A stretch of 64,000 nucleotides of DNA from Streptomyces venezuelae (GTDB lineage Bacteria > Actinomycetota > Actinomycetes > Streptomycetales > Streptomycetaceae): assembly GCF_008642315.1 (NCBI RefSeq), contig NZ_CP029192.1:6014001-6078000 (forward strand). Direction: 5' to 3'. Both the position numbers and the translations under genes were made by a program. The notes below the pieces were generated by a model that saw nothing but the letters and a program-made list of their open reading frames with translations, was not told the origin of the DNA and ran no database searches. Below are positions 1 to 64,000 of this stretch, piece by piece. Position 1 is the stretch's first letter. The number at the start of each line of letters is the position of its first letter.

Positions 1-1
1 C

Positions 2-439
2 GCCGCGGCCCGCGCCCTCACCGAGCACGTGCCGCTCGCCGTGGTGACCCTCGGCGCGGAGGGCGCGTACGCCGTGGACGGGCGGACCGGCGAGACCGCG
101 GAGGTCCCGGCCATCGAGGTCGAGGCGCTCGACCCCACCGGCGCCGGGGACGTCTTCGTCGCCGGGTTCGTCACCGGCACCCTCGCGGAGTGGCCCCTCG
201 CGGACCGGCTCGCCTTCGCGGGCCTCACCGCGGCCCTCTCCGTCCAGGAGTTCGGCGGCTCCCTGTCGGCGCCCGGCTGGGCGGAGGTCGGCGCGTGGTG
301 GCGCCGGGTCCGCGAATTCGACGACCAGGACCCCCTGGCCCTGCGGCGCTACGCCTTCCTCCAGTCCCTCCTGCCCGCCGCGGCCCGCCCGTGGCCGCTG
401 CGCAGGGCCGTGCCGACGATCGGGTTCCGGTCGGCGTAG
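2..439 (+). CDS. PfkB-family carbohydrate kinase, C-terminal part (partial)
   Basis: The gene enters from the left edge, so about 145 C-terminal residues are visible in frame from base 2. The segment DPTGAGDVFVAGF is the PfkB signature 2 with the GAGD anion hole and catalytic Asp, and VVTLGAEGAYAV is the strand typical of ribokinase/fructokinase folds. The family phosphorylates sugars or nucleosides with ATP in the cytosol. The substrate cannot be told without the N-terminal half. About 155 bp separate it from phoH, so it is probably a separate transcription unit. Confidence 0.85.
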   Translation, partial: AAARALTEHVPLAVVTLGAEGAYAVDGRTGETAEVPAIEVEALDPTGAGDVFVAGFVTGTLAEWPLADRLAFAGLTAALSVQEFGGSLSAPGWAEVGAWWRRVREFDDQDPLALRRYAFLQSLLPAAARPWPLRRAVPTIGFRSA

Positions 440-595
440 GGCGTCGTGGTCGGTGCGGCGGGGGAGAGCTGAGGCGGAAGGGAGGAAAAGGCCTTCGGCA
501 CTGACAGTGCCGCGTCGTACTCTTGGGAGAGCAAGGCTGTCGAGCGGCCACCAAGCCCCGCACGAGGAGGATGAGCAGGCCTACAGAGCCGGCCC

Positions 596-1624
596 ATGAC
601 TCAGACACCCACGACTCACACCGACGCGCAGGGCCAGGCCCGAGCCCACTTCACCGTCCCGGCCAACCACCCGATGGTGACGGTCCTCGGCTCCGGCGAC
701 GCCCTGCTGCGGGTGATCGAGAAGGCCTTCCCGGCGGCCGACATCCACGTCCGGGGCAATGAGATCAGCGCCGTGGGCAGCGCCCCCGAAGTCGCTCTCA
801 TCCAGCGCTTGTTCGACCAGATGATGCTGGTGCTCCGCACCGGTCAGCCGATGACGGAGGACGCAGTGGAACGCTCGATCGCCATGCTCAGGGCGGACGA
901 GAACGGCAACGGCGCGGAGGAGACCCCCGCCGAGGTCCTCACGCAGAACATCCTCTCGTCCCGCGGCCGCACCATCCGCCCCAAGACCCTCAACCAGAAG
1001 CGGTACGTCGACGCGATCGACAAGCACACCATCGTCTTCGGTATCGGGCCCGCGGGCACCGGCAAGACCTACCTCGCCATGGCCAAGGCCGTGCAGGCCC
1101 TGCAGTCCAAGCAGGTCAACCGCATCATCCTGACGCGCCCCGCGGTCGAGGCGGGCGAGCGGCTCGGCTTCCTGCCGGGCACGCTGTACGAGAAGATCGA
1201 CCCGTACCTGCGCCCGCTGTACGACGCGCTGCACGACATGCTCGACCCCGACTCCATCCCGCGCCTCATGGCCGCGGGCACCATCGAGGTCGCCCCCCTG
1301 GCGTACATGCGCGGCCGGACGCTGAACGACGCGTTCATCATCCTCGACGAGGCGCAGAACACCAGCGCCGAGCAGATGAAGATGTTCCTGACCCGCCTCG
1401 GCTTCGACTCGAAGATCGTCATCACCGGTGACATCACCCAGGTCGACCTGCCCGGCGGCACCAAGAGCGGCCTGCGCGAGGTGCAGCGGATCCTCGACGG
1501 CGTCGAGGACATCCACTTCTCGCGGCTCACGTCCAACGACGTGGTCCGGCACAAGCTGGTCGGCCGTATCGTCGACGCGTACGAGCAGCACGACAGCCGC
1601 AGCGGCGGCAACAACGGGAAGTAG
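596..1624 (+). CDS. phoH: PhoH-like ATPase
   Basis: 342 residues, the usual length for the PhoH/YbeZ family. An N-terminal KH-like region (about 20-100) is followed by a P-loop with Walker A GPAGTGKT near residues 151-158 and Walker B ILDEAQN, then the arginine region [11 protein letters not shown]. YbeZ/PhoH proteins are RNA-associated ATPases that partner YbeY in ribosome and RNA maturation. The ybeY start lies 12 bp downstream, giving the classical phoH-ybeY order. The ATG at 596 is preceded only by weak purine-rich sequence, so the start is fairly but not fully certain. Confidence 0.95.
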
Positions 1625-1636
1625 ACCAGCAGCACC

Positions 1637-2134
1637 ATGTCGATCGACGTCAACAACGAGTCCGGAACCGAGGTCGACGAGCAGGCGATCCTCGACATCG
1701 CCCGCTATGCCCTGGCACGGATGCGCATCCACCCGCTCTCCGAGCTCTCGGTGATCGTCGTGGACACCGACGCCATGGAGCAGCTGCACATCCAGTGGAT
1801 GGACCTGCCGGGGCCCACGGACGTCATGTCCTTCCCCATGGACGAGCTGCGGCCGCCCATGAAGGACGACGACGAGCCCCCGCAGGGCCTCCTCGGAGAC
1901 ATCGTGCTCTGCCCCGAGGTCGCCACCAAGCAGGGCAAGGACGCCCCGACGGAGCACTCCATGGACGAGGAGCTCCAGCTCCTCACCGTCCACGGCGTCC
2001 TGCACCTGCTCGGGTACGACCACGAGGAGCCCGACGAGAAGGCCGAGATGTTCGGCCTGCAGGCCGCGATCGTCGACGGCTGGCGCGCCGAGAAGGGCCT
2101 GACCGGCCCGTCCCCGGCGCCCACGGTCTCGTAG
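1637..2134 (+). CDS. ybeY: Endoribonuclease YbeY (rRNA maturation factor)
   Basis: 165 residues. The metal site motif [16 protein letters not shown] near residues 118-133 carries the three zinc-binding histidines (H-x3-H-x5-H) that define the UPF0054/YbeY family, and DVMSFPMDE is the upstream conserved strand. Family role: single-strand-specific RNase needed for 16S rRNA 3' end maturation and 70S quality control. It sits between phoH and a CBS-domain membrane protein, the standard actinobacterial order. Confidence 0.96.
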
Positions 2135-2138
2135 CGCC

Positions 2139-3464
2139 ATGAATCCTCAACTGATCGCCGGCGCGGTCGCCCTGGTCGTCGTGGCCTGGCTCGCGGCGTG
2201 CGCCGAAGCGGGCATCGCCCGTGTCTCCAGCTTCCGCGCCGACGAGGCGGTCCGTTCGGGGCGACGCGGCAGCGCGAAGCTCGCGCAGGTCGCCGCCGAC
2301 CCGACGCGTTACCTCAACGTGGCGCTGCTCGTGCGGGTGGCGTGCGAGATGGCCGCGGCAGCCCTCGTGACGTACGCCTGCCTCCAGGAGTTCGCCGAGA
2401 CCTGGCACGCCCTCGCGGTCGCCATCGGCGTGATGGTCCTGGTCAGCTACGTCGCGGTGGGCGTCTCCCCCCGTACGATCGGCCGCCAGCACCCGCTGAA
2501 CACGGCGACCGCCGCGGCCTACATCCTGCTGCCGCTCGCCAGGATCATGGGCCCGATCCCGCCGCTCCTGATCCTCATCGGCAACGCGCTCACGCCCGGC
2601 AAGGGCTTCCGGCGCGGTCCGTTCGCGTCCGAGGCCGAGCTGCGCGCGATGGTGGACCTCGCCGAGAAGGAGTCGCTGATCGAGGACGAGGAGCGGCGCA
2701 TGGTCCACTCCGTCTTCGAGCTGGGCGACACGCTCGTGCGGGAGGTCATGGTCCCACGCACGGACCTGGTCGCCATCGAACGGTTCAAGACGATCCGCCA
2801 GGCCCTCACCCTCGCCCTGCGCTCCGGTTTCTCCCGCATACCGGTGACGGGCGAGAGCGAGGACGACATCGTCGGCATGGTGTACCTGAAGGACCTCGCC
2901 CGCAAGACGCACATCAACCGCGACAGCGAGTCGGAGCTGGTGTCGACGGCGATGCGTCCCGCCACCTTCGTCCCCGACACGAAGAACGCGGGCGACCTGC
3001 TGCGCGAGATGCAGCAGGAGCGCAACCACGTGGCCGTGGTCATCGACGAGTACGGCGGCACCGCCGGCATCGTCACCATCGAGGACATCCTCGAGGAGAT
3101 CGTCGGCGAGATCACCGACGAGTACGACCGTGAGCTGCCGCCCGTCGAGGAGCTCGCCGACGGCTGCTACCGCGTGACGGCCCGCCTCGACATCGGCGAC
3201 CTCGGGGAGCTCTTCGGGTTCGACGAGTTCGACGACGAGGACGTGGAGACCGTCGGCGGCCTCCTCGCCAAGCAGCTGGGCCGCGTCCCGATCGCGGGAG
3301 CCTCCGCGACGGTGCCGCTGCCGGACGGGCGCGAGCTGAAGCTCACCGCGGAGTCCGCGGCGGGCCGCCGCAACCGCATCATGACGGTGCTCGTGGAGCC
3401 CGTGCCGGACGACGGCGCCCACGCCGAGCAGCAGGGCGCGGAGAAGGCGGGGGAGTCCGGGTGA
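2139..3464 (+). CDS. CNNM/CorC-family membrane protein with CBS pair (hemolysin-like)
   Basis: 441 residues. The N-terminal DUF21/CNNM membrane domain (about residues 1-190) has roughly four hydrophobic helices. It is followed by two CBS domains (about 205-330; VREVMVPRTDLVAIE, then the second ending near VTIEDILEEIVGEI) and a C-terminal CorC/HlyC domain (about 340-425). The family is linked to divalent cation (Mg/Co) efflux and CBS nucleotide sensing; the hemolysin name is historical. It starts 4 bp after ybeY and its TGA overlaps the next GTG, so it belongs to the phoH-ybeY operon. Confidence 0.92.
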   Translation: MNPQLIAGAVALVVVAWLAACAEAGIARVSSFRADEAVRSGRRGSAKLAQVAADPTRYLNVALLVRVACEMAAAALVTYACLQEFAETWHALAVAIGVMVLVSYVAVGVSPRTIGRQHPLNTATAAAYILLPLARIMGPIPPLLILIGNALTPGKGFRRGPFASEAELRAMVDLAEKESLIEDEERRMVHSVFELGDTLVREVMVPRTDLVAIERFKTIRQALTLALRSGFSRIPVTGESEDDIVGMVYLKDLARKTHINRDSESELVSTAMRPATFVPDTKNAGDLLREMQQERNHVAVVIDEYGGTAGIVTIEDILEEIVGEITDEYDRELPPVEELADGCYRVTARLDIGDLGELFGFDEFDDEDVETVGGLLAKQLGRVPIAGASATVPLPDGRELKLTAESAAGRRNRIMTVLVEPVPDDGAHAEQQGAEKAGESG

Positions 3465-3817
3465 CGCCCGAGGGCCTGCGCGCGTTCTGTCTCTCCTTCA
3501 ACGACGCGGTGGAGGACTTCCCCTTCACGCCGGAGACGTCGGTCTTCAAGGTGGCCGGGAAGATGTTCGCGCTCACGACCCTCGACGCGCGACCGCTCAA
3601 GGTCAATCTCAAATGCGAGCCGGACATCGCCGACCGGCTGCGCGCGGCGCACCCGGAGATCGTGCCGGGCTGGCACATGAACAAGCGCCACTGGAACACG
3701 GTGACCGTCGACGGCGGCCTGCCCGACCGGCAGATCCGGGAGCTCATCGAGGACTCGTACGACTTGGTGGTGGCGAAACTGCCCCGGGCGCAGCGGCTGC
3801 GGCTCGACCGCCCCTGA
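3461..3817 (+). CDS. MmcQ/YjbR family protein
   Basis: 118 residues, full family length. The pattern FPFTPETSVFKVAGKMFAL...LKVNLKC followed by PGWHMNKRHWNTV is diagnostic of the CyaY-like YjbR/MmcQ fold. The family is often described as DNA-binding but its biochemistry is poorly known. The GTG start overlaps the TGA of the CBS protein (GTGA), implying translational coupling. The stop codon itself forms the loop of a small GC hairpin (3809-3823). Confidence 0.9.
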   Translation: MTPEGLRAFCLSFNDAVEDFPFTPETSVFKVAGKMFALTTLDARPLKVNLKCEPDIADRLRAAHPEIVPGWHMNKRHWNTVTVDGGLPDRQIRELIEDSYDLVVAKLPRAQRLRLDRP

Positions 3818-3823
3818 GGGGCG
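3809..3823 (+). terminator. Short GC hairpin around the YjbR stop codon
   Basis: CGCCCC and GGGGCG pair around a TGA loop that is the stop codon of the upstream gene. The 6-bp stem is weak as a terminator, and no U-tract follows. It may end the phoH operon together with the 8-bp-arm hairpin at 3925-3959. Confidence 0.35.
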
Positions 3824-4022
3824 TGCGGGGCCGGGCAGGCGCTCGGCGAAGTGTCCCAACAGCCCCTCGCCATCGGGGTGGTGGGGCGGGCAGAATGGAG
3901 TGACAGGCGGATCCGAAAACGCTCCCACTCCGGGCTGCCGGCCAAGGAACTCGGAGTGGAAACGTCTGTGCGATGGCGTCCGCCGCAGCCGGCCCCGGCC
4001 TCAGGTCGGGGCCGGTTCGCGT
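3818..4022. other. Intergenic region with two hairpins
   Basis: No convincing gene lies between the YjbR gene and the small minus-strand gene. It holds an inverted repeat CCACTCCG/CGGAGTGG (3925-3932 and 3952-3959), placed to terminate the phoH operon on the plus strand, and the stronger hairpin at 3989-4015, described separately. Confidence 0.5.
3989..4015 (-). terminator. Terminator hairpin for the small minus-strand gene
   Basis: CCGGCCCC (3989-3996) and GGGGCCGG (4008-4015) form a perfect 8-bp stem. It lies 7 bp beyond the stop of the 43-residue minus-strand ORF, as expected for a Streptomyces GC hairpin terminator without a U-tract. Confidence 0.55.
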
Positions 4023-4154
4023 TCACACGTGGGGCAGCACCCACCTGTCGATGATCTCCTGGATCATCACCAAGAGGCTCACCCACGGGGCCGACAGTGC
4101 GGCCCGTTCGGTCCACGTGCTGATGGTGCGGCGCCCGTCAGGCTTCTCGGCCAT
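4023..4154 (-). CDS. Small hypothetical protein (43 residues)
   Basis: Reading from the ATG at 4154, the ORF encodes 43 residues beginning MAEKPDGRRT and ending IIDRWVLPHV. An upstream AAGGAG lies 8 bases before the ATG. Codon use is strongly GC3 (GCC GAG AAG ... CTG CCC CAC GTG), and a terminator hairpin follows directly. The middle (LSAPWVSLLVMIQEIIDRW) is hydrophobic to amphipathic, and the N terminus is basic. I do not recognise the family. A longer in-frame GTG at 4208 lacks an SD, so I prefer 4154. Confidence 0.6.
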   Translation of the reverse strand: MAEKPDGRRTISTWTERAALSAPWVSLLVMIQEIIDRWVLPHV

Positions 4155-4577
4155 CGGGCTGTACTCCTTCCTGGTTCCACGCAAGTCGTGGATACCGCGG
4201 CGAGCCACGAACGGGTGGCGCCAGGAAGGGGGAACTCAGCGGCGGCGACGCACTCGATGGAGTGAGTCCGTACCGAATCGGCTCTGTTCTCAACCTCCTT
4301 GCGGCTGTTGCCAGTTGAGCAGGCTACCCTCTGCCATATCGTAGCCCGGACGCTGCGACATGGGTAGTACTGAAGTCCACGTTGCTCATCGTGGCCTCGC
4401 CAAGTGCGATATAGCTACTCGGCAACTGTCGGCCTCGGACTGCCCCCGTGGTTGCGCGTTCCTGCGCTCCGAGGTCTCCTGACAGTGGCGTGAAGTGTCG
4501 TCCCGGAAGGTCTCGATGAGTAAGCTGCTAGTCTGCTATGTTGCACCTCGCACGGTCCGGTTGGAGGTGGAGCCATC
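4155..4577. other. AT-richer intergenic/promoter region before XRE gene
   Basis: 423 bp of clearly lower GC than the genes around it, separating the small minus-strand gene from the XRE regulator. I see no ORF with coding bias. The direct repeat CTGCTA at 4525-4540, within AAGCTGCTAGTCTGCTATG, lies about 40 bp before the XRE start and could hold its -10 region or an autoregulatory site. No hexamer pair is convincing enough to call. Confidence 0.4.
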
Positions 4578-5492
4578 ATGAGCGCGCCAAGTGCGGCACT
4601 TCAGCGGCTGCGGCTGCGCACCGAGCTCCGAAAGGCGCGGACCGCCGCACGTCTCACTCAGCGGCAGGTCGCCGCGAAAATGGAGTGGAGCTCTTCCAAA
4701 CTGATCCGGATCGAGTCCGGTGAGGTGGGGGTCTCCGTCAATGACCTGCGCCCCCTGCTGGACGCCTACGGCATCCGGGACCGCCGCAAGATCGAGGAGC
4801 TCCTTGACCTCGCCAGAGGCAGTCGGCGCATGCCGTTCAGTGAGTACCGCGACCTTTACACCAAAGAGTTCCTGCAGTTCCTCGCACTTGAGTCCTCCGC
4901 GTCGATCGTCCGGCACTACGGGGCGCTGCTGATGCCGGGTTCGCTGCAGACCGAGGAGTATGCGCGCGCGATCATGCTCTCCTACGAGAAGGACATTCCC
5001 GAGGAACGCCTGGAACGCAGTGTGGAAGTCCGCCAGACCCGTCAGGAGTTGCTGACCTCGGGAGGGCGGGAGGTCTTCTACATCCTGGACGAGGCGGTCG
5101 TGCGCAGGCACGTGGGCGGGCGTGGGGTGATGCGGGCCCAACTGGAGCGACTCGCCGAACTGGCGGAGAGGCCGAGCGTCACCATCCAGATCCTTCCGTT
5201 CAGTGTGGGGGCCCATGCAGGAATTCAAGGCCCCTTCAGCCACTTCGAGTTCGAGGTGGACGAGATGCCGGACTCGCTCTATCTGGAGAACCCGCGCGGC
5301 GACTCGTACGTCACCGACGCCCCGGAGGAGACCGGTCGTTACCTGGAGCGGTTCTGGGAGTTGGAGGACCTCGCCATCAAGGAAGACATGCCCGCCCTGC
5401 TGCGTGCCCTCGCCGTCCGGATGGGTGAGGGCAAGGACGACCTGGAGGCCCTGATCCAGGATGCCGTGCCACAGGAGGTGGCGAAGGCGTAA
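4578..5492 (+). CDS. WhiJ-like XRE transcriptional regulator (HTH + DUF5753)
   Basis: 304 residues. The N-terminal XRE helix-turn-helix spans about residues 15-70 (LTQRQVAAKMEWSSSKLIRIE), and the rest matches the DUF5753 domain typical of Streptomyces Scr1/WhiJ-type regulators (HYGALLMPGSLQTEEYARAI ... VTIQILPF). These proteins pair with small DUF397 proteins and affect development or antibiotic production where studied. Here a DUF397 gene follows 149 bp downstream on the same strand. The ATG at 4578 has GGAGGTGGAG upstream. Confidence 0.92.
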   Translation: MSAPSAALQRLRLRTELRKARTAARLTQRQVAAKMEWSSSKLIRIESGEVGVSVNDLRPLLDAYGIRDRRKIEELLDLARGSRRMPFSEYRDLYTKEFLQFLALESSASIVRHYGALLMPGSLQTEEYARAIMLSYEKDIPEERLERSVEVRQTRQELLTSGGREVFYILDEAVVRRHVGGRGVMRAQLERLAELAERPSVTIQILPFSVGAHAGIQGPFSHFEFEVDEMPDSLYLENPRGDSYVTDAPEETGRYLERFWELEDLAIKEDMPALLRALAVRMGEGKDDLEALIQDAVPQEVAKA

Positions 5493-5641
5493 CTCCGTGC
5501 AGGGCAGGCGACCTTGGCGAGAATCGGCTCGTTCATATTTGCGTGACGTCCCGTTACTCTGGAAGAGGTGCTGCGTGTCCCTGCACCAGCCGCGCGCGGG
5601 AAGCGATGGCTGGCCTTCCGCACCCGGGGTGGAGGACGAGC

Positions 5642-5854
5642 GTGGGCGGCTCATGGACGTGGCGCAAGAGCAGCGCGAGTGACGGCAGTTCGGGCAACTG
5701 CCTGGAGGTCGCCCGGATCGGCGAGTCGGTCCGTGTGCGCGACTCCACCCGCCCCCGGGGCGCTGTGCTCGTCTTCGGGCCGGAGGCCTGGTCGGCGTTC
5801 CTCACCCTGGCCGGGGCATCGAAGCCGCGGAGTTCGACGACGTCCGGCTTCTGA
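5642..5854 (+). CDS. DUF397 domain protein, partner of XRE regulator
   Basis: 70 residues from a GTG at 5642, six bases after GGAGG. WRKSSASDGSSGNCLEVA and VRVRDSTRPRGAVLVF are the DUF397 hallmarks, ending in the usual FGPEAWSAFL. Family members are partners or antagonists of WhiJ-like HTH proteins, and in several systems behave as toxin/antitoxin-like or signalling pairs. The C-terminal tail SKPRSSTTSGF is longer than the family core. The 149-bp gap from its XRE partner is larger than usual, so it may have its own promoter. Confidence 0.88.
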   Translation: MGGSWTWRKSSASDGSSGNCLEVARIGESVRVRDSTRPRGAVLVFGPEAWSAFLTLAGASKPRSSTTSGF

Positions 5855-5877
5855 AAGAGCCGGGCCGTCGCCGAATC

Positions 5878-5905
5878 GGAAGGCCTCAAGCGCGCGAGGC
5901 CTTCC
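5878..5905. terminator. Bidirectional terminator hairpin
   Basis: GGAAGGCCTC and GAGGCCTTCC form a perfect 10-bp stem with an 8-nt loop. It lies between the convergent DUF397 and MFS genes and overlaps the last codons of the MFS gene, so it can serve both strands. Confidence 0.75.
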
Positions 5906-7322
5906 GACGTAGGCCGAGCGAGACCAGCGCCGCCGTCGCCAAGACCACCGCCGCGTCGATCGCGAGGACCGTCCGCGTGCCCGTGAGCAGATCCGGGACC
6001 GTCGTGGCGAGGACACCGAGGACCGGGATGCCGACGGTGAGGCCCACCTGCTGGGTGGAGGTGACGAGGCCCGTCGCCAGGCCCTGCTCCGCGTCGGGGA
6101 CGCCCGACGTGACCGTCACGCCGTACGACACGATCGCCCCCAGGTGGAACATGCTCGCCACCGACACCGCGGCCGTGGCGAGCCACACCGACCAGCCGCC
6201 CCCGCCGATGCCGAGCAGCGCCGCGACCAGCACACCCTGCCCGGCGAGCGAACCCACCAGCGTGCGGCGGGCACCGAAGCGGCCGATGATCCTCGGCGCG
6301 TACACACCGGCGACCACGGACAGGACGCCCTGCACACCGAAGATCAGGCCGGTCTCGAAGGCCGAGAGGTGCAGGACCTCCTGGAAGTAGAGGGTCAGCA
6401 CGAAGACGACCGTCGACATCATCGAGAACGTGACCAGACCGCCCAGGTTGCCCCACGCCACCGTGCGGCGGCGCAGCATGGGCAGCGAGACCAGCGGGGA
6501 TTCGGCGCGCGACTCGACGTATCCGAAGACGGCGAGCAGCAGCACGCCCGCGATCAGCGTGACGATGACGTCCGTGCCGCCGAAGCCGCGCTCGGCCGCC
6601 GTGGACAGGGCGTAGATCAGGGAGAGCAGACCGCCGGTGACCGTCACGGCGCCGGGGATGTCCAGGCGCGGGCGGTCCGGGGTCCGCGACTCGGGCAGCA
6701 GGCCCGGCGCCAGCGGCAGCACGATCAGGGCGAAGAGGGTCAGCAGGCCCATCGTGGAACGCCAGCCGAGGGTGTCGGTCAGTACGCCGCCCAGCACCAT
6801 GCCGACCGTGAAGCCGAGCGAGAGCAGCGTGCCGGAGATGCCGAGCGCGCGGTCGCGCGCCGGACCCTCGGGAAACGTGGTCGTCAGCAGGGACATGCCG
6901 GTCGGCACGATGGCCGCCGCACCCACGCCCTGCAGCGCGCGCCCGGCGAGGAACGACGCCGGGTCCCACGCGAACGTGGCGAGCAGTGAGGCGAGGCCGA
7001 AGAGCGCGAGCCCCGCGAGGAACAGCTTGCGGCGCCCGAAGAGGTCACCGGTCCTGCCGAAAAGGAGCAGGAAGCCGCCGGACGGCAGGGCGAAGGCGGT
7101 CACCGCCCACTGCAGCGCGGAGTGGCTCATGCCGAGGTCGGGGCCGAGCACAGGCAGTGCGACGTTCAGTACGGAGAAGTCCAGCGCGACCATGAACTGT
7201 GCGGCGCAGAGCACGAAGAGGACGAGCTTGTCGCGGGTGGAGAGCTTGGGGCCGTGCGGCTGCGGCGCCGGAGGAGCGGCCTGGGGGGACGGGGCAGTGG
7301 TGGTGTCGATCGCCATGGTCAA
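5886..7322 (-). CDS. MFS drug exporter, DHA2 (EmrB/QacA) type
   Basis: 478 residues, the length of 14-helix DHA2 exporters. A soluble Pro-rich N terminus precedes helix 1 (LVLFVLCAAQFMVALDFSVLNVALP). LFGRTGDLFGRRKLFLAGL is the MFS loop 2-3 motif A, and GRALQGVGAAAIVPTGMSLL is a DHA2-type helix 4-5. Predicted to export a hydrophobic drug or metabolite by proton antiport. It is divergent from a MmyB-like regulator 85 bp away that probably controls it; the spacer contains an inverted repeat at 7367-7385. Confidence 0.9.
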   Translation of the reverse strand: MTMAIDTTTAPSPQAAPPAPQPHGPKLSTRDKLVLFVLCAAQFMVALDFSVLNVALPVLGPDLGMSHSALQWAVTAFALPSGGFLLLFGRTGDLFGRRKLFLAGLALFGLASLLATFAWDPASFLAGRALQGVGAAAIVPTGMSLLTTTFPEGPARDRALGISGTLLSLGFTVGMVLGGVLTDTLGWRSTMGLLTLFALIVLPLAPGLLPESRTPDRPRLDIPGAVTVTGGLLSLIYALSTAAERGFGGTDVIVTLIAGVLLLAVFGYVESRAESPLVSLPMLRRRTVAWGNLGGLVTFSMMSTVVFVLTLYFQEVLHLSAFETGLIFGVQGVLSVVAGVYAPRIIGRFGARRTLVGSLAGQGVLVAALLGIGGGGWSVWLATAAVSVASMFHLGAIVSYGVTVTSGVPDAEQGLATGLVTSTQQVGLTVGIPVLGVLATTVPDLLTGTRTVLAIDAAVVLATAALVSLGLRRKASRA

Positions 7323-7366
7323 GAGCTTGCTTCGGCCGGAATAGACGTGGGGAGCGGGAACTTATG

Positions 7367-7385
7367 CTGGTGGTCGGAACACCAG
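7367..7385. promoter_or_regulatory. Inverted repeat, candidate operator between MFS and regulator
   Basis: CTGGTG-N7-CACCAG sits 22 bp before the ATG of the MmyB-like regulator and 44 bp before the divergent MFS start. The position suits autoregulation plus control of the exporter. Assignment is by position and symmetry only. Confidence 0.45.
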
Positions 7386-7407
7386 TCAGGGCTTGGGGGA
7401 GCGCCAC

Positions 7408-8313
7408 ATGGCAGCAGCAGTGCCGGTCACGTCGGACACGGACGCCTCGAAGGCGCGTCGGCTGGGAGAGCTCCGGGAGTTCCTGATGAGCCGCCGCGCG
7501 CGGGTCAGCCCCGCGGAGGCCGGGCTTCCCGACGGCGGGGCCCGCCGCCGCACGCCGGGCCTGCGCCGCGAGGAGGTCGCCGTGCTCGCCGGGGTCGGGG
7601 CGTCCTGGTACCAGTGGCTGGAGCAGGGCCGCGACATCTCCGTGTCGCCGCAGGTCCTGGACTCCGTGGCGCGCGTCCTGAAGCTGAGCGGCGCCGAGCG
7701 TCGCCATCTGTACGTGCTGGCGGGGCTCAATCCGCCGCGGCCCGAGGTCGCCAGGGACGACCAGGAGATGTGCGAGGGGCTGCACCGGCTCATCGACACG
7801 TGGATGCCGCAGCCGGCGCACATCATGGACGCGTACTGGAACTGCGTCATGTACAACGACGCGGCCGCCTCCGTGCTCGGGATGCGCTCGGAGACCTCCG
7901 AGAACTGTCTGCTCACCTTCTTCACCGACCCCATCTACCGGACCCGCGCGAAGAGCTGGCAGCGGAACGCGCCGCAGGTCGTGGCGATGTACCGGGCCGC
8001 GTGCTCGGAGCATCCCGACGATGACGGGTTCGCCGCGGTGATCGCCGAGGCGAAGGCGATGAGCCCGGAGTTCGTCGAGCTGTGGGAGCGGCGCGACATC
8101 CTGCCCGGCGGACAGGTCGCCAAGGAGATCGAGCACCCGGTGGTCGGGACGCTGTTCCTGGAGTCGACGCAGCTGAAGGTGCCGGCCAGGCCCGACCTCA
8201 CGATCGCGCTGCACACGCCGATGCCGGACGCCGAGGTGGACACCGCGGGGAAGCTGGCGTGGCTGGCCACGCCCGAGGGGCGGCGCGGGTCGATCTATCC
8301 GGTGGCCGGGTAG
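7408..8313 (+). CDS. MmyB-like XRE transcriptional regulator
   Basis: 301 residues from ATG 7408 (GGGGGAG upstream). The N-terminal HTH contains RRRTPGLRREEVAVLAGVGASWYQWLEQGR, the signature of the MmyB-type family, followed by a PAS-like ligand domain (about 120-280; AYWNCVMYNDAAASVLGM ...). MmyB-type regulators control neighbouring redox or transport genes and may bind fatty-acid-like ligands. It is transcribed divergently from the DHA2 exporter, its likely target. Confidence 0.9.
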   Translation: MAAAVPVTSDTDASKARRLGELREFLMSRRARVSPAEAGLPDGGARRRTPGLRREEVAVLAGVGASWYQWLEQGRDISVSPQVLDSVARVLKLSGAERRHLYVLAGLNPPRPEVARDDQEMCEGLHRLIDTWMPQPAHIMDAYWNCVMYNDAAASVLGMRSETSENCLLTFFTDPIYRTRAKSWQRNAPQVVAMYRAACSEHPDDDGFAAVIAEAKAMSPEFVELWERRDILPGGQVAKEIEHPVVGTLFLESTQLKVPARPDLTIALHTPMPDAEVDTAGKLAWLATPEGRRGSIYPVAG

Positions 8314-8366
8314 TCGCCGCTCCATCCGGTGGCGGGCAGGGCGGGCGTGCCCCGTATGCTCGGGGC

Positions 8367-8720
8367 ATGACTGAGAGCGCCGCGCTTGACCCCGAGGACC
8401 GCAAGATCGTCACCCTGGCCCGTTCGGCCCGGGCCCGCAACGGTGTGCCCGAGGGGGCGGCGGTGCGGGACGAGACGGGACGCACGTATGTGGCGGGGAC
8501 GGTCGCGCTCGACTCCCTTCAGCTGTCCGCGCTGAGGACGGCGGTCGCCATGGCCGTGGCGTCCGGGGCGGAGTCGCTGGAGGCGGCGGCGGTCGTCTCC
8601 GGGGCGGAGGCGGTCACCGACGAGGATCTCGCCGCGGTACGGGACCTGGGTGGGGTCGGGACGCCGGTGTTCCTCGCGGGGGTGGACGGGGAGGTCCGGG
8701 TGCGGGTCGAGGCGGGTTGA
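8367..8720 (+). CDS. Degenerate cytidine-deaminase-like protein
   Basis: 117 residues from the ATG at 8367. Length, placement just before era and the pattern LARSARARNGVPEGAAVRDETGRTYVAG fit the N-terminal strands of the cytidine deaminase fold. The zinc ligands are absent, however: the position of the CAE motif reads SAL, and no PCxxC motif follows. It is therefore probably catalytically inactive as a deaminase. cdd-like genes beside era are common in bacteria. An unrelated alpha/beta protein cannot be excluded. Confidence 0.65.
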   Translation: MTESAALDPEDRKIVTLARSARARNGVPEGAAVRDETGRTYVAGTVALDSLQLSALRTAVAMAVASGAESLEAAAVVSGAEAVTDEDLAAVRDLGGVGTPVFLAGVDGEVRVRVEAG

Positions 8721-8752
8721 GGTCTGTTCCCCCACCCCGCCCCTTCCCGAAA

Positions 8753-8769
8753 CCGGGGCTCCGCCCCGG
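8753..8769. terminator. GC hairpin within a common Streptomyces intergenic repeat
   Basis: CCGGGGC-TCC-GCCCCGG makes a 7-bp stem with a 3-nt loop, 33 bp after the deaminase-like gene. The surrounding sequence (GGACCCCGCTCCTCAAACG...) resembles an intergenic element I recognise as frequent in Streptomyces genomes. It is probably a terminator separating this gene from era. Confidence 0.6.
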
Positions 8770-8880
8770 ACCCCGCTCCTCAAACGCCGGAGGGGCTGAA
8801 AGCGCGCGCCTGAGGGGCACGAACCGCCCGTGGCGCCGGTCGGTGCGGCGGGGCTCCGGGGATCAGGGACAATGGGCGCC

Positions 8881-9834
8881 ATGAGCGTTCGTACCCCGTC
8901 TTCAGCCGAGCCGTCCGAGGCCGTCCACCGCGCCGGCTTCGCCTGCTTCGTCGGCCGCCCCAACGCGGGCAAGTCCACCCTCACGAACGCTCTGGTCGGC
9001 AAGAAGGTGGCGATCACCGCCAACCAGCCGCAGACCACGCGGCACACGGTGCGCGGCATCGTGCACCGGCCCGACGCGCAGATGATCCTGGTGGACACGC
9101 CGGGGCTCCACAAGCCGCGCACGCTGCTCGGTGAGCGGCTGAACGACGTCGTGCGCACCACGTGGGCCGAGGTCGACGTGATCGGCTTCTGTCTGCCCGC
9201 GAACGAGAAGCTCGGCCCCGGCGACCGGTTCATCGCCAAGGAGCTCGCCTCCATCAAGAAGACGCCGAAGATCGCGATCGTCACGAAGACGGACCTGGTC
9301 GACAGCAAGGCGCTCGCCGAGCAGCTCATCGCCATCGACCAGCTCGGCAAGGAGCTCGGCTTCGAGTGGGCCGAGATCGTGCCGGTGTCGGCCGTCGGCG
9401 ACCAGCAGGTCGGGCTGCTCGCGGACCTCATCGTGCCGCTGCTGCCCGAGGGCCCCGCGCTCTACCCCGAGGGCGACCTCACGGACGAGCCCGAGCAGGT
9501 CATGGTCGCGGAGCTGATCCGCGAGGCGGCGCTGGAGGGTGTGCGGGACGAGCTGCCGCACTCCATCGCGGTCGTGGTCGAGGAGATGCTGCCCCGCGAG
9601 GACCGTCCCGCCGACAAGCCGCTGCTGGACATCCACGCGTTCGTCTACATCGAGCGGCCCAGCCAGAAGGGCATCATCATCGGCCCGAAGGGCAAGCGCC
9701 TCAAGGACGTCGGCATCAAGTCCCGCAAGCAGATCGAGGCGCTGCTCGGTACGCCCGTCTTCCTCGACCTGCACGTGAAGGTCGCCAAGGACTGGCAGCG
9801 TGACCCGCGCCAGCTGCGCAAGCTCGGCTTCTGA
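8881..9834 (+). CDS. era: GTPase Era
   Basis: 317 residues. G1 is GRPNAGKST, G3 DTPGLHKP and G4 TKTD, and the C-terminal KH domain carries IIIGPKGKRLK (GxxG loop). Era binds the 16S rRNA 3' end and is needed for 30S assembly. I chose ATG 8881 because the mature protein begins immediately before the conserved AVHRAGFACFVGRP; an in-frame ATG at 8872 would add three residues. It is convergent with the downstream MFS gene, with only 12 bp between them. Confidence 0.97.
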   Translation: MSVRTPSSAEPSEAVHRAGFACFVGRPNAGKSTLTNALVGKKVAITANQPQTTRHTVRGIVHRPDAQMILVDTPGLHKPRTLLGERLNDVVRTTWAEVDVIGFCLPANEKLGPGDRFIAKELASIKKTPKIAIVTKTDLVDSKALAEQLIAIDQLGKELGFEWAEIVPVSAVGDQQVGLLADLIVPLLPEGPALYPEGDLTDEPEQVMVAELIREAALEGVRDELPHSIAVVVEEMLPREDRPADKPLLDIHAFVYIERPSQKGIIIGPKGKRLKDVGIKSRKQIEALLGTPVFLDLHVKVAKDWQRDPRQLRKLGF

Positions 9835-9846
9835 GGCGCCGCTCCG

Positions 9847-11094
9847 CTATCTCACCCCTCTGATCCGGGTTACCAGGACCGACCCGGCCAGACCGATCGC
9901 CGCCGCCGTCAGGTACAGCGTGCGGTAGCCGCCCAGGTGGGTCACGATCGGGGCCGCCAGAGCGGGGGCCGCCACCTGGGGGAGGGAGTTGGCGATGTTG
10001 ATGATGCCGAGGTCCTTGCCGCGGTCCGCCGCCGTGGGGAGGACGTCCGTCATCAGGGCGAAGTCCACCGACGTGAAGACGCCGAAGCCGATGCCGAGCA
10101 CCGCCGCCGCGACGATCGCGCCGGGCCAGGTCTGCCAGAGGGCCAATAGCGCCGTCGCCGCCGCCATGAGCGCGCCCGACCACATCACGAACGGTTTGCG
10201 GCGGGCCGTCCGGTCCGACCAGGCGCCGCCCACCACGACCGTGGCGAGCATCGTCGCGCCGTTCACCGCCGTCAGGATCAGCACGCCCTCGTCCGGATCG
10301 GGGCGGTGCAGGCGGTCGCGGAGGAAGTACAGGAGGTAGAGCAGGACCAGGGAGTTGCTGACGTTCAGCAGGAACCGGGTCAGCCAGGCCCACGCCAGGT
10401 CCGGATGGCGGCGCGGGCTCAGCCGGAAGCCCGCCAGGAAGTCCCGCGGGGACCACGGTGGCCGGTCGGCGGCGGACAGGCGCAGGTCCCGGTGGCGTAC
10501 GACGTAGGGCAGGACGCCCGCCAGGGTGAAGACCGCGCAGGCCGCGTACCCGCCGACCGTTCCGCCCGCCGCCGTCGCGAGCCCCGTCCCCACCACCACG
10601 CCGAGCAGCTGCGCCGCCCCCAGCCACCCGCCCACCGAACCCCGCTGCAGCCGCGGCACGCGGTCCGGCACGGCCGCCGTCACCGCCGCGAACGCGGCAT
10701 TCAGGGTGAGCTGGACCAGACACCACCCCGCCGCGAGCCACCACACCGAGTCCGCCGCGGCGAGGAACAGGAGCGAGAGCGCGCCGCCCGCCGTGCCCGC
10801 CACGATCCACGGGGTGCGCCTGCCCCAGCGGGACGTCGTACGGTCCGAGAGCGCGCCGGAGAGCGGGTTCGCGGCAAGGGAGACGACCGCGCCGACGCCC
10901 GTCACCCACGCGAGGACGGTCTCCTTGGACGTGCCCGCGGGCGCGAGATCCTCCGCCTGGACGGCGAGCAGGATCTGCAGCGGCCCGTACCAGCCCACCC
11001 AGATCGCGCCGTTCGCGAGCGACAGCGAGGCCGTCCAGCCGCGGCCGACCCGCTCGGACGGCTCCCGCAGCGCGGCCGACGCGGCCGGCGTCAT
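9847..11094 (-). CDS. MFS/GPH-type transporter, probably glycosides
   Basis: 415 residues, about 12 helices. GALSDRTTSRWGRRTPWIV is the loop 2-3 motif seen in GPH-type sugar:cation symporters and sucrose-type carriers, and a second copy (GGAWSDRTARRKPFV) follows helix 8. Its ATG overlaps the TGA of the GH1 gene (ATGA), so the two are translationally coupled. Transport of the beta-glucoside hydrolysed by that enzyme is the natural inference. Confidence 0.87.
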   Translation of the reverse strand: MTPAASAALREPSERVGRGWTASLSLANGAIWVGWYGPLQILLAVQAEDLAPAGTSKETVLAWVTGVGAVVSLAANPLSGALSDRTTSRWGRRTPWIVAGTAGGALSLLFLAAADSVWWLAAGWCLVQLTLNAAFAAVTAAVPDRVPRLQRGSVGGWLGAAQLLGVVVGTGLATAAGGTVGGYAACAVFTLAGVLPYVVRHRDLRLSAADRPPWSPRDFLAGFRLSPRRHPDLAWAWLTRFLLNVSNSLVLLYLLYFLRDRLHRPDPDEGVLILTAVNGATMLATVVVGGAWSDRTARRKPFVMWSGALMAAATALLALWQTWPGAIVAAAVLGIGFGVFTSVDFALMTDVLPTAADRGKDLGIINIANSLPQVAAPALAAPIVTHLGGYRTLYLTAAAIGLAGSVLVTRIRGVR

Positions 11095-12458
11095 GGGCGG
11101 CGCGCCCGCAGGGCCTCGCGCAGCCAGTGGTACGACGCCTTGGGCGTGCGCACCTGCGTGGCGTGGTCGACGTGGACGAGCCCGAACCGCTGCCGGTACC
11201 CCTCCGCCCACTCGAAGTTGTCGATCAGCGACCAGATGAAGTAGCCGCGCACATCCGCGCCCGACTCCAGCGCGCGGTGCAGCGCCCGCAGGTGGCCGTC
11301 TAGGTAGGCGATGCGGTCCTGGTCGTCGAGTCCGTCGTACGAGCAGCCGTTCTCGGTGACGATGAGGGGCGGGAGCCGGTCCCCGTACCGCTCGCGGAAC
11401 GCGGCGAGGAGTTCGGGGAGCGCGTCGGGGACGACCGGCCAGCCGAAGTCCGTGACCGGGAAGCCGTCGATCCGCCGCGGCGAGAAGGGGAGTTCGGGCG
11501 GGAGCGTGACGCCCGCGAACTCCGCCGCCGTGCCCTCGGGCAGCGGCGCGCCCACCTTCGTCGGCTGGTAGAAGTTGATCCCGTACCAGTCGAGCGGCTC
11601 GGAGATCACCTTCAGGTCCGCCGCGAGGTCCGCCGAGGGCATCAGCTCCCCGATGCCCTCCGGGTAGGCGCCGAGGAGCAGCGGGTCCGCGAAGAGGCGG
11701 TTGAGGAGCAGGTCGTAGAAGTCCGCGGCGGCCGTGTCGTCCTCGGCGGCGGACGCGGGCCACGTCGGGCCGTGCGAGTTGGCGATGCCGATGTCGCGGG
11801 CGCCGGCCGCGCGCAGCGCCCGTACGGCGAGGCCGTGCGCGAGGAGCTGGTGGTGGGCGGCGGGCAGCGCGTCGAACAGGAGCCGCTCGCCGGGGGCGTG
11901 CTGGCCGAGGGCGTGGCCCAGCAGGGTGTGCTCCGCCGGTTCGTTGAGGGTGATCCACTTGGTGACGCGGTCGCCGATGCGGGCCGCGACGACCGCCGCG
12001 TACTCGGCGAACTTCTCGGCGGTGCGCCGGTCCAGCCAGCCGCCCGACTGCTGCACGACGAGCGGGGTGTCCCAGTGGAAGAGGGTGGGCACGGGCCGTA
12101 CGCCCGCCGCGCACAGTTCGTCGACGAGACGGTCGTAGAAGTCGAGGCCCGCCGGGTTCACCGCGCCCGCCCCGGTGGGCAGCACGCGCGGCCACGAGAC
12201 CGAGAAGCGGTACGCGTCCACGCCGAGGTCGCGGACGAGCGCCACGTCCTCGCGGTAGCGGTGGTAGTGGTCGCAGGCCACCGCGGCCGTCGAGCCGTCC
12301 TTCACGTTCCCCGGCACGGCCGTGAACGCGTCCCAGACGGAGGCGCCGCGCTCGTCGGCGGCGCCCTCGATCTGGTGGGCCGATGTGGCGACGCCCCACA
12401 GGAAGTCGCCGGGGAACTCAGGGAACGGTGGTCTCGCCGGTGCCGCGCTCGCTGCCAT
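11091..12458 (-). CDS. GH1 beta-glucosidase
   Basis: 455 residues, full GH1 length. The N-terminal signature FLWGVATSAHQIEG, acid/base motif TLNEPAE, nucleophile motif VTENGCSYDG and aglycone-side WSLIDNFEWAEGY are all intact, so an active retaining beta-glycosidase is expected. There is no signal peptide, so it acts in the cytosol on imported glycosides. It is the first gene of a two-gene unit with the coupled transporter. Two palindromic elements just upstream (12468-12508) may be operators. Confidence 0.94.
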   Translation of the reverse strand: MAASAAPARPPFPEFPGDFLWGVATSAHQIEGAADERGASVWDAFTAVPGNVKDGSTAAVACDHYHRYREDVALVRDLGVDAYRFSVSWPRVLPTGAGAVNPAGLDFYDRLVDELCAAGVRPVPTLFHWDTPLVVQQSGGWLDRRTAEKFAEYAAVVAARIGDRVTKWITLNEPAEHTLLGHALGQHAPGERLLFDALPAAHHQLLAHGLAVRALRAAGARDIGIANSHGPTWPASAAEDDTAAADFYDLLLNRLFADPLLLGAYPEGIGELMPSADLAADLKVISEPLDWYGINFYQPTKVGAPLPEGTAAEFAGVTLPPELPFSPRRIDGFPVTDFGWPVVPDALPELLAAFRERYGDRLPPLIVTENGCSYDGLDDQDRIAYLDGHLRALHRALESGADVRGYFIWSLIDNFEWAEGYRQRFGLVHVDHATQVRTPKASYHWLREALRARRP

Positions 12459-12467
12459 GGGCGGGAT

Positions 12468-12508
12468 CTTCCGTACCGGCGAACACGGAAGTCAATGGCC
12501 GTGCACGG
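12468..12508. promoter_or_regulatory. Palindromic elements upstream of GH1 gene
   Basis: CTTCCGT-N10-ACGGAAG (12468-12491) lies 10 bp before the GH1 start codon, and CCGTGCACGG (12499-12508) is a perfect 10-bp palindrome next to it. Between them, on the minus strand, lies TTGACT, a possible -35. Sugar-operon repressors use such sites, but no regulator gene is adjacent. Confidence 0.4.
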
Positions 12509-12547
12509 AAAAAGTGAACAACCCTCAAGTTTCTGTCGTGCCCGTGG

Positions 12548-12814
12548 TTATGAGCCCTCCTTCAGCACCCGGGAGATCAGCTTCCGCTGCGGCTCCGTCA
12601 GTCGCGGGTCCGAGCAGTACACCGTCCGCCCGTCCACCGTCAGCTGGTAGTTGAAGCCGTCCGGCACCCCTATCGGCGGGGCGCTCCGACCCTCGGCCAC
12701 GGCCTGTTCGGCCAGGGCGTGCCATTCCGGGGCATCGGCCAGCTCCGAGGTGTCCACCTCGGCGTGCCGGTCGATGCCCGCGAATCCTCCGGTCCGCTTC
12801 ACCTGGATACGCAT
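12548..12814 (-). CDS. Emfourin-like metalloprotease inhibitor
   Basis: 88 residues. It starts MRIQVKRTGGFAGI, contains DGFNYQLTVDGRTVYCSD and ends LTEPQRKLISRVLKEG. This pattern matches the emfourin (protealysin inhibitor) family, small cytosolic proteins that slow-bind M4 proteases of the protealysin group. It lies 43 bp downstream of the M4 protease on the same strand, the operon arrangement known for protealysin/emfourin. No signal peptide is visible, consistent with guarding the producing cell's cytosol. Confidence 0.85.
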   Translation of the reverse strand: MRIQVKRTGGFAGIDRHAEVDTSELADAPEWHALAEQAVAEGRSAPPIGVPDGFNYQLTVDGRTVYCSDPRLTEPQRKLISRVLKEGS

Positions 12815-12857
12815 GGGTCCTGTCTACTCCACCGGGCGGGCGGCCGGTAGCACGTCA

Positions 12858-13958
12858 TCAGTCGGTCGCGGGGACCTTGACCGTGGACCACGCGTCGATG
12901 ACGGCCTTGAGCTCGTCCCCGTCGCCGTACTTCGTGCGCGCGGCGGCCACCGTCAGCTTCGCGAAGTCGGTGAAGGAGGCGTCCTGCGCCAGCTCGCCAC
13001 CGGTCAGGACCGCGTACCAGATCTGTCCCGCCCGCTCCCACGAGTGACCGCCGAGGGCGTCGGCGACCAGGTAGAACGCGCGGTTCGGGATGCCGGAGTT
13101 GATGTGCACGCCGCCGTTGTCGCGGCCCGTGCGCACGTAGTGGTCCATGTCGGCGGGCTGCGGGTCCTTGCCGAGCACGTCGTCGTCGTACGCCGTGCCG
13201 GGCTCCTTCATGGAGCGCAGCGCCTTGCCGGTGACGCGCGGGGCGAGCAGGCCCGCACCGATCAGCCAGTCGGCCTCCTGGGCGGTCTGGCCGAGCGTGT
13301 ACTGCTTGATCATCGAGCCGAAGACGTCCGCCATCGACTCGTTCAGGGCGCCTGGCTGGCCGAAGTACGTGAGGTTCGCCGTGTACTGCACCACGCCGTG
13401 GGTGAGCTCGTGGCCGATGACGTCCACGGGGATGGTGAAGTCCAGGAAGATCTCGTTGTCGCCGTCGCCGAACACCATCTGCTCGCCGTTCCAGAAGGCG
13501 TTTCCGTACTCCTCGCCGTAGTGGACCGTCGCGTTCAGCGGCAGGCCGCTGTCGTCGATGGAGTTGCGGTTGTACGACTTCTGGTAGAGCTCGAAGGTCG
13601 CGCCGAGGCCCGCGTACGCGCGGTTGACGGTGGCGTCCTTGCCGGGCTTGTCGCCCTCGCCGCGCACCTTGCGGCCAGGGAGCTCCGTGCGGTGCTTGGC
13701 GTCGTAGATCGTGCGGTGCGGCTTGCCCGCCGCGGCTTCCTTGGGCGGGGCGGCGCTGGGCGCGCCGATGACGGTCGTCAGGCGGCGGTGCGTGCGCTCG
13801 ATGGAGTCCCGCTCAAGCGTTCGGCGGGCGGGCGCGGCGAGCGCGGGGTCCTGGCTCTGGGCGAGCGTGTCCAGGACGTGGGGCGGCACGATGGTGCAGA
13901 AGACGGGCTCGAAGGCTCGTGGGTTGACGGTCATGGCGGCAATGTGGCACTGGGTCAT
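12858..13958 (-). CDS. Protealysin-like M4 metalloprotease
   Basis: 366 residues from ATG 13958. The zinc site HELTH (GHELTHGVVQY) and third ligand segment NESMADVFG are intact, as is the active-site HINSGIPNRAFY. The N terminus (CHIAAM...FEPVFCTIVPPHVLDTLA) is the short protealysin-type propeptide with its Cys, not the long FTP/PepSY prosequence, and there is no classical signal peptide. Such enzymes can act inside the cell or be exported by atypical routes. The emfourin-type inhibitor follows in the same unit. Confidence 0.92.
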   Translation of the reverse strand: MTQCHIAAMTVNPRAFEPVFCTIVPPHVLDTLAQSQDPALAAPARRTLERDSIERTHRRLTTVIGAPSAAPPKEAAAGKPHRTIYDAKHRTELPGRKVRGEGDKPGKDATVNRAYAGLGATFELYQKSYNRNSIDDSGLPLNATVHYGEEYGNAFWNGEQMVFGDGDNEIFLDFTIPVDVIGHELTHGVVQYTANLTYFGQPGALNESMADVFGSMIKQYTLGQTAQEADWLIGAGLLAPRVTGKALRSMKEPGTAYDDDVLGKDPQPADMDHYVRTGRDNGGVHINSGIPNRAFYLVADALGGHSWERAGQIWYAVLTGGELAQDASFTDFAKLTVAAARTKYGDGDELKAVIDAWSTVKVPATD

Positions 13959-14046
13959 GCCGCTGTCACTACCTGCCACCATGATTGCTGAAATAGAGGG
14001 ATTGATCACCACTAGGGGTTTATCCGGCCACGGTCCCGCATACTGA

Positions 14047-15948
<1,902 letters not shown>

Positions 15949-15968
15949 TCCGCCGCCCTTCCGCGCCC

Positions 15969-15999
15969 GGCCCCGTCCGCCCTTCCGGCGGGCGGGGCC
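15969..15999 (+). terminator. leuA terminator hairpin
   Basis: GGCCCCGTCCGC pairs with GCGGGCGGGGCC (12-bp stem with one G-T wobble) across a 7-nt loop, 20 bp after the leuA stop. A typical Streptomyces GC hairpin terminator. Confidence 0.75.
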
Positions 16000-16118
16000 G
16001 CGTCATCTCCCGGCCATGTCGGGCTCGCTCTCCTGTACGAGGTGCTGACGCCACATCATCGATGTGGCTAACATCACGCCAACACGGCAATGCAGCCGGG
16101 GAGTTACGGAGGTGCGTG

Positions 16119-16850
16119 ATGCTGCCAGATCGGGGACGAAACGGCCGGAATTCCCGCATCCCCGCCAAGCCGGTCTCCCGCGGGCGGGCGCTGTGCAGGC
16201 GCGTGGTCGGCATGAACACGGCCTGGGACGCCGTCGGTGACGGCGAGTTCTTCTGCCCGGCGTGCGGCGGTGACCGCAACTACCAGCGCCTCACCGGCCG
16301 GCGCCGCTTCGTCCTGCTCGGCGTGCCCGTCCTGCCGCGCGGCACCCGCGGCCCCGTCATCCAGTGCGCCGCCTGCCAGGACCTGTTCGACCCTGACGTC
16401 CTGGACCACCCCACCACCACCCGGCTCTCCGCGATGCTCCGCGACGCCGTCCACACGATCGTCCTCGCCGTCCTCTCCACGGGCGGCACGGGCTCGCGCC
16501 CCGTCCTCGAAACCGCCGTCTGCGCGCTGCAGGGCGCGGGCCACGAGGACTGTACGGAGGACCGCCTCGTCGCCCTCGTCGACGCGCTCGCCACGGACGC
16601 CGGGCGCGCTGCCGAACCCGACTGCGCCCCCGGCCTCGCCATCGAACTCCACGAGGCCCTCGGCCCGCTGGCCCCGCACCTCGCCCCCGCGGGCCGCGAC
16701 GCGCTCCTCCTCCAGGGCGCACGCATCGCCCTCGCCGACGGTCCCTACACCCCCGCCGAACGCGATGTGCTCAGCACGGCGGGCTGCGCCCTGACGATCT
16801 GTTCGGAGGACGTGACACGCCTCCTCGCGACGGCCCGGACACCGTCCTGA
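16119..16850 (+). CDS. TerB-like protein with zinc ribbon
   Basis: 243 residues from ATG 16119, six bases after GGAGG. A basic N terminus is followed by a four-cysteine zinc ribbon (FFCPACGGDRNY ... IQCAACQDLF, about residues 47-90). The C-terminal helical region resembles TerB/tellurite-resistance domains (AGRDALLLQGARIALADGPYTPAERDVL), including the acidic/Asp position before the second helix. TerB domains are metal-binding and linked to membrane stress and phage-exclusion systems. Only 16 bp separate it from the STAND/TPR gene, so the two are likely one operon. Confidence 0.75.
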   Translation: MLPDRGRNGRNSRIPAKPVSRGRALCRRVVGMNTAWDAVGDGEFFCPACGGDRNYQRLTGRRRFVLLGVPVLPRGTRGPVIQCAACQDLFDPDVLDHPTTTRLSAMLRDAVHTIVLAVLSTGGTGSRPVLETAVCALQGAGHEDCTEDRLVALVDALATDAGRAAEPDCAPGLAIELHEALGPLAPHLAPAGRDALLLQGARIALADGPYTPAERDVLSTAGCALTICSEDVTRLLATARTPS

Positions 16851-16866
16851 GCCGAACCCGGCCCGC

Positions 16867-19800
16867 GTGCGCAAGGACGGGGTCCGCTGGGCGGCCGTGA
16901 TCCTCTTGAACACCCTGGCGTTCGCCGGGGTGTTCGTCCTGTTCTACGCGATCCGCGTGCCGCTGCTGCCCTCCGCGGAGGAGGGCCGGATCGCCGTCGG
17001 GGTCGCGGCAGCGACCGTCGTGGCGACGCTCGGGGGGACGGCGGGGGCGGCGTGGGTGGGGCGGGCGGTGGTCGACGCGCGCGCTGCGGCTCCGGCTGCG
17101 GGTCCGGGTCCGGGTCCGGGTCCGGGTCCGTCGGATTCTGCTCCCGTCCGTGACTCCATCCCCGACCCTGCCCGCGTACTCGTCCGCATGGGTGAACTCC
17201 CTCTCCGACCCCGTGGCTTCCAGCCCCGCGAAGACCTCCTCGCGGGCCTCGAACAGGCGGCGGACGCACCCGGCCTCACCGTCGTGCACGCCGTCACCGG
17301 CGCGCGCGGGGTCGGCAAGACGCAGCTCGCCGCGGCCTATGCGCGGCGCCGCATCGTGGAGGGCTGGCCCGTCGTCGCGTGGATCGCGGCGGAGAGCGGC
17401 GGCCGCCTCGCCTCGGGCCTCGCCGAACTCGCCGACCGGCTCGGCGTGCGCGCCCCCGGCGACGACGTGGCCACGGCGGCCCGCGCCGCCCTCGGCTGGA
17501 TCGGCTCCCACCCCGAGCTGCCGTGCCTGATCGTCGTCGACAACGCGACGGACCCGGACGAGGTCGCCGCGTGGCTCCCCGTCGCGGGGCGGGCGCAGGT
17601 CGTCGTGACGACAACGGTGCGGTCCTTCGGGAACATCGCCGGCGCGCTGGTCGACGTGGACGTGTTCACGGAGGAGGAGGCGCTGGACTTCCTGCGCGAA
17701 CGGTCGCAGTGCGGGGCCCCGGACGGGGCCGCGGAACTCGCCTCCGAGCTGGGCTACTTGCCGCTGGCCCTCGCGCAGGCGGCGGAGGTGATCCGGGGGC
17801 GGGGCGTCGGATACCGGGGGTACCTGGAGCGGCTGCGGACGTATCCCGTGCGGGAGGTGCTGGCCAGGGCGCCGGGGGACCGGTATCCGCATCGGGTGGG
17901 GGAGGCGGTTCTGCTGGCGGTGGAGGAGGTGGAGGGGCGGTGCGGTGGTGGGCTCGTCCGGGTGCTGCTGGACACCCTGTCCGTGCTGTCGCCCGACGGG
18001 GTGCCGCGTGAGCTGCTCGCCGGGGCGGTGGGGAGCCAGGAAGCAGGGGCGGTCGACGACGTGCTCGGTGCGCTCGTCGACGCGTCGGTCATCACGCGGG
18101 TCGGCGGCGACGCGGTCGCCGTGCACCGGCTCGTGCAGCGGGTGCTGCGGGAGCGGGCGCGGCAGGAAGGGACGTTGGACCGGGCGGCCGACCTGGTCGT
18201 CGGGTACCTCGACGGACAGCTGGTGCCGTCCGCGCACGCATGGCGGCTGCGCGAGCGTGGGCGACAGCTCGCCGACCAGATCGAGGCGCTGTGGAGCGCG
18301 CTGCGGCCCGAGGTGGAGGGCCGGGGCGCGGCCGCCATGGAGCCGTTGATCGACCTGCGGAGCTGGGTGGCCGAGGAGCACCTCGTCGAGGTGGGCGACC
18401 TGACGCGGGCGCTGAGCGTGGCCAGGGAGGTCGTGGCCGTCTGCGACGCGGCCCCGGACGCCGCCGGGTCGGTCACCGCGTCCGCCCTGGAATCTCTGGG
18501 GGACGTCTGCGCGCGAGCGGGTCGCGTCGCGGAGGCCGTCACGGTCCGGCGCAGGTGCCTGGAGCTGCTGGAGGCCGCGGCGGATCCCGACGAGCGCGAG
18601 GTGTGCCTGGCCCGTCAGGACCTGGCCGACGCCTGCCAGGCAGCGGGCAGGTTCGAGCCCGCGGTGACCCTGTACGAGACCGTGGTGCGCGACGCCGAGC
18701 GGCTGTTCGGTCCCCAGCACGCCGTCACCCTCTCCGCCCGCGGCCGCCTCGCGCGCTCCTACGCTGCCGCCGGCCGCCTCGCCGAGGCAGTCGCCCTCTC
18801 CGAACGCATGCGCTCCGAGCTCACGGAAGGGGTGCGCGCCGACGCCTCGCCGGGAGCCGCCGCCGACAGTGCCCGGGAGCTTTGGCCCTGGCGGACGCTC
18901 GCGGACGCCTATGGATCGGCGGGCCGGGCGGAGGAAGGTGTGGCGCTGCTCCGGGAGTTCCTCGCGGAGCGTGTGCAGACGGACGGGGAGGACGCCCCCG
19001 AGACCATCCACAGCCGGCACGCCCTCGCCCTGAACTGCCTCTCCGCGGAGCGGTACGACGAGGCCCTGACGGAGGCCCGGCGGGCCGAGGCCGACGCCGT
19101 CCGGGTCTTCGGCGACCTCTCCGAGGACACCGCGGACATCAGGGACACCGTCGCGCTCTGTCTGCTGCGGATGGACCACGACGAGGAGTCGATCGGCCTG
19201 CACCGGCGGATCGTGGCCGACCTGACCGAACTGCACGGTCCGGACCACCGCGGCGTCCTCTCCGCGCGGCTGAACCTGGCGCGTGCCCTGGGCAAGGGAC
19301 TGCACGAGAGCGAGTCGTATCAGGTCCACCGCGACGTACTCGCCGACTACACAAGCCTGTTGGGGCCGGACCACCCGGACACCCTCGAAGCACGGGCCCA
19401 GTACGTCGACGGGTGCGCCTCGGTGGGGCGCACCGCGGAGGCGGTCACCACGGCGCGGGAGGTGCTCGCCGACGCGGAGGCCGTCTTCGGTCCCACTCAC
19501 CGCCGCGTTCTGGCCATCCGTCTCGATCTCGCCATGGTGCTCGTCGAGGAGGGGCGGGGCGAGGAGGCCGTCACGCTGCTGAGGCGATCGCTGCTGGACA
19601 CCACGCAGGCCCTCGGCGCCGGCCATCCGCAGGCTCTGCGGGTGCGCGCCCATCTCGCCCGCGCCCTGGGCGGCCTGGGCCGCTGGACCGAGATCTGCGC
19701 GTTGCAGGAGGAGAACGTCACCGAGCTGGCCCGGCTGTACGGGGAGGACCACGTGGAGGTGGTGCGCTCGCGCGCCGCTCTCGCCGTTTCCTACGGGCAG

Positions 19801-20865
19801 TGCGGTCGGTACGAGGAGGCCCTGGCGCTGCGTCGACAGGTGCTGGACGACATGATCCGACTGCGCGGCTCCGATCACGGCGACACACTCACGGCGCGCC
19901 GCAGCCTGGCGTGGGCCCACGGAACGCTGTGGCGCTACCAGGAGCAGGTGGAGTTGGCGGAGGATGCCCTCGCCGAAAGTGTCCGCGTGTACGGCGTCGA
20001 CCATCTGGTGACGCTCGCCGTCCGGGGCGAGTACGCGTCGGCCCTGTCCGGGAGGAAGAAGTGGCGTGAAGCGAGACGGGTCGCGACCGAGCTGTACGCG
20101 TCCTACCTGCGTGTCCTCGGCCCCGACCACCCCTACACGGTCAACGCGCTCAGCAGGACGGCTTACCCCCTCCGCAGACGTCAGCGCCGCCTCAAAGCGC
20201 TCACCGTCCGCAAACGGGTCCTCGCCGCGCACGAACGCCGCTCGGGCCCCCTGAGCGACGAGGCCGTCACGGCCCGCCGCAACCTCGGCGCCGCCTACGT
20301 AGCCGTCGGCCGGGTGTGGAAGAACGTCGCCCTGCAACGGCGCCTGCTCCACGACCTCACCGAGGAGTTCGGCCCCGATCATCCGTGGACGCTCGCCCAA
20401 CGCAGCTGGTGGGCGACCAGCGCTCTGCGCTGTTCGGGACGCTGGCGCGAGGCCCTGGCAGTCATGCGGGAACTCGCCGCCGACTACGAGCGGATCCACG
20501 GGCCCGAGCACCGGTGGACCCTCGAGACCCGGCTGGGGCTCGGCCGGCTGGCCCGCCGCACCGGTCGCGGCCGTACCGCCGTCGCGGAGCTCGCCGCCCT
20601 CGTCGCCGACCACGAGCGCCTGCACGGACCCGACCACGCCTGGACCTGGCTGGCCCGCACCAGTCACGCGTACGCCCTGCTGTGGTCCCTCCACCCCCGC
20701 CGCGCCGCCGACCGCTACGGCACCCTCCTCCACGATGCCGTCCGTATCTTCGGTGCCGACAGCCTCCAGGTTCGGACCGTCGGGCGGCGGTATGTCCTTC
20801 TCTGTCTCGGTGCCGGGAACTGGAGTCGCCCCCGGGAGGCGCTGCGCGTACTCCGCGGGGAGTAG
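16867..20865 (+). CDS. Membrane-anchored STAND (NB-ARC-like) ATPase with TPR repeats
   Basis: 1332 residues. Two hydrophobic helices (about 8-29 and 43-65) are followed by a (Gly-Pro)5 linker near 79-88. Next is a STAND NTPase with Walker A GARGVGKT (145-152), Walker B CLIVVDN (220-226) and the GLPLAL-type motif GYLPLALAQAA (about 294-304), then a winged-helix-like part. From about 480 to 1310 there are many kinesin-light-chain-type TPRs (A-x-LGPDHPxTL pattern). STAND proteins oligomerise on sensing a ligand through repeats; here the effector would be the N-terminal TM region. The GTG 16867 lacks a clear SD and may be coupled to terB. Function unknown. Confidence 0.85.
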   Translation: MRKDGVRWAAVILLNTLAFAGVFVLFYAIRVPLLPSAEEGRIAVGVAAATVVATLGGTAGAAWVGRAVVDARAAAPAAGPGPGPGPGPSDSAPVRDSIPDPARVLVRMGELPLRPRGFQPREDLLAGLEQAADAPGLTVVHAVTGARGVGKTQLAAAYARRRIVEGWPVVAWIAAESGGRLASGLAELADRLGVRAPGDDVATAARAALGWIGSHPELPCLIVVDNATDPDEVAAWLPVAGRAQVVVTTTVRSFGNIAGALVDVDVFTEEEALDFLRERSQCGAPDGAAELASELGYLPLALAQAAEVIRGRGVGYRGYLERLRTYPVREVLARAPGDRYPHRVGEAVLLAVEEVEGRCGGGLVRVLLDTLSVLSPDGVPRELLAGAVGSQEAGAVDDVLGALVDASVITRVGGDAVAVHRLVQRVLRERARQEGTLDRAADLVVGYLDGQLVPSAHAWRLRERGRQLADQIEALWSALRPEVEGRGAAAMEPLIDLRSWVAEEHLVEVGDLTRALSVAREVVAVCDAAPDAAGSVTASALESLGDVCARAGRVAEAVTVRRRCLELLEAAADPDEREVCLARQDLADACQAAGRFEPAVTLYETVVRDAERLFGPQHAVTLSARGRLARSYAAAGRLAEAVALSERMRSELTEGVRADASPGAAADSARELWPWRTLADAYGSAGRAEEGVALLREFLAERVQTDGEDAPETIHSRHALALNCLSAERYDEALTEARRAEADAVRVFGDLSEDTADIRDTVALCLLRMDHDEESIGLHRRIVADLTELHGPDHRGVLSARLNLARALGKGLHESESYQVHRDVLADYTSLLGPDHPDTLEARAQYVDGCASVGRTAEAVTTAREVLADAEAVFGPTHRRVLAIRLDLAMVLVEEGRGEEAVTLLRRSLLDTTQALGAGHPQALRVRAHLARALGGLGRWTEICALQEENVTELARLYGEDHVEVVRSRAALAVSYGQCGRYEEALALRRQVLDDMIRLRGSDHGDTLTARRSLAWAHGTLWRYQEQVELAEDALAESVRVYGVDHLVTLAVRGEYASALSGRKKWREARRVATELYASYLRVLGPDHPYTVNALSRTAYPLRRRQRRLKALTVRKRVLAAHERRSGPLSDEAVTARRNLGAAYVAVGRVWKNVALQRRLLHDLTEEFGPDHPWTLAQRSWWATSALRCSGRWREALAVMRELAADYERIHGPEHRWTLETRLGLGRLARRTGRGRTAVAELAALVADHERLHGPDHAWTWLARTSHAYALLWSLHPRRAADRYGTLLHDAVRIFGADSLQVRTVGRRYVLLCLGAGNWSRPREALRVLRGE
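17101..17130 (+). repeat. (GGTCCG)5 hexanucleotide microsatellite
   Basis: Five exact tandem GGTCCG units in frame, encoding the Gly-Pro linker between the TM segments and the ATPase of the STAND protein. Slippage by one unit would change the linker by two residues and keep the frame. Confidence 0.95.
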
Positions 20866-20985
20866 TGCCGGCCCGCCGCCTCCCCGCGGTGTAACCCCCG
20901 TCTCGCCCCACGGCCCGAGGGAAATTCAACCGGCCGACGGGAGGGTAGGGCGTGAACCTGTCACCACTGTGGAAAGGGGCCCGTC

Positions 20986-23085
20986 ATGGGGGCCATTCAG
21001 AACGAGGCCGCACCGGCGCGGCGGCGGCGCGCCGTGCCCTGGGTGTTCCTGGGGCTGTGGATCGTCGTCCTCGCGGTCGCCTCGCCGTTCGCGTCGAAGC
21101 TTTCCGGCGTCCAGACGGACCGGGCCGTCGACTACCTTCCGGCCAGTGCGTCCTCCACCGAAGTCGCCGAGCTGCAGGACAAGTTGCCCGGCGGCGAGGC
21201 CACCGAGCTCGTGCTCGTCTACCACCGGGACGGCGGGCTCACCGCCGCCGACCGGAAGGCGGCCGCGGACCAGGTCGCGGAGATCGCCGGCGCCCACAAG
21301 CTCGTCGGCAAGCCGGAGGCCGTACCGTCCAAGGACGGCGCCACCCTCATGTACCCCATCGCGAGCACCGAGCCCGGCAAGGACGAGGACAAGCGGGACG
21401 CGCTGGTCAACGACGTGCGGGACACCACGCACGGCGAGAACGGGCTGAGCGTCGACGTCGGTGGCGCGGGGGCCCTCGACACCGACGCGAGCGAGGTCTA
21501 CAACTCGCTCGGCGGACCCCTGCTCTACACCACCGCGGGCGTCGTCGCGCTGCTCCTCATCGTCATCTACCGCAGCCCCTTCCTGTGGCTCGTGCCGCTC
21601 GCCGTCGCGGGCGTCGCCGACTACTTCGCGATGGGCGTCGCGTACGGCCTGTACGAGGCCTTCGGGACGTCGGTCACCGGGCAGAGCTCGGGCATCATGA
21701 CCATCCTCGTGTTCGGCGCGGGCACCGACTACGCGCTGCTGCTCGTCTCCCGCTACCGGGAGGAACTGCGCAGGATCGAGCATCCCTACGACGCGATGAT
21801 CGCCGCCCTGCGCGGCTGCGGGCCCGCCGTGCTCGCCTCCTCCGGCACCGTCGCCGCGGGACTGCTCTGCCTCCTCGCGGCCGACCTCAACAGCAGCCGC
21901 GGCATGGGGCCGCTCGGCACCGTCGGCGTGCTGTGCGCGCTCGTCACCATGCTGACGCTGCTGCCCGCCGTGCTCGTCCTGCTCGGCCGACGCGTGTTCT
22001 GGCCGCTCGTGCCCGCCTTCGGCAGCACACCCAAGCAGCGCCGCAGCCTCTTCTCCGCGATGGGCGACTCCGCGGGGCGCAGGCCGCTCACCGTGCTCGC
22101 GAGCGGCGCCGTGCTGCTCGGCGCGCTCGCCCTCGGCGCGTTCAACCTGCCCGGCGCGCTCAAGCAGGAGGACTCCTTCACCAAGACCCCCGAGTCCGTG
22201 TCCGCCATGGAGACCCTCGCCGCCGCCTACCCCGCGCTGAACACCCAGCCCATCACCGTGATGACACCGACCGGGCGGGCCGACGACTCCCTGACGCGCA
22301 TCCGCGACACCGAGGGCGTGGGCCGCGCGGAGCGCGGACGGACCGCCGAGGGCTGGACCGAGATCACCGTCACCGCCACGTCCGCACCCGAGTCCAAGGG
22401 TGAGACCGCGACCATCGAAGCGCTGCGGGACGGGCTCGACGGCTCGTACGTGGGCGGTTCCAGCGCCCAGCAACTCGACCTGAAGGACACCAACGCCCGC
22501 GACCAGAACATCGTCGTGCCGCTCGTCCTCGGCGCTGTCCTGCTCGTCCTCGTGGCCCTGCTGCGCAGCATCGTCGCGCCGCTGCTGCTGCTCGCCGCGG
22601 TCGTCGCGGTGTGGGGCGCGTCGCTCGGCATCGCGGGGCTGGTCTTCGGGCCGCTCTTCGGGTTCGACGGCACCGACCCGGGCCTCGGGCTGCTCTCCTT
22701 CGTCTTCCTCGTCGCACTCGGCGTGGACTACGGCATCTTCCTGATGCACCGGATGCGGGAGGAGTGCCTGAACGGCGCCGAACCGGGCGAGGCCGCGCTC
22801 ACCGCGCTGCGCACCACCGGCGGTGTCATCGCCTCCGCGGGCCTCGTCCTCGCCGCCACGTTCGCCGTGCTCACCAGCATGCCGCTGGTCAGCCTCGTCG
22901 AGCTGGGACTCGTCATCGCCGTCGGCGTGCTGCTCGACACGTTCCTGGTCCGCACGTACCTCGTGACGAGCGCGAGTGTCGCGCTCGGCAGGAAGGTGTG
23001 GTGGCCGGGACCGCTGTCCCGGCCCGCCGCCGCGGTTCCGCCGCCGACCCACGAGGCCGAGCCCGTCCGGGTTCCCTCGCCTTGA
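20986..23085 (+). CDS. MMPL/RND-family transporter
   Basis: 699 residues, standard for actinobacterial MMPL proteins. TM1 is followed by an extracytoplasmic loop (about 40-170), a cluster of about five helices, a second loop (about 390-495) and a second helix cluster. The repeated motifs VFGAGTDYALLLVSRYREEL and FLVALGVDYGIFLMHRMREE carry the Asp-Tyr pairs used for proton coupling. Predicted to export lipids or hydrophobic metabolites. A two-component system follows; the hairpin at 23098-23127 lies between. Confidence 0.93.
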   Translation: MGAIQNEAAPARRRRAVPWVFLGLWIVVLAVASPFASKLSGVQTDRAVDYLPASASSTEVAELQDKLPGGEATELVLVYHRDGGLTAADRKAAADQVAEIAGAHKLVGKPEAVPSKDGATLMYPIASTEPGKDEDKRDALVNDVRDTTHGENGLSVDVGGAGALDTDASEVYNSLGGPLLYTTAGVVALLLIVIYRSPFLWLVPLAVAGVADYFAMGVAYGLYEAFGTSVTGQSSGIMTILVFGAGTDYALLLVSRYREELRRIEHPYDAMIAALRGCGPAVLASSGTVAAGLLCLLAADLNSSRGMGPLGTVGVLCALVTMLTLLPAVLVLLGRRVFWPLVPAFGSTPKQRRSLFSAMGDSAGRRPLTVLASGAVLLGALALGAFNLPGALKQEDSFTKTPESVSAMETLAAAYPALNTQPITVMTPTGRADDSLTRIRDTEGVGRAERGRTAEGWTEITVTATSAPESKGETATIEALRDGLDGSYVGGSSAQQLDLKDTNARDQNIVVPLVLGAVLLVLVALLRSIVAPLLLLAAVVAVWGASLGIAGLVFGPLFGFDGTDPGLGLLSFVFLVALGVDYGIFLMHRMREECLNGAEPGEAALTALRTTGGVIASAGLVLAATFAVLTSMPLVSLVELGLVIAVGVLLDTFLVRTYLVTSASVALGRKVWWPGPLSRPAAAVPPPTHEAEPVRVPSP

Positions 23086-23097
23086 GCCGGCCGGTTC

Positions 23098-23127
23098 GGG
23101 CGTCCCTCCTCTGCCGGAGGGGCGCCC
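23098..23127 (+). terminator. Hairpin after mmpL overlapping an SD
   Basis: GGGCGTCCCTCC pairs with GGAGGGGCGCCC (12-bp stem, one G-T wobble, 6-nt loop), 12 bp after the mmpL stop. Its right arm contains the GGAGGGG that would serve the GTG at 23130. It can act as terminator or as an SD-sequestering structure for the kinase. Confidence 0.65.
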
Positions 23128-23129
23128 GT

Positions 23130-24446
23130 GTGCCGAACCCCTCCCACAGGGGCGCCCGCGTGCCGGAAGATGGAGCGGTGGAATTCTTCGAGACCGGTCC
23201 CGGCGCGCGGTGCGGCCCCGTCCGCCACAACCTCGTCGAGCGGTTACTCGGCTCGCCCGCCCCCGGCGAACGGCTGTGCACGGACCCCCTGTTCGCCCTC
23301 GTCATGGCCGCCAGCGCCGTCGTGATCGTGCGGGTCGTACGGGACAACGGACAGACGCCCGACCTGCTCGGCTGGGCGCTGCTGCTCGCCGCCCACGTCG
23401 TCGTCGTTTGGCGGCGCCGCGCCCCCGTACGCGTCATGGTCACCCTGATGGCCATCCTGCTGACCTACCACTCGCTGGGCAACAACCACACCGCGCCCAT
23501 GGCCGTGTCGATGGTCGCGCTGTTCACCGTGGCCTCCCGCACCCGGCCCCGCACCACGCTCCTCATCGGCGTCGGCGTCATGGGCGTCATGCTGAGCGTG
23601 AAGTTCCACGAAGGACTGGCCGAGGGCGCCCAGTCGCTGCGCATCTCCGGCTGGATCGTCGCGTTCCTGCTGCTCGGCTTGTACGTGCGCATGCACCGGC
23701 AGTACGTCGCCTCCGTGGTGGAGCGCGCCGAACGCGCCGAACGAACCCGCGAGGAGGAGGCGCGCCGCCGGGTCGCCGAGGAACGGCTGCGCGTCGCCCG
23801 CGACCTGCACGACCTGCTCGCGCACAGCATCACCCTCGTCGGCGTCCAGACGTCCGTCGCCGCGCACGTCCTGGCCGCCGACCCGGACCGGCTCGACCGT
23901 GCCGCGGTGGCGAAGGCGCTCGACGACGTCGCCGAGACCTGCCGCTCCGCACGCGGTGAACTCCGGGCCACGCTCCAGGTGTTGCGCTCCGGCACCGACG
24001 ACGAGGACGGGGCGGATGCGGTCGAGGCGCGCGGGCCGCTGCCCGGCCTCGACAGCCTCTCCGACCTCGCCGACGCGGCCCGCACCGCGGGCGCCCGCGT
24101 CGAGCTCGCGGTGGCGGAGTGTCCGGCTCCGGCGGCCGTGGGCGCCGCGGCCTACCGCATCGTGCAGGAGGCGCTCACCAACGTCGTACGGCACGCGGGG
24201 CCCGGCATCACCGTGCGGGTGTCGGTGCGCACGGAGGACACGGCGCTGTGCGTGCGGGTCGCGGACGACGGAAGCGGTGGACGTGCCCAAGGGGACGGTC
24301 ACGCGCCGGGGTTCGGGCTTCTCGGAATGCGGGAGCGGGCCCGTACGGTCGGTGGCACCCTGGACGCGGGGCCGCGGCCCGAAGGGGGATTCCTGGTGTC
24401 CGCGGTGCTGCCGCTCGCCCCCGTTTCCCTGGGAGGTCTGTCGTGA
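23130..24446 (+). CDS. Sensor histidine kinase, NarL/DesK type (HisKA_3)
   Basis: About 438 residues if the GTG at 23130 is used; GTG 23160 and 23178 are in-frame alternatives. Four or five N-terminal helices (about 45-190) are followed by a short coiled coil (VERAERAERTREEEARR). Then comes the HisKA_3 phosphoacceptor RVARDLHDLLAHSI (His-Asp pair), and a HATPase_c domain with VQEALTNVVRHAG (N box) and GFGLLGMRERA (G2). The signal is unknown. The response-regulator gene overlaps its stop by GTGA. Start choice is uncertain because the best SD lies in a hairpin. Confidence 0.9.
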   Translation: MPNPSHRGARVPEDGAVEFFETGPGARCGPVRHNLVERLLGSPAPGERLCTDPLFALVMAASAVVIVRVVRDNGQTPDLLGWALLLAAHVVVVWRRRAPVRVMVTLMAILLTYHSLGNNHTAPMAVSMVALFTVASRTRPRTTLLIGVGVMGVMLSVKFHEGLAEGAQSLRISGWIVAFLLLGLYVRMHRQYVASVVERAERAERTREEEARRRVAEERLRVARDLHDLLAHSITLVGVQTSVAAHVLAADPDRLDRAAVAKALDDVAETCRSARGELRATLQVLRSGTDDEDGADAVEARGPLPGLDSLSDLADAARTAGARVELAVAECPAPAAVGAAAYRIVQEALTNVVRHAGPGITVRVSVRTEDTALCVRVADDGSGGRAQGDGHAPGFGLLGMRERARTVGGTLDAGPRPEGGFLVSAVLPLAPVSLGGLS

Positions 24447-25126
24447 CGGTGCCGGTCCGCGTGCTGCTCGCCGACGATCAGACGCTGGTGCGGGCCGCGT
24501 TCGCGATGCTCGTCGACTCGGCGCCCGACATGGAGGTCGTGGGGCAGGCGGGCACGGGGCGCGCGGCGGTCGACCTGGCCCGCTCCGAACGCGCCGACCT
24601 CGTCGTCATGGACATCCGCATGCCCGACCTCGACGGCATCGAGGCGACGCGGCTGCTCGCCGCCGACGAGGACCTGGCGGGCGTGAAGGTCCTGATGCTG
24701 ACCACGTACGACACCGACGAGCACGTCGTCGACGCGCTGCGCGCGGGCGCGTCCGGCTTCCTGGTCAAGGACACCAAGCCCGCCGAACTCCTGGAGGCCA
24801 TCCGCACGGTGGCGGCGGGCGACTCCCTCCTGTCGCCGGGGCCGACGGCCCGGCTGATCGCCCGGGTGCTGCGGGCGCCGGACGCGGGGGTGCCGGTCGA
24901 GGGCGGGCCCGAGGGGCTCTCGGAGCGGGAGCGGCAGGTGCTGCGGCTCGTCGCGCGCGGCCTGAACAACCAGGAGATCGCCGACACGCTGGGCCTCAGT
25001 CCACTGACGGCGAAGACGCACGTCAGCCGCATCATGGGGAAGCTGGGCGCACGCGACAGGGCCCAACTCGTCATCATCGCGTACGAGTCGGGCCTGGTCG
25101 CGCCGGGATCCGTGGTCTCGCCCTGA
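24443..25126 (+). CDS. LuxR/NarL-family response regulator
   Basis: 227 residues. The receiver domain has the acidic pair ADDQ, phospho-acceptor VVMDIRMPDLDG and Lys in FLVKDTKPAEL. The C-terminal LuxR HTH contains LSERERQVLRLVARGLNNQEIADTL. The GTG overlaps the kinase stop, with GGGAGG upstream, so the pair is stoichiometrically coupled. The adjacent MMPL exporter upstream is the most obvious target, by position only. Confidence 0.95.
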   Translation: MTVPVRVLLADDQTLVRAAFAMLVDSAPDMEVVGQAGTGRAAVDLARSERADLVVMDIRMPDLDGIEATRLLAADEDLAGVKVLMLTTYDTDEHVVDALRAGASGFLVKDTKPAELLEAIRTVAAGDSLLSPGPTARLIARVLRAPDAGVPVEGGPEGLSERERQVLRLVARGLNNQEIADTLGLSPLTAKTHVSRIMGKLGARDRAQLVIIAYESGLVAPGSVVSP

Positions 25127-25145
25127 GCGGTGGCGGTCCTGATCG

Positions 25146-26378
25146 TCAGCTCAGGGCGATCGCCGCGGCGACGGCCGGGCCGAAGGCGCCGCCCAGCTGG
25201 TAGCAGAGGCTGAACAGGCCGATGGCGGTGGGGCGTTGCGCGGTCGGGGTGGCCGCCGTCGCGTACACCGCGAGCGTCGCCTGGCCGGCGCTGGTGGTGA
25301 AGACGGCCAGGGTCGCGACGAGCAGGAGCAGCGGCGCCCAGGGGGTGAACACCGCGGTGAGCGGTGCGGCCGCGCCGAAGGCGAGCAGGATCGTCAGGAC
25401 GCGCGGGCGGGTCATCCGGCCCGCGGCCGCGGCCAGCGCCATGGACAGCGCCGACCCCACGAGGAGGGCGACCAGCTGGTAGGTGCCGATCGTGGACGAC
25501 GACCAGTCGGTGCGGTCGCGCAGCAGCTGCGGGACGGTGAAGAGCAGCGCGAAGTACGAGGTCGCGAGGGTGCAGGCCAGCGCCGCCGACGGGACGAACA
25601 CGCGGGAGCGCAGGAGCGCGGCGGGCACGAAACCGGTGGGGCGTGCGCGGACGTGCAGGGCCAGGAGCACGGCCGACACCAGCGCGGCGGCCACCGCGGG
25701 CAGCGGGTGGCGCGGGACGAGCACCAGGGACGTCGCCGTCAGGACGAGCAGGACGGCGCCCCGGCCGTCGAAGGGGGTGGAGCGGGGCGGTGCCGACAGG
25801 TCGGCGCGGCGCATGACCGCGGGCAGCGCGAGGAGGGCGACCGCGCCGGCGGACAGGGCCACCCGCCAGGACGCCGCGCCCGCGACCGTCGAGCCGAGCA
25901 GCGGTCCGACCGCGCCGACCGTGCCGAAGCCCGCGGTGATCACGCCCATCCTGCGGACCGAACCCGCCAGGCTCATCGCCGCGGTGACCAGGCCCGCACC
26001 GCCCGCGGCCTGCGCCGCCCGGCCCGCCATGGCCAGCGGCAGCCAGGGTGCGGCGGCGAGCACCGCCGTACCGGCCACGATCAGCGCGGCGCTCAGCTTG
26101 AGGGCGGCGCCGAGGCCCCTGCGGCGCAGCAGGCCCGCCATGAGCGGGGTGCCGACGGCCATGGCCCAGGCGAAGACGGTGACGAGCCAGGTGGCGTCGG
26201 CCGCGCCGACGCCGAGTGATGCCGCCATGTCGGGAAGGATCAGCACGGCGCTGTTGGCACCGGCGGCGACCGGTGCGGCGAGCAACGCCAGCCAGAGGGC
26301 CGGGACTTGACGCGGGGCGGGGCCGGCGGTGGGGCGGGCGAGGGTGTGGGTGCGGGTGGTCGCGGTGGAGGAGGACAT
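25146..26378 (-). CDS. MFS transporter
   Basis: 410 residues with about 12 hydrophobic segments. It starts near AGANSAVLILPDMAASLGVGAADATWLVTVFAWAMAVGTPLMAGLLRRRG, an MFS helix 1-2 and motif A region with a degenerate loop. It probably exports a small molecule. It lies 61 bp downstream of the nitroreductase gene on the same strand, so both are likely expressed from the promoter facing the MarR gene. The pair is probably an export-plus-reduction detoxification unit. Confidence 0.85.
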   Translation of the reverse strand: MSSSTATTRTHTLARPTAGPAPRQVPALWLALLAAPVAAGANSAVLILPDMAASLGVGAADATWLVTVFAWAMAVGTPLMAGLLRRRGLGAALKLSAALIVAGTAVLAAAPWLPLAMAGRAAQAAGGAGLVTAAMSLAGSVRRMGVITAGFGTVGAVGPLLGSTVAGAASWRVALSAGAVALLALPAVMRRADLSAPPRSTPFDGRGAVLLVLTATSLVLVPRHPLPAVAAALVSAVLLALHVRARPTGFVPAALLRSRVFVPSAALACTLATSYFALLFTVPQLLRDRTDWSSSTIGTYQLVALLVGSALSMALAAAAGRMTRPRVLTILLAFGAAAPLTAVFTPWAPLLLLVATLAVFTTSAGQATLAVYATAATPTAQRPTAIGLFSLCYQLGGAFGPAVAAAIALS

Positions 26379-26439
26379 GCCGGCGGCTCCGGGAGGTGGC
26401 AGGGGCGGGGAGGAGTGGGGCGGCGCTGACCGGTGCGGG

Positions 26440-27033
26440 TCAGACGGTGGTGACGACCTGGTCGTAGGTGAGGCGCGGCGAGCGCGGGTACCAGGCGTCG
26501 GGTCCGGGGCGGCCGATGTTCACGACCATCAGCGGCGTGTGGTCGTCGTCGAGGAACTCCTTCTGCACGCCGGGGAAGTCGAACCCGGTCATCGGCCCGG
26601 CCGCGAGGCCTGCCGCGCGCACGCCGAGGATGAAGTACGCCGCCTGGAGCGTCGCGTTGAGGTGCGCCGACTCCTCGCGGACCGGGCGGTCGGCGAAGAA
26701 GAGGTCCGCGGCCTGCGGGAAGTGCGGGAGCAGTGCCGGGAGTTCCTCGTGGAACTCGTTGTCCGCGGCGAGTATCGCGACGAGCGGGGCGGTCAGGGTC
26801 TTGGCCCGGTTGCCCTCGTCCATGAGTTCCCCGAGCCGCTCGCGGCCCTCGGCCGACCGGACGAGGACGATCCGCAACGGCGACTGGTTGTAGGCGGTCG
26901 GCGCGTACTTGACCAGGTCGTAAACCGCCTGGATCTGTGCCTCGGCGACCGGCTCCGCGGTGAACGTGTTGGCGGTGCGGGCCTCGCGGAAGAGGAGGTC
27001 CTGGGCGGTGGGGTGCAGGGTCAGCTCGGACAC
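26440..27033 (-). CDS. RutE/HadB-type nitroreductase
   Basis: 197 residues, GTG start with AGGAG upstream. FREARTANTFTAEPV and the FMN-binding region YAPTAYNQSPLRIVLV match the malonic semialdehyde reductase (RutE)-like branch of the nitroreductase family; AAGPMTGFDFPGVQKEFL is the C-terminal FMN segment. It reduces quinones, nitro compounds or an aldehyde using NAD(P)H. No other rut genes are nearby, so pyrimidine catabolism is unlikely. It is divergent from a MarR gene that probably controls it. Confidence 0.88.
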   Translation of the reverse strand: MSELTLHPTAQDLLFREARTANTFTAEPVAEAQIQAVYDLVKYAPTAYNQSPLRIVLVRSAEGRERLGELMDEGNRAKTLTAPLVAILAADNEFHEELPALLPHFPQAADLFFADRPVREESAHLNATLQAAYFILGVRAAGLAAGPMTGFDFPGVQKEFLDDDHTPLMVVNIGRPGPDAWYPRSPRLTYDQVVTTV

Positions 27034-27204
27034 GGGTGCTCCTGTCGGGGGGAGGTCTCAACAACCTCGACAATCTCGATAGTGAGATAGAAGCAGATGA
27101 CACTCTTAGAAACAAGTATCTCGAAACTAAGAGACCCAAGAATGAGAGAGTCAGCGCTGATAGGGTTGCCGGCGAGACAGTCCGTACCGAGAGGAGTGGC
27201 GGCC
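27034..27204. promoter_or_regulatory. AT-rich divergent control region with MarR-type palindromes
   Basis: 171 bp between the nitroreductase and marR, much lower in GC than its surroundings. It holds ATCTC-N6-GAGAT (27073-27088), TCTC-N8-GAGA (27119-27134) and a wider inverted repeat CTCTTAG-N17-CTAAGAG (27103-27133). These are good candidate MarR operators over both divergent promoters. GAGGAG at 27191 is the marR ribosome site. Confidence 0.7.
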
Positions 27205-27711
27205 ATGAGCGACGTCGTGGACGCGGTCATCGACCAGTGGGTCGCGGAGCGCCCCGACCTGGCGGAGGCCCTCTGGCCGGTCGAACTCTTCGGGCGCATC
27301 CAGCGCCTGGGTCTGCTGGTCGACAGGACGGTCAAGGCCACGGCCGCGCAACACGGCCTGGACGTCGGCGAGTTCGACGTCCTGACCACGCTGCAGCGTT
27401 CGGGTCCGCCCTACGCCCTCACCGCCGGCACCTTCCTCAAGGCTTCCATGGTGTCCTCCGGCACCATCACCAACCGCATCGACAAGATGGAGGCCAAGGG
27501 CCTGGTCGTGCGGGTACGCGACGGGGAGGACCGCCGCACCGTCAAGATCCGCCTCACCGAGCGCGGCCACGAGGTCACCCGCGCCGCCTTCGCCGACCAC
27601 CTCGCGAACTACGCGCGCGTGCTCGACGAGGTGGACCGCGAACTGGTCGAGCAGGGCGCGCAGGGGCTTCGGCAGGTGCTGGAGGCGCTCGGGGACACGT
27701 CCCTCAAGTAG
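27205..27711 (+). CDS. MarR-family transcriptional regulator
   Basis: 168 residues from ATG 27205 with GAGGAG upstream. The winged helix includes LKASMVSSGTITNRIDKMEAKGLVVRVRDGEDRRTVKIRLTERG, the recognition helix and wing of MarR. An N-terminal extension (about 40 residues) forms the dimer interface. The longer frame back to 27097 overlaps the operators and lacks an SD, so I reject it. Predicted repressor of the divergent nitroreductase/MFS unit and of itself. Confidence 0.92.
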   Translation: MSDVVDAVIDQWVAERPDLAEALWPVELFGRIQRLGLLVDRTVKATAAQHGLDVGEFDVLTTLQRSGPPYALTAGTFLKASMVSSGTITNRIDKMEAKGLVVRVRDGEDRRTVKIRLTERGHEVTRAAFADHLANYARVLDEVDRELVEQGAQGLRQVLEALGDTSLK

Positions 27712-27734
27712 GCCTCAGTGCATCCGGCGGCGTC

Positions 27735-28670
27735 TCACAGCAGTCCCGCCGTCGCCAGGTGCTTGCCCACCCGCTCCGTCTCCGCCGCCGACAACGGGAT
27801 CTGTGGCTCCGCCGTGGCCGGGCAGTCGATGACCCCGCGCAGGTGCAGCGCCGCCTTGAACGCGCCGAGCGCCGCGGAACTGCCGCCCATCCGCGCCGGA
27901 TCGCCCACCGACACCATCCCGAACAGCCCGCACAGACGCTCCTGTTCGGCCCGCGCCCGCGCCCAGTCACCCTCCCGGCAGGCCCGGTGGAGCCGCACGT
28001 ACCCCTCCGGGTCGACGTTCCCGAGCCCCGGCACGACGCCGTCCGCGCCCATCGCGAGCGCCGAGTCGACCGTGAGCTCCGACCCCGTCAGGACACCGAA
28101 CCCCGCGAGCCCCGGCTCCGCCCGCTTGCCGAGGACCACGCGCCGGAACGCGCCCTCGTCGCCGCTGGAGTCCTTCAGGCCCGCGAGCACACCGTCCCCG
28201 GCCAGCTCCAGGACCAGCTCCGCGGGCAGCTTCGTGTGCACCGCCATCGGAATGTCGTACGCCACGACGGGCGCCCCGCAGCCCTCCGCGACCAGCCGGA
28301 AGTGCCGGGCGATCTCGGCCGGATGGGTCCGCGTGTAGAAGGGCGCGGTGACCACGACCGCGTCCGCGCCCGCCTCGGTGGCGGCCCGCGCGCGGTCGAG
28401 GACGCGGGGCGTGGTCATGTCGATGGCCCCGGCCAGGACCGGGAGCCGCCCGCCCGCGTGGCGGACGACGGTCTCGACGACGAGGGTGCGCTGCCGATCC
28501 GTCAGGTACGCGACCTCGGAGGTCGAGCCGAGGACGAAGAGTCCGTCGACGCCGGCCGCGACGAGGTGGTCGACGAGCCGTGTGAGGGAGGGGACGTCCA
28601 CCTCGCGGTCCGGTGTCAGGGGCGTGCAGACGGGCGGGACGACACCGGTCAGCGGGGCGGGCATGGTCAT
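27735..28670 (-). CDS. DapA/NAL-family aldolase-like protein
   Basis: 311 residues, a (beta/alpha)8 barrel of the dihydrodipicolinate synthase/N-acetylneuraminate lyase family. FVLGSTSEVAYL is the GxTGE-type loop with Ser in place of Gly; VVAYDIP carries the catalytic Tyr and GLKDSSGD the Schiff-base Lys. The family makes or cleaves 2-keto acid aldols; the substrate is not clear. Its ATG overlaps the stop of the ABC ATPase (ATGA), so it is the last gene of the peptide-type ABC operon, suggesting it acts on the imported compound. Confidence 0.88.
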   Translation of the reverse strand: MTMPAPLTGVVPPVCTPLTPDREVDVPSLTRLVDHLVAAGVDGLFVLGSTSEVAYLTDRQRTLVVETVVRHAGGRLPVLAGAIDMTTPRVLDRARAATEAGADAVVVTAPFYTRTHPAEIARHFRLVAEGCGAPVVAYDIPMAVHTKLPAELVLELAGDGVLAGLKDSSGDEGAFRRVVLGKRAEPGLAGFGVLTGSELTVDSALAMGADGVVPGLGNVDPEGYVRLHRACREGDWARARAEQERLCGLFGMVSVGDPARMGGSSAALGAFKAALHLRGVIDCPATAEPQIPLSAAETERVGKHLATAGLL

Positions 28671-29734
28671 GGATGCTCCCTGGGGGTGGCGCTGTGGAGG
28701 ACGGTGGCGCTGTCCGTGGCTCCGGCCGTGGCGGCGGCCTGCGTGACGAGGTCGTGGGTCGATTCCCCCTCGGCCACGGGATGGAAACAGCGGAACCGGT
28801 GTCCGTCACCCGCGGGCCGGCTCTCCGGCATGGCGGTGGCGCACACCTCGTCCGCCTTCCAGCAGCGGGTGCGGAACGGGCAGCCGCTCGGCGGCCGGGT
28901 CGCCGAGGGCACGGGACCGACGAGCGGGATCGGGTCGATGGGGTCGAGCAGCCCGGGCGTGGCGGAGAACAGGGCGCGCGTGTACGGGTGCCGGGCGCGG
29001 GTCAGGCTCGCCCCGGCCGGCGACTCCTCGACGATCCGGCCCAGGTACATCGTGACGACGCGGTCGCTCATCCTGCGCACGGTCTGGATGTCGTGGGACA
29101 CGAAGACGAGCGCGAGTCCCAGGCGCTCCTTCAGGTCGAGGAGCAGGTTGAGGATCTGGGCGCGTACGGACACGTCGAGGGCGCTCGTCGGCTCGTCGGC
29201 GACCACGAGGTCGGGTTCGAGGGCTAGGGCGCGGGCGATGGCGACGCGCTGGCGCTGCCCGCCGGACAGCTGGCCCGGGAGGCCTTCGGCGAGGCTCTTC
29301 GGCAGGCCCACCAGGGACATCAACTCCCGTACGCGCTCGTCCCGTTCCCTCGGGGTGCCTCGTTTGTGCACGTCCATGGGGTCCCGAAGGATGCGGCTCA
29401 CCGGGAGGCGGCGGTTCAGGGCGGTCGACGGGTCCTGGAAGATCATTCCGGTACGGGTGCCGATGGAGGTACGGCGTTCCGCCGGCGGCATCGTCCACAG
29501 GTCGCGGCCCCGGAACGACACGGTGCCGCTCGTGGGGCGCTGGGCGCCGACGAGGACTTTGGCCAGGGTCGACTTGCCGCAGCCGGATTCGCCGACGATG
29601 CCTACGGTCTCGCCGGGGGCGAGGGCCACTGTTGCTTCTGTCAGGGCGTACACGTGGTCCCGGGAGATCAGCCCTCCGGAGCGGGCCTTGTGCACTACGT
29701 GCACGTTGTCCAACTCGATGATGGGGGTGGTCAT
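28667..29734 (-). CDS. ABC transporter ATPase, OppF/DppF type
   Basis: 355 residues. Walker A GESGCGKST, signature LSGGQRQRVAIARALA and Walker B LVVADEPTSALD are intact. A C-terminal oligo_HPN-type cysteine-rich segment (CPFRTRCWKADEVCATAMP) is typical of the dipeptide/oligopeptide and nickel ABC ATPases and may hold an FeS or metal site. Together with the ATPase half of the fused upstream protein it would form the NBD heterodimer. The ATG and its SD lie in one copy of a 62-bp direct repeat. Confidence 0.93.
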   Translation of the reverse strand: MTTPIIELDNVHVVHKARSGGLISRDHVYALTEATVALAPGETVGIVGESGCGKSTLAKVLVGAQRPTSGTVSFRGRDLWTMPPAERRTSIGTRTGMIFQDPSTALNRRLPVSRILRDPMDVHKRGTPRERDERVRELMSLVGLPKSLAEGLPGQLSGGQRQRVAIARALALEPDLVVADEPTSALDVSVRAQILNLLLDLKERLGLALVFVSHDIQTVRRMSDRVVTMYLGRIVEESPAGASLTRARHPYTRALFSATPGLLDPIDPIPLVGPVPSATRPPSGCPFRTRCWKADEVCATAMPESRPAGDGHRFRCFHPVAEGESTHDLVTQAAATAGATDSATVLHSATPREHP

Positions 29735-29825
29735 GTCGGCTCCCGGTGGGTGGTGGCTGGTCGCGCAGTTCCCCGCGCCCCTGGGGAGCCTGCGCTGCCG
29801 GAGTCGCCGGAGCCGTTGGGGGTGG

Positions 29826-29829
<4 letters not shown>
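29731..29829 (-). CDS. 32-codon ORF created by junction duplication
   Basis: Starts MTTPNGSGDS and ends TTHREPT. Its ATG overlaps the stop of the fused permease-ATPase, and its TGA overlaps the start of the next ATPase (ATGA on both sides), with GGGAG in front. It begins like the downstream ATPase (MTTP) and ends like the upstream one (REPT), so it looks like a by-product of duplication rather than a selected gene. It could still matter as a translational relay between its neighbours. Confidence 0.5.
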
Positions 29830-31933
<2,104 letters not shown>

Positions 31934-31937
<4 letters not shown>

Positions 31938-32893
31938 CTCGTCCCCCTCAGGCGTGGGTTGACCAGCAGGTAGAGGACGTCGATGACGAGGTTCACGACC
32001 ACGAAGCCGACGGCGGTGGTGATGACGACGCCCTGCACCACGGCCGGGTCGCCGTTCTTCACGGCGTCGATCATCAGCTTCCCCATGCCGGGCAGCGAGA
32101 AGATCGTCTCGATGACGACCGCGCCGCCGAGCAGATAGCCGACGCGCAGGCCGAGCACGGTGAGGGGGTTGATGAGGGCGTTGCGCAGGACGTTGCGGCC
32201 GACGACGACCACCGGGGGCAGACCGTTGCCGATGGCCGTCCGTACGTAGTCCTTGTCGAGCTCCTCGACGACGGCGGTGCGGATGATGCGGGTGAGGCCC
32301 GCCGCCACGGGCAGCGAGAGCGCGAGGGCGGGCAGCGTCATGGTCCTGAGCCAGCCGGTGAAGGAGTCGGCGGGGTTGATGTAGCCGCCGGTCGGGAACC
32401 AGCCGAGGTCGACGGCCAGGTACTGGATCATCAGCAGCGCCAGCCAGAAGCCGGGCGCCGCGACGCCGGTCAGGGAGACCACGCGGATCAGCTGGTCGGG
32501 CAGCCGGTCACGGTAGATCGCGGCGGTGATGCCGAGGGAGAGGGAGAGCACCACCGCGATGCCGAGGCCCAGGAAGGTGAGCTGCATGGTGAGCGGGAGC
32601 GCGGTGGCGATCTGGTCGACGACGGGGGAGCGGTTGAGGACGCTGATGCCCATGTCGCCCTGGAGCAGGTCGCCCACGAAGACGACGTAGCGGACGGGCA
32701 GCGGGTCGAGGAGCCCGTTCTCCTCCCGGAACCGCTGGAGCTGCTCGGGGGTCGGGTTGGCGCCCTGGAAGAACGCGGACGCCGGGTCGACGTCGGAGAA
32801 GCGCATCACGAGGAAGACGAAGAGCACGATGCCGAGCAGCAGCGGCACGAGCAGGGCGACGCGGCGGGCCAGGATTCTGAGGACAGCGGTCAC
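31934..32893 (-). CDS. ABC permease, DppB/OppB type
   Basis: 319 residues, about six helices with the OppB N-terminal domain (RRVALLVPLLLGIVLFVFLVMR; then NPTPEQLQRFREENGL). EAA-loop region: RTAIGNGLPPVVVVGRNVLRNALINPL. It pairs with the DppC-like half of the fusion to form the channel. GTG start 29 bp after the binding-protein gene; the stop overlaps the next TTG. Confidence 0.93.
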
Positions 32894-32921
32894 GGCGTAC
32901 GACTCCTGAACTGGCTTTCCG

Positions 32922-34565
32922 TCATACCCACTTGGCCTGGAGGAGGTTGATGCCCGGATACGGCTGGGCCTTGACGCCGGTGATCTTCTTCGGGTCCCAG
33001 GCCGTCATGAGTTCGTTGTGCACGACGGGATAGAGCACGGCCTGCTGCGCCACGGTGTCGATGTAGTCCTGGATCATGGCCCGCTTCCTCGACGCCTCGG
33101 GTTCGCGGGTGGCCTGGTCCATGTCCTTGAAGAGCTTCTTCGCGACAGCGTTGTCGGCCCAGCGCGCGTAGCCCATCCAGATGTTCTCGGGGCCGTAGTT
33201 GTAGTGCATGATCAGGTCGGCGTCGAGCCCGAACTGGTTGGGGTTGGAGGCGGCCGCGACGACCTGGAAGTCCTTCTTCTGGTCCAGTTTGGTGAAGACG
33301 GCGGTGGTCTCCTGCGGGTCGAGGGTGACGTCGACGCCGAGCTTCTCCCAGCCGTCCTGGATGGTGGGCAGGCAGTCGACGATCCAGCTCACGTTGACGG
33401 CCATGAGGTTGATGCTCAGCTTGCCGACGCCGGCGGCTTTGAGCAGCTTCTTCGCCTTGTCCAGGTCGTACCCGTACACCGTCTTGGCGGGCCGGTAGGC
33501 GGGGTTGGACTCGTTGAGGAACGAGGTCGCCGCCCTGCCGTGCCCCTTGAGGGCGGCCTGGATCATCTTCTCGCGGTCTATGGCGTAGTGCAGGGCCTGC
33601 CGGACGCGGACGTCGTCGAACGGCTTGTGGGCGGTGTTGAAGAGCAGGAACAAGTTGTTCATCCCGGCCCCGCCCTCGACGGTCATCCCGCTCTTCTTCA
33701 GCTGCCCGATGTTGGCGTACGGGATGTTGTCGGCGATCTCCGCCTCGGCGCTGCTGCCGGAGATCTTCGCGACGCGGGGTGCGGCGTCGACGATGGTCAG
33801 CCAGTTCATCTTCTTGAACGCGGCCTTGCGCGGTCCGTTGTAGTCGCCGAAGGCCTCGAAGGTCGTGTTCGACTTCGGGTGGTGCGAGGCCATCCTGTAC
33901 GGCCCCGAGCCGACGGCCTTCCCCTTCGTCGCCTCGTCCCACGCGCCGGGCTTCGAGAAGACGTGCTTCGGCATGATCTTGGCGAGGGAGAGGCGGGCGG
34001 CACCGTCGGGGAACGGGAACTGGAGGATCAGCTCGACGGACGTCGCGTCGACCTTCCTGACCTCCTTGAGCCACCCCTCGAAGAACCCCTTGGCGAGGGT
34101 CTGCGTCTTGGGGTCGAGGATCCGTTCGAAGACGAACACGACGTCGTCGGCGGTGACGGGCTTGCCGTCGTGCCACTTGGCGCCCGGGCGCAGCGTGAAC
34201 TTCCACGTCGTCGCCTTCAGGTCGTTCGGGAGCTCGGTGGCGAGCGCGGCGTACGGCTCACGGCTGATCGGATCGGTCCCGAGGAGCCCCTCGTAGATGT
34301 GCTCGTTCCCGGCCATCGCGAAGGCGGACGCGGTCTGGGTCGGATCCCAGCTCCCGTCGTTCCCGTACCCGATGACGGCCATGAGCGTCGCACTCCCGCC
34401 CTGCCCGCCGCCCCCGGTCTCGTTGGTGGACTCGGGCCCCGACGAGCAGGCGGAGAGCGTGGTGCCCACAGCGGCGGCCGCGCCCAGCGCACCCGTGTAC
34501 TTGAGGAAGGACCGGCGGTCCGGCGGGACGGCACGGCACATGGTCAGAGAGGGCAGATCGGTCAC
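32922..34565 (-). CDS. ABC substrate-binding lipoprotein (SBP_bac_5)
   Basis: 547 residues, GTG start at 34565 with AAGGGAG six bases upstream. DRRSFLKYTGAL looks like a twin-arginine motif, and LSACSSG is a lipobox, so export through Tat with lipid anchoring is likely. The mature part is a family-5 peptide/nickel-type binding protein (HDGKPVTADDVVFVFERI; AYRPAKTVYGYDLDKAKKLL). It is the first gene of an operon with permeases, ATPases and a DapA-like enzyme; a sigma-70-type promoter precedes it. Confidence 0.93.
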   Translation of the reverse strand: MTDLPSLTMCRAVPPDRRSFLKYTGALGAAAAVGTTLSACSSGPESTNETGGGGQGGSATLMAVIGYGNDGSWDPTQTASAFAMAGNEHIYEGLLGTDPISREPYAALATELPNDLKATTWKFTLRPGAKWHDGKPVTADDVVFVFERILDPKTQTLAKGFFEGWLKEVRKVDATSVELILQFPFPDGAARLSLAKIMPKHVFSKPGAWDEATKGKAVGSGPYRMASHHPKSNTTFEAFGDYNGPRKAAFKKMNWLTIVDAAPRVAKISGSSAEAEIADNIPYANIGQLKKSGMTVEGGAGMNNLFLLFNTAHKPFDDVRVRQALHYAIDREKMIQAALKGHGRAATSFLNESNPAYRPAKTVYGYDLDKAKKLLKAAGVGKLSINLMAVNVSWIVDCLPTIQDGWEKLGVDVTLDPQETTAVFTKLDQKKDFQVVAAASNPNQFGLDADLIMHYNYGPENIWMGYARWADNAVAKKLFKDMDQATREPEASRKRAMIQDYIDTVAQQAVLYPVVHNELMTAWDPKKITGVKAQPYPGINLLQAKWV

Positions 34566-35028
34566 TGTTTCTCCCTTGCCTACCTAAGAGGTCCCACGTC
34601 CTACGTCATGGGTGGCGTGGCGACGATAAGAGGGGCGGGAGGGCCGGTCAAGGTCTCCGGCACGGCGTCCCAGCAGTACTGGGCCGGATGGGGTGCGAGG
34701 AGGCCAACTCGGTCGACGGGGGCGGGCATACGAGGCGTCGCAGCGGCGGGGAGAGGGGTTTCCGTCGAGGAAAGGTCGGATGATGTGACCGACGATGACG
34801 CGAGGCGGGCTCGGCGACTGCGGCGGTCGCCTCGATCCCGTCCCGTGTGCTCCTGATCACGCCGCACGCACGGCGTCCGAACCCGGCCCGTGGGTAGCAG
34901 CGCAGCGGAGCCGCGGTCTCGCGGTGCGGTCGTGCGCGGCGTGGTGTCGCGCCGGTACGTATCCTCGGCACGCTCCACCACCGAAGTCCACGACGCCCGC
35001 CGAAGCGGCACCTGCGAGAGGCACCACC
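34566..35028. other. Divergent intergenic region, ABC operon / aminotransferase
   Basis: 463 bp. It contains the ABC-operon promoter (described separately) and a hairpin GGCGAC-N7-GTCGCC at 34813-34831. No ORF with coding bias is seen. A TATCCT about 65 bp before the aminotransferase ATG could be its -10, but no matching -35 is clear. Confidence 0.45.
34623..34651 (-). promoter_or_regulatory. Sigma-70-type promoter of the peptide ABC operon
   Basis: On the minus strand TTGACC (34651-34646) and TATCGT (34628-34623) are separated by exactly 17 bp. The expected start of transcription near 34616 gives a leader of about 50 nt before the GTG at 34565. Confidence 0.6.
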
Positions 35029-36309
35029 ATGACCACCGAGCTGAGCCCCGACGCCCCGGCCCTCGACGGCCTGCTGGAGCAGGCCCGGAAGGACTACGAC
35101 GCCCTCGTGGGACGCGGGCTCTCCCTCGACCTGACCCGGGGCAAGCCCGCGCCCGAGCAGCTCGACCTCGCCGAGGAGCTGCTGAGCCTGCCCGGCACCC
35201 GGTACACCGCGGCCGGCGGCACCGACGTCCGCAACTACGGCGGACTCCAGGGCCTGCCCGAGCTCCGGGAGATCTTCGCCGAGCTGCTCCAGGTGCCCGC
35301 CGGCCAGCTGCTCGCGCTCGGCAACTCCAGCCTGGAGCTGATGCACGACTGCATCGTGCACGCCCTCCTCGGCGTGCTGCCCGGCGCCGAGTCGCGCTGG
35401 GTGGACCAGGAGCGCATCGCGTTCCTGTGTCCCGTGCCCGGCTACGACCGGCACTTCGGCCTCTGCGAGCGGTTCGGCATCGACATGATCCCCGTGGCCA
35501 TGACGGCCGAGGGGCCCGACATGGACGAGGTCGAGCGGCTCGTCGCCGAGGACCCGGCGGTCAAGGGCATCTGGTGCGTGCCGAAGTACAGCAACCCCGA
35601 CGGCGTCGTCTACAGCGACGAGACCGTGGCGCGCCTCGCCGCGATGCCCACCGCCGCCCCCGACTTCCGCATCTTCTGGGACAACGCGTACGCGGCCCAC
35701 CACCTCACCGACGAGCCCGCCGAGATCGCGGACCTGCTCGCCGCCTGCGCCGCCGCGGGCCACGAGGACCGCGCGTTCGTCTTCGGCTCCACCTCGAAGA
35801 TCACCTCCGCGGGCGCGGGCGTCGCCTTCTTCGGCTCCTCGCCCGCCAACGTGCAGTGGCTGCTCGCCAACAACCAGAAGCGGTCGATCGGCCCCGACAA
35901 GGTCAACCAGCTGCGGCACGTCATGTTCCTGAAGGACGCGGACGGCGTACGCGCCCACATGGAGCGCCAGCGCGCCCTGCTGCAGCCCAAGTTCGAGACG
36001 GTCGCCCGGATCCTGGACGAGGAGCTCGGCGGCACCGGCCTCGCGACCTGGACCTCGCCCAAGGGCGGCTACTTCGTGACCCTCACCGTCCCGGACGGCT
36101 GCGCCAAGGACGTCGTGCGCCGCGCCGCCGAGGCGGGCATCGTGCTGACCCCGGCCGGCGCGACGCACCCGCACGGCGACGACCCGCGCGACGCGGTCAT
36201 CCGCGTGGCGCCGAGCTACCCCGGCCTCGCGGAGCTCGACGAGGCGATCAAGGGCCTCACCGTGTGCGTGCGTCTCGTCGGGTACGAGAAGACGGCCGAC
36301 GCCCGCTAG
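35029..36309 (+). CDS. PLP-dependent aminotransferase, AspB type Ic
   Basis: 426 residues. LSLDLTRGKPAPEQLDLAEELL and the internal GSTSKITSAGAGVAF (PLP-binding Lys) match the type Ic aspartate aminotransferase family, with KYSNPDGVVYSDE and DNAYAAHHL contacting the cofactor. It transfers the amino group between aspartate or a similar amino acid and a keto acid. A SD-like GAGAGG precedes ATG 35029. The 3' end is convergent with the PH-domain gene: the two stop codons share CTAG (36306-36309). Confidence 0.93.
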   Translation: MTTELSPDAPALDGLLEQARKDYDALVGRGLSLDLTRGKPAPEQLDLAEELLSLPGTRYTAAGGTDVRNYGGLQGLPELREIFAELLQVPAGQLLALGNSSLELMHDCIVHALLGVLPGAESRWVDQERIAFLCPVPGYDRHFGLCERFGIDMIPVAMTAEGPDMDEVERLVAEDPAVKGIWCVPKYSNPDGVVYSDETVARLAAMPTAAPDFRIFWDNAYAAHHLTDEPAEIADLLAACAAAGHEDRAFVFGSTSKITSAGAGVAFFGSSPANVQWLLANNQKRSIGPDKVNQLRHVMFLKDADGVRAHMERQRALLQPKFETVARILDEELGGTGLATWTSPKGGYFVTLTVPDGCAKDVVRRAAEAGIVLTPAGATHPHGDDPRDAVIRVAPSYPGLAELDEAIKGLTVCVRLVGYEKTADAR

Positions 36310-37853
36310 GGATTCCGCCCCTCCAAAAACGGAGCGAGCAGTCCCGGTACCGCTCGCTCCGCGAAGGCGAGACCCTCCGCTTCCCCCACGTCGTACGCCG
36401 CGTACGCCTGCGCGCCCGCGGCCGTCGTCGCGCTCAGCGTCACCAGGCCCGCGCGGCGCTGCAGCACGGACTGCTTGACGGTCCACCCGATGACCCCGCC
36501 GCGCCGCAGCGCCACCGTGGAGCGGCGCAGGGTCCCGGACCGCACGACGAGATAGTCGCCGTCGAGCGCGTGCCCCAGGCTGCGGTACGCGTCGCGGGCG
36601 AGCGCCACCGCGACCGGCACGAGCACCACCGCGGTGCCCACCCCCAGATACGTGAGCACCCGCACGCCGAGCAGCGCCCCGAGCAGCAGCAGGACCAGCG
36701 CGGGCGCCAGCGCCGCCGACACCGCCCACCGGATCCGGCGGGCCCGCGCCACCCGGGGGTGCGGCGCGAGCTCCGTCGCCGTGGGCGTCACCGGCTCCCG
36801 CAGCACCTGCGCCGCGACTCCGTCGGCGAGCCGCCGGGGCGCCGCGGGCAGCAGCGTGCTCGGCCCCGCCTGGTCCTCCTCGTCGCGCCGCGACAGACCC
36901 GTGGCGACCGCGTCCACGCGTGCCGCCCCCGACAGCCGCAGGCCCAGCGGCTCCACCACGTCGACACCGCGCAGCCGCGCCTCCTCCAGGGAGACCGAGC
37001 GGGTCGTGAACAGACCGCGCCGCACCCGCAGCGTCCCGCCGGGCTCCCGCTCCAGGCGGTAGTTCCACCACATCTCGACCCACAGCCCGAGCGCGCCCAC
37101 CGACCCGACGGCGAGCCCGAGCGCGATCAGCGCGAGCACCATGCCGGTCACGGACATCCCGCGGAACACGTCGCCCACCCACTCGATGACGTCCTCCTGC
37201 ACCCCGAACCACTCGCTGACCTGCATCACCGCGCCGCCCGCCGCGGCGGCGAGCGCGGAGGTCACGAAGGACAGCGGGGCGTACCGGATCCAGCGCGGGT
37301 CGAGGGAGGCGATCGTGCCCTCCACGTCGGACGCGCCGCCCGCCGCCGCCCGGTTGAGCAGCTCGCGCCGCAGCCGCTCGCCCTCCGCCCTGCGCACGGG
37401 CCGCAGTTCGAGCGTGGCCTCCTGGCCCGCGCTCTGCTCGCCGGTGCCTATGCGGACCTCCACCAGGCCGAGGAGGCGCAGCAGCGGGTGGGCGACCAGG
37501 TCGACGGAGCGTATGCGCTCGCGGCTCAGGGAGCGGTGCTTGACGAAGAGGATGCCGCTGCGCAGCTCGGCCCGCTCGGGCCCGACGCGGTACCGGCTGT
37601 GGCGCAGCCGCAGCGCGTCGATGCCGACGCCGCCGCCGATGACGAACAGGCTGATGCCCACCGCCCAGGCGATGACCGGCCCCATGGCCACCCACCCCTG
37701 GAAGCTGAGGGTGACCGGCACGCCGATGGCGGTCACGACGCCGCCCGTCATCTGGACGGTGAGGAGCAGCGAACGCCGGTCGAGCCGCTGCCAGTCCGTG
37801 TCCTGCTCGGCGTCCTGTCCGGCCTCCGACTTCGTCGCCGCGAGGCCGCTCAC
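36306..37853 (-). CDS. Bacterial PH-domain membrane protein (YdbT-like)
   Basis: 515 residues from a GTG that overlaps the upstream stop (GTGA). It has pairs of hydrophobic helices near 30-75, 185-260 and 385-420, each followed by a bPH_2 domain (for example RYRVGPERAELRSGILFVKHRSLSRERIRSVDL; LRVRRGLFTTRSVSLEEARLRGVDVVEPLG; DYLVVRSGTLRRSTVALRRGGVIGW). This is the YdbT layout of three bPH_2 domains. With the small YdbS-like partner it forms the ydbST pair; in Bacillus these genes affect resistance to antimicrobial compounds. Role here unknown. Confidence 0.88.
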   Translation of the reverse strand: MSGLAATKSEAGQDAEQDTDWQRLDRRSLLLTVQMTGGVVTAIGVPVTLSFQGWVAMGPVIAWAVGISLFVIGGGVGIDALRLRHSRYRVGPERAELRSGILFVKHRSLSRERIRSVDLVAHPLLRLLGLVEVRIGTGEQSAGQEATLELRPVRRAEGERLRRELLNRAAAGGASDVEGTIASLDPRWIRYAPLSFVTSALAAAAGGAVMQVSEWFGVQEDVIEWVGDVFRGMSVTGMVLALIALGLAVGSVGALGLWVEMWWNYRLEREPGGTLRVRRGLFTTRSVSLEEARLRGVDVVEPLGLRLSGAARVDAVATGLSRRDEEDQAGPSTLLPAAPRRLADGVAAQVLREPVTPTATELAPHPRVARARRIRWAVSAALAPALVLLLLGALLGVRVLTYLGVGTAVVLVPVAVALARDAYRSLGHALDGDYLVVRSGTLRRSTVALRRGGVIGWTVKQSVLQRRAGLVTLSATTAAGAQAYAAYDVGEAEGLAFAERAVPGLLAPFLEGRNP

Positions 37854-38359
37854 GTGGCGTCCCCCGGCGTCGCCTGGGTGACGAGCGCAAGCCGCTCGGC
37901 GAGTTCGGCGGCCGTCTCGTGGTCGAGCCCCTTGACCTTCAGGGCGCCCCGGGCGGACGCCGTCGTCACGGTCACGGTGGTCAGCCCGAAGATCCGCTGG
38001 ACGGGCCCGCGCATCGTGTCGACGGTCTGGAGCCGCGACATCGGCGCGATCCGTCCCTCCATCCAGAAGAACCCCGTCCGCACGTACACCGCGTCGTCGG
38101 TGACCTCCCAGCGGTGGACCTTGTACCACCACAGCGGCAGCAGCACGCCGACGAGCACCCCCGGCACCGCGATGACCGCGGCGGGCAGCAGCAGCCAGAA
38201 GCGGGCGGGCGCGATGAGCGCGCCGAGCAGGCCGAGGACGGCGACGGGCGCGGCCACCGTCAGCAGCAGCTGTGTACGCCACCAGGCGACGGCGCGGCGG
38301 TCCAGGGGGTGGCGCGGCGGACGCAGCCGCAGACTCCGGTTGCCTTGGTCAAGAACCAT
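37850..38359 (-). CDS. Bacterial PH-domain protein (YdbS-like)
   Basis: 169 residues from the ATG at 38359. Two helices (about 28-70) precede one bPH_2 domain (RWEVTDDAVYVRTGFFWMEGRIAPMSRLQTVDTMRGPVQRIFGL). It is coupled to the larger bPH_2 protein downstream by a GTGA overlap. No good SD is visible before the ATG, so the start is only likely. Confidence 0.88.
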   Translation of the reverse strand: MVLDQGNRSLRLRPPRHPLDRRAVAWWRTQLLLTVAAPVAVLGLLGALIAPARFWLLLPAAVIAVPGVLVGVLLPLWWYKVHRWEVTDDAVYVRTGFFWMEGRIAPMSRLQTVDTMRGPVQRIFGLTTVTVTTASARGALKVKGLDHETAAELAERLALVTQATPGDAT

Positions 38360-38427
38360 GAGACGAAAGGTACTTGCCGCAGGTCGAGCCACGCTCGCCG
38401 GTGGTCCCGGCGCCGCCCCGCGAGGGT

Positions 38428-39105
38428 TCAGTGCTGCTGCGGCTTCTGCGGCGTGGCCTCGCTCGGCCGCACGATGACGTACCCCTCGCCCTCCAGCTTC
38501 AGCTGCACGGCCTCGCCGGAGCCGCCGCGGATCATCGAGCCGATGGACTGCGAGCGGTGCAGGGAGGTGGAGAGCTGGGCGGTCCAGCCGACCACCGCGT
38601 CCGTGTCGACGTACACGGGCTGCTGCGGCGAGACGGGAATCACCAGGGGCGTTCCCTCGCACACGAGCCCGAGGCGGCCCGCGCCGGTGAAGACGCTGTT
38701 GAACAGGCCGCCGCCGGTCATGCCCGCGCCCTTCACCGTCTTGATCTCGTACGAGAGGGTCGCGTCGAAACAGAGGACGTTGCGGCCGTTGACGGTGAGG
38801 ACGTCACCGGGCTCGATGTCGACGATGAAGCAGTTCTGCGCCTCGTGCGCGAACCACGCCTCGCCCTGGCCGCGCACCGCCATCAGCGGCAGCCCCTCGC
38901 CGGTCACCGCCCGCTTCAGCATGCCGCCGACGCCCTGGCTCTTGCGCTCGAACTGGAGGTCGCCCCGGTAGGCGATCATCGCGCCCTGCCGGGCGTGCAT
39001 CTCGCCGCTGACCGCGTACTTGATGGACTTGGCGCTCTGAAGGGTCATGCCGGGCGCGTGGGCCGGCTGGGCCATGTGGTCGCTGGAGAACAAGTCACTC
39101 TTCAT
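38428..39105 (-). CDS. AIM24 family protein
   Basis: 225 residues from ATG 39105 (MKSDLFSSDHMAQP). The body is a glycine-rich beta-sandwich with GEMHARQGAMIAYRGDLQFERK, GQGEAWFAHEAQNCFIVDIEPGD and GRLGLVCEGTPLVIPV, typical of the AIM24/TIGR00266-like family. Bacterial members are of unknown function. The in-frame GTG at 39123 is less likely as the start because MKSDLF is the conserved beginning. It may be co-transcribed with the PH-domain pair downstream. Confidence 0.87.
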   Translation of the reverse strand: MKSDLFSSDHMAQPAHAPGMTLQSAKSIKYAVSGEMHARQGAMIAYRGDLQFERKSQGVGGMLKRAVTGEGLPLMAVRGQGEAWFAHEAQNCFIVDIEPGDVLTVNGRNVLCFDATLSYEIKTVKGAGMTGGGLFNSVFTGAGRLGLVCEGTPLVIPVSPQQPVYVDTDAVVGWTAQLSTSLHRSQSIGSMIRGGSGEAVQLKLEGEGYVIVRPSEATPQKPQQH

Positions 39106-39146
39106 GCCCACATCTTGAGCCACGCGCTGTGCGCGCGAAAGCGCAT

Positions 39147-39173
39147 GGGTGCCCCGCTCGCAGCGGGACGCCC
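39147..39173. terminator. Hairpin in the AIM24 upstream region
   Basis: GGGTGCCCCGCT pairs imperfectly with AGCGGGACGCCC (9 of 12 positions). It lies upstream of both divergent genes. It could be a terminator of an unrecognised short minus-strand transcript, or part of the AIM24 5' leader. Confidence 0.4.
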
Positions 39174-39361
39174 ACCTCTCGGAGACTCACGCGCTACGAC
39201 CCGTGCGGGCTCCCCGACGGAGTACAGATAGCCGAAGGAGGCGATCGCGAACTCGGCCGCCGCGATGAGCTTCGCACCGTACTGTTCTTCTCCCGCGCGG
39301 CACGCCGAGACGAAGCCATCCTTCGGTGGGTGCCGAAAGGTCCCGCTCGTACCGTCATGGC

Positions 39362-40165
39362 ATGACGACGACGCTTCCATACGAGGAATTCCGGTCCCTG
39401 CACCGCCCCGGCGCGCCCCTGCTCCTCCCCAACGCATGGGACCACGCGTCCGCCGCCGCACTGCTCGCCGCCGGATTCCGTGCAGTGGGTACGACCAGCC
39501 TGGGCGTGGCGGCCGCGGCGGGCCTGCCCGACGGTACGGGGGCGACCCGGGCGGAAACGGTGGGGCTGGCCCGGGGCCTGGCGCGCCTGGACGCGCTGAT
39601 CAGCGTGGACATCGAGGGAGGCTTCAGCGACGACCCGTCGGAAGTCGCCGCTGTCGCGGTGGAGTTGGCCGAGGCAGGAGCCGTCGGCGTCAATATCGAG
39701 GACGGCCGCGCGGACGGCACGCTGCGAGACGCCGGGCACCAGGGGGAGATCCTGGCAGCGGTACGGGAGGCGGTGGGAGGCCGCTTGTTCATCAACGCCC
39801 GGACGGATACGCGCTGGTTGCGGGGCGCGCGGTGCCAGGGGCAGACGGCGGACCGTCTCGCCGGGTACCGGCAGGCCGGTGCGGACGGAGTGTTCGTGCC
39901 CGGCCTGCGCGACCTGCGGATGATCAACGAGCTGACGTCGGCTCTGGGGGACACCCCGCTCAACGTGCTCCACGCCTCCGAGGGCCCTGCGATGGCGGAG
40001 CTGGCGGAGGCGGGCGTCGGGCGGGTCAGCTGCGGCTCGCTCCTGTTCCGGGCGGCGCTGGGGGCGGCGGTGACGGCGGTACGGTCCGTGGCGGACGGTA
40101 CGCCGCAGGCGGAGGGCATCCCTTCCTATGCGGAGGCGCAGGCGCTGGCGGGCGGGTTCGCTTAA
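39362..40165 (+). CDS. Isocitrate lyase/PEP mutase family enzyme
   Basis: 267 residues. The (beta/alpha)8 core shows LISVDIEGGFSDDP, GVNIEDGRADGTL and LFINARTDTRWL, the Mg-binding acidic residues of the PEP mutase/oxaloacetate decarboxylase branch. The KKCGH catalytic loop of isocitrate lyase is absent, so C-C lyase or decarboxylase activity on a 2-oxo acid is more likely. Start ATG 39362 is the conserved one. The next gene begins 10 bp downstream. Confidence 0.88.
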   Translation: MTTTLPYEEFRSLHRPGAPLLLPNAWDHASAAALLAAGFRAVGTTSLGVAAAAGLPDGTGATRAETVGLARGLARLDALISVDIEGGFSDDPSEVAAVAVELAEAGAVGVNIEDGRADGTLRDAGHQGEILAAVREAVGGRLFINARTDTRWLRGARCQGQTADRLAGYRQAGADGVFVPGLRDLRMINELTSALGDTPLNVLHASEGPAMAELAEAGVGRVSCGSLLFRAALGAAVTAVRSVADGTPQAEGIPSYAEAQALAGGFA

Positions 40166-40175
40166 AGTCGCGCGG

Positions 40176-41615
40176 GTGGATACGGGGCAACTGACCGCCG
40201 ATGAGCGGCTGGTGTGGGAGGCGTACCCGCTCGGGCGGGCCGTCGACTTCAGGGAGGGCCCGGAGCGGACCGTGCGGGCCGAGGTGCTGCGGGCGCTGCT
40301 CCTGGAAGGGCCCCGGCAGGAGGGCGAGGTCCCGGTCCTCCGGGTGGCCGGCGCGCGGATCACCGGACGGCTCGACCTCCAGTACGCGGAGGTGGACGCA
40401 GCGGTCCACCTGTGGGCCTGCGTCTTCGACGAGACGCCGGATCTGTACGGGGCAAGGCTGCGCCAGCTGAACCTGGGCGAGTCTGTGCTGCCCGGCTTCG
40501 ACGCGACGACCCTGCGGGTGGACGGGTTGCTGCGGATGTCGGGGTGCCGCGTCCGGGGCCCTGTCCGGCTCGCCGGTGCGCGGATCGCGGGGGCGGTCCT
40601 GCTCGACGGGGCGGAACTGGGCGTCGTGGGTGCGGCGGGGGCGTCCGAGCCGATCCTCGCGCTGCACCGTGCCACGATCGAGGGCGACCTGGGGGCCGAC
40701 GCGGGCTTCACGGCTCACGGCCTGGTCGGCATCGAGGGTGCCACGGTCGCGGGGAACATCTCGTTCGACGATGCGGTGTTGAGCAATCCCGGGGGGACGG
40801 CGCTCCACGCGTCCACGCTCAGTGGTGGGACCAACCTGCGCGCGCAGCGGCTACGGGCGGAGGGGCGGGTCAATCTGCTGGGCGCCCGCATACCGGGACA
40901 GGTCAATTTCGAGGACGCGCACTTCTCCAACCCGGGCGGGGTTGCCCTGCGGGCAAGCGGCGTGATCGCCGCGTGTCTGTGGATGGAGCGGGCCGCGCGC
41001 GTGGACGGTCTGGTCACGCTGCGGGGCTCGCAGTTCGAGCTTCTCCACATCGCCCCGGAGACCTGGCCGGACCACGTCCGCCTCGATGGTCTGACGTACG
41101 ACAGACTGGGCCCGAACGCGCCGGTCGAGCGACGGCTTGAGGTGTTCGAACGCGACACCGACGGTTTCGTTCAGCACGCGTACGAGCAGCTCACCGCCGC
41201 GTACCGCCGGGTCGGCGACGACGCGGCGGCCCGCACGGTGCAGCTCGCGAAGCAGCGGCGCCATCGGGCCGTGCTGCCTCCGTACGCGCGGGCCTGGGGG
41301 TACCTCCAGGACGTGACCGTCGGCTACGGGTTCCGGCCTACGCGGGCGGCGGCGTGGCTGCTGTCGCTCGTGCTGGTCGGCACGGTGACGTTCGCGCTGC
41401 GGCAGCCGCCCGCGCTGAAGCCGGACGAGTCCCCGGAGTTCAACGCGCTGGCGTACACGCTGGACCTGCTGCTGCCGATCGTCGACTTCGGGCAGGAGCG
41501 GGCGTATGCGGCGGCGGGGGCGTACCAGTGGTTCGGGTACGCGTTGGTGGCGCTGGGGTGGACGTTGGCGACGACGATCGCGGCGGGCGTGACGAGGGCG
41601 ATCAGCCGTCAGTAG
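40176..41615 (+). CDS. Beta-helix (pentapeptide-like) protein with C-terminal TM helices
   Basis: 479 residues from GTG 40176. Residues about 60-300 repeat a degenerate pattern of hydrophobic-x-G-A-x-[IL] (for example GARITGRLDLQYAEV, GARIAGAVLLDGAELG, GARIPGQVNFEDAHFSNPGG), like a right-handed beta-helix. A basic linker follows, then two hydrophobic helices (about 395-412 and 450-475). Homologues are often labelled membrane-associated oxidoreductase, but I see no cofactor motif. Its 3' end overlaps the convergent DUF397 gene by 14 bp. Confidence 0.75.
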   Translation: MDTGQLTADERLVWEAYPLGRAVDFREGPERTVRAEVLRALLLEGPRQEGEVPVLRVAGARITGRLDLQYAEVDAAVHLWACVFDETPDLYGARLRQLNLGESVLPGFDATTLRVDGLLRMSGCRVRGPVRLAGARIAGAVLLDGAELGVVGAAGASEPILALHRATIEGDLGADAGFTAHGLVGIEGATVAGNISFDDAVLSNPGGTALHASTLSGGTNLRAQRLRAEGRVNLLGARIPGQVNFEDAHFSNPGGVALRASGVIAACLWMERAARVDGLVTLRGSQFELLHIAPETWPDHVRLDGLTYDRLGPNAPVERRLEVFERDTDGFVQHAYEQLTAAYRRVGDDAAARTVQLAKQRRHRAVLPPYARAWGYLQDVTVGYGFRPTRAAAWLLSLVLVGTVTFALRQPPALKPDESPEFNALAYTLDLLLPIVDFGQERAYAAAGAYQWFGYALVALGWTLATTIAAGVTRAISRQ

Positions 41616-41808
41616 CCGCAGCGTGCGTCACGAACGCGGTCCAGGCGCCGGCGCCGATGACCAGGGCGGGGCCCTGGGGGGCCTTGCTGTCCCGTACGGG
41701 GACGACGCCGGGGACTCCGTCGGCGACCTCGACGCAGTTGTCACTGTCATCGCCGCTGCTGTAACTGCTCTTGCGCCAGCGGGCGCCACTCAGGTCGTAC
41801 TTGCGCAT
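41602..41808 (-). CDS. DUF397 protein
   Basis: 68 residues. ARWRKSSYSSGDDSDNCVEVADG, VPVRDSKAPQGPALVI and GAGAWTAFV are the canonical DUF397 pattern. Its start overlaps the XRE gene stop by 19 bp, giving tight coupling. It would be the small partner of the WhiJ-like regulator upstream. Confidence 0.94.
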   Translation of the reverse strand: MRKYDLSGARWRKSSYSSGDDSDNCVEVADGVPGVVPVRDSKAPQGPALVIGAGAWTAFVTHAAATDG

Positions 41809-42623
41809 TGTCGGAAGTCCTCCGCCGCAGAGTCGATCAGGGCCAGGGACGCCTCCGGTGACAGCGCGACGGCCCTGAGCAGATCGTAGGACGCCTGTAC
41901 TCGCTTCACCACTGTCGGTTCATCGAGCAGGCTCGATGAATGCACGCCTTCTGTATAGACAGTTGGCGGCGCGTCCTCGAACTCCATGAGCTTCATCATC
42001 TTGCCCATCCTCGGGTGGGCCCCGGCTGCGAACGGAATCACCTGCAGCACCACTTTGTGCTCGCGCACCATGGTGCCGAGGTAGGCGAGCTGGTCGGCCA
42101 TGGTGTCGGATCCGCCGACGGGGATGAGCACTGCGGTCTCGTGCACGATCACCCAGTACACCGGGCGTGTGGCGTCCTTGAGGATCGCCGCGCGGTCCAT
42201 GCGGATCCTGAGCAGGTCCTCGATGTACTCGCCCGTCGCGAACGGGTTGCTTGCGATGAACAGTCCCCGAGCGTAATCCGGGGTCTGCAACAGGCCGGGG
42301 ATCAGGGCCGGCTCGAACTCGCAGATCTTCGTCGCCAGCCGTTCCAACTCCGCCGCATGCGCAAAGTACTCGGTAAAGGGTTGATCCTTGATCAGCTTTC
42401 GCCACAACCGTTCGAAAAAGCCATCGGTTTGTAGCACCTCATCAATGCGTTGAGCCACATCCAGCTGAGGTTTTCGAATCGCCTGCTCGAACTGGCCGAT
42501 GTAGCCCCCGGAAACGAATACGCGGACCCCCAGCGCCGACTGGCTGAGCCCCGCGTCCTCCCGTCTCCGCTTCAGCTCCGCGCCGAAGAACTCCCATGCC
42601 GCCTGCCTCGAACCATTGGCCAT
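41790..42623 (-). CDS. WhiJ-like XRE regulator (HTH + DUF5753)
   Basis: 277 residues from ATG 42623. HTH at about 18-70 (AGLSQSALGVRVFVSGGYIGQFEQAIRKP), then DUF5753 with EFEPALIPGLLQTPDYARGLF and VVLQVIPFAAGAHP. Second such pair in this window. It is divergent from two small genes and a PIN gene across about 115 bp that should contain both promoters. Confidence 0.92.
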   Translation of the reverse strand: MANGSRQAAWEFFGAELKRRREDAGLSQSALGVRVFVSGGYIGQFEQAIRKPQLDVAQRIDEVLQTDGFFERLWRKLIKDQPFTEYFAHAAELERLATKICEFEPALIPGLLQTPDYARGLFIASNPFATGEYIEDLLRIRMDRAAILKDATRPVYWVIVHETAVLIPVGGSDTMADQLAYLGTMVREHKVVLQVIPFAAGAHPRMGKMMKLMEFEDAPPTVYTEGVHSSSLLDEPTVVKRVQASYDLLRAVALSPEASLALIDSAAEDFRQCASTT

Positions 42624-42738
42624 GGCCAACCGCCTTTCGCTGCCTCGCAGTTGTAGAGGACAGACTCCTGCCGAGTGTAGGTCGCGTGCGCCACCGTAGG
42701 GGCGAGAAGAGTGAAATCCGAAGGCAAAGGGGAGCCAC

Positions 42739-42963
42739 GTGAAGGCGGACGGAAAGCAGCACGCAGTGGCATGTATCGAACAGGCGGAGGACACCGTGAA
42801 GGAATTGCGCGCCGCACTCGCACGGGTGGGAATTACCCTGCCGACATTGAGGATGGACCCCGCGTCGATCGCGAGGGAAACCCCGTGTCCGAGGATCGAA
42901 TTGGGGGGTTGTTCCATCGACACGTCGGCACGTCTCGCCGCCGTGCTGAGGAGTGCGCCATGA
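42739..42963 (+). CDS. Small hypothetical protein in WhiJ-type cluster
   Basis: 74 residues from GTG 42739, with GGGGAG just upstream. It begins MKADGKQHAVACIEQAEDTVKELRAAL; the helical N terminus contains one Cys and the C-terminal half three more residues of possible metal interest (CPRIELGGC). It resembles small Streptomyces proteins often seen beside XRE/DUF397 pairs. Its stop overlaps the next ATG (ATGA). Function unknown. Confidence 0.75.
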   Translation: MKADGKQHAVACIEQAEDTVKELRAALARVGITLPTLRMDPASIARETPCPRIELGGCSIDTSARLAAVLRSAP

Positions 42964-43190
42964 ATGACTGTCCGCTGAACCTGCCCGTCGGGGCGTACGT
43001 CGTGGACACCCGGAGCGGTCAGGTGGGCCGGGTGATGGGCCACGAGGGCCCGTACGTCCAGCTGCGCCCCTACGGAGGGGGCCGGGAGTGGGACTGTGCC
43101 CCGGAGGCCGTCCGCACGGCGACGACCGCGGAGCGGCTGCGCGCGGCGACGGCGTACGCGAACGCGAGGAGCCGGGGCGAGGTGCCCTGA
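42960..43190 (+). CDS. Small hypothetical protein (KOW-like beta protein)
   Basis: 76 residues. LPVGAYVVDTRSGQVGRVMGHEGPYVQLRPYGGGREWDC is a small beta-barrel-like sequence (G-R-V-M-G, then Y-V-Q-L-R-P), reminiscent of SH3/KOW folds, followed by a helix. It overlaps the preceding stop and ends 5 bp before the PIN gene. Common in Streptomyces WhiJ-type clusters. Function unknown. Confidence 0.8.
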   Translation: MNDCPLNLPVGAYVVDTRSGQVGRVMGHEGPYVQLRPYGGGREWDCAPEAVRTATTAERLRAATAYANARSRGEVP

Positions 43191-43195
43191 CGTGA

Positions 43196-43633
43196 GTGGA
43201 CGGGGCGGACACCAACGCCCTGTACCGCCTGTTCACACCGAAGGATCCGCGCCATGCCGCGCACAAGGAGGCGCTCGCCCGCGTCGGACATTTGATCGTT
43301 TCACCCATGGTGCTCACCGAACTCGACTACTTGCTGACGCAGCGGGTCGGGGCTCAGGCGTCCATGACAGCCCTCGATTTCATCGCGCGCCAGGCGGAAG
43401 CCCGCCGCTTCGAGATCCCGGAGACGGCTCCGCATCTGCGCGGGGCCATGGCGGTGATGCGCGGGTACGGCGACGCGGCCGACGGTAAGGGTGTCGGTCT
43501 GGCGGATGCCATGAACGTGGCCCTCGCGGCGGCCTTCCAGACCGCCGACATGCTGACCGCCGACGCGCACTTCCGGATGATGCGTCCCTTGACCGCGCAT
43601 CGAGCGTTCCGACTGCTCCCCGACGACCTGTGA
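43196..43633 (+). CDS. PIN-domain ribonuclease
   Basis: 145 residues from GTG 43196. The acidic residues of the PIN fold are present: ADTNAL near residue 5, LTELDYLL near 45, GLADAMNVAL near 104 and TADAHF near 122. Length and motifs match VapC-type toxins. No classical VapB-like antitoxin (AbrB, RHH, Phd) is adjacent; the gene upstream is a small beta protein. It may therefore be a solo PIN, or the small protein may be an atypical antitoxin. Confidence 0.85.
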   Translation: MDGADTNALYRLFTPKDPRHAAHKEALARVGHLIVSPMVLTELDYLLTQRVGAQASMTALDFIARQAEARRFEIPETAPHLRGAMAVMRGYGDAADGKGVGLADAMNVALAAAFQTADMLTADAHFRMMRPLTAHRAFRLLPDDL

Positions 43634-43660
43634 GGCCGATCCGTACGCGAGAATGGACCC

Positions 43661-44413
43661 ATGAGTCTGTTCCGCGACGACGGCATCGTGCTGCGCACCC
43701 AGAAGCTGGGTGAAGCGGACCGCATCATCACGCTGCTCACTCGCGGTCACGGCCGCGTACGCGCCGTCGCCCGCGGTGTGCGGCGGACCAAATCGAAGTT
43801 CGGGGCGCGGCTCGAGCCGTTCTCGCACGTCGACGTGCAGTTCTTCGCGCGGGGGAGCGAGCTGATCGGGCGGGGGCTGCCGCTCTGCACGCAGAGTGAG
43901 ACCATCGCTCCCTACGGTGGCGGCATCGTGACCGATTACGCCCGGTACACCGCCGGGACCGCCATGCTGGAGACCGCCGAGCGGTTCACGGATCACGAGG
44001 GTGAGCCCGCGGTGCAGCAGTATCTGCTGCTCGTCGGCGCGCTGCGCGTCCTGTCGCGGGGGGAGCATGAGCCTCACCTCGTACTCGATGCGTTTCTGCT
44101 CCGCTCCCTCGCCGTGAACGGCTACGCGCCCAGCTTCACCGACTGCGCGAAATGCGGCATGCCGGGCCCCAACCGCTTCTTTTCGGTCGCCGCCGGCGGC
44201 TCGATTTGCGTCGACTGCCGGGTGCCCGGCAGCGTCGTGCCGTCGGCGGAGACGCTCACGCTGCTCGGCGCGCTGCTCACCGGCGACTGGGAGACGGCGG
44301 ACGCGTGCGAGGCGCGGCACGCCAGGGAGGGCAGCGGGCTCGTTTCCGCCTATCTGCACTGGCACCTGGAGCGCGGACTGCGCTCACTGCGGTACGTAGA
44401 GAAAAGTACGTGA
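43661..44413 (+). CDS. recO: DNA repair protein RecO
   Basis: 250 residues. The N-terminal OB fold (DDGIVLRTQKLGEADRIITLLTRGHGRVRAVARGVRR) is followed by helical bundle and a four-Cys zinc site (CAKCGMPGP ... CVDCRVPG). RecO loads RecA on SSB-coated gaps with RecR. The next gene, uppS, starts 26 bp later, a conserved actinobacterial order. Confidence 0.97.
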   Translation: MSLFRDDGIVLRTQKLGEADRIITLLTRGHGRVRAVARGVRRTKSKFGARLEPFSHVDVQFFARGSELIGRGLPLCTQSETIAPYGGGIVTDYARYTAGTAMLETAERFTDHEGEPAVQQYLLLVGALRVLSRGEHEPHLVLDAFLLRSLAVNGYAPSFTDCAKCGMPGPNRFFSVAAGGSICVDCRVPGSVVPSAETLTLLGALLTGDWETADACEARHAREGSGLVSAYLHWHLERGLRSLRYVEKST

Positions 44414-44439
44414 ACAGCTAGGTAGGAGAGAGAGACCCC

Positions 44440-45261
44440 ATGGCACGACGCGGAATCCTCGGACGGTCCCGCCGCGAGTACCAGCTGCCCGAGCCCCACC
44501 CCTCGGGCGCGCGACCGCCGAAGATCCCCGGCGAGCTGGTCCCTCAGCACGTGGCGATCGTCATGGACGGCAACGGACGCTGGGCGAAGGACCGCGGCCT
44601 GCCGCGCACCGAGGGGCACAAGGTCGGTGCCGAGCGCGTCCTCGACGTGCTCCAGGGCAGCATCGAGATGGGTGTCGGCGCGATCTCGCTCTACGCCTTC
44701 TCCACCGAGAACTGGAAGCGGTCCCCGGACGAGGTGAAGTTCCTGATGAACTTCAACCGCGACTTCATCCGCAAGACCCGCGACCAGCTGGACGACCTGG
44801 GCGTGCGGGTGCGCTGGGTGGGCCGGATGCCCAAGCTGTGGAAGTCGGTCGCCCGGGAGCTGGAGATCTCCCAGGAGCAGACCAAGGACAACGACAAGCT
44901 GACCCTGTACTTCTGCATGAACTACGGCGGCCGTGCCGAGATCGCGGACGCGGCCCTGGCCCTCGCCGAGGACGTGAAGGCGGGACGGCTCAACCCGTCC
45001 AAGATCAACGAGAAGACGTTCGCGAAGTACCTGTACTACCCGGACATGCCGGACGTCGATCTCTTCCTCCGCCCGAGCGGCGAGCAGCGCACCTCCAACT
45101 ACCTTCTCTGGCAGAGCGCCTACGCCGAGATGGTCTTCCAGGACGTCCTGTGGCCGGACTTCGACCGGCGCGACCTGTGGCGTGCCTGCCTCGAATACGC
45201 CTCGCGCGACCGCCGCTTCGGCGGGGCGATCCCCAACGAGGAGCAGATCGCCAACAGTTAG
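44440..45261 (+). CDS. uppS: Isoprenyl transferase (undecaprenyl/decaprenyl diphosphate synthase)
   Basis: 273 residues. [24 protein letters not shown] carries the catalytic Asp and substrate loop, and [20 protein letters not shown] the C-terminal diphosphate-binding motif of cis-prenyltransferases. It makes the lipid carrier for peptidoglycan precursors. ATG 44440 follows TAGGAGAG. A large hairpin ends the recO-uppS unit. Confidence 0.96.
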
Positions 45262-45276
45262 CACCTCACCGGACGT

Positions 45277-45321
45277 GAGGAGGGGCCCGCGCCGTCAGAC
45301 CGACGGTGCGGGCCCCTCCTC
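45277..45321. terminator. Strong bidirectional terminator between uppS and zur
   Basis: GAGGAGGGGCCCGC and GCGGGCCCCTCCTC form a perfect 14-bp stem. The 17-nt interval can itself form a CCGTC/GACGG inner stem. It separates the convergent uppS and zur genes. Confidence 0.9.
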
Positions 45322-45341
45322 ATACGTACACGTGCGTACCG

Positions 45342-45743
45342 CTACTTGTTCGCGCACTCCTGGCACGTCCCGAAGATCTCCACCGTGTGCGCCACGTTCA
45401 CGAAGCCGTGCTCCGACGCGATCGCCTCGGCCCACTTCTCCACCGCGGGGCCCTCCACCTCGACGGCCTTGCCGCAGATGCGGCAGACCAGGTGGTGGTG
45501 GTGATCGCCGGTCGAACAACGGCGGTACACCGTCTCGCCCTCACTGGTGCGCAGAGCGTCGACCTCGCCGGCGTCGGCCAGGGACTGGAGGGTGCGGTAG
45601 ACCGTGGTCAGACCGACCGAGTCGCCCTTGTGCTTGAGCATGTCGTGCAGCTCCTGCGCACTGCGGAACTCGTCCACGTCGTCGAGTGCCGCGGCCACCG
45701 CCGCACGCTGGCGGGTCGACCTGCCTCGAACCGGGGCTCCCAC
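45342..45743 (-). CDS. zur: Zinc uptake regulator Zur (Fur family)
   Basis: 133 residues from GTG 45743, with GAGGAGG upstream. Winged helix (STRQRAAVAAALDDVDEFRSAQELHDML) followed by metal sites: HHHHLVCRICGKAVEVE and a C-terminal GTCQECANK supply the Cys pairs of the structural zinc. It lies next to znuBCA, and two Zur boxes sit before znuA, so Zur rather than Fur is the firm reading. Its own promoter (45788-45817) overlaps the end of znuB. Confidence 0.95.
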   Translation of the reverse strand: MGAPVRGRSTRQRAAVAAALDDVDEFRSAQELHDMLKHKGDSVGLTTVYRTLQSLADAGEVDALRTSEGETVYRRCSTGDHHHHLVCRICGKAVEVEGPAVEKWAEAIASEHGFVNVAHTVEIFGTCQECANK

Positions 45744-45787
45744 GGTTGCCTCCTCGCGTCTGCGCTCTGGTCTGGGCCTGCCGGGCC

Positions 45788-45817
45788 ATTGTGCCAGGTC
45801 GCCCCGGACGCAGGTCA
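45788..45817 (-). promoter_or_regulatory. Putative zur promoter
   Basis: On the minus strand TGACCT (45817-45812) and CACAAT (45793-45788) are 18 bp apart, about 45 bp before the zur GTG. It overlaps the znuB stop codon, so zur can be expressed apart from the znu operon. Confidence 0.45.
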
Positions 45818-46705
45818 GGTCTTGGCCACCGGCTGGGCCGGGACCGTGCACTCCGCGGGATCACCGGCCGCCGCGGCGGCGGCCGCGGCCCGCGCCCTGC
45901 GCCTGGCCAGCGGCGTCGCGAGGACCGTGAGGGCGATGAAGACGCCGATGGTCAGCAGCACGATCGTCGCGCCGGGCGGCACGTCCTGGTAGTAGGACGT
46001 CACCGTTCCGCCGAGCGTCACCGCGACGCCGATCGCCACGGAGACCGCGAACGTCGCCGCGAAGCTCCGGGTGAGCTGCTGGGCGGCCGCCACCGGCACC
46101 ACCATCAGCGCGGAGACCAGGAGCAGGCCCACGACGCGCATCGCGACGGTGACCGTGACCGCCGCGGTGACGGCGGTGAGCAGGTTCAGGGCCCGCACCG
46201 GCAGCCCGGTCACGCGCGCGAACTCCTCGTCCTGGCTGACCGCGAAGAGCTGGCGTCGCAGGCCGATGGTGACGAGGACCACAAACGCGGCGAGCAGGCA
46301 GATCGCCGAGACGTCCTCCTCGGAGACCGTCGAGAGCGAGCCGAAGAGGTACGACTGGAGGTTCGCGTTCGAGCCGCCGGGGGCGAGGTTGATGAACATG
46401 ACCCCGCCCGCCATGCCGCCGTAGAACAGCATCGCAAGCGCGATGTCGCCGCGCGTCCTGCCGTACCAGCGGATCAGCTCCATGACGACGGCGCCGACGA
46501 TCGCGACCGCCGTCGCCATCCACACGGGGGAGGTGGAGAGCAGGAAGCCGAGGCCGACGCCGGTCATCGCGACGTGGCCGATGCCGTCGCCCATGAGGGC
46601 CTGGCGGCGCTGGACGAGGTAGATGCCGACGGCGGGCGCGGTGATGCCGACCAGGACGGCGGCGAGCAGGGCCCGCTGCATGAAGGCGTAGTTGAGGAGT
46701 TCCAT
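45815..46705 (-). CDS. znuB: Zinc ABC transporter permease ZnuB
   Basis: 296 residues from ATG 46705 (MELLNYAFMQRALL), with eight or nine helices. GIYLVQRRQALMGDGIGHVAMTGVGLGF is the ABC-3 permease signature region. The C terminus has an Ala-rich, basic tail. The gene lies 13 bp downstream of znuC. An upstream-extended frame is overlap with znuC and is not used. Confidence 0.95.
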   Translation of the reverse strand: MELLNYAFMQRALLAAVLVGITAPAVGIYLVQRRQALMGDGIGHVAMTGVGLGFLLSTSPVWMATAVAIVGAVVMELIRWYGRTRGDIALAMLFYGGMAGGVMFINLAPGGSNANLQSYLFGSLSTVSEEDVSAICLLAAFVVLVTIGLRRQLFAVSQDEEFARVTGLPVRALNLLTAVTAAVTVTVAMRVVGLLLVSALMVVPVAAAQQLTRSFAATFAVSVAIGVAVTLGGTVTSYYQDVPPGATIVLLTIGVFIALTVLATPLARRRARAAAAAAAAGDPAECTVPAQPVAKT

Positions 46706-46718
46706 GACTCTCGCGTCC

Positions 46719-47516
46719 TCAGGTGAGCAGGCCGGTACGGACCGGCTCCGCGTCGGCGGTGTGCGGGTGGACGTGGTCGTGGCCGGGCAGCGCGTGCTGG
46801 CCGACCGCGCGCGGCGGCGGGCCGTCGTGCAGGACACAGCCGTCGCGCAGGACCACGGCACGGTCGATCAGGGGTTCCAGGGGGCCGAGCTCGTGCAGGA
46901 CGAGCAGGACGGAGGCGCCGCCCGCGACCTGCCGGCGCAGGGTGGTGGCGAGGACCTCCTGGCTGGCCAGGTCGACGCCCGCCATCGGCTCGTCCATGAT
47001 CAGCAGTTCCGGCTCGGAGGCCAGCGCGCGGGCGATGAGGACCCGCTGGTGCTGACCGCCGGAGAGGGCGTTGACGGAGTCCTTGGCGCGGTCGGAGAGC
47101 CCCACCTGGTCGATGGCGTGGGCGACGGCCTCGCGGTCGGCCTTGCGCAGGATCCCGAGGCGGGTGCGCGAGAGCCGGCCGGAGGCGACGACCTCGTTGA
47201 TGGTGGCGGGGACGCCGCCTGCCGCGGTGGTGCGCTGCGGTACGTACCCGACGCGGGCCCAGTCGCGGAAGCGGCGGCGCGGGGTGCCGAAGATCTCCAC
47301 CTCGCCACCGGTGACGGGGACCTGCCCTATGACCGTGCGGACGGCCGTGGACTTGCCGGAGCCGTTGGCGCCGAGGAGGGCGACGACCTCGCCGCGGCCG
47401 ACGCCGAGGTCGATGCCGCGCAGGACGGGGCGCGAGCCGAGCTCGGCCGTCACCTTGCGCAGGGATATGACCGCGTCGCCCTTTTCGGCGTTGTCCTTCT
47501 CGGTTGACTTGCTCAT
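46719..47516 (-). CDS. znuC: Zinc ABC transporter ATPase ZnuC
   Basis: 265 residues from ATG 47516. Walker A LLGANGSGKST, signature LSGGQHQRVLIARALA, Walker B LLIMDEPMAGVD and His switch LVLHEL. It ends in a His-rich tail (HALPGHDHVHPH), which could bind zinc. Middle gene of the znuA-znuC-znuB operon. Confidence 0.96.
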   Translation of the reverse strand: MSKSTEKDNAEKGDAVISLRKVTAELGSRPVLRGIDLGVGRGEVVALLGANGSGKSTAVRTVIGQVPVTGGEVEIFGTPRRRFRDWARVGYVPQRTTAAGGVPATINEVVASGRLSRTRLGILRKADREAVAHAIDQVGLSDRAKDSVNALSGGQHQRVLIARALASEPELLIMDEPMAGVDLASQEVLATTLRRQVAGGASVLLVLHELGPLEPLIDRAVVLRDGCVLHDGPPPRAVGQHALPGHDHVHPHTADAEPVRTGLLT

Positions 47517-47547
47517 CGCTCCGGCCTCCAAAGCCGCTGGGAGGGGG

Positions 47548-48531
47548 TCACTTGGCGCCCAGGGCCTTCTGCAGGGCCTTGAGGTTGGAGTGCATGACCT
47601 GCATGTAGTCGTCGCCCTTGGAGTCGTCGGTGATGCCCTCGACGGGGTCTAGCACGTCGGTCTTCAGGCCGGTGTCCTTGGCGAGGGTCTGCGCCGTCTT
47701 GTCGCTGACGAGCGTCTCGTAGAAGACCGTGGTGACGCCGTCGGCCTTCGCCATCTTCTGGAGGTCCTTGACGCGCTTGGCGCTCGGCTCGCCCTCGGGG
47801 TCGAGGCCGCTGATGGCCTCCTCGGTGAGGCCGTAGCGCTCGGCGAGGTAGCCGAAGGCGGCGTGGGTGGTGATGAAGACCCTTGAAGATCCAGGGCCGG
47901 TGTTCTTCAGGCCGTCCTCGAACGACTTGTTCAGGCCACCGAGCTTCTTCACGAGCGCCGCGGTGTTCTTCTCGTAGGTCTTCGCGTGCTTCGGGTCGGC
48001 CTTCTCCAGGGCCTTGCCGACGCCCTCGGCGACCTCGGCGTACTTCACCGGGTCCAGCCAGACGTGAGGGTCGGCGCCTTCGTGGGAGTGGCCGTGGTCG
48101 TGGCCCTCTTCGTCCTCGGCGTGGTCGTGCTCCTCCGCGTGCCCGCCGACCTCGTTGCCGTGCTTCTCCATGCTGGTCAGCGTCGCGGCGTCGACCTTGG
48201 TCTTGATGCCGGACTGGTCGATGGCCTTGTCGACGGCGGGCTGGAGGCCCTTGAGGTAGAGGGCGACGCCGGACTCTTCGAGCTCGCCGCGCTGCCGGGC
48301 GGAGATCTCGAGGTCGTGGGGCTCCTGGCCGGGCTCGGTGAGGGTGGTGACGGAGACGTGGTCGCCGCCGATCTGCTCGGCGAGGTACTGCATGGGGTAG
48401 AACGACGCCACTATGTCCAGCTTGCCGTCCTTGTCGTCCGCGGCGGAGGTGGAGCAGGCGGTCAGGGCGGTGAGGCCGAGGACCGTGGCGGAGGCGAGGG
48501 CGGTGGTGGGTATCAGGCGTCGTACGTTCAT
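47548..48531 (-). CDS. znuA: Zinc-binding lipoprotein ZnuA
   Basis: 327 residues from ATG 48531 (MNVRRLIP); ATG 48540 would add three. Signal peptide with lipobox LTALTACS. Cluster A-I metal-binding protein with His residues in EPHDLEISARQ, DPHVWLDPVKYAEV and TTHAAFGYLAERYGL, and a long His/Asp-rich loop (about 125-150) typical of ZnuA. It captures zinc outside the membrane for ZnuBC. Two Zur boxes cover its start region. Confidence 0.96.
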   Translation of the reverse strand: MNVRRLIPTTALASATVLGLTALTACSTSAADDKDGKLDIVASFYPMQYLAEQIGGDHVSVTTLTEPGQEPHDLEISARQRGELEESGVALYLKGLQPAVDKAIDQSGIKTKVDAATLTSMEKHGNEVGGHAEEHDHAEDEEGHDHGHSHEGADPHVWLDPVKYAEVAEGVGKALEKADPKHAKTYEKNTAALVKKLGGLNKSFEDGLKNTGPGSSRVFITTHAAFGYLAERYGLTEEAISGLDPEGEPSAKRVKDLQKMAKADGVTTVFYETLVSDKTAQTLAKDTGLKTDVLDPVEGITDDSKGDDYMQVMHSNLKALQKALGAK

Positions 48532-48545
48532 GACACTCATTTTCA
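48531..48545. promoter_or_regulatory. Zur box 1 (overlapping znuA start)
   Basis: TGACACTCATTTTCA matches TGNNANNNNNTNNCA. It covers the first bases of the znuA ATG region, so bound Zur would block initiation. Confidence 0.7.
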
Positions 48546-48552
48546 ACAAAAG

Positions 48553-48567
48553 TGGAAACGATTGTCA
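48553..48567. promoter_or_regulatory. Zur box 2 (near-consensus)
   Basis: TGGAAACGATTGTCA is close to the actinobacterial Zur consensus TGaAAacgaTtttCA. Its centre is 22 bp from box 1, two helical turns, so two Zur dimers could bind on the same face. Confidence 0.85.
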
Positions 48568-48615
48568 ACAAGGCCTCCGTGAGGGCGTGCGCGAGGACGG
48601 GTACGGGGAACCGAT

Positions 48616-48646
48616 TTGATTAGGGGGGTAAGGCCGCCGGTAACCT
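48616..48646 (+). promoter_or_regulatory. Possible glyS promoter
   Basis: TTGATT (48616-48621) and TAACCT (48641-48646) are 19 bp apart, about 72 bp before the glyS GTG. Both hexamers are plausible, but the spacing is long. Confidence 0.4.
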
Positions 48647-48717
48647 GAAGCATTCGCTCCCGAAGCCGTTGCTCCCGCAGCACTTGCTTCGTCCGCCGTC
48701 GTAATGAAGAGAGCACC

Positions 48718-50100
<1,383 letters not shown>

Positions 50101-50121
50101 CGCCCGCGGCATGACGCCGCA

Positions 50122-50160
50122 GGAAGCCCCCGGTTCCGGGTTATGGAACCGGGGGCTTCC
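50122..50160 (+). terminator. glyS terminator hairpin
   Basis: GGAAGCCCCCGGTTCC and GGAACCGGGGGCTTCC make a perfect 16-bp stem around a 7-nt loop, 21 bp after the glyS stop. Confidence 0.9.
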
Positions 50161-50175
50161 GTGCACACTGAGCGC

Positions 50176-50391
50176 ATGCCTACGCCCACGACCACGAGCA
50201 GGGTCAGACGATGGGACCAGCACGGCCGCGAGCACGTCGTGGAGGTCCAGAAGGCGGGCGTGCTGCGGCAGTTGTGCTGCGGGACGTGCGGGTGGCGCAG
50301 GAAGGCGCAGTTCCTGCCGTGGCTCAAGGCCGAGGAACACCTGACGCTGGAGCATCAGGCGACGGTGAATCCTTCGTCGCCGGTGTCGTGA
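50176..50391 (+). CDS. Small Cys-containing hypothetical protein
   Basis: 71 residues from ATG 50176, just after the glyS terminator. RRWDQHGREHVVEVQKAGVLRQLCCGTCGWRRKAQFLPWLKAEEHL contains a CCGTC cluster like a short zinc knuckle, followed by an amphipathic helix. Its last 68 bp overlap the 3' end of the convergent MmyB-like gene. I do not recognise the family; the coding pattern looks real, as GC3 is high. Confidence 0.6.
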   Translation: MPTPTTTSRVRRWDQHGREHVVEVQKAGVLRQLCCGTCGWRRKAQFLPWLKAEEHLTLEHQATVNPSSPVS

Positions 50392-51202
50392 GGGGGCCGG
50401 GCGTCATCACGAGGACGCCGGTGTTCTGCGGCTGAGGGTTCAGGAGCAGCCTCATGTCGTACGCGCGGAGTGGGCGCGCACCTCTCGGGGCGATGTCGAC
50501 GGTGCGCGGGGCGAAGTCCCCGACCGAGCGGCAGCCCCACCAGTCGGCCAGGTCGGCCCTGGCGTCCCGCAGCCGCGCGGTGAGCAACTGGAACCCCGCA
50601 TCCCCGGGCCGACGGTCGGAACGGCTGCGCAGATGCCGGTAGAGATCGACGACGACGGACTCCCACCCGGGCAGCACCCGCTGATGGGACGCGTCACCGA
50701 CGAGCAGGAGCAGCAAGTTGCGCCGCTCGTCGGGGAGTTCGGCGGGGTCGGGCCAGACGTCGGCGTACGCGCGGTTCCAGGCGAGGAGGTCGAGGGCCGG
50801 CCCGAGAATCACCGCGGGGCTGTCGGGCCAACGGCCGATCATGCCGAGGAGCCCCGGCTCGACCGCTGACCCGACGACTGCCGGGCCCGTCGCCTCCGCC
50901 GCGTCGGGGGCGAACCCGGCGAGGGCGAGGGCGTGCCGATGGGAGGCGTCGTCGAGGCGCAGGGCGCGGGCGACGGCGTCGAGCACCTGACGTGAGGTGT
51001 CCACGCGCCCCTGCTCCAGCCACGTGTACCAGGCCACGGAGACCCCGGAGAGCGCCGCGACCTCCTCGCGCCGCAACCCCGAGGTGCGGCGGCGCGCGGT
51101 CACGGGCAGCCCGACGTCACCGGGGGAGAGCCGCTCGCGGTGGGCACGGAGGAAGCCGCCAAGTCCGGAGCGCAGCGCGGAGGTCGCCGTATTGCTGGCC
51201 AT
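50324..51202 (-). CDS. MmyB-like XRE transcriptional regulator
   Basis: 292 residues from ATG 51202. HTH RRRTSGLRREEVAALSGVSVAWYTWLEQGR and a C-terminal PAS-like ligand domain (LLAWNRAYADVWPDPAEL; GFQLLTARLRDARADLADWW). Second member of this family in the window. It is divergent from a VOC-domain gene about 77 bp away, its possible target. The C-terminal about 30 residues (TPGPLTTPATKDSPSPD) are Pro/Thr-rich and overlap the convergent small gene. Confidence 0.9.
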   Translation of the reverse strand: MASNTATSALRSGLGGFLRAHRERLSPGDVGLPVTARRRTSGLRREEVAALSGVSVAWYTWLEQGRVDTSRQVLDAVARALRLDDASHRHALALAGFAPDAAEATGPAVVGSAVEPGLLGMIGRWPDSPAVILGPALDLLAWNRAYADVWPDPAELPDERRNLLLLLVGDASHQRVLPGWESVVVDLYRHLRSRSDRRPGDAGFQLLTARLRDARADLADWWGCRSVGDFAPRTVDIAPRGARPLRAYDMRLLLNPQPQNTGVLVMTPGPLTTPATKDSPSPDAPASGVPRP

Positions 51203-51279
51203 ATCCCCAGCGTATGACCTGGGATCACCCCATGAACGCGGACCTGGCTGGGCCGCACCCGGAGGCGGAGGCTGCTCCC

Positions 51280-51741
51280 ATGACCGACAACACCACACGC
51301 CCCGACACCACCCGCCCCGGCACCACCCCCACGATGTGGCGCCGCCGCAACGACTCCACGCACCTGCACGAGCCCCGCCCCTTCCTCCGCGTCTACACAC
51401 CGCCCGGCACGCTGGACGCGCTGGCGTCGTCCTACGAGCGCCTGCTCGGCACGGAGCGGGACATGTGGTTCGCGTACCCCGAGAAGGGGCTGAACCTCGC
51501 GGTGGTCGGAGCGTTCCTCCTGATCGAGGGCACGGAGGAGACCCTGGCGCCGTTCCGCGCGACGCACGGGACGCTGCTGGTCGACTCGGCCCAGGCCTAT
51601 CTGACCCGCCTGGCGGCGGAGGGCGCGGAGATCACGGACCCCTTGATCAAGGTCCCCACGGGCTCGGGCTTCACGGCCCGCCACCGGGACGGCACGGTGA
51701 TCGAGTACGTCGAGCACAGGCCGACGGAGGAGGGCCTCTAG
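51280..51741 (+). CDS. VOC/glyoxalase-like protein
   Basis: 153 residues from ATG 51280 (GGAGGCGGAG upstream). An N-terminal Thr/Pro-rich stretch is followed by one beta-alpha-beta-beta-beta unit: RPFLRVYTPPGTLDALASSYERLLG, then NLAVVGAFLLIEG, and GFTARHRDGTVIEYVEH with the C-terminal Glu typical of VOC metal or ligand sites. Possible role in dioxygenase-like or antibiotic-binding chemistry. The methyltransferase follows 32 bp later. Confidence 0.75.
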   Translation: MTDNTTRPDTTRPGTTPTMWRRRNDSTHLHEPRPFLRVYTPPGTLDALASSYERLLGTERDMWFAYPEKGLNLAVVGAFLLIEGTEETLAPFRATHGTLLVDSAQAYLTRLAAEGAEITDPLIKVPTGSGFTARHRDGTVIEYVEHRPTEEGL

Positions 51742-51773
51742 GGCCTGTCAGAGGCAGGCCCTAGGGTCCGCCT

Positions 51774-52430
51774 GTGACCACTATTCCTTCCACGCACCTC
51801 ACCGAGACGGCGGATGCCTACGACGCCATCGCCACCGTGTACGCGGACCTGCCCCGGGACGACCTGCGGGCCCCTTCGCTGGACCACGCGTGGATCGCCG
51901 CGTTCGCCGCGCGGGTACGGGCCGAAGGCGGGGGAGCCGTCGCGGAGTTCGGCTGCGGCCCGGGCCCCGTGACGGCACTCCTGCGGGACCTGGGCCTGGA
52001 CGCGTTCGGCGTCGACCTCTCCCCGGCGATGATCGACCTGGCCCGCGAGGCCCACCCGGACATCCGCTTCGAGGTCGGCTCGACGGAGGCGCTGGCCCCG
52101 GCGGGCGAAGAGCTGCGGGGCATCGTCTCCTGGTACTCCCTGATCCACACGCCCCCGAAAGAACTCCCCTCGTACTTCGCGGAGTTCCACCGGGCCCTGC
52201 GTCCGGGCGGCCACCTCCTGCTCGCCTTCTTCGAGGCGGAGGGCGATCCGCTCACCCCCTTCGACCACAAGGTGACGACGGCCTACCGCTGGCCGATCGA
52301 CGACCTCGCGGGCCTGGCCCGCGAGGCGGGCTTCAAGGAACTGGGTCGCATGCTCCGCGAGCCGGGGGAGGGGGAGCGGTTCAGGCGGGGCCACCTGCTG
52401 ATGCGGAAGGACGGCACTACGAGCCCATGA
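51774..52430 (+). CDS. Class I SAM-dependent methyltransferase
   Basis: 218 residues. Motif I VAEFGCGPGPVTALL, acidic end of strand 2 FGVDLSPAMIDLARE, and motif post-II SWYSLIHTPPKELPSYFAEFHRALRPGGHLLL. A small-molecule (Ubie/UbiE-type) methyltransferase; the substrate is unknown. Its last codons (KDGTTSP) and TGA lie in the first copy of a 23-bp tandem repeat shared with the convergent gene. Confidence 0.9.
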   Translation: MTTIPSTHLTETADAYDAIATVYADLPRDDLRAPSLDHAWIAAFAARVRAEGGGAVAEFGCGPGPVTALLRDLGLDAFGVDLSPAMIDLAREAHPDIRFEVGSTEALAPAGEELRGIVSWYSLIHTPPKELPSYFAEFHRALRPGGHLLLAFFEAEGDPLTPFDHKVTTAYRWPIDDLAGLAREAGFKELGRMLREPGEGERFRRGHLLMRKDGTTSP

Positions 52431-52452
52431 AGGACGGCACTACGAGCCCATG
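52407..52452. repeat. 23-bp tandem duplication at convergent gene ends
   Basis: Two exact copies (52407-52429 and 52430-52452) of a unit that reads AAGGACGGCACTACGAGC then CCATG. The plus-strand methyltransferase stops at the copy 1/2 junction; the minus-strand membrane gene stops inside copy 2. Confidence 0.95.
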
Positions 52453-52790
52453 AAGGGCGCGACCCGGTTGTCCAGCCAGATCAGGCCCGCCCAGGCGAGC
52501 GCCGTCACCGTGATCGCCGACGCCGCGGTCGCGGCCGCGGTGCGGGCGGGCCGCCCGGTCCTGTGGCGCAGGGAGGAGTTGGTCAGGGCCCAGGCCACCA
52601 CTGCCGTCGCGGGGAGCCCGAACACCAACAGGGGCAGCTCCACGTACAGCAGGCTCAGATCCCGTTCGCCCTCGAAGCCGCCGCTCAGACCGGGCCCGGC
52701 ACCGCGCAGCCAGACCGTGAATCCCACGGCGGCGGCGACGGCCGCGATCAGGCAGCCGGCGGCGCCGGTCGGCTCGTCGCGTCGCCCCAC
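52440..52790 (-). CDS. Small integral membrane protein
   Basis: 116 residues with three hydrophobic segments (about 10-29, 44-67 and 83-106) and a short N terminus MGRRDEPTG. No catalytic motif seen. The gene ends 4 bp after the TetR gene upstream of it and could be co-transcribed with AKR-tetR. Function unknown. Confidence 0.65.
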   Translation of the reverse strand: MGRRDEPTGAAGCLIAAVAAAVGFTVWLRGAGPGLSGGFEGERDLSLLYVELPLLVFGLPATAVVAWALTNSSLRHRTGRPARTAAATAASAITVTALAWAGLIWLDNRVAPFMGS

Positions 52791-52793
52791 CGG

Positions 52794-53381
52794 TCAGGCC
52801 CGCAGGCCGCGCAGGGTGAGGTCGAGGACCGCCGCGAACGCGTCCTCGATGCCCGGGCGGGACCAGTGGGACGCGTAGCAGGGGTCGTGGAAGCGGGACG
52901 TGGCGTCGAAGACCGCCCGGGCCGAGAGGGCGGGGTCGGGGGACGTGAAGGCGCCCGTGTCCGCGCCCTCTCGGATGATTGACGTCAGCTGTGACGTGAG
53001 GTCCGCGATGTGGGCGTCCACCACGTCGCTGTTCTCGTCGACCAGGACCGAGTAGGTGGCGAAGAGTTCCGGGTCGTCGCCCGCCTTGTGCTGCTTCGCG
53101 GCGAAGAGGCCCGCCAGCCAGTCGCGGAGCTTCGTCTCGGGAGGCTCCGTGCCGGTGACGATCACGGCGAGGGCCTGCGACGTACGGTCCAGCCAGCGCC
53201 GCGTCACCGCGCCGCGCAGCTCCGCCTTCGTGCGGAAGTGGCGGTACACCGTGCCGTGGCTCACCCCGAGGGCGCGGGCCACGTCGACCACCGTGGCCTT
53301 GGCCGCGCCGTGCCTGCGCAGCACCTCCTCGGTCGCTTCGAGGATGCGCTCGGGGGTCAGGGGAGCCGCGGTTGCTGCCAT
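52794..53381 (-). CDS. TetR-family regulator
   Basis: 195 residues from ATG 53381. HTH LTPERILEATEEVLRRHGAAKATVVDVARALGVSHGTVYRHFRTKAELR is typical TetR with the VYRHF helix. The C-terminal domain binds an unknown ligand. It lies 23 bp downstream of the AKR gene on the same strand. The perfect palindrome at 54444-54465 before the AKR gene is its likely operator. Confidence 0.92.
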   Translation of the reverse strand: MAATAAPLTPERILEATEEVLRRHGAAKATVVDVARALGVSHGTVYRHFRTKAELRGAVTRRWLDRTSQALAVIVTGTEPPETKLRDWLAGLFAAKQHKAGDDPELFATYSVLVDENSDVVDAHIADLTSQLTSIIREGADTGAFTSPDPALSARAVFDATSRFHDPCYASHWSRPGIEDAFAAVLDLTLRGLRA

Positions 53382-53404
53382 GGCTAGACCGTACCCGGGG
53401 GCGA

Positions 53405-54421
53405 TCAGTGCTCGCTGTCGAGGTGTGCCATCTGCGCCTCGGGGTAGCGGGCGCCCGCCGCCGCGCCCGCCGGGACCGCCGCCTCGATCGCGGCCAGGTC
53501 GGCGGCGTCGAGCGTCACGTCCAGGGCGCCGAGTGCCTCGTCGAGGCGGGTGCGCGTACGGGCGCCCACCAGCGGCACGATCGACGCGCCGTGCGGGGTG
53601 CCCTGCGCGAGCACCCAGGCGATCGCGGTCTGCGCGACGCTCACGCCCTTCTGGTCGGCGATCTTCCGCAGCGCCTCGACCAGGTCGAGGTTGCGGTCGA
53701 GGTTCTCGCCCTGGAAGCGGGGGCTCATCGAGCGGAAGTCGTTCGCGGCCAGCTTGCGGTCGCGGGTGAAGTGGCCGGAGATCAGGCCGCGGGACAGCAC
53801 GCCGTACGCCGTCACGCCGATGCCGAGCTCCGCGACCGTGGGCAGGATCTCCGCCTCGATGCCGCGCGAGATGAGGGAGTACTCGATCTGGAGGTCGGAG
53901 ATCGGGGCCGTGGCCGCCGCCCGGCGGATCGTGCCCGCGCCGACCTCGGAGAGGCCGATGTGCCGCACGTACCCCTTCTCGACCAGTTCGGCGATGGCGC
54001 CCACCGTCTCCTCGACCGGTACGTCGGGGTCGATGCGGGCGATGCGGTAGACGTCGATGTGGTCGACGCCGAGGCGCTGGAGGGAGTAGGCGGCGAAGTT
54101 CCTGACGGCGGACGGGCGGCCGTCGTAGCCCGACCAGCCGCCGTCCGGGTCGCGGAGCGCGCCGAACTTCACGCTGGTCAGCGCCTGCTCGCGGCGGGCC
54201 GCCGGGGCGGAGCGCAGGGCTTCGCCGATCAGCATTTCGTTGTGCCCCATGGCGTAGAAGTCGCCGGTGTCGAGGAGCGTGACGCCCGCCTCGAGGGCGG
54301 CGTGGATCGTCGCGATCGACTCCGTGCGGTCCGCCTCTCCGTAGAGCGCGGACATGCCCATGCAGCCGAGGCCGAGGGCGGAGGTCTGGGGTCCGGTGTT
54401 TCCGAGAGTGAGAGTGCGCAT
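53405..54421 (-). CDS. Aldo/keto reductase
   Basis: 338 residues, a (beta/alpha)8 AKR. GCMGMSALYGEADRTE is the N-terminal family motif, LLDTGDFYAMGHNE gives the catalytic Asp and Tyr and LTSVKFG the catalytic Lys. At the place where most AKRs read YQxH the sequence is VYRIARID, so the catalytic His is replaced. NADPH-binding end VPLVGARTRTRLDEALGAL. It reduces unknown carbonyls; AKR-TetR pairs are often quinone- or aldehyde-responsive. Confidence 0.9.
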   Translation of the reverse strand: MRTLTLGNTGPQTSALGLGCMGMSALYGEADRTESIATIHAALEAGVTLLDTGDFYAMGHNEMLIGEALRSAPAARREQALTSVKFGALRDPDGGWSGYDGRPSAVRNFAAYSLQRLGVDHIDVYRIARIDPDVPVEETVGAIAELVEKGYVRHIGLSEVGAGTIRRAAATAPISDLQIEYSLISRGIEAEILPTVAELGIGVTAYGVLSRGLISGHFTRDRKLAANDFRSMSPRFQGENLDRNLDLVEALRKIADQKGVSVAQTAIAWVLAQGTPHGASIVPLVGARTRTRLDEALGALDVTLDAADLAAIEAAVPAGAAAGARYPEAQMAHLDSEH

Positions 54422-54443
54422 GCCTCCACCATGGCATGACGGA

Positions 54444-54465
54444 TGACAGATTTCAATATCTGTCA
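54444..54465. promoter_or_regulatory. Perfect palindrome, candidate TetR operator
   Basis: TGACAGAT-TTCAAT-ATCTGTCA (8-bp arms, 6-bp spacer) lies 23 bp before the AKR start. Further half-sites CTGTCA/CTGTC follow at 54460-54490. The centre is AT-rich, unlike the surroundings. Confidence 0.75.
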
Positions 54466-54510
54466 TCTGATACCTGTCACCTGTCACCTTCCATCTGTCC
54501 CCTATGACCC

Positions 54511-55965
54511 CTATGACCTGTCGCTCTGCGCCTCCTGCTCCGCGGGCTCCTCCAGGCGCTCCGCCGTCCTCCGTGCCGACTCCCGCGCCCACCGCCCACT
54601 CGTCACCGCCCCCAGCACCAGCACCGCGAGCCCGCAGCCCGCGATGATCCACCAGCCGGGGCGGCTCGCCCGCGTGAACTCCTTCGCGTACGAGGAAGAC
54701 GTCACGCCCGACGCCAGTACCGCGCCGATCACCGCCACGCCGAGCGTCGTGCCCACCTGGCGGCTGGTGGAGGCGATCGCCGCGGCCACGCCCGCCTGGG
54801 CGCGCGGCATTCCGGAGACCGCCGTGTTGGTGATCGGCGCGTTCACGAAACCGAAGCCCAGGCCGAAGAGGACGTACCCGATCAGGCGCGTACCGTCGGA
54901 CGCCGCCGCGTCGAACGCGGCGAACAGGACGCCCGACACCGTCATCGTCACGCCCGCGATCAGCAGCGGGATCCGTGGTCCGCGGCCGCCCACCAGGCGG
55001 CCCGACAGTGGGCCGCAGACCAGGGCCAACGCCGCGATCGGCAGCATCCACAGGCCGGCGTGCAGCGCGTCGAGGCCGAGTACGTCCTGGAGGTGGAGCG
55101 TCGAGAGGAAGAGGAAGCCGCTGAGCGCGGCGAAGGCGCAGACCGCGATCACCGTCGCCCCGCTGAACGGCGCCGAGCGGAAGAAGCGCAGCTCGATCAG
55201 GGGCTCGGCGCGGCGCGGCTCGTACCGCAGCAGTCCGACGAGGCCGAGCGCCGCGGCGCCCGCCGCGGAGAGGATCAGCGGGGACGTCCAGCCCGCTCGC
55301 GGCGCCTCGATGATCGCGAACGTCAGAGCGCCGAGCAGCATGATCACGAGGAGTTGCCCCACCGGGTCCGCGCGGCGCGGCTTCGGGGCGCGGGACTCGG
55401 GGACGTGGCGCAGGGTGAGGACGAGCGCCGCGAGGCCCACCGGCAGGTTGACCAGGAAGATCGAGCGCCAGCCGACCGAGTCCACGAGGGCCCCGCCGAC
55501 CAGCGGGCCCGCCGCGAGGGAGATGCCCGAGACTCCGCCCCAGACGCCGATCGCGCGGGCCCGTTCGCGCGGGTCGGTGAACGTGTTGGTGATGATCGAC
55601 ATCGCGACCGGATTGAGCATGGAGCCGCCGACGGCCTGCACCATGCGGAAGACGACGAGCAGTTCGAGGCTGGGGGCGAGAGAGCAGAGCGCCGAACCGA
55701 GCGTGAAGATCACCAGGCCCGCCACGAAGATCTTGCGGCGACCGATCCGGTCGGCGGTCGACCCCGCGAGCATGAGGAGCGAGGCGAGGACGAGCGTGTA
55801 CGCGTCGACCGTCCACTGCATGCCCGAGACGCTCGTGCCGAACTCACGCTGCAAGGTGGGCAGCGCGACGTTCAGGACCGTGTTGTCGAGGGTGACGATC
55901 AGGAGGCTGGTGCAGCAGATCGCGAGAACGAGCATGCGGTGGCGGTGGTCGAGTTCGTCGGGCAT
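54511..55965 (-). CDS. MFS exporter, DHA2 (EmrB/QacA) type
   Basis: 484 residues from ATG 55965 (MPDELDHRHR). Helix 1 CCTSLLIVTLDNTVLNVALPTLQREFG and motif A LAGSTADRIGRRKIFVAGL are classical for 14-TM DHA2 pumps. GVWGGVSGISLAAGPLVGGALVDSVGWRSIFLVNLPVG is the motif C antiporter helix. The C terminus has an acidic, hydrophilic tail. Longer upstream reading runs through the 10-bp repeat array and is rejected. Confidence 0.92.
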   Translation of the reverse strand: MPDELDHRHRMLVLAICCTSLLIVTLDNTVLNVALPTLQREFGTSVSGMQWTVDAYTLVLASLLMLAGSTADRIGRRKIFVAGLVIFTLGSALCSLAPSLELLVVFRMVQAVGGSMLNPVAMSIITNTFTDPRERARAIGVWGGVSGISLAAGPLVGGALVDSVGWRSIFLVNLPVGLAALVLTLRHVPESRAPKPRRADPVGQLLVIMLLGALTFAIIEAPRAGWTSPLILSAAGAAALGLVGLLRYEPRRAEPLIELRFFRSAPFSGATVIAVCAFAALSGFLFLSTLHLQDVLGLDALHAGLWMLPIAALALVCGPLSGRLVGGRGPRIPLLIAGVTMTVSGVLFAAFDAAASDGTRLIGYVLFGLGFGFVNAPITNTAVSGMPRAQAGVAAAIASTSRQVGTTLGVAVIGAVLASGVTSSSYAKEFTRASRPGWWIIAGCGLAVLVLGAVTSGRWARESARRTAERLEEPAEQEAQSDRS

Positions 55966-56010
55966 CTGTCGACGGTAGTTCGGTGCGACGTCTCTGCGAC
56001 GCTCCTGCGC

Positions 56011-56070
56011 CGGGCCGCGCCGGGCCGCGCCGGGCCGCGCCGGGCCGCGCCGGGCCGCGCCGGGCCGCTC
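56011..56070. repeat. Six 10-bp tandem repeats (CGGGCCGCGC)
   Basis: Five exact CGGGCCGCGC units plus a sixth with one change (CGGGCCGCTC) lie between the divergent MFS and dus genes. The 10-bp period is close to one helical turn. Confidence 0.97.
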
Positions 56071-56204
56071 GGGTGGCGGTGGCGGCTGGAGCGGCTCGCG
56101 GAGCTGTCGGCGGCGGGGCGGGACCGTCGGATGAGGAGGGTGGGACGGCCGCTCGCTGGATGAGGGACAATGGAGGGTCCCGTCGTCCGTCCCGGAGATC
56201 ATCG

Positions 56205-57344
56205 ATGCCGTCCCTGCCGCAGCCCCTGTCGATCGGCCCGCACACCGTGCAGCCGCCCGTCGTGCTCGCCCCCATGGCGGGCATCACCAACGCGCCGTTC
56301 CGGACGCTGTGCCGGGAGTTCAGCGGCGGCAAGGGCCTCTTCGTCAGCGAGATGATCACCACGCGCGCCCTGGTCGAGCGCAACGAGAAGACCATGCAGC
56401 TGATCCACTTCGACGAGACGGAGGAGCCCCGCTCGATCCAGCTGTACGGCGTCGACCCCGCGACCGTCGGCAAGGCCGTCCGCATGATCGCGGAGGAGGG
56501 CCTCGCCGACCACATCGACCTGAACTTCGGCTGCCCCGTCCCCAAGGTCACCCGCAAGGGCGGCGGCTCCGCGCTCCCGTACAAGCGGCCGCTGCTGCGC
56601 GCGATCCTCCGTGAGGCCGTCAGCGGCGCAGGGGACCTGCCCGTCACGATGAAGATGCGCAAGGGCATCAACGACGAGCACATCACCTTCCTGGACGCGG
56701 GCCGCATCGCGGTCGAGGAGGGCGTGACCGCCATCGCCCTGCACGGCAGGACGGCCGCCCAGCACTACGGCGGGACGGCCGACTGGGACGCCATCGCCCG
56801 CCTCAAGGAGCACGTCCCCGAGATCCCCGTGCTCGGCAACGGCGACATCTGGTCGGCGGCGGACGCGGTCCGCATGATGAACGAGACGGGCTGCGACGGC
56901 GTCGTCGTGGGCCGCGGCTGCCTCGGCCGCCCCTGGCTCTTCGGCGACCTGGTCGCCGCCTTCGAGGGCACGGGCGCACCCGCGGCGCCGACTCTGCGCG
57001 AGGTCTCCACCGTCATGCTGCGCCACGCGACGCTGCTCGGCGAGTGGATCGGCGACGAGGCGCGGGGCGTCATCGACTTCCGCAAGCACGTGGCCTGGTA
57101 CCTGAAGGGCTTCGCGGTCGGCTCGGAGATGCGCAAGCGTCTCGCGATCACCTCCTCGCTCGCCGAACTGGAGGACGGCCTCGGCGAGCTGGACCTCGAC
57201 CAGCCGTGGCCGACCGGCGCGGACGGCCCGCGCGGCCGCACCTCCGGCAACAACCGCGTGGTCCTGCCGGACGGCTGGCTCAAGGACCCGTACGACTGCG
57301 CGGGCATCAGCGAGGAAGCGGAGCTGGACACGTCGGGCGGCTGA
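56205..57344 (+). CDS. dus: tRNA-dihydrouridine synthase
   Basis: 379 residues from ATG 56205 (GGAG 8 bases upstream). FMN barrel with VLAPMAGITNAPFRTLCREF, catalytic Cys in HIDLNFGCPVPKVTRKGGGSAL, TMKMRKGI, ALHGRTAAQHYGG and VVGRGCLGRPWLF. DusB-like family; it reduces uridine in tRNA D-loops. It is divergent from the MFS gene and convergent with the P450. Confidence 0.96.
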   Translation: MPSLPQPLSIGPHTVQPPVVLAPMAGITNAPFRTLCREFSGGKGLFVSEMITTRALVERNEKTMQLIHFDETEEPRSIQLYGVDPATVGKAVRMIAEEGLADHIDLNFGCPVPKVTRKGGGSALPYKRPLLRAILREAVSGAGDLPVTMKMRKGINDEHITFLDAGRIAVEEGVTAIALHGRTAAQHYGGTADWDAIARLKEHVPEIPVLGNGDIWSAADAVRMMNETGCDGVVVGRGCLGRPWLFGDLVAAFEGTGAPAAPTLREVSTVMLRHATLLGEWIGDEARGVIDFRKHVAWYLKGFAVGSEMRKRLAITSSLAELEDGLGELDLDQPWPTGADGPRGRTSGNNRVVLPDGWLKDPYDCAGISEEAELDTSGG

Positions 57345-57358
57345 GTCACGGAGTCACA
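57343..57358. repeat. 8-bp tandem repeat at convergent stops of dus and P450
   Basis: GAGTCACG GAGTCACA: the dus stop overlaps copy 1 and the P450 stop lies in copy 2. Short enough to be chance, but it matches the arrangement at two other convergent junctions here. Confidence 0.6.
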
Positions 57359-58631
57359 GGCTCCGGGCGAGCGTCACCGTCACGGGAAGTTCCTTGATCC
57401 CGTTCACGAAGTTCGACCGCACCCGCCGCACCTCACCGGCCACGCGGATGTCCGCCAGCCTCGGCAGCAGCTCCTCGAACATGATCCGCATCTCCAGGCG
57501 GGCCAGGGAGTTGCCGAGGCAGAAGTGCGGGCTGCCCTTGCCGAAGGTGACGTGGTCGTTGTTCTCGCGGGTGACGTCGAAGCGGTACGGGTCGGGGAAG
57601 ACGTCCTCGTCGCGGTTGCCGGAGGCGAACCACATGACGACCTTGTCGCCCGCCCTGATGAGCTTCCCGCCGAGCTCGACGTCGCGCGTCGCCGTCCGCC
57701 GGAAGTGATAGACGGGCGAGGCCCAGCGCAGGCACTCCTCCACGGCGTTCGGTATGAGCGAGGGGTCGCGGACGAGCCGCTCCCGCTCCTCCGGATGCTC
57801 GATGAGCGCGAGCACGGAGTGCGAGATGGCGTGCCGGGTGGTCTCGTTCCCTGCGACGACGAGCAGCAGGAAGTAGTTGTCGAAGTCGGTGGCGGAGAGC
57901 GGCACGCCGTCCCTGGGTGAGCTGTTCACGAGCGCCGTCACGAGGTCGTCCCCGCTGCCGCCCCGCCGCCGGGCGGCCAACTCCCGCCCGTACGCGAAGA
58001 CTTCGAGAGACGCGGGCGACCTGAAGGGCAGATTGCGGTACTGCCCGCTCTCCTCGCTCTCCAGCAGCACATCGGCGTAGTCCGGGTCGGTGTTCCCGAT
58101 GATGCGGTTGCCCCAGTCGATGAGCTGCTGCGTGTCGCCTTCCGGGACGTCGAGCATGCGGGCGAGCACGTTGATGGGGAAGTCGGCGGACACCTCCCGC
58201 ACGAAGTCGAACGTGCCTTTGGGCAGGGCGGCGTCGAGGGTACGGGCGGTCAGGCCCCGCAGGAACGTCTCGTACGTCGCGACGGCGCGCGGCGTGAACC
58301 GCTTCTGCAGGATGAGCCGCATCGCCCGGTGCCGCAGTCCGTCGGTTTCGAGGAGTGACCGGCGCAACGCGATGTAGTCGTCGTCGACCTCCTCCAGATT
58401 GGTGAACATCTCGGAGGTGAAGGTCTCCGGATCGCGGTCGACGCGCACGATGTCGGCATGCCGGGTGACCGCCCAGAAGCCGGAGTTGGGCGGCGGCTCG
58501 GGCTGCCAGTGGACGGGGTCCTCGCGGCGCAGCACGTCGAACATCCGCCAGGGCAGGTCGCGGTCGGTGAACCGGTCGTTGTCGGCGAGGTCGACGTCGG
58601 CGAGAGGGAGGGGAGGGGTGTCCGTGCGCAT
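57354..58631 (-). CDS. Cytochrome P450
   Basis: 425 residues from ATG 58631 (GGGAG upstream). I-helix LVVAGNETTRHAI, K-helix EECLRW (ExxR) and heme loop FGKGSPHFCLGNSLAR are intact. NSGFWAVTRHADIVRVDRDPETFTSE resembles the CYP124/125/142 group that hydroxylates branched lipids and sterols, but the substrate is not assured. It lies 94 bp downstream of the GS-like gene on the same strand. No ferredoxin is adjacent. Confidence 0.93.
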   Translation of the reverse strand: MRTDTPPLPLADVDLADNDRFTDRDLPWRMFDVLRREDPVHWQPEPPPNSGFWAVTRHADIVRVDRDPETFTSEMFTNLEEVDDDYIALRRSLLETDGLRHRAMRLILQKRFTPRAVATYETFLRGLTARTLDAALPKGTFDFVREVSADFPINVLARMLDVPEGDTQQLIDWGNRIIGNTDPDYADVLLESEESGQYRNLPFRSPASLEVFAYGRELAARRRGGSGDDLVTALVNSSPRDGVPLSATDFDNYFLLLVVAGNETTRHAISHSVLALIEHPEERERLVRDPSLIPNAVEECLRWASPVYHFRRTATRDVELGGKLIRAGDKVVMWFASGNRDEDVFPDPYRFDVTRENNDHVTFGKGSPHFCLGNSLARLEMRIMFEELLPRLADIRVAGEVRRVRSNFVNGIKELPVTVTLARSL

Positions 58632-58653
58632 GAGGGTGCTCCCTTTCAGGGCT

Positions 58654-58697
58654 CGGCCGTTCCGGTCCCGGCCTTCCGGTCCCGGCCGTTCCGGTCT
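58654..58697. repeat. Three 14-15-bp direct repeats upstream of P450
   Basis: CGGCCGTTCCGGTCC, CGGCCTTCCGGTCC and CGGCCGTTCCGGTCT follow each other directly between the GS-like gene and the P450. They could affect read-through or bind a regulator. Confidence 0.7.
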
Positions 58698-58725
58698 CGG
58701 CGGGGGAGGGGCTGATCCGGCGCGC

Positions 58726-60144
58726 TCAGATGAGGAACGCGTACTCTCCGAACTCCCAGTCCGTGACGCTCTGCTGATACCGCTCGACCTCATTGCGCTT
58801 GTACGTGAGGAACGCGCCGGTGAAGTCCTCGCCGAGGAGTCCGGTGAGCGCCTCGTCGGCCTCCAGGGCGTCGAGGGCCTCGGGGAGGGTGGCGGGGAGG
58901 CGGGGCGCGGAGGACGCGTCGTACCCGTACCCCTCCAGCGGAGCGGGCGGTTCGGGCCGGTCGCGGAGGCCGAGCAGGACGGCGGCGACGGTGCCGGCGA
59001 CGAGGAGGTAGGGGTTGGCGGAGGCGTCGCCGAGGCGCAGCTCCAGGCGGGTGCCCGCGCCGCGTTCGGGCGGGATGCGGACCATGGCGCTGCGGTTGTC
59101 GAGACCCCAGTCGATCAGCCAGGGGGCGAGGGTGTCTGGCCCGAAGCGCTTGTAGGAGTTGACGGTCGGGTTGAGCAGTGCGGCGAGCGCGGGGGCGTGC
59201 CGCAGGACGCCGCCGACGGCGTGCCGGGCGGTGGCGGAGAGCCCGTTCTCGGCCCGCGGATCGTCGAAGACGTTCTGCCCTTCGCCGTCGACGAGCGACA
59301 GATGCACGTGGAACCCCGACCCGCCGAGGCCGTTGAACGGCTTCGCCATGAAGGTCGCGAGACGCCCTTCGTGCCGGGCGGTCTCCTTGACGGCGGCCTT
59401 GAAGAAGAAGGCGCGGTCGGCGGCGTCCAGGGCGCCGGAGTGGTCGAGATTGATCTCGAACTGTCCGCCGTCGAACTCGTGGTTCCCGGCGACGACACCG
59501 ATCCCGAGCGCCTCCAACTGGCGCAGGGTGCGCAGCAGATGGCCGTCGGGGTCGCCGCGCCGCCCGGCGCTGTAGACGTTGCCGGTGGCGGCGCCGTAGG
59601 GGGTCCAGCCGGAGGGGGTGGCGGGGGAGGAGTCGCAGAGGAAGTACTCCAACTCGGGCCCGACGACGACGGAGAGTCCACGCGGCCCGGCGGCGCCTTC
59701 CCGGTGCGGGGCACAGTCGTCGGCGTGCGCGAGCACGCGCTTCAGCAGGGCGCGCGGGGACTCCGGTACGGGCCCGTCGGTGAGCGGGTCCAGGCTGTCC
59801 CCCAGGCACCAGGCGACGCCGGGCTCCCACGGCAGGGGCTTCAGGGTGGTGAGATCCGGTTGTACGCAGATGTCGGGGAGCCCCGCGTCGAGTCCGCCCG
59901 CGACGGGGACGACGTCGCCGCGGGGGGTGGTGTGGTAGACCGCCCTGCAGAACGTCAGACCGTGCGTGCACGCGCTCGGCAGCCGGCCCACGAGGACGTC
60001 TCTGCCGCGGTCGGCTCCCAGCAGGTCGGGGTAGACGACGCGGACGACGTCGGTGCCGGCGGCTCGGAGGTTCTCCACGGTTGCCGTCGCCGTGGCCTGA
60101 ACGGTCGTCGCCCTGCCCTGTGGTCGTGCGCTCGCTTCACTCAC
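58726..60144 (-). CDS. Glutamine-synthetase-family ligase
   Basis: 472 residues from GTG 60144. GS fold with RVVYPDLLGADRGRDVLVGR (beta-grasp), VVGPELEYFLCD (metal Glu), AKPFNGLGGSGFHVHLSL (ATP signature), NPTVNSYKRFGP and SAMVRIPPERGAGTRLELRLGDASANPYL. It is too divergent in the N-terminal half for GlnA1. GS-like enzymes of Streptomyces (GlnA3, GlnA4 and others) gamma-glutamylate polyamines or ethanolamine. The APC permease, MarR regulator, P450 and decarboxylase-family gene nearby suggest uptake and modification of an amine or amino acid. Confidence 0.88.
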   Translation of the reverse strand: MSEASARPQGRATTVQATATATVENLRAAGTDVVRVVYPDLLGADRGRDVLVGRLPSACTHGLTFCRAVYHTTPRGDVVPVAGGLDAGLPDICVQPDLTTLKPLPWEPGVAWCLGDSLDPLTDGPVPESPRALLKRVLAHADDCAPHREGAAGPRGLSVVVGPELEYFLCDSSPATPSGWTPYGAATGNVYSAGRRGDPDGHLLRTLRQLEALGIGVVAGNHEFDGGQFEINLDHSGALDAADRAFFFKAAVKETARHEGRLATFMAKPFNGLGGSGFHVHLSLVDGEGQNVFDDPRAENGLSATARHAVGGVLRHAPALAALLNPTVNSYKRFGPDTLAPWLIDWGLDNRSAMVRIPPERGAGTRLELRLGDASANPYLLVAGTVAAVLLGLRDRPEPPAPLEGYGYDASSAPRLPATLPEALDALEADEALTGLLGEDFTGAFLTYKRNEVERYQQSVTDWEFGEYAFLI

Positions 60145-60182
60145 CCGTGTCCCAGCCTTTCCGGGGGCGCGGTGCGCGATTT

Positions 60183-60196
60183 GTTTGACCTCAAAC
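60183..60196. promoter_or_regulatory. Palindrome before the GS-like gene
   Basis: GTTTGA-CC-TCAAAC is symmetric around CC. It lies 39 bp before the GTG of the GS-like gene. It contains CTCAAACG (60190-60197), the same core as the 18-bp element of the cluster. Confidence 0.65.
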
Positions 60197-60378
60197 GGTA
60201 GGGAGGTGGGGCGGGGTTCGCAAGCCCCCGTACGCCACCGCTCCACAGGACCAGCAGCCCCAACTCCGCTACTCCGCAGCGGAATCACTCCCACCCACCC
60301 GTTCACCCCGTAACGTCCAGCGGGAGTAGGGGCGGTTGACCTACCGGGCCGCAGGCGCCCATGCGTCGGAGGGGACGT

Positions 60379-60467
60379 GGGGGTATGTGCGCACGCAGCA
60401 CCGAGCCAACCGAGGCGGCCGGAAACATTCCACGCGGCGCAGGGATGGCGAGTACGGACATACCCCC
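60379..60467. repeat. Long-range inverted repeat
   Basis: GGGGGTATGT (60379-60388) and ACATACCCCC (60458-60467) are exact 10-bp inverted copies 69 bp apart. The spacing could permit DNA looping or a stem, but it may be coincidental. Confidence 0.5.
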
Positions 60468-60555
60468 GCGGCCCCGCACTCGCAGACGGGCAGCAGGCGA
60501 ACCCACCCCGAGGCGCCCCCGCCGGAAACCGTGACAGAGTGACACCCCCGGCGTA

Positions 60556-60573
60556 TCGTACGGGCTCAAACGA
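60556..60573 (+). promoter_or_regulatory. Shared 18-bp operator candidate (copy 1)
   Basis: TCGTACGGGCTCAAACGA, 23 bp before the start of the ADC-family gene. An identical copy in inverse orientation occurs at 62961-62978. Partial dyad symmetry (TCGT...ACGA). Confidence 0.8.
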
Positions 60574-60596
60574 CCTACCCGGGAGGGGCGTCGAGC

Positions 60597-61388
60597 ATGA
60601 CCGGAGTCCGTGGGTTCCATCCGCCCAAGAGCGCCACCGGCCGCTCCTCCCTCATCCCCGCACCCCCTTGGCACTACTCCGGCGACCTCCTCACCATCGA
60701 GTACCGCACCAACCCCGCCCGCGTCCGCGAACTCCTCCCCGAGCCGCTCGACCTGGCCCCCGAAGACCCCGGCGCCGTCGCCCTCATCTGGGCTGACTGG
60801 CAGTCGTGCGGCGCCGACAGGGCCGAGCTGCTCGACCCCGTCCGCGCCCAGTACAAGGAGTGCTTCGCGGTGGTCCGCTGTGCCTACCGCGCCCGCACCT
60901 ACTCCCGCTGCGTCTACATCTGGGTCGACAAGGACTTCGCCATCGCCCGCGGCAACCACCAGGGCTACCCGAAGAAGCTCGGCTCCATCCACCTCACCCG
61001 CCCCCACCCCTACGGCCCAGCCCCCCGCATCGAGCCCGGCGCCGTCTTCGGCGCCACGCTCGCCGCCGCCGACCGCCGCCTCGCCCAGGCGGTGGTGACC
61101 CTGCGCGAACCCTCCGCGACGAACGGCTTCGTGAACGCCCACCCCATGGCCCACCACCGCCAACTCCCCGCCATCGACGGGAAGGGCCTGGCCCTCGACG
61201 AACTGATCGCCTCGGGCGCCGCGGCCTTCGAGGGCGGTCAGTCGTGGCAGGGCGACGCGGACCTCACCCTCTTCGACGCGCCCACGGAGGAGCTCGCCGA
61301 CCTCACGGTCGACGAGCCCATAGGCGCGTACTACCGCCAGGTGGGAGTCACCTGGAACGGCGGCACCTTGCTGGAGCGGGGCCTCTAA
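60597..61388 (+). CDS. Acetoacetate decarboxylase-family protein
   Basis: 263 residues from ATG 60597 (GGGAGG upstream). GNHQGYPKKLGSIHL has the paired Lys of the ADC active site (Schiff-base Lys and its neighbour) in the expected GYPKK context. Family members include true acetoacetate decarboxylases and enzymes that cyclise or dehydrate 2-keto amino acid derivatives. In this cluster the second option is possible. Its stop lies in copy 1 of a 16-bp tandem repeat. Confidence 0.87.
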   Translation: MTGVRGFHPPKSATGRSSLIPAPPWHYSGDLLTIEYRTNPARVRELLPEPLDLAPEDPGAVALIWADWQSCGADRAELLDPVRAQYKECFAVVRCAYRARTYSRCVYIWVDKDFAIARGNHQGYPKKLGSIHLTRPHPYGPAPRIEPGAVFGATLAAADRRLAQAVVTLREPSATNGFVNAHPMAHHRQLPAIDGKGLALDELIASGAAAFEGGQSWQGDADLTLFDAPTEELADLTVDEPIGAYYRQVGVTWNGGTLLERGL

Positions 61389-61416
61389 CCACCCGCGTCC
61401 CTAACCACCCACGTCC
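61385..61416. repeat. 16-bp tandem duplication at convergent stops
   Basis: CTAACCACCCGCGTCC then CTAACCACCCACGTCC (15 of 16 identical). The ADC-family stop (TAA) is in copy 1, the permease stop (CTA, TAG on minus) in copy 2. Confidence 0.9.
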
Positions 61417-62915
61417 CCCTTTTCCCGCTCACTCCCAGCTCCCGACCCAGCTCCCGACCCGGTTCCCGCCCCAACCCCATCCCCAACTCCCGCATAAATC
61501 CCAGGCCGCCCCACCCGCAGCCAAGCCCCCCACCCGACCCCCACCCCCGCCGCGACCAGAATGAGCCCCGGCAGAATCCACCGCAGGGGGTTGGCCGAGG
61601 AAACCCCCAGCTGGACGCTGAAGTTGGTGAGGGCGAGCCAGAAGATGACGGCGAGCGCGGCACCCGAGAGGACGGGGGCGATCAGCCGGTGCCAGAGGGG
61701 CTCGCCCAGCTCGGGCCGGCGTGCGAAGTAGGCGACGACCGACGCCGACGTGGCGAACAGGAGCAGGATCACGCCGAGCGCGCCGAGGTTGGTCAGCCAG
61801 GTGAAGACGTCGGCGACGGGGTCGCGCCCGGCCAGGGCGAAGACGCAGATCACGATGACGGTGACCGCGGTCTGCAGCAGCGAACCCCGGTGCGGCGAGG
61901 AGTGCCGCCGGTGCAGGACCCCGAGTCGGCGGGGCAGTACACCTTCCCGCCCGAGCGAACGCACGTACCGCGCAACGGCGTTGTGGAAGGAGAGGAGCGC
62001 GGCGAGCAGGCTGGTGATCAGGAAGAACTGGGCGAAGTCGGAGAAGACCGTGCCCGGACTGGCGTCGCCGAGCGAGAACATCATCCCCGGCCCCTGCTCG
62101 GCGGCGATCCGATTCGCCCGCCCGGTCCCCGCGCCCGTGACCATCGCCCAGGCCGTGGCGGCGTAGAAGACGCCGATGAGCCCGACGGCGATGTACGTGG
62201 CGCGTGCGACGGTACGGCGCGGATCCCGGCACTCCTCGCTGTACAGCGCGGCCGACTCGAAGCCCATGTAAGCCGCGAACACGCAGCACAGCGCGACGCC
62301 GAGCGAGCCGTCCGTGGCGGCGCCCCAGGTGAGCGGCGCGGTCGAGACGCCCTCGGGGGCGTGGGTGAACTGGCCGATGTCGAAGACGAGCACTGTGCCG
62401 AACTCCAGGACGAGCAGCACGGCGAGGACGCGCACCCCCACGTCGACGCGCCGGTAGCCGAGCGCCCCGACGACGGCCGCGCAGGCCAGTACGAGAACCC
62501 ACCAGGGAATCTCCACCCCCGTCCGGGCGTCGATGAACTCAGAGGTGGTGGCGCCGAAGAGGCCCGCGATGCCGATCTGCATGGCGTTGTACGAGAGCAG
62601 CGCGACGAAGGCCGCGCCGACACCGGGGACGCGGCCGAGACCGTGCGCGGTGTACGCGTAGAACGCCCCGGCGCCGGTGATGTGACGGCTCATCGCCGCG
62701 TACCCGGCGCTGAAGAGCGCGAGTACGACGGCTGTCAGGAGGTAGAGGAGCGGTATCCCGAGGATTCCCGTGATGCCTAGGGACTGCGGGACACCGCCCG
62801 CGGCCACGGTCAGCGGCGCGGACGCGGCGACGACGACGAAGACGATGCCCGCGACACCGATGCGGCGTTCGGGGACAGTGGTGGAAACGGGCGTGACGGG
62901 GGAGTCGAGGGCCAT
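61401..62915 (-). CDS. APC-superfamily amino acid/amine permease
   Basis: 504 residues, about 12 helices. VPQSLGITGILGIPLLYLL and GAGAFYAYTAHGLGRVPGVGAAF are APC helix 1-3 motifs; GFESAALYSEECRDPRRTVARATY is the conserved helix 6 Glu-Ser region. Its C terminus is a Gly-Ser-Val low-complexity tail (VGAGTGSGAGSG). It imports an amino acid or polyamine by proton symport. Divergent from marR, with the 18-bp site between. Confidence 0.92.
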   Translation of the reverse strand: MALDSPVTPVSTTVPERRIGVAGIVFVVVAASAPLTVAAGGVPQSLGITGILGIPLLYLLTAVVLALFSAGYAAMSRHITGAGAFYAYTAHGLGRVPGVGAAFVALLSYNAMQIGIAGLFGATTSEFIDARTGVEIPWWVLVLACAAVVGALGYRRVDVGVRVLAVLLVLEFGTVLVFDIGQFTHAPEGVSTAPLTWGAATDGSLGVALCCVFAAYMGFESAALYSEECRDPRRTVARATYIAVGLIGVFYAATAWAMVTGAGTGRANRIAAEQGPGMMFSLGDASPGTVFSDFAQFFLITSLLAALLSFHNAVARYVRSLGREGVLPRRLGVLHRRHSSPHRGSLLQTAVTVIVICVFALAGRDPVADVFTWLTNLGALGVILLLFATSASVVAYFARRPELGEPLWHRLIAPVLSGAALAVIFWLALTNFSVQLGVSSANPLRWILPGLILVAAGVGVGWGAWLRVGRPGIYAGVGDGVGAGTGSGAGSGAGSEREKGDVGG

Positions 62916-62960
62916 GCCGAACTCCGGGGAGAGGAGGGCGCGTCCGCTCGGGACGCGTTA

Positions 62961-62978
62961 TCGTTTGAGCCCGTACGA
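62961..62978 (-). promoter_or_regulatory. Shared 18-bp operator candidate (copy 2)
   Basis: TCGTTTGAGCCCGTACGA, the exact reverse complement of copy 1 (60556-60573). It lies 46 bp before the permease start and 73 bp before the marR GTG, so it can control both. Confidence 0.8.
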
Positions 62979-63050
62979 AATTCGAGTGGCGCCGATGGTA
63001 CGGAGGCGCATGCACCACGGCAAGAAGTACGGCAAGAGGAGGGCACGGAC

Positions 63051-63629
63051 GTGACGGGCGATCGCACCATCCACGAGACCGAGAAGGCGGTCAGGGCCAA
63101 GCTCGGCGGCACACCCGTCGCGTACGAGCAGATGGCCGCGGTGTCGAACATCTACCGCGCGGCCGCGGCGGTCCGGCAGCACTTCGAGAACTCGGTCCTG
63201 CGCGGCGCCGAACTGACGTGGACGTCGTTCGTCGTGCTCTATGTGGTCTGGATCTGGGGCGAGATGGAGACGCGGTACGTCGCCGAGGAGGCCGGCATCT
63301 CCAAGGGCACGCTGACGGGGGTCGCCCGCACGCTCATGGGCCGGGGCCTGCTCGAACGCCGCGGCCACCCGGAGGACGGAAGGCTGGTCCTGCTCCGGCT
63401 GACGGACGAGGGGGAGCGGACGATGAACGACGTCTTCCCCGCCTTCAACGCGGAGGAGGCCTTCGTCACGGAGGGGCTGACGGACGCGGAGTGCGAGACG
63501 CTGGCGGACCTGCTCCGCAAGATCGTCGTACGGACGGAGGAGAAGGGCGACGACCGCAGGCAGAACCTCCTGAACGGCGCACCCCCACCCCCGCGCCGCA
63601 GCGGCCGCAGACCCCGCTCCACCGCCTGA
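63051..63629 (+). CDS. MarR-family regulator
   Basis: 192 residues, GTG 63051 with GAGGAGGG upstream. Winged helix with YVAEEAGISKGTLTGVARTLMGRGLLERRGHPEDGRLVLLRLTDEGE. Length exceeds the usual about 150-170 because the last roughly 16 residues (PPPPRRSGRRPRSTA) and the stop are read from the tandem-repeat array that follows. It is the likely regulator binding the 18-bp sites upstream of the permease and ADC genes. Confidence 0.9.
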   Translation: MTGDRTIHETEKAVRAKLGGTPVAYEQMAAVSNIYRAAAAVRQHFENSVLRGAELTWTSFVVLYVVWIWGEMETRYVAEEAGISKGTLTGVARTLMGRGLLERRGHPEDGRLVLLRLTDEGERTMNDVFPAFNAEEAFVTEGLTDAECETLADLLRKIVVRTEEKGDDRRQNLLNGAPPPPRRSGRRPRSTA

Positions 63630-63958
63630 CCCCCACCTCGGCCACCCCCACCCCCGCGTCGCAGCGGCCGCAGACCCCGCCCCACCGCCTGACCCGCACC
63701 TCGGGCCCCGCGCCGCAGCGGCCGCAGACCCCGCTCCACCGCCTGACCCCCACCTCGGCCACCCCCACCCCCGCGTCGCAGCGGCCGCAAACCCCGCCCC
63801 ACCGCTTGCCCCCCACCTCGGGCCCCCGCGCCGCAGCGGCTACAAGCCCCGCCCCACCGCCTGACTCCTACGCCGCCCCCGCGCCGCAGTCGCCGCAAAC
63901 CCCGCCCCACCACCTGACCCCCACCTCGCCCCCCCCCCCCCCGCGCCTGGCCCGCAGA
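63582..63958. repeat. GC-rich tandem repeat array (about six units)
   Basis: Units share CGCAGCGGCCGCAGACCCC and CCACCGCCTGACCCCCACCT. Start-to-start spacings are about 63, 54, 63, 55 and 53 bp, so they alternate in length. The array begins inside the end of the MarR gene and contains its stop. A run of 14 C (63929-63942) lies near the end. Confidence 0.9.
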
Positions 63959-64000
63959 GCAGCCCGTCACCCCGCGCGCGCATCCCTCTCCGCCCACCCC
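63630..64000. other. Non-coding region at the window end
   Basis: 371 bp after the MarR stop holds the repeat array (to about 63958) and a short remainder. No gene is seen in either strand; the minus-strand reading is repeat-driven (Gly/Arg-rich). Confidence 0.6.

Follow-up and report, generated by a model that had tools for sequence, protein, structure and literature searches.

A predicted MarR operator at the promoters of a conserved Streptomyces catabolic gene cluster

An 18-bp dyad recurs before the operons of a catabolic gene cluster in Streptomyces venezuelae, and comparison among relatives suggests that a single repressor very probably docks on it and would switch this conserved Streptomyces cluster. 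With high confidence, the predicted binder is the product of the cluster's own marR gene, which would act as an autoregulated repressor of the whole cluster. A preliminary description of the window (the whole 64,000-nucleotide stretch of DNA that was analysed) had placed all of these genes under a single regulator, with MarR as the probable one, and as a prediction of binding this is strongly supported by the comparison. An operator and a regulator are thus predicted for a cluster of many actinomycetes, and its regulon can be read from sequence.

Results

The cluster has the cytochrome P450 gene (57354) at one end and, at the other, a ferredoxin reductase gene that stops about 5.6 kb beyond the window (Table 1). 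The three sites described earlier were right, but two more lie past the window end and the cluster is larger than had been described.

Table 1. Genes and predicted operator sites of the cluster, in window positions; window-equivalent or L007 positions are given past the window end.
Feature	Position	Strand	Remarks
Cytochrome P450 gene	57354..58631	-	PF00067 (searched as 57354-58652); same strand as the GS-like gene and downstream of it
Glutamine-synthetase (GS)-like ligase gene	58726..60144	-	PF00120
Operator site 1 (predicted)	60181..60198	no strand	TTGTTTGACCTCAAACGG; 36 bp upstream of the GS-like GTG start; PWM 26.2
Operator site 2 (predicted)	60556..60573	+	TCGTACGGGCTCAAACGA; 23 bp before the ADC-family gene; PWM 14.0
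Acetoacetate-decarboxylase (ADC)-superfamily gene, MppR-like	60597..61388	+	PF06314
APC-family permease gene	61401..62915	-	PF13520
Operator site 3 (predicted)	62961..62978	-	exact reverse complement of site 2; divergent APC permease/marR promoter region
marR gene	63051..63629	+	PF01047, 44.6 bits (cut-off 24.6)
PuuD-like C26 hydrolase gene	63967..64000 (last codons); whole gene 63967-64719, window-equivalent (L007 7967-8719)	-	PF07722
Operator site 4 (predicted)	from 64744, window-equivalent (L007 8744-8761)		TCGTTTGGGCTCAAACGG; past window end
Operator site 5 (predicted)	from 64831, window-equivalent (L007 8831-8848)		TTGTTTGGGTTCAAACGA; past window end
Operon of ALDH, LigB dioxygenase, FAH, ferredoxin and ferredoxin reductase	L007 8862-13647		past window end

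The 18-mer TCGTACGGGCTCAAACGA is present exactly at site 2 and as its exact reverse complement at site 3, as the preliminary description stated. Its judgement that this is unlikely by chance was confirmed: with up to three mismatches the 18-mer matched twice in the window, compared with a mean of 0.08 in 100 shuffles, none of which had two matches. When the whole genome (8.94 Mb) was scanned, these two remained the only exact copies, so the 18-mer is not frequent elsewhere. Three-mismatch matches were found at four further places; one of these (6078744) also belongs to the cluster and lies a little beyond the window end. CTCAAACG was found four times in the window (0.9 expected; 1 of 100 shuffles reached four), with three copies in the cluster and a stray one at 8779. 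The palindrome with the core, reported before the GS-like gene, was also found (60183-60196, GTTTGA-CC-TCAAAC); its arms are perfect and its 2-base centre is not symmetric.

The recurrence of the 18-mer stood, but its reading as the shared motif did not. The motif is a symmetric 18-bp dyad with the consensus TCGTTTGRNNYCAAACGA, and five of the six genome places within three mismatches of this consensus are in the cluster, where the five good copies span 4.7 kb. In an 88-kb stretch of the own genome the five sites scored 14.0-31.6 with the matrix, and the next best match scored 8.8. Sites 2 and 3 are imperfect dyads with 5 of 8 arm positions matching (6 of 8 in sites 1, 4 and 5) and are the lowest-scoring of the five. 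TCGTACGGGCTCAAACGA is a lower-scoring, asymmetric variant of the predicted operator, in the form seen at the marR promoters of the clade, and the exact identity of its two copies needs no special explanation. Site 3 is 45 bp from the permease start and 72 bp from the marR start, and sites 4 and 5 are before the PuuD-like hydrolase gene and the ALDH-dioxygenase-FAH-ferredoxin operon. A relaxed scan for the 16-base core (up to three mismatches) gave 76 matches in the own genome and 36 for the reversed control; the 76 were left out of the evidence, and their list includes a few copies of GTTTCACGTGAAAC, which we take to be the chromosomal parS site.

For comparison, the best 80 of 485 tblastn-confirmed relatives of the LigB dioxygenase were used (one scan); these loci were picked by this gene alone and are mutually related, not independent. 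Dyads of the form w6-N0..8-rc(w6), with arms differing at no more than one position, were counted de novo in 431 gaps of the 80 loci. The top six dyads were registers of one motif, present in 73, 73, 68, 67, 66 and 65 loci, and the best other dyad, with further registers and a second motif left out, reached 26. The consensus dyad with up to two mismatches was found in 69 of the 80 loci, 27 of which had it in more than one gap, and each of 40 permuted half-sites used as controls was found in at most one locus.

The dyad was located upstream of the ferredoxin (61/66), APC permease (52/61), marR (42/55 above threshold, the sites there being degenerate) and ALDH2 (33/62) genes. The counts were 0/69 for FAH, 0/65 for the P450, 0/55 for TetR, 0/21 for the hydrolase and 1/80 for LigB. 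The figure for the GS-like gene, 70/70, is circular because the scoring matrix was trained there, and that for the ferredoxin reductase gene, 8/19, probably arose artefactually, from stretches that extend back across the ferredoxin promoter. Altogether 252 dyad sites sit at operon-head promoters and none is inside the mapped cluster genes, which make up 55% of the bases. The same 18-mer is present at the place corresponding to site 3 in S. silaceus L148, and the same or variant sites occur at corresponding promoters in other species, for example in L148 and L153.

The MarR protein scores above the gathering score of the MarR family (PF01047). Its structural model (mean pLDDT 69.7) is reliable in the wing-helix part and has low confidence elsewhere. 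The fold search gave 254 PDB matches at E ≤ 0.001, with HpaR-DNA and PcaV among the best; nearly all of the 50 listed are presumably MarR-family proteins, in part judged by title. The SKGTLTG segment of the predicted DNA-reading helix was found in 100% of 56 MarR sequences, and dyads are present and conserved both in marR's own promoter and in the cluster promoters. The protein resembles HpaR, since TIGR02337 is its second best NCBIfam match, the HpaR-DNA complex 7el3 is third in the fold search and ring-cleavage genes are nearby. However, with 47.7 bits it stays under the cut-off (121.2) and is not a member of this equivalog, and its cluster also contains gamma-glutamylation-type genes. PcaV of Streptomyces coelicolor, a ligand-responsive MarR-family protein of the same genus, is together with MgrA the best PDB sequence match (4fht, E 1e-8), but it is distant, belongs to a different cluster and has an operator that we take to differ from the present dyad.

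Among 150 genomes of the genus, 37 encode MarR at 60% identity or more; below this line fall G141 (58%, partial) and, at 31-36%, remote paralogues. A site with up to two mismatches was found in 29 of these 37 genomes, compared with 18 of the 113 without MarR (p = 6e-12), and the reversed control pattern matched in 3 of 150. Eight MarR genomes had no such site. Three of the 18 MarR-less genomes with a site (G019, G032, G145) have the sequence TCGTTTCACGTGAAACGA, which presumably contains the Streptomyces parS sequence, and another, G081, whose assembly is fragmented, has the site before its GS-P450 genes. LigB genomes were taken at 74% or more, leaving out four at 59-60% (G018, G045, G058 and G060); in G058 and G018, no other cluster gene and no site with up to three mismatches was found within 20 kb. 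Ten marR genes outside the main cluster were examined. Eight of them have an above-threshold site within 160 bp upstream, and the other two, in G140 and G090, fell below the threshold with -1.6 and -12.6.

Discussion

From what was observed, namely where the sites lie, how well they are conserved, how often MarR accompanies them and which genes the cluster has, we infer binding, repression, an inducer and a pathway. A MarR dimer would bind the five 18-bp operators before each of the operons in this single uninterrupted catabolic cluster, where they overlap or touch -10-like hexamers, and would block transcription until a pathway compound binds MarR. At the marR/permease and ADC promoters the site is the asymmetric variant TCGTTTGAGCCCGTACGA. 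This is presumably a weaker operator, through which MarR may repress its own gene only partly.

Repression is assumed because the sites overlap promoter-like hexamers; these are consensus matches only, and the promoter scan itself reports one, at site 2. Some MarR proteins activate, and the present one might do so, or act both ways, instead of being a plain repressor. This is improbable, since a protein bound over or next to TACCGT, TATCGT (overlapped by site 2) and TAATGT, the -10-like hexamers before the GS, ADC and ALDH genes, would exclude RNA polymerase. It is very improbable that the TetR protein of many related clusters, or another regulator, binds the dyad and that MarR is a bystander. 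TetR is carried by 55 of the 80 loci, and the common gene order places it between FAH and the permease. However, a tblastn search (E ≤ 1e-5) of the window, L007 and L008 gave no orthologue of this TetR although five sites are present in the own cluster, and the dyad is present in 24 of the 25 TetR-negative loci. TetR was rejected as the binder because it tracks a different dyad, CTATCCANNTGGATAG (up to three mismatches; 54 of 55 TetR loci versus 4 of 25 without, p = 3e-14), which is absent from L007. Two identical, inverted copies 2.4 kb apart would also suit a chance match, or a small repeat of mobile or dispersed kind, with no role in regulation, but this was rejected with near certainty on the shuffles, the genome count, the sites at corresponding promoters elsewhere and the near absence of permuted half-sites.

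The genes of the predicted MarR regulon combine two sets of functions. The GS-like ligase, the PuuC-like ALDH (in relatives) and the PuuD-like C26 hydrolase are clustered together as gamma-glutamylation functions, like PuuA/PuuC/PuuD of the Puu putrescine pathway. The HpaD-like LigB dioxygenase, HpaE-like ALDH and HpaG-like FAH are in one operon as aromatic meta-cleavage functions, similar to the Hpa homoprotocatechuate pathway; the P450, its likely redox partners and the ADC-superfamily enzyme are added. Unlike the Puu system, the cluster has attached ring-cleavage genes, and a PuuB-type oxidase was not matched among the proteins scanned. Unlike the Hpa system, it has the ADC-superfamily gene instead of HpaF, HpaH and HpaI, which had no match among the proteins scanned by profile, a scan not dedicated to them. 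The Puu equivalog scores are under their cut-offs (GGputSyn 251.8/650; PuuC 563.9/850, for ALDH2 of relative L077; gamma-glutamyl-GABA hydrolase 58.5/266), and so are the Hpa scores (HpaD 115.8/315.95; HpaE 520.5/638.35; HpaG C-terminal 205.9/276.4).

The GS-like ligase has neither the equivalog score (TIGR00653 275.7/429.15, TIGR03105 293.9/469.6) nor the GYEAP Glu of an ammonia-assimilating glutamine synthetase; Leu replaces this Glu of the solved GS chains (L in 97% of 71). Cys, His and Glu of the PuuD-like hydrolase are kept in 100% of 64 sequences, and the haem-ligand Cys of the P450 in 100% of 66. The nearest solved relatives of the P450 are CYP125/CYP124-like and thus give no pointer to a tyramine hydroxylase.

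The cluster looks like a Puu-like/Hpa-like hybrid and appears built for aromatic amine breakdown, perhaps of tyramine or dopamine, although neither the NCBIfam nor the PDB matches pin down the substrate. We tentatively suggest, as one possible reading, that the whole MarR regulon degrades such a phenolic amine with its nitrogen kept glutamate-capped. The GS-like ligase would form a gamma-glutamyl amide. The P450, together with ferredoxin and reductase, would form the catechol, and the LigB dioxygenase, ALDH1 and FAH would open, oxidise and decarboxylate the ring. For the last step, hydration and retro-aldol cleavage, the ADC-superfamily enzyme would stand in for HpaH and HpaI, yielding pyruvate and gamma-glutamyl-gamma-aminobutyraldehyde, exactly the PuuC substrate, from which ALDH2 and the PuuD-like hydrolase would release GABA and glutamate. 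In the own genome the cluster is without ALDH2, and a search for a close orthologue gave 48% at best; another ALDH would have to substitute, and the missing gene counts against a complete pathway in this strain's cluster.

That the pathway is instead a conventional one, of homoprotocatechuate (hpa) or aniline type, without the gamma-glutamyl/meta-cleavage combination, is rather unlikely. ALDH1 has HpaE and the dioxygenase has HpaD as best NCBIfam match, HpaG comes second for FAH, and aniline clusters also contain GS-like and amidotransferase-like genes. However, all Hpa-like matches are under the curated cut-offs, the best family of ALDH2 is PuuC, and in 62 of 64 loci ALDH2 is next to the PuuD-like gene, a pair not obviously needed in an aniline route.

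We know of no glutamate-capped hybrid route for aromatic amines. Gamma-glutamyl capping is a strategy known from putrescine; if the hybrid pathway is true, it would be carried through aromatic ring cleavage, and an ADC-superfamily protein would gain a concrete catabolic role. Aldolase-dehydratase activity is known from relatives. The present protein is not the enduracididine enzyme MppR (TIGR04460 171.7/380), but MppR (4jm3), 6eej, 4zbo and 5upb are its nearest solved chains, and the lysine motif is kept, with the Lys pair in 100% of 74 sequences.

Five candidate operators in the gene cluster

When up to 3 mismatches were allowed, the symmetric form of the dyad, TCGTTTGANNTCAAACGA, was found at 6 places in the own genome. 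Five of them are located within 6074181–6078848, which corresponds to this cluster, and the sixth is a stray at 8379947. The three dyads of the preliminary description were thus recovered, and the number in the cluster rose to five, with two further ones beyond the window end. Each divergent or operon-head promoter region of the cluster carries a dyad, and none scoring at least 14 was found at the inner gene starts. Counted from site to proposed start codon, the spacing is 36 bp for the GS-like gene, 23 bp for ADC, 45 bp for the permease, 72 bp for marR, 24 bp for the hydrolase and 13 bp for ALDH. With a matrix trained on other genomes only, the sites scored 26.2, 14.0, 14.0, 21.5 and 31.6 in order, and the next best score within 88 kb was 8.8. 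The −10-like hexamers TACCGT, TATCGT and TAATGT overlap or touch the sites before the GS, ADC and ALDH genes; only the one before ADC is listed by the promoter scan itself.

Several GTTTCACGTGAAAC-like sites are clustered at 4432221–4537959 of the same contig (G000:C1). We take them to be the chromosomal parS sites, which would account for some background matches of the dyad search.

Genes of the cluster, candidate operators and related dyads (window positions unless stated; L numbers are fetched loci, and L007 is the own-genome stretch running past the window end)
Feature	Position	Strand	Remark
P450 gene and GS-like (glutamine-synthetase-like) gene	leftmost	-	
Site 1	60183-60196		palindrome GTTTGA-CC-TCAAAC
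ADC (acetoacetate-decarboxylase) superfamily gene	after GS-like	+	
Site 2	60556-60573		18-mer, exact
APC permease gene	after ADC	-	
Site 3	62961-62978		18-mer, exact reverse complement
marR	after permease	+	
C26 hydrolase gene, PuuD type	window-equivalent 63967-64719	-	
Site 4	window-equivalent 64744-64761 = L007 8744-8761		past window end; symmetric-form search
Site 5	window-equivalent 64831-64848 = L007 8831-8848		past window end; symmetric-form search
HpaE-like ALDH, LigB/HpaD-like dioxygenase, HpaG-like FAH, 4Fe-4S ferredoxin and ferredoxin reductase genes	L007 8862-13647	+	
Second dyad, relatives	L165, L183, L195, L213, L225 (about 6040-6130, except L183: 14431); also further named loci		
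Dyads before LLM oxidoreductase or amidohydrolase, relatives	L140 9866 (= L073 366); L074 1658 and 5583; L153 2672 and 3766		

The duplicated 18-mer

The palindrome at site 1 and both copies of the 18-mer TCGTACGGGCTCAAACGA lie where they had been described. A scan of the whole genome (8,942,078 bases, with the window at C1:6014001–6078000) found the exact 18-mer at these two places only. In 100 shuffles of the window, the mean was 0.08 matches at up to 3 mismatches, and no shuffle contained 2. The exact 18-mer was absent from the 149 other genus genomes searched. The marR promoters carry an asymmetric form of the dyad. In the larger group this is often CAATTTGAGNCCGAACGA, and in the clade of the own genome it is TCGTTTGANNCCGTACG(A/G) or nearly so. 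Because of this form, together with an identical 18-mer between permease and marR in S. silaceus and a near copy at ADC in Streptomyces sp. HNM0574 (TCGTACGGGCCCAAACGA), we infer that the two identical copies represent this asymmetric variant of the operator, present in two promoters. If the operator at marR were the weaker one, this would fit with MarR repressing its own gene only in part.

De novo recovery of the dyad in related loci

An alignment of seven LigB (ring-cleavage dioxygenase) proteins retrieved 485 relatives in genome contigs, and the best 80 were taken with the dyad ignored in the choice. Within ±10 kb, where some contigs are short, these loci contain ADC (74), GS (70), P450 (65), hydrolase (64), ALDH2, a second, PuuC-like aldehyde dehydrogenase (62), and marR (55). 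In the 431 gene gaps we enumerated all w6-N0..8-rc(w6) dyads whose two arms differ at no more than 1 position. The six commonest were all registers of one motif, TCGTTTGRNNYCAAACGA, present in 65 to 73 of the 80 loci. A distinct motif, TATCCA-N2-TGGATA, occurred in 49/80, and the best dyad beyond these two motifs in 26/80. At up to 2 mismatches the true half-site was found in 69/80 loci, 27 of which have the dyad in more than one gap, and 40 permuted control half-sites reached a maximum of 1/80. The 80 loci are mutually related; the promoters inside one locus are not copies of each other.

Site placement in relatives

A placement matrix was built from 70 stretches upstream of GS, and its threshold (3.29) was set at the 99th percentile of the best shuffled-stretch scores. 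Sites above it were found upstream of ferredoxin (61/66), APC permease (52/61), marR (42/55) and ALDH2 (33/62). For ADC (10/74) and ALDH (8/68), both mostly inner genes in relatives, they were few. The inner-gene controls gave 0/69 for FAH, 0/65 for P450, 0/55 for TetR, 0/21 for hydrolase and 1/80 for LigB. The 8/19 for ferredoxin reductase is probably due to some stretches reaching back across the ferredoxin gene. None of the 252 sites scoring at least 14 is inside the mapped cluster genes, which, after removal of 30 bp from both ends, cover 858,602 of 1,564,518 bases. At least one such site is present in 78/80 loci; the contigs of the other two measure 11 and 4 kb, and neither has a mapped GS, permease or marR gene.

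Of the site pairs less than 150 bp apart, 31 are spaced by exactly 107 bp and 54 by 105–109 bp, and in the loci read they lie in the GS/ferredoxin divergent promoter. Cooperative binding at these pairs is possible. A spacing of about 107 bp comes near an integral number of helical turns.

In several relatives the dyad also precedes an LLM (F420-type) oxidoreductase (10/17 upstream stretches) and an amidohydrolase (5/11), which suggests that these may be two further regulon members.

MarR and TetR as candidate regulators

Among the 150 genus genomes, MarR (at least 60% identity) was found in 37, LigB (at least 74%) in 34 and both in 32 (p=5e-25). The dyad at up to 2 mismatches was found in 29/37 genomes with MarR versus 18/113 without (p=6e-12). 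Three of these 18 (G019, G032, G145) have TCGTTTCACGTGAAACGA, which presumably holds parS; the G081 assembly is fragmented, and there the site precedes the GS-P450 genes. In G049, G013, G110 and G108 no marR was found within the 20 kb surrounding the dioxygenase, and dyads are still there. Ten marR genes located away from the main cluster were examined: those of these four genomes, those of G059, G064, G090, G137 and G140, and the second copy of G144. For eight of the ten, the 160 bp upstream contain a site scoring more than 3.29 (5.2 to 20.0); G140 (−1.6, GAATTTGAGCCCGAGCGA) and G090 (−12.6) fall below. The MarR segment SKGTLTG is kept in 100% of 56 sequences.

A TetR gene is also present in 55/80 loci, in the common gene order between FAH and permease. 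The second dyad, about TTATCCANNYGGATAG, was found in 54/55 loci with TetR versus 4/25 without (p=3e-14), and is probably the TetR operator. It is absent from L007, and no TetR orthologue was found in the window, L007 or the fetched locus L008.

Enzymes of the cluster and a possible pathway

Key residues are 100% kept in the aligned relatives for P450 (Cys, n=66), ADC (Lys, n=74), hydrolase (Cys/His/Glu, n=64) and dioxygenase (His, n=81). The GS-like protein reads DTLAP where solved GS chains have GYEAP, and 97% of 71 sequences carry the Leu; from what is known of GS, this speaks against the use of ammonium by the enzyme. In NCBIfam, the ring-cleavage enzymes have Hpa names as first or second match, ALDH2 scores highest with PuuC out of 42 families, and gamma-glutamyl-GABA hydrolase is the best match of the hydrolase, all below the curated cut-offs.

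If the substrate were a phenethylamine (tyramine, for example), one could propose on chemical grounds, by analogy with known pathways, glutamate capping, conversion to a catechol, extradiol ring cleavage, oxidation and decarboxylation, and then a hydratase/retro-aldol step. The last step would release pyruvate and gamma-glutamyl-gamma-aminobutyraldehyde, the substrate of PuuC, which would be converted to gamma-glutamyl-GABA, the substrate of PuuD. This pathway is weakened because no cut-off was reached, no HpaF-like isomerase was found in the set of scanned proteins, the P450 is similar to enzymes of the CYP125/124 type, and the own genome has no ALDH2 orthologue (best 48%). ALDH2 adjoins the hydrolase in 62 of the 64 named loci with hydrolase, and its absence from the own cluster looks like a lineage-specific loss. 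No ALDH2 gene lies between the hydrolase and its operator (L007 8719–8744, window-equivalent 64719–64744).

Downstream (3′) of marR, at 63590–63990, blocks like CGCAGCGGCCGCAGACCCCGC are repeated several times; by eye, they make up a degenerate tandem array that separates marR from the hydrolase gene.
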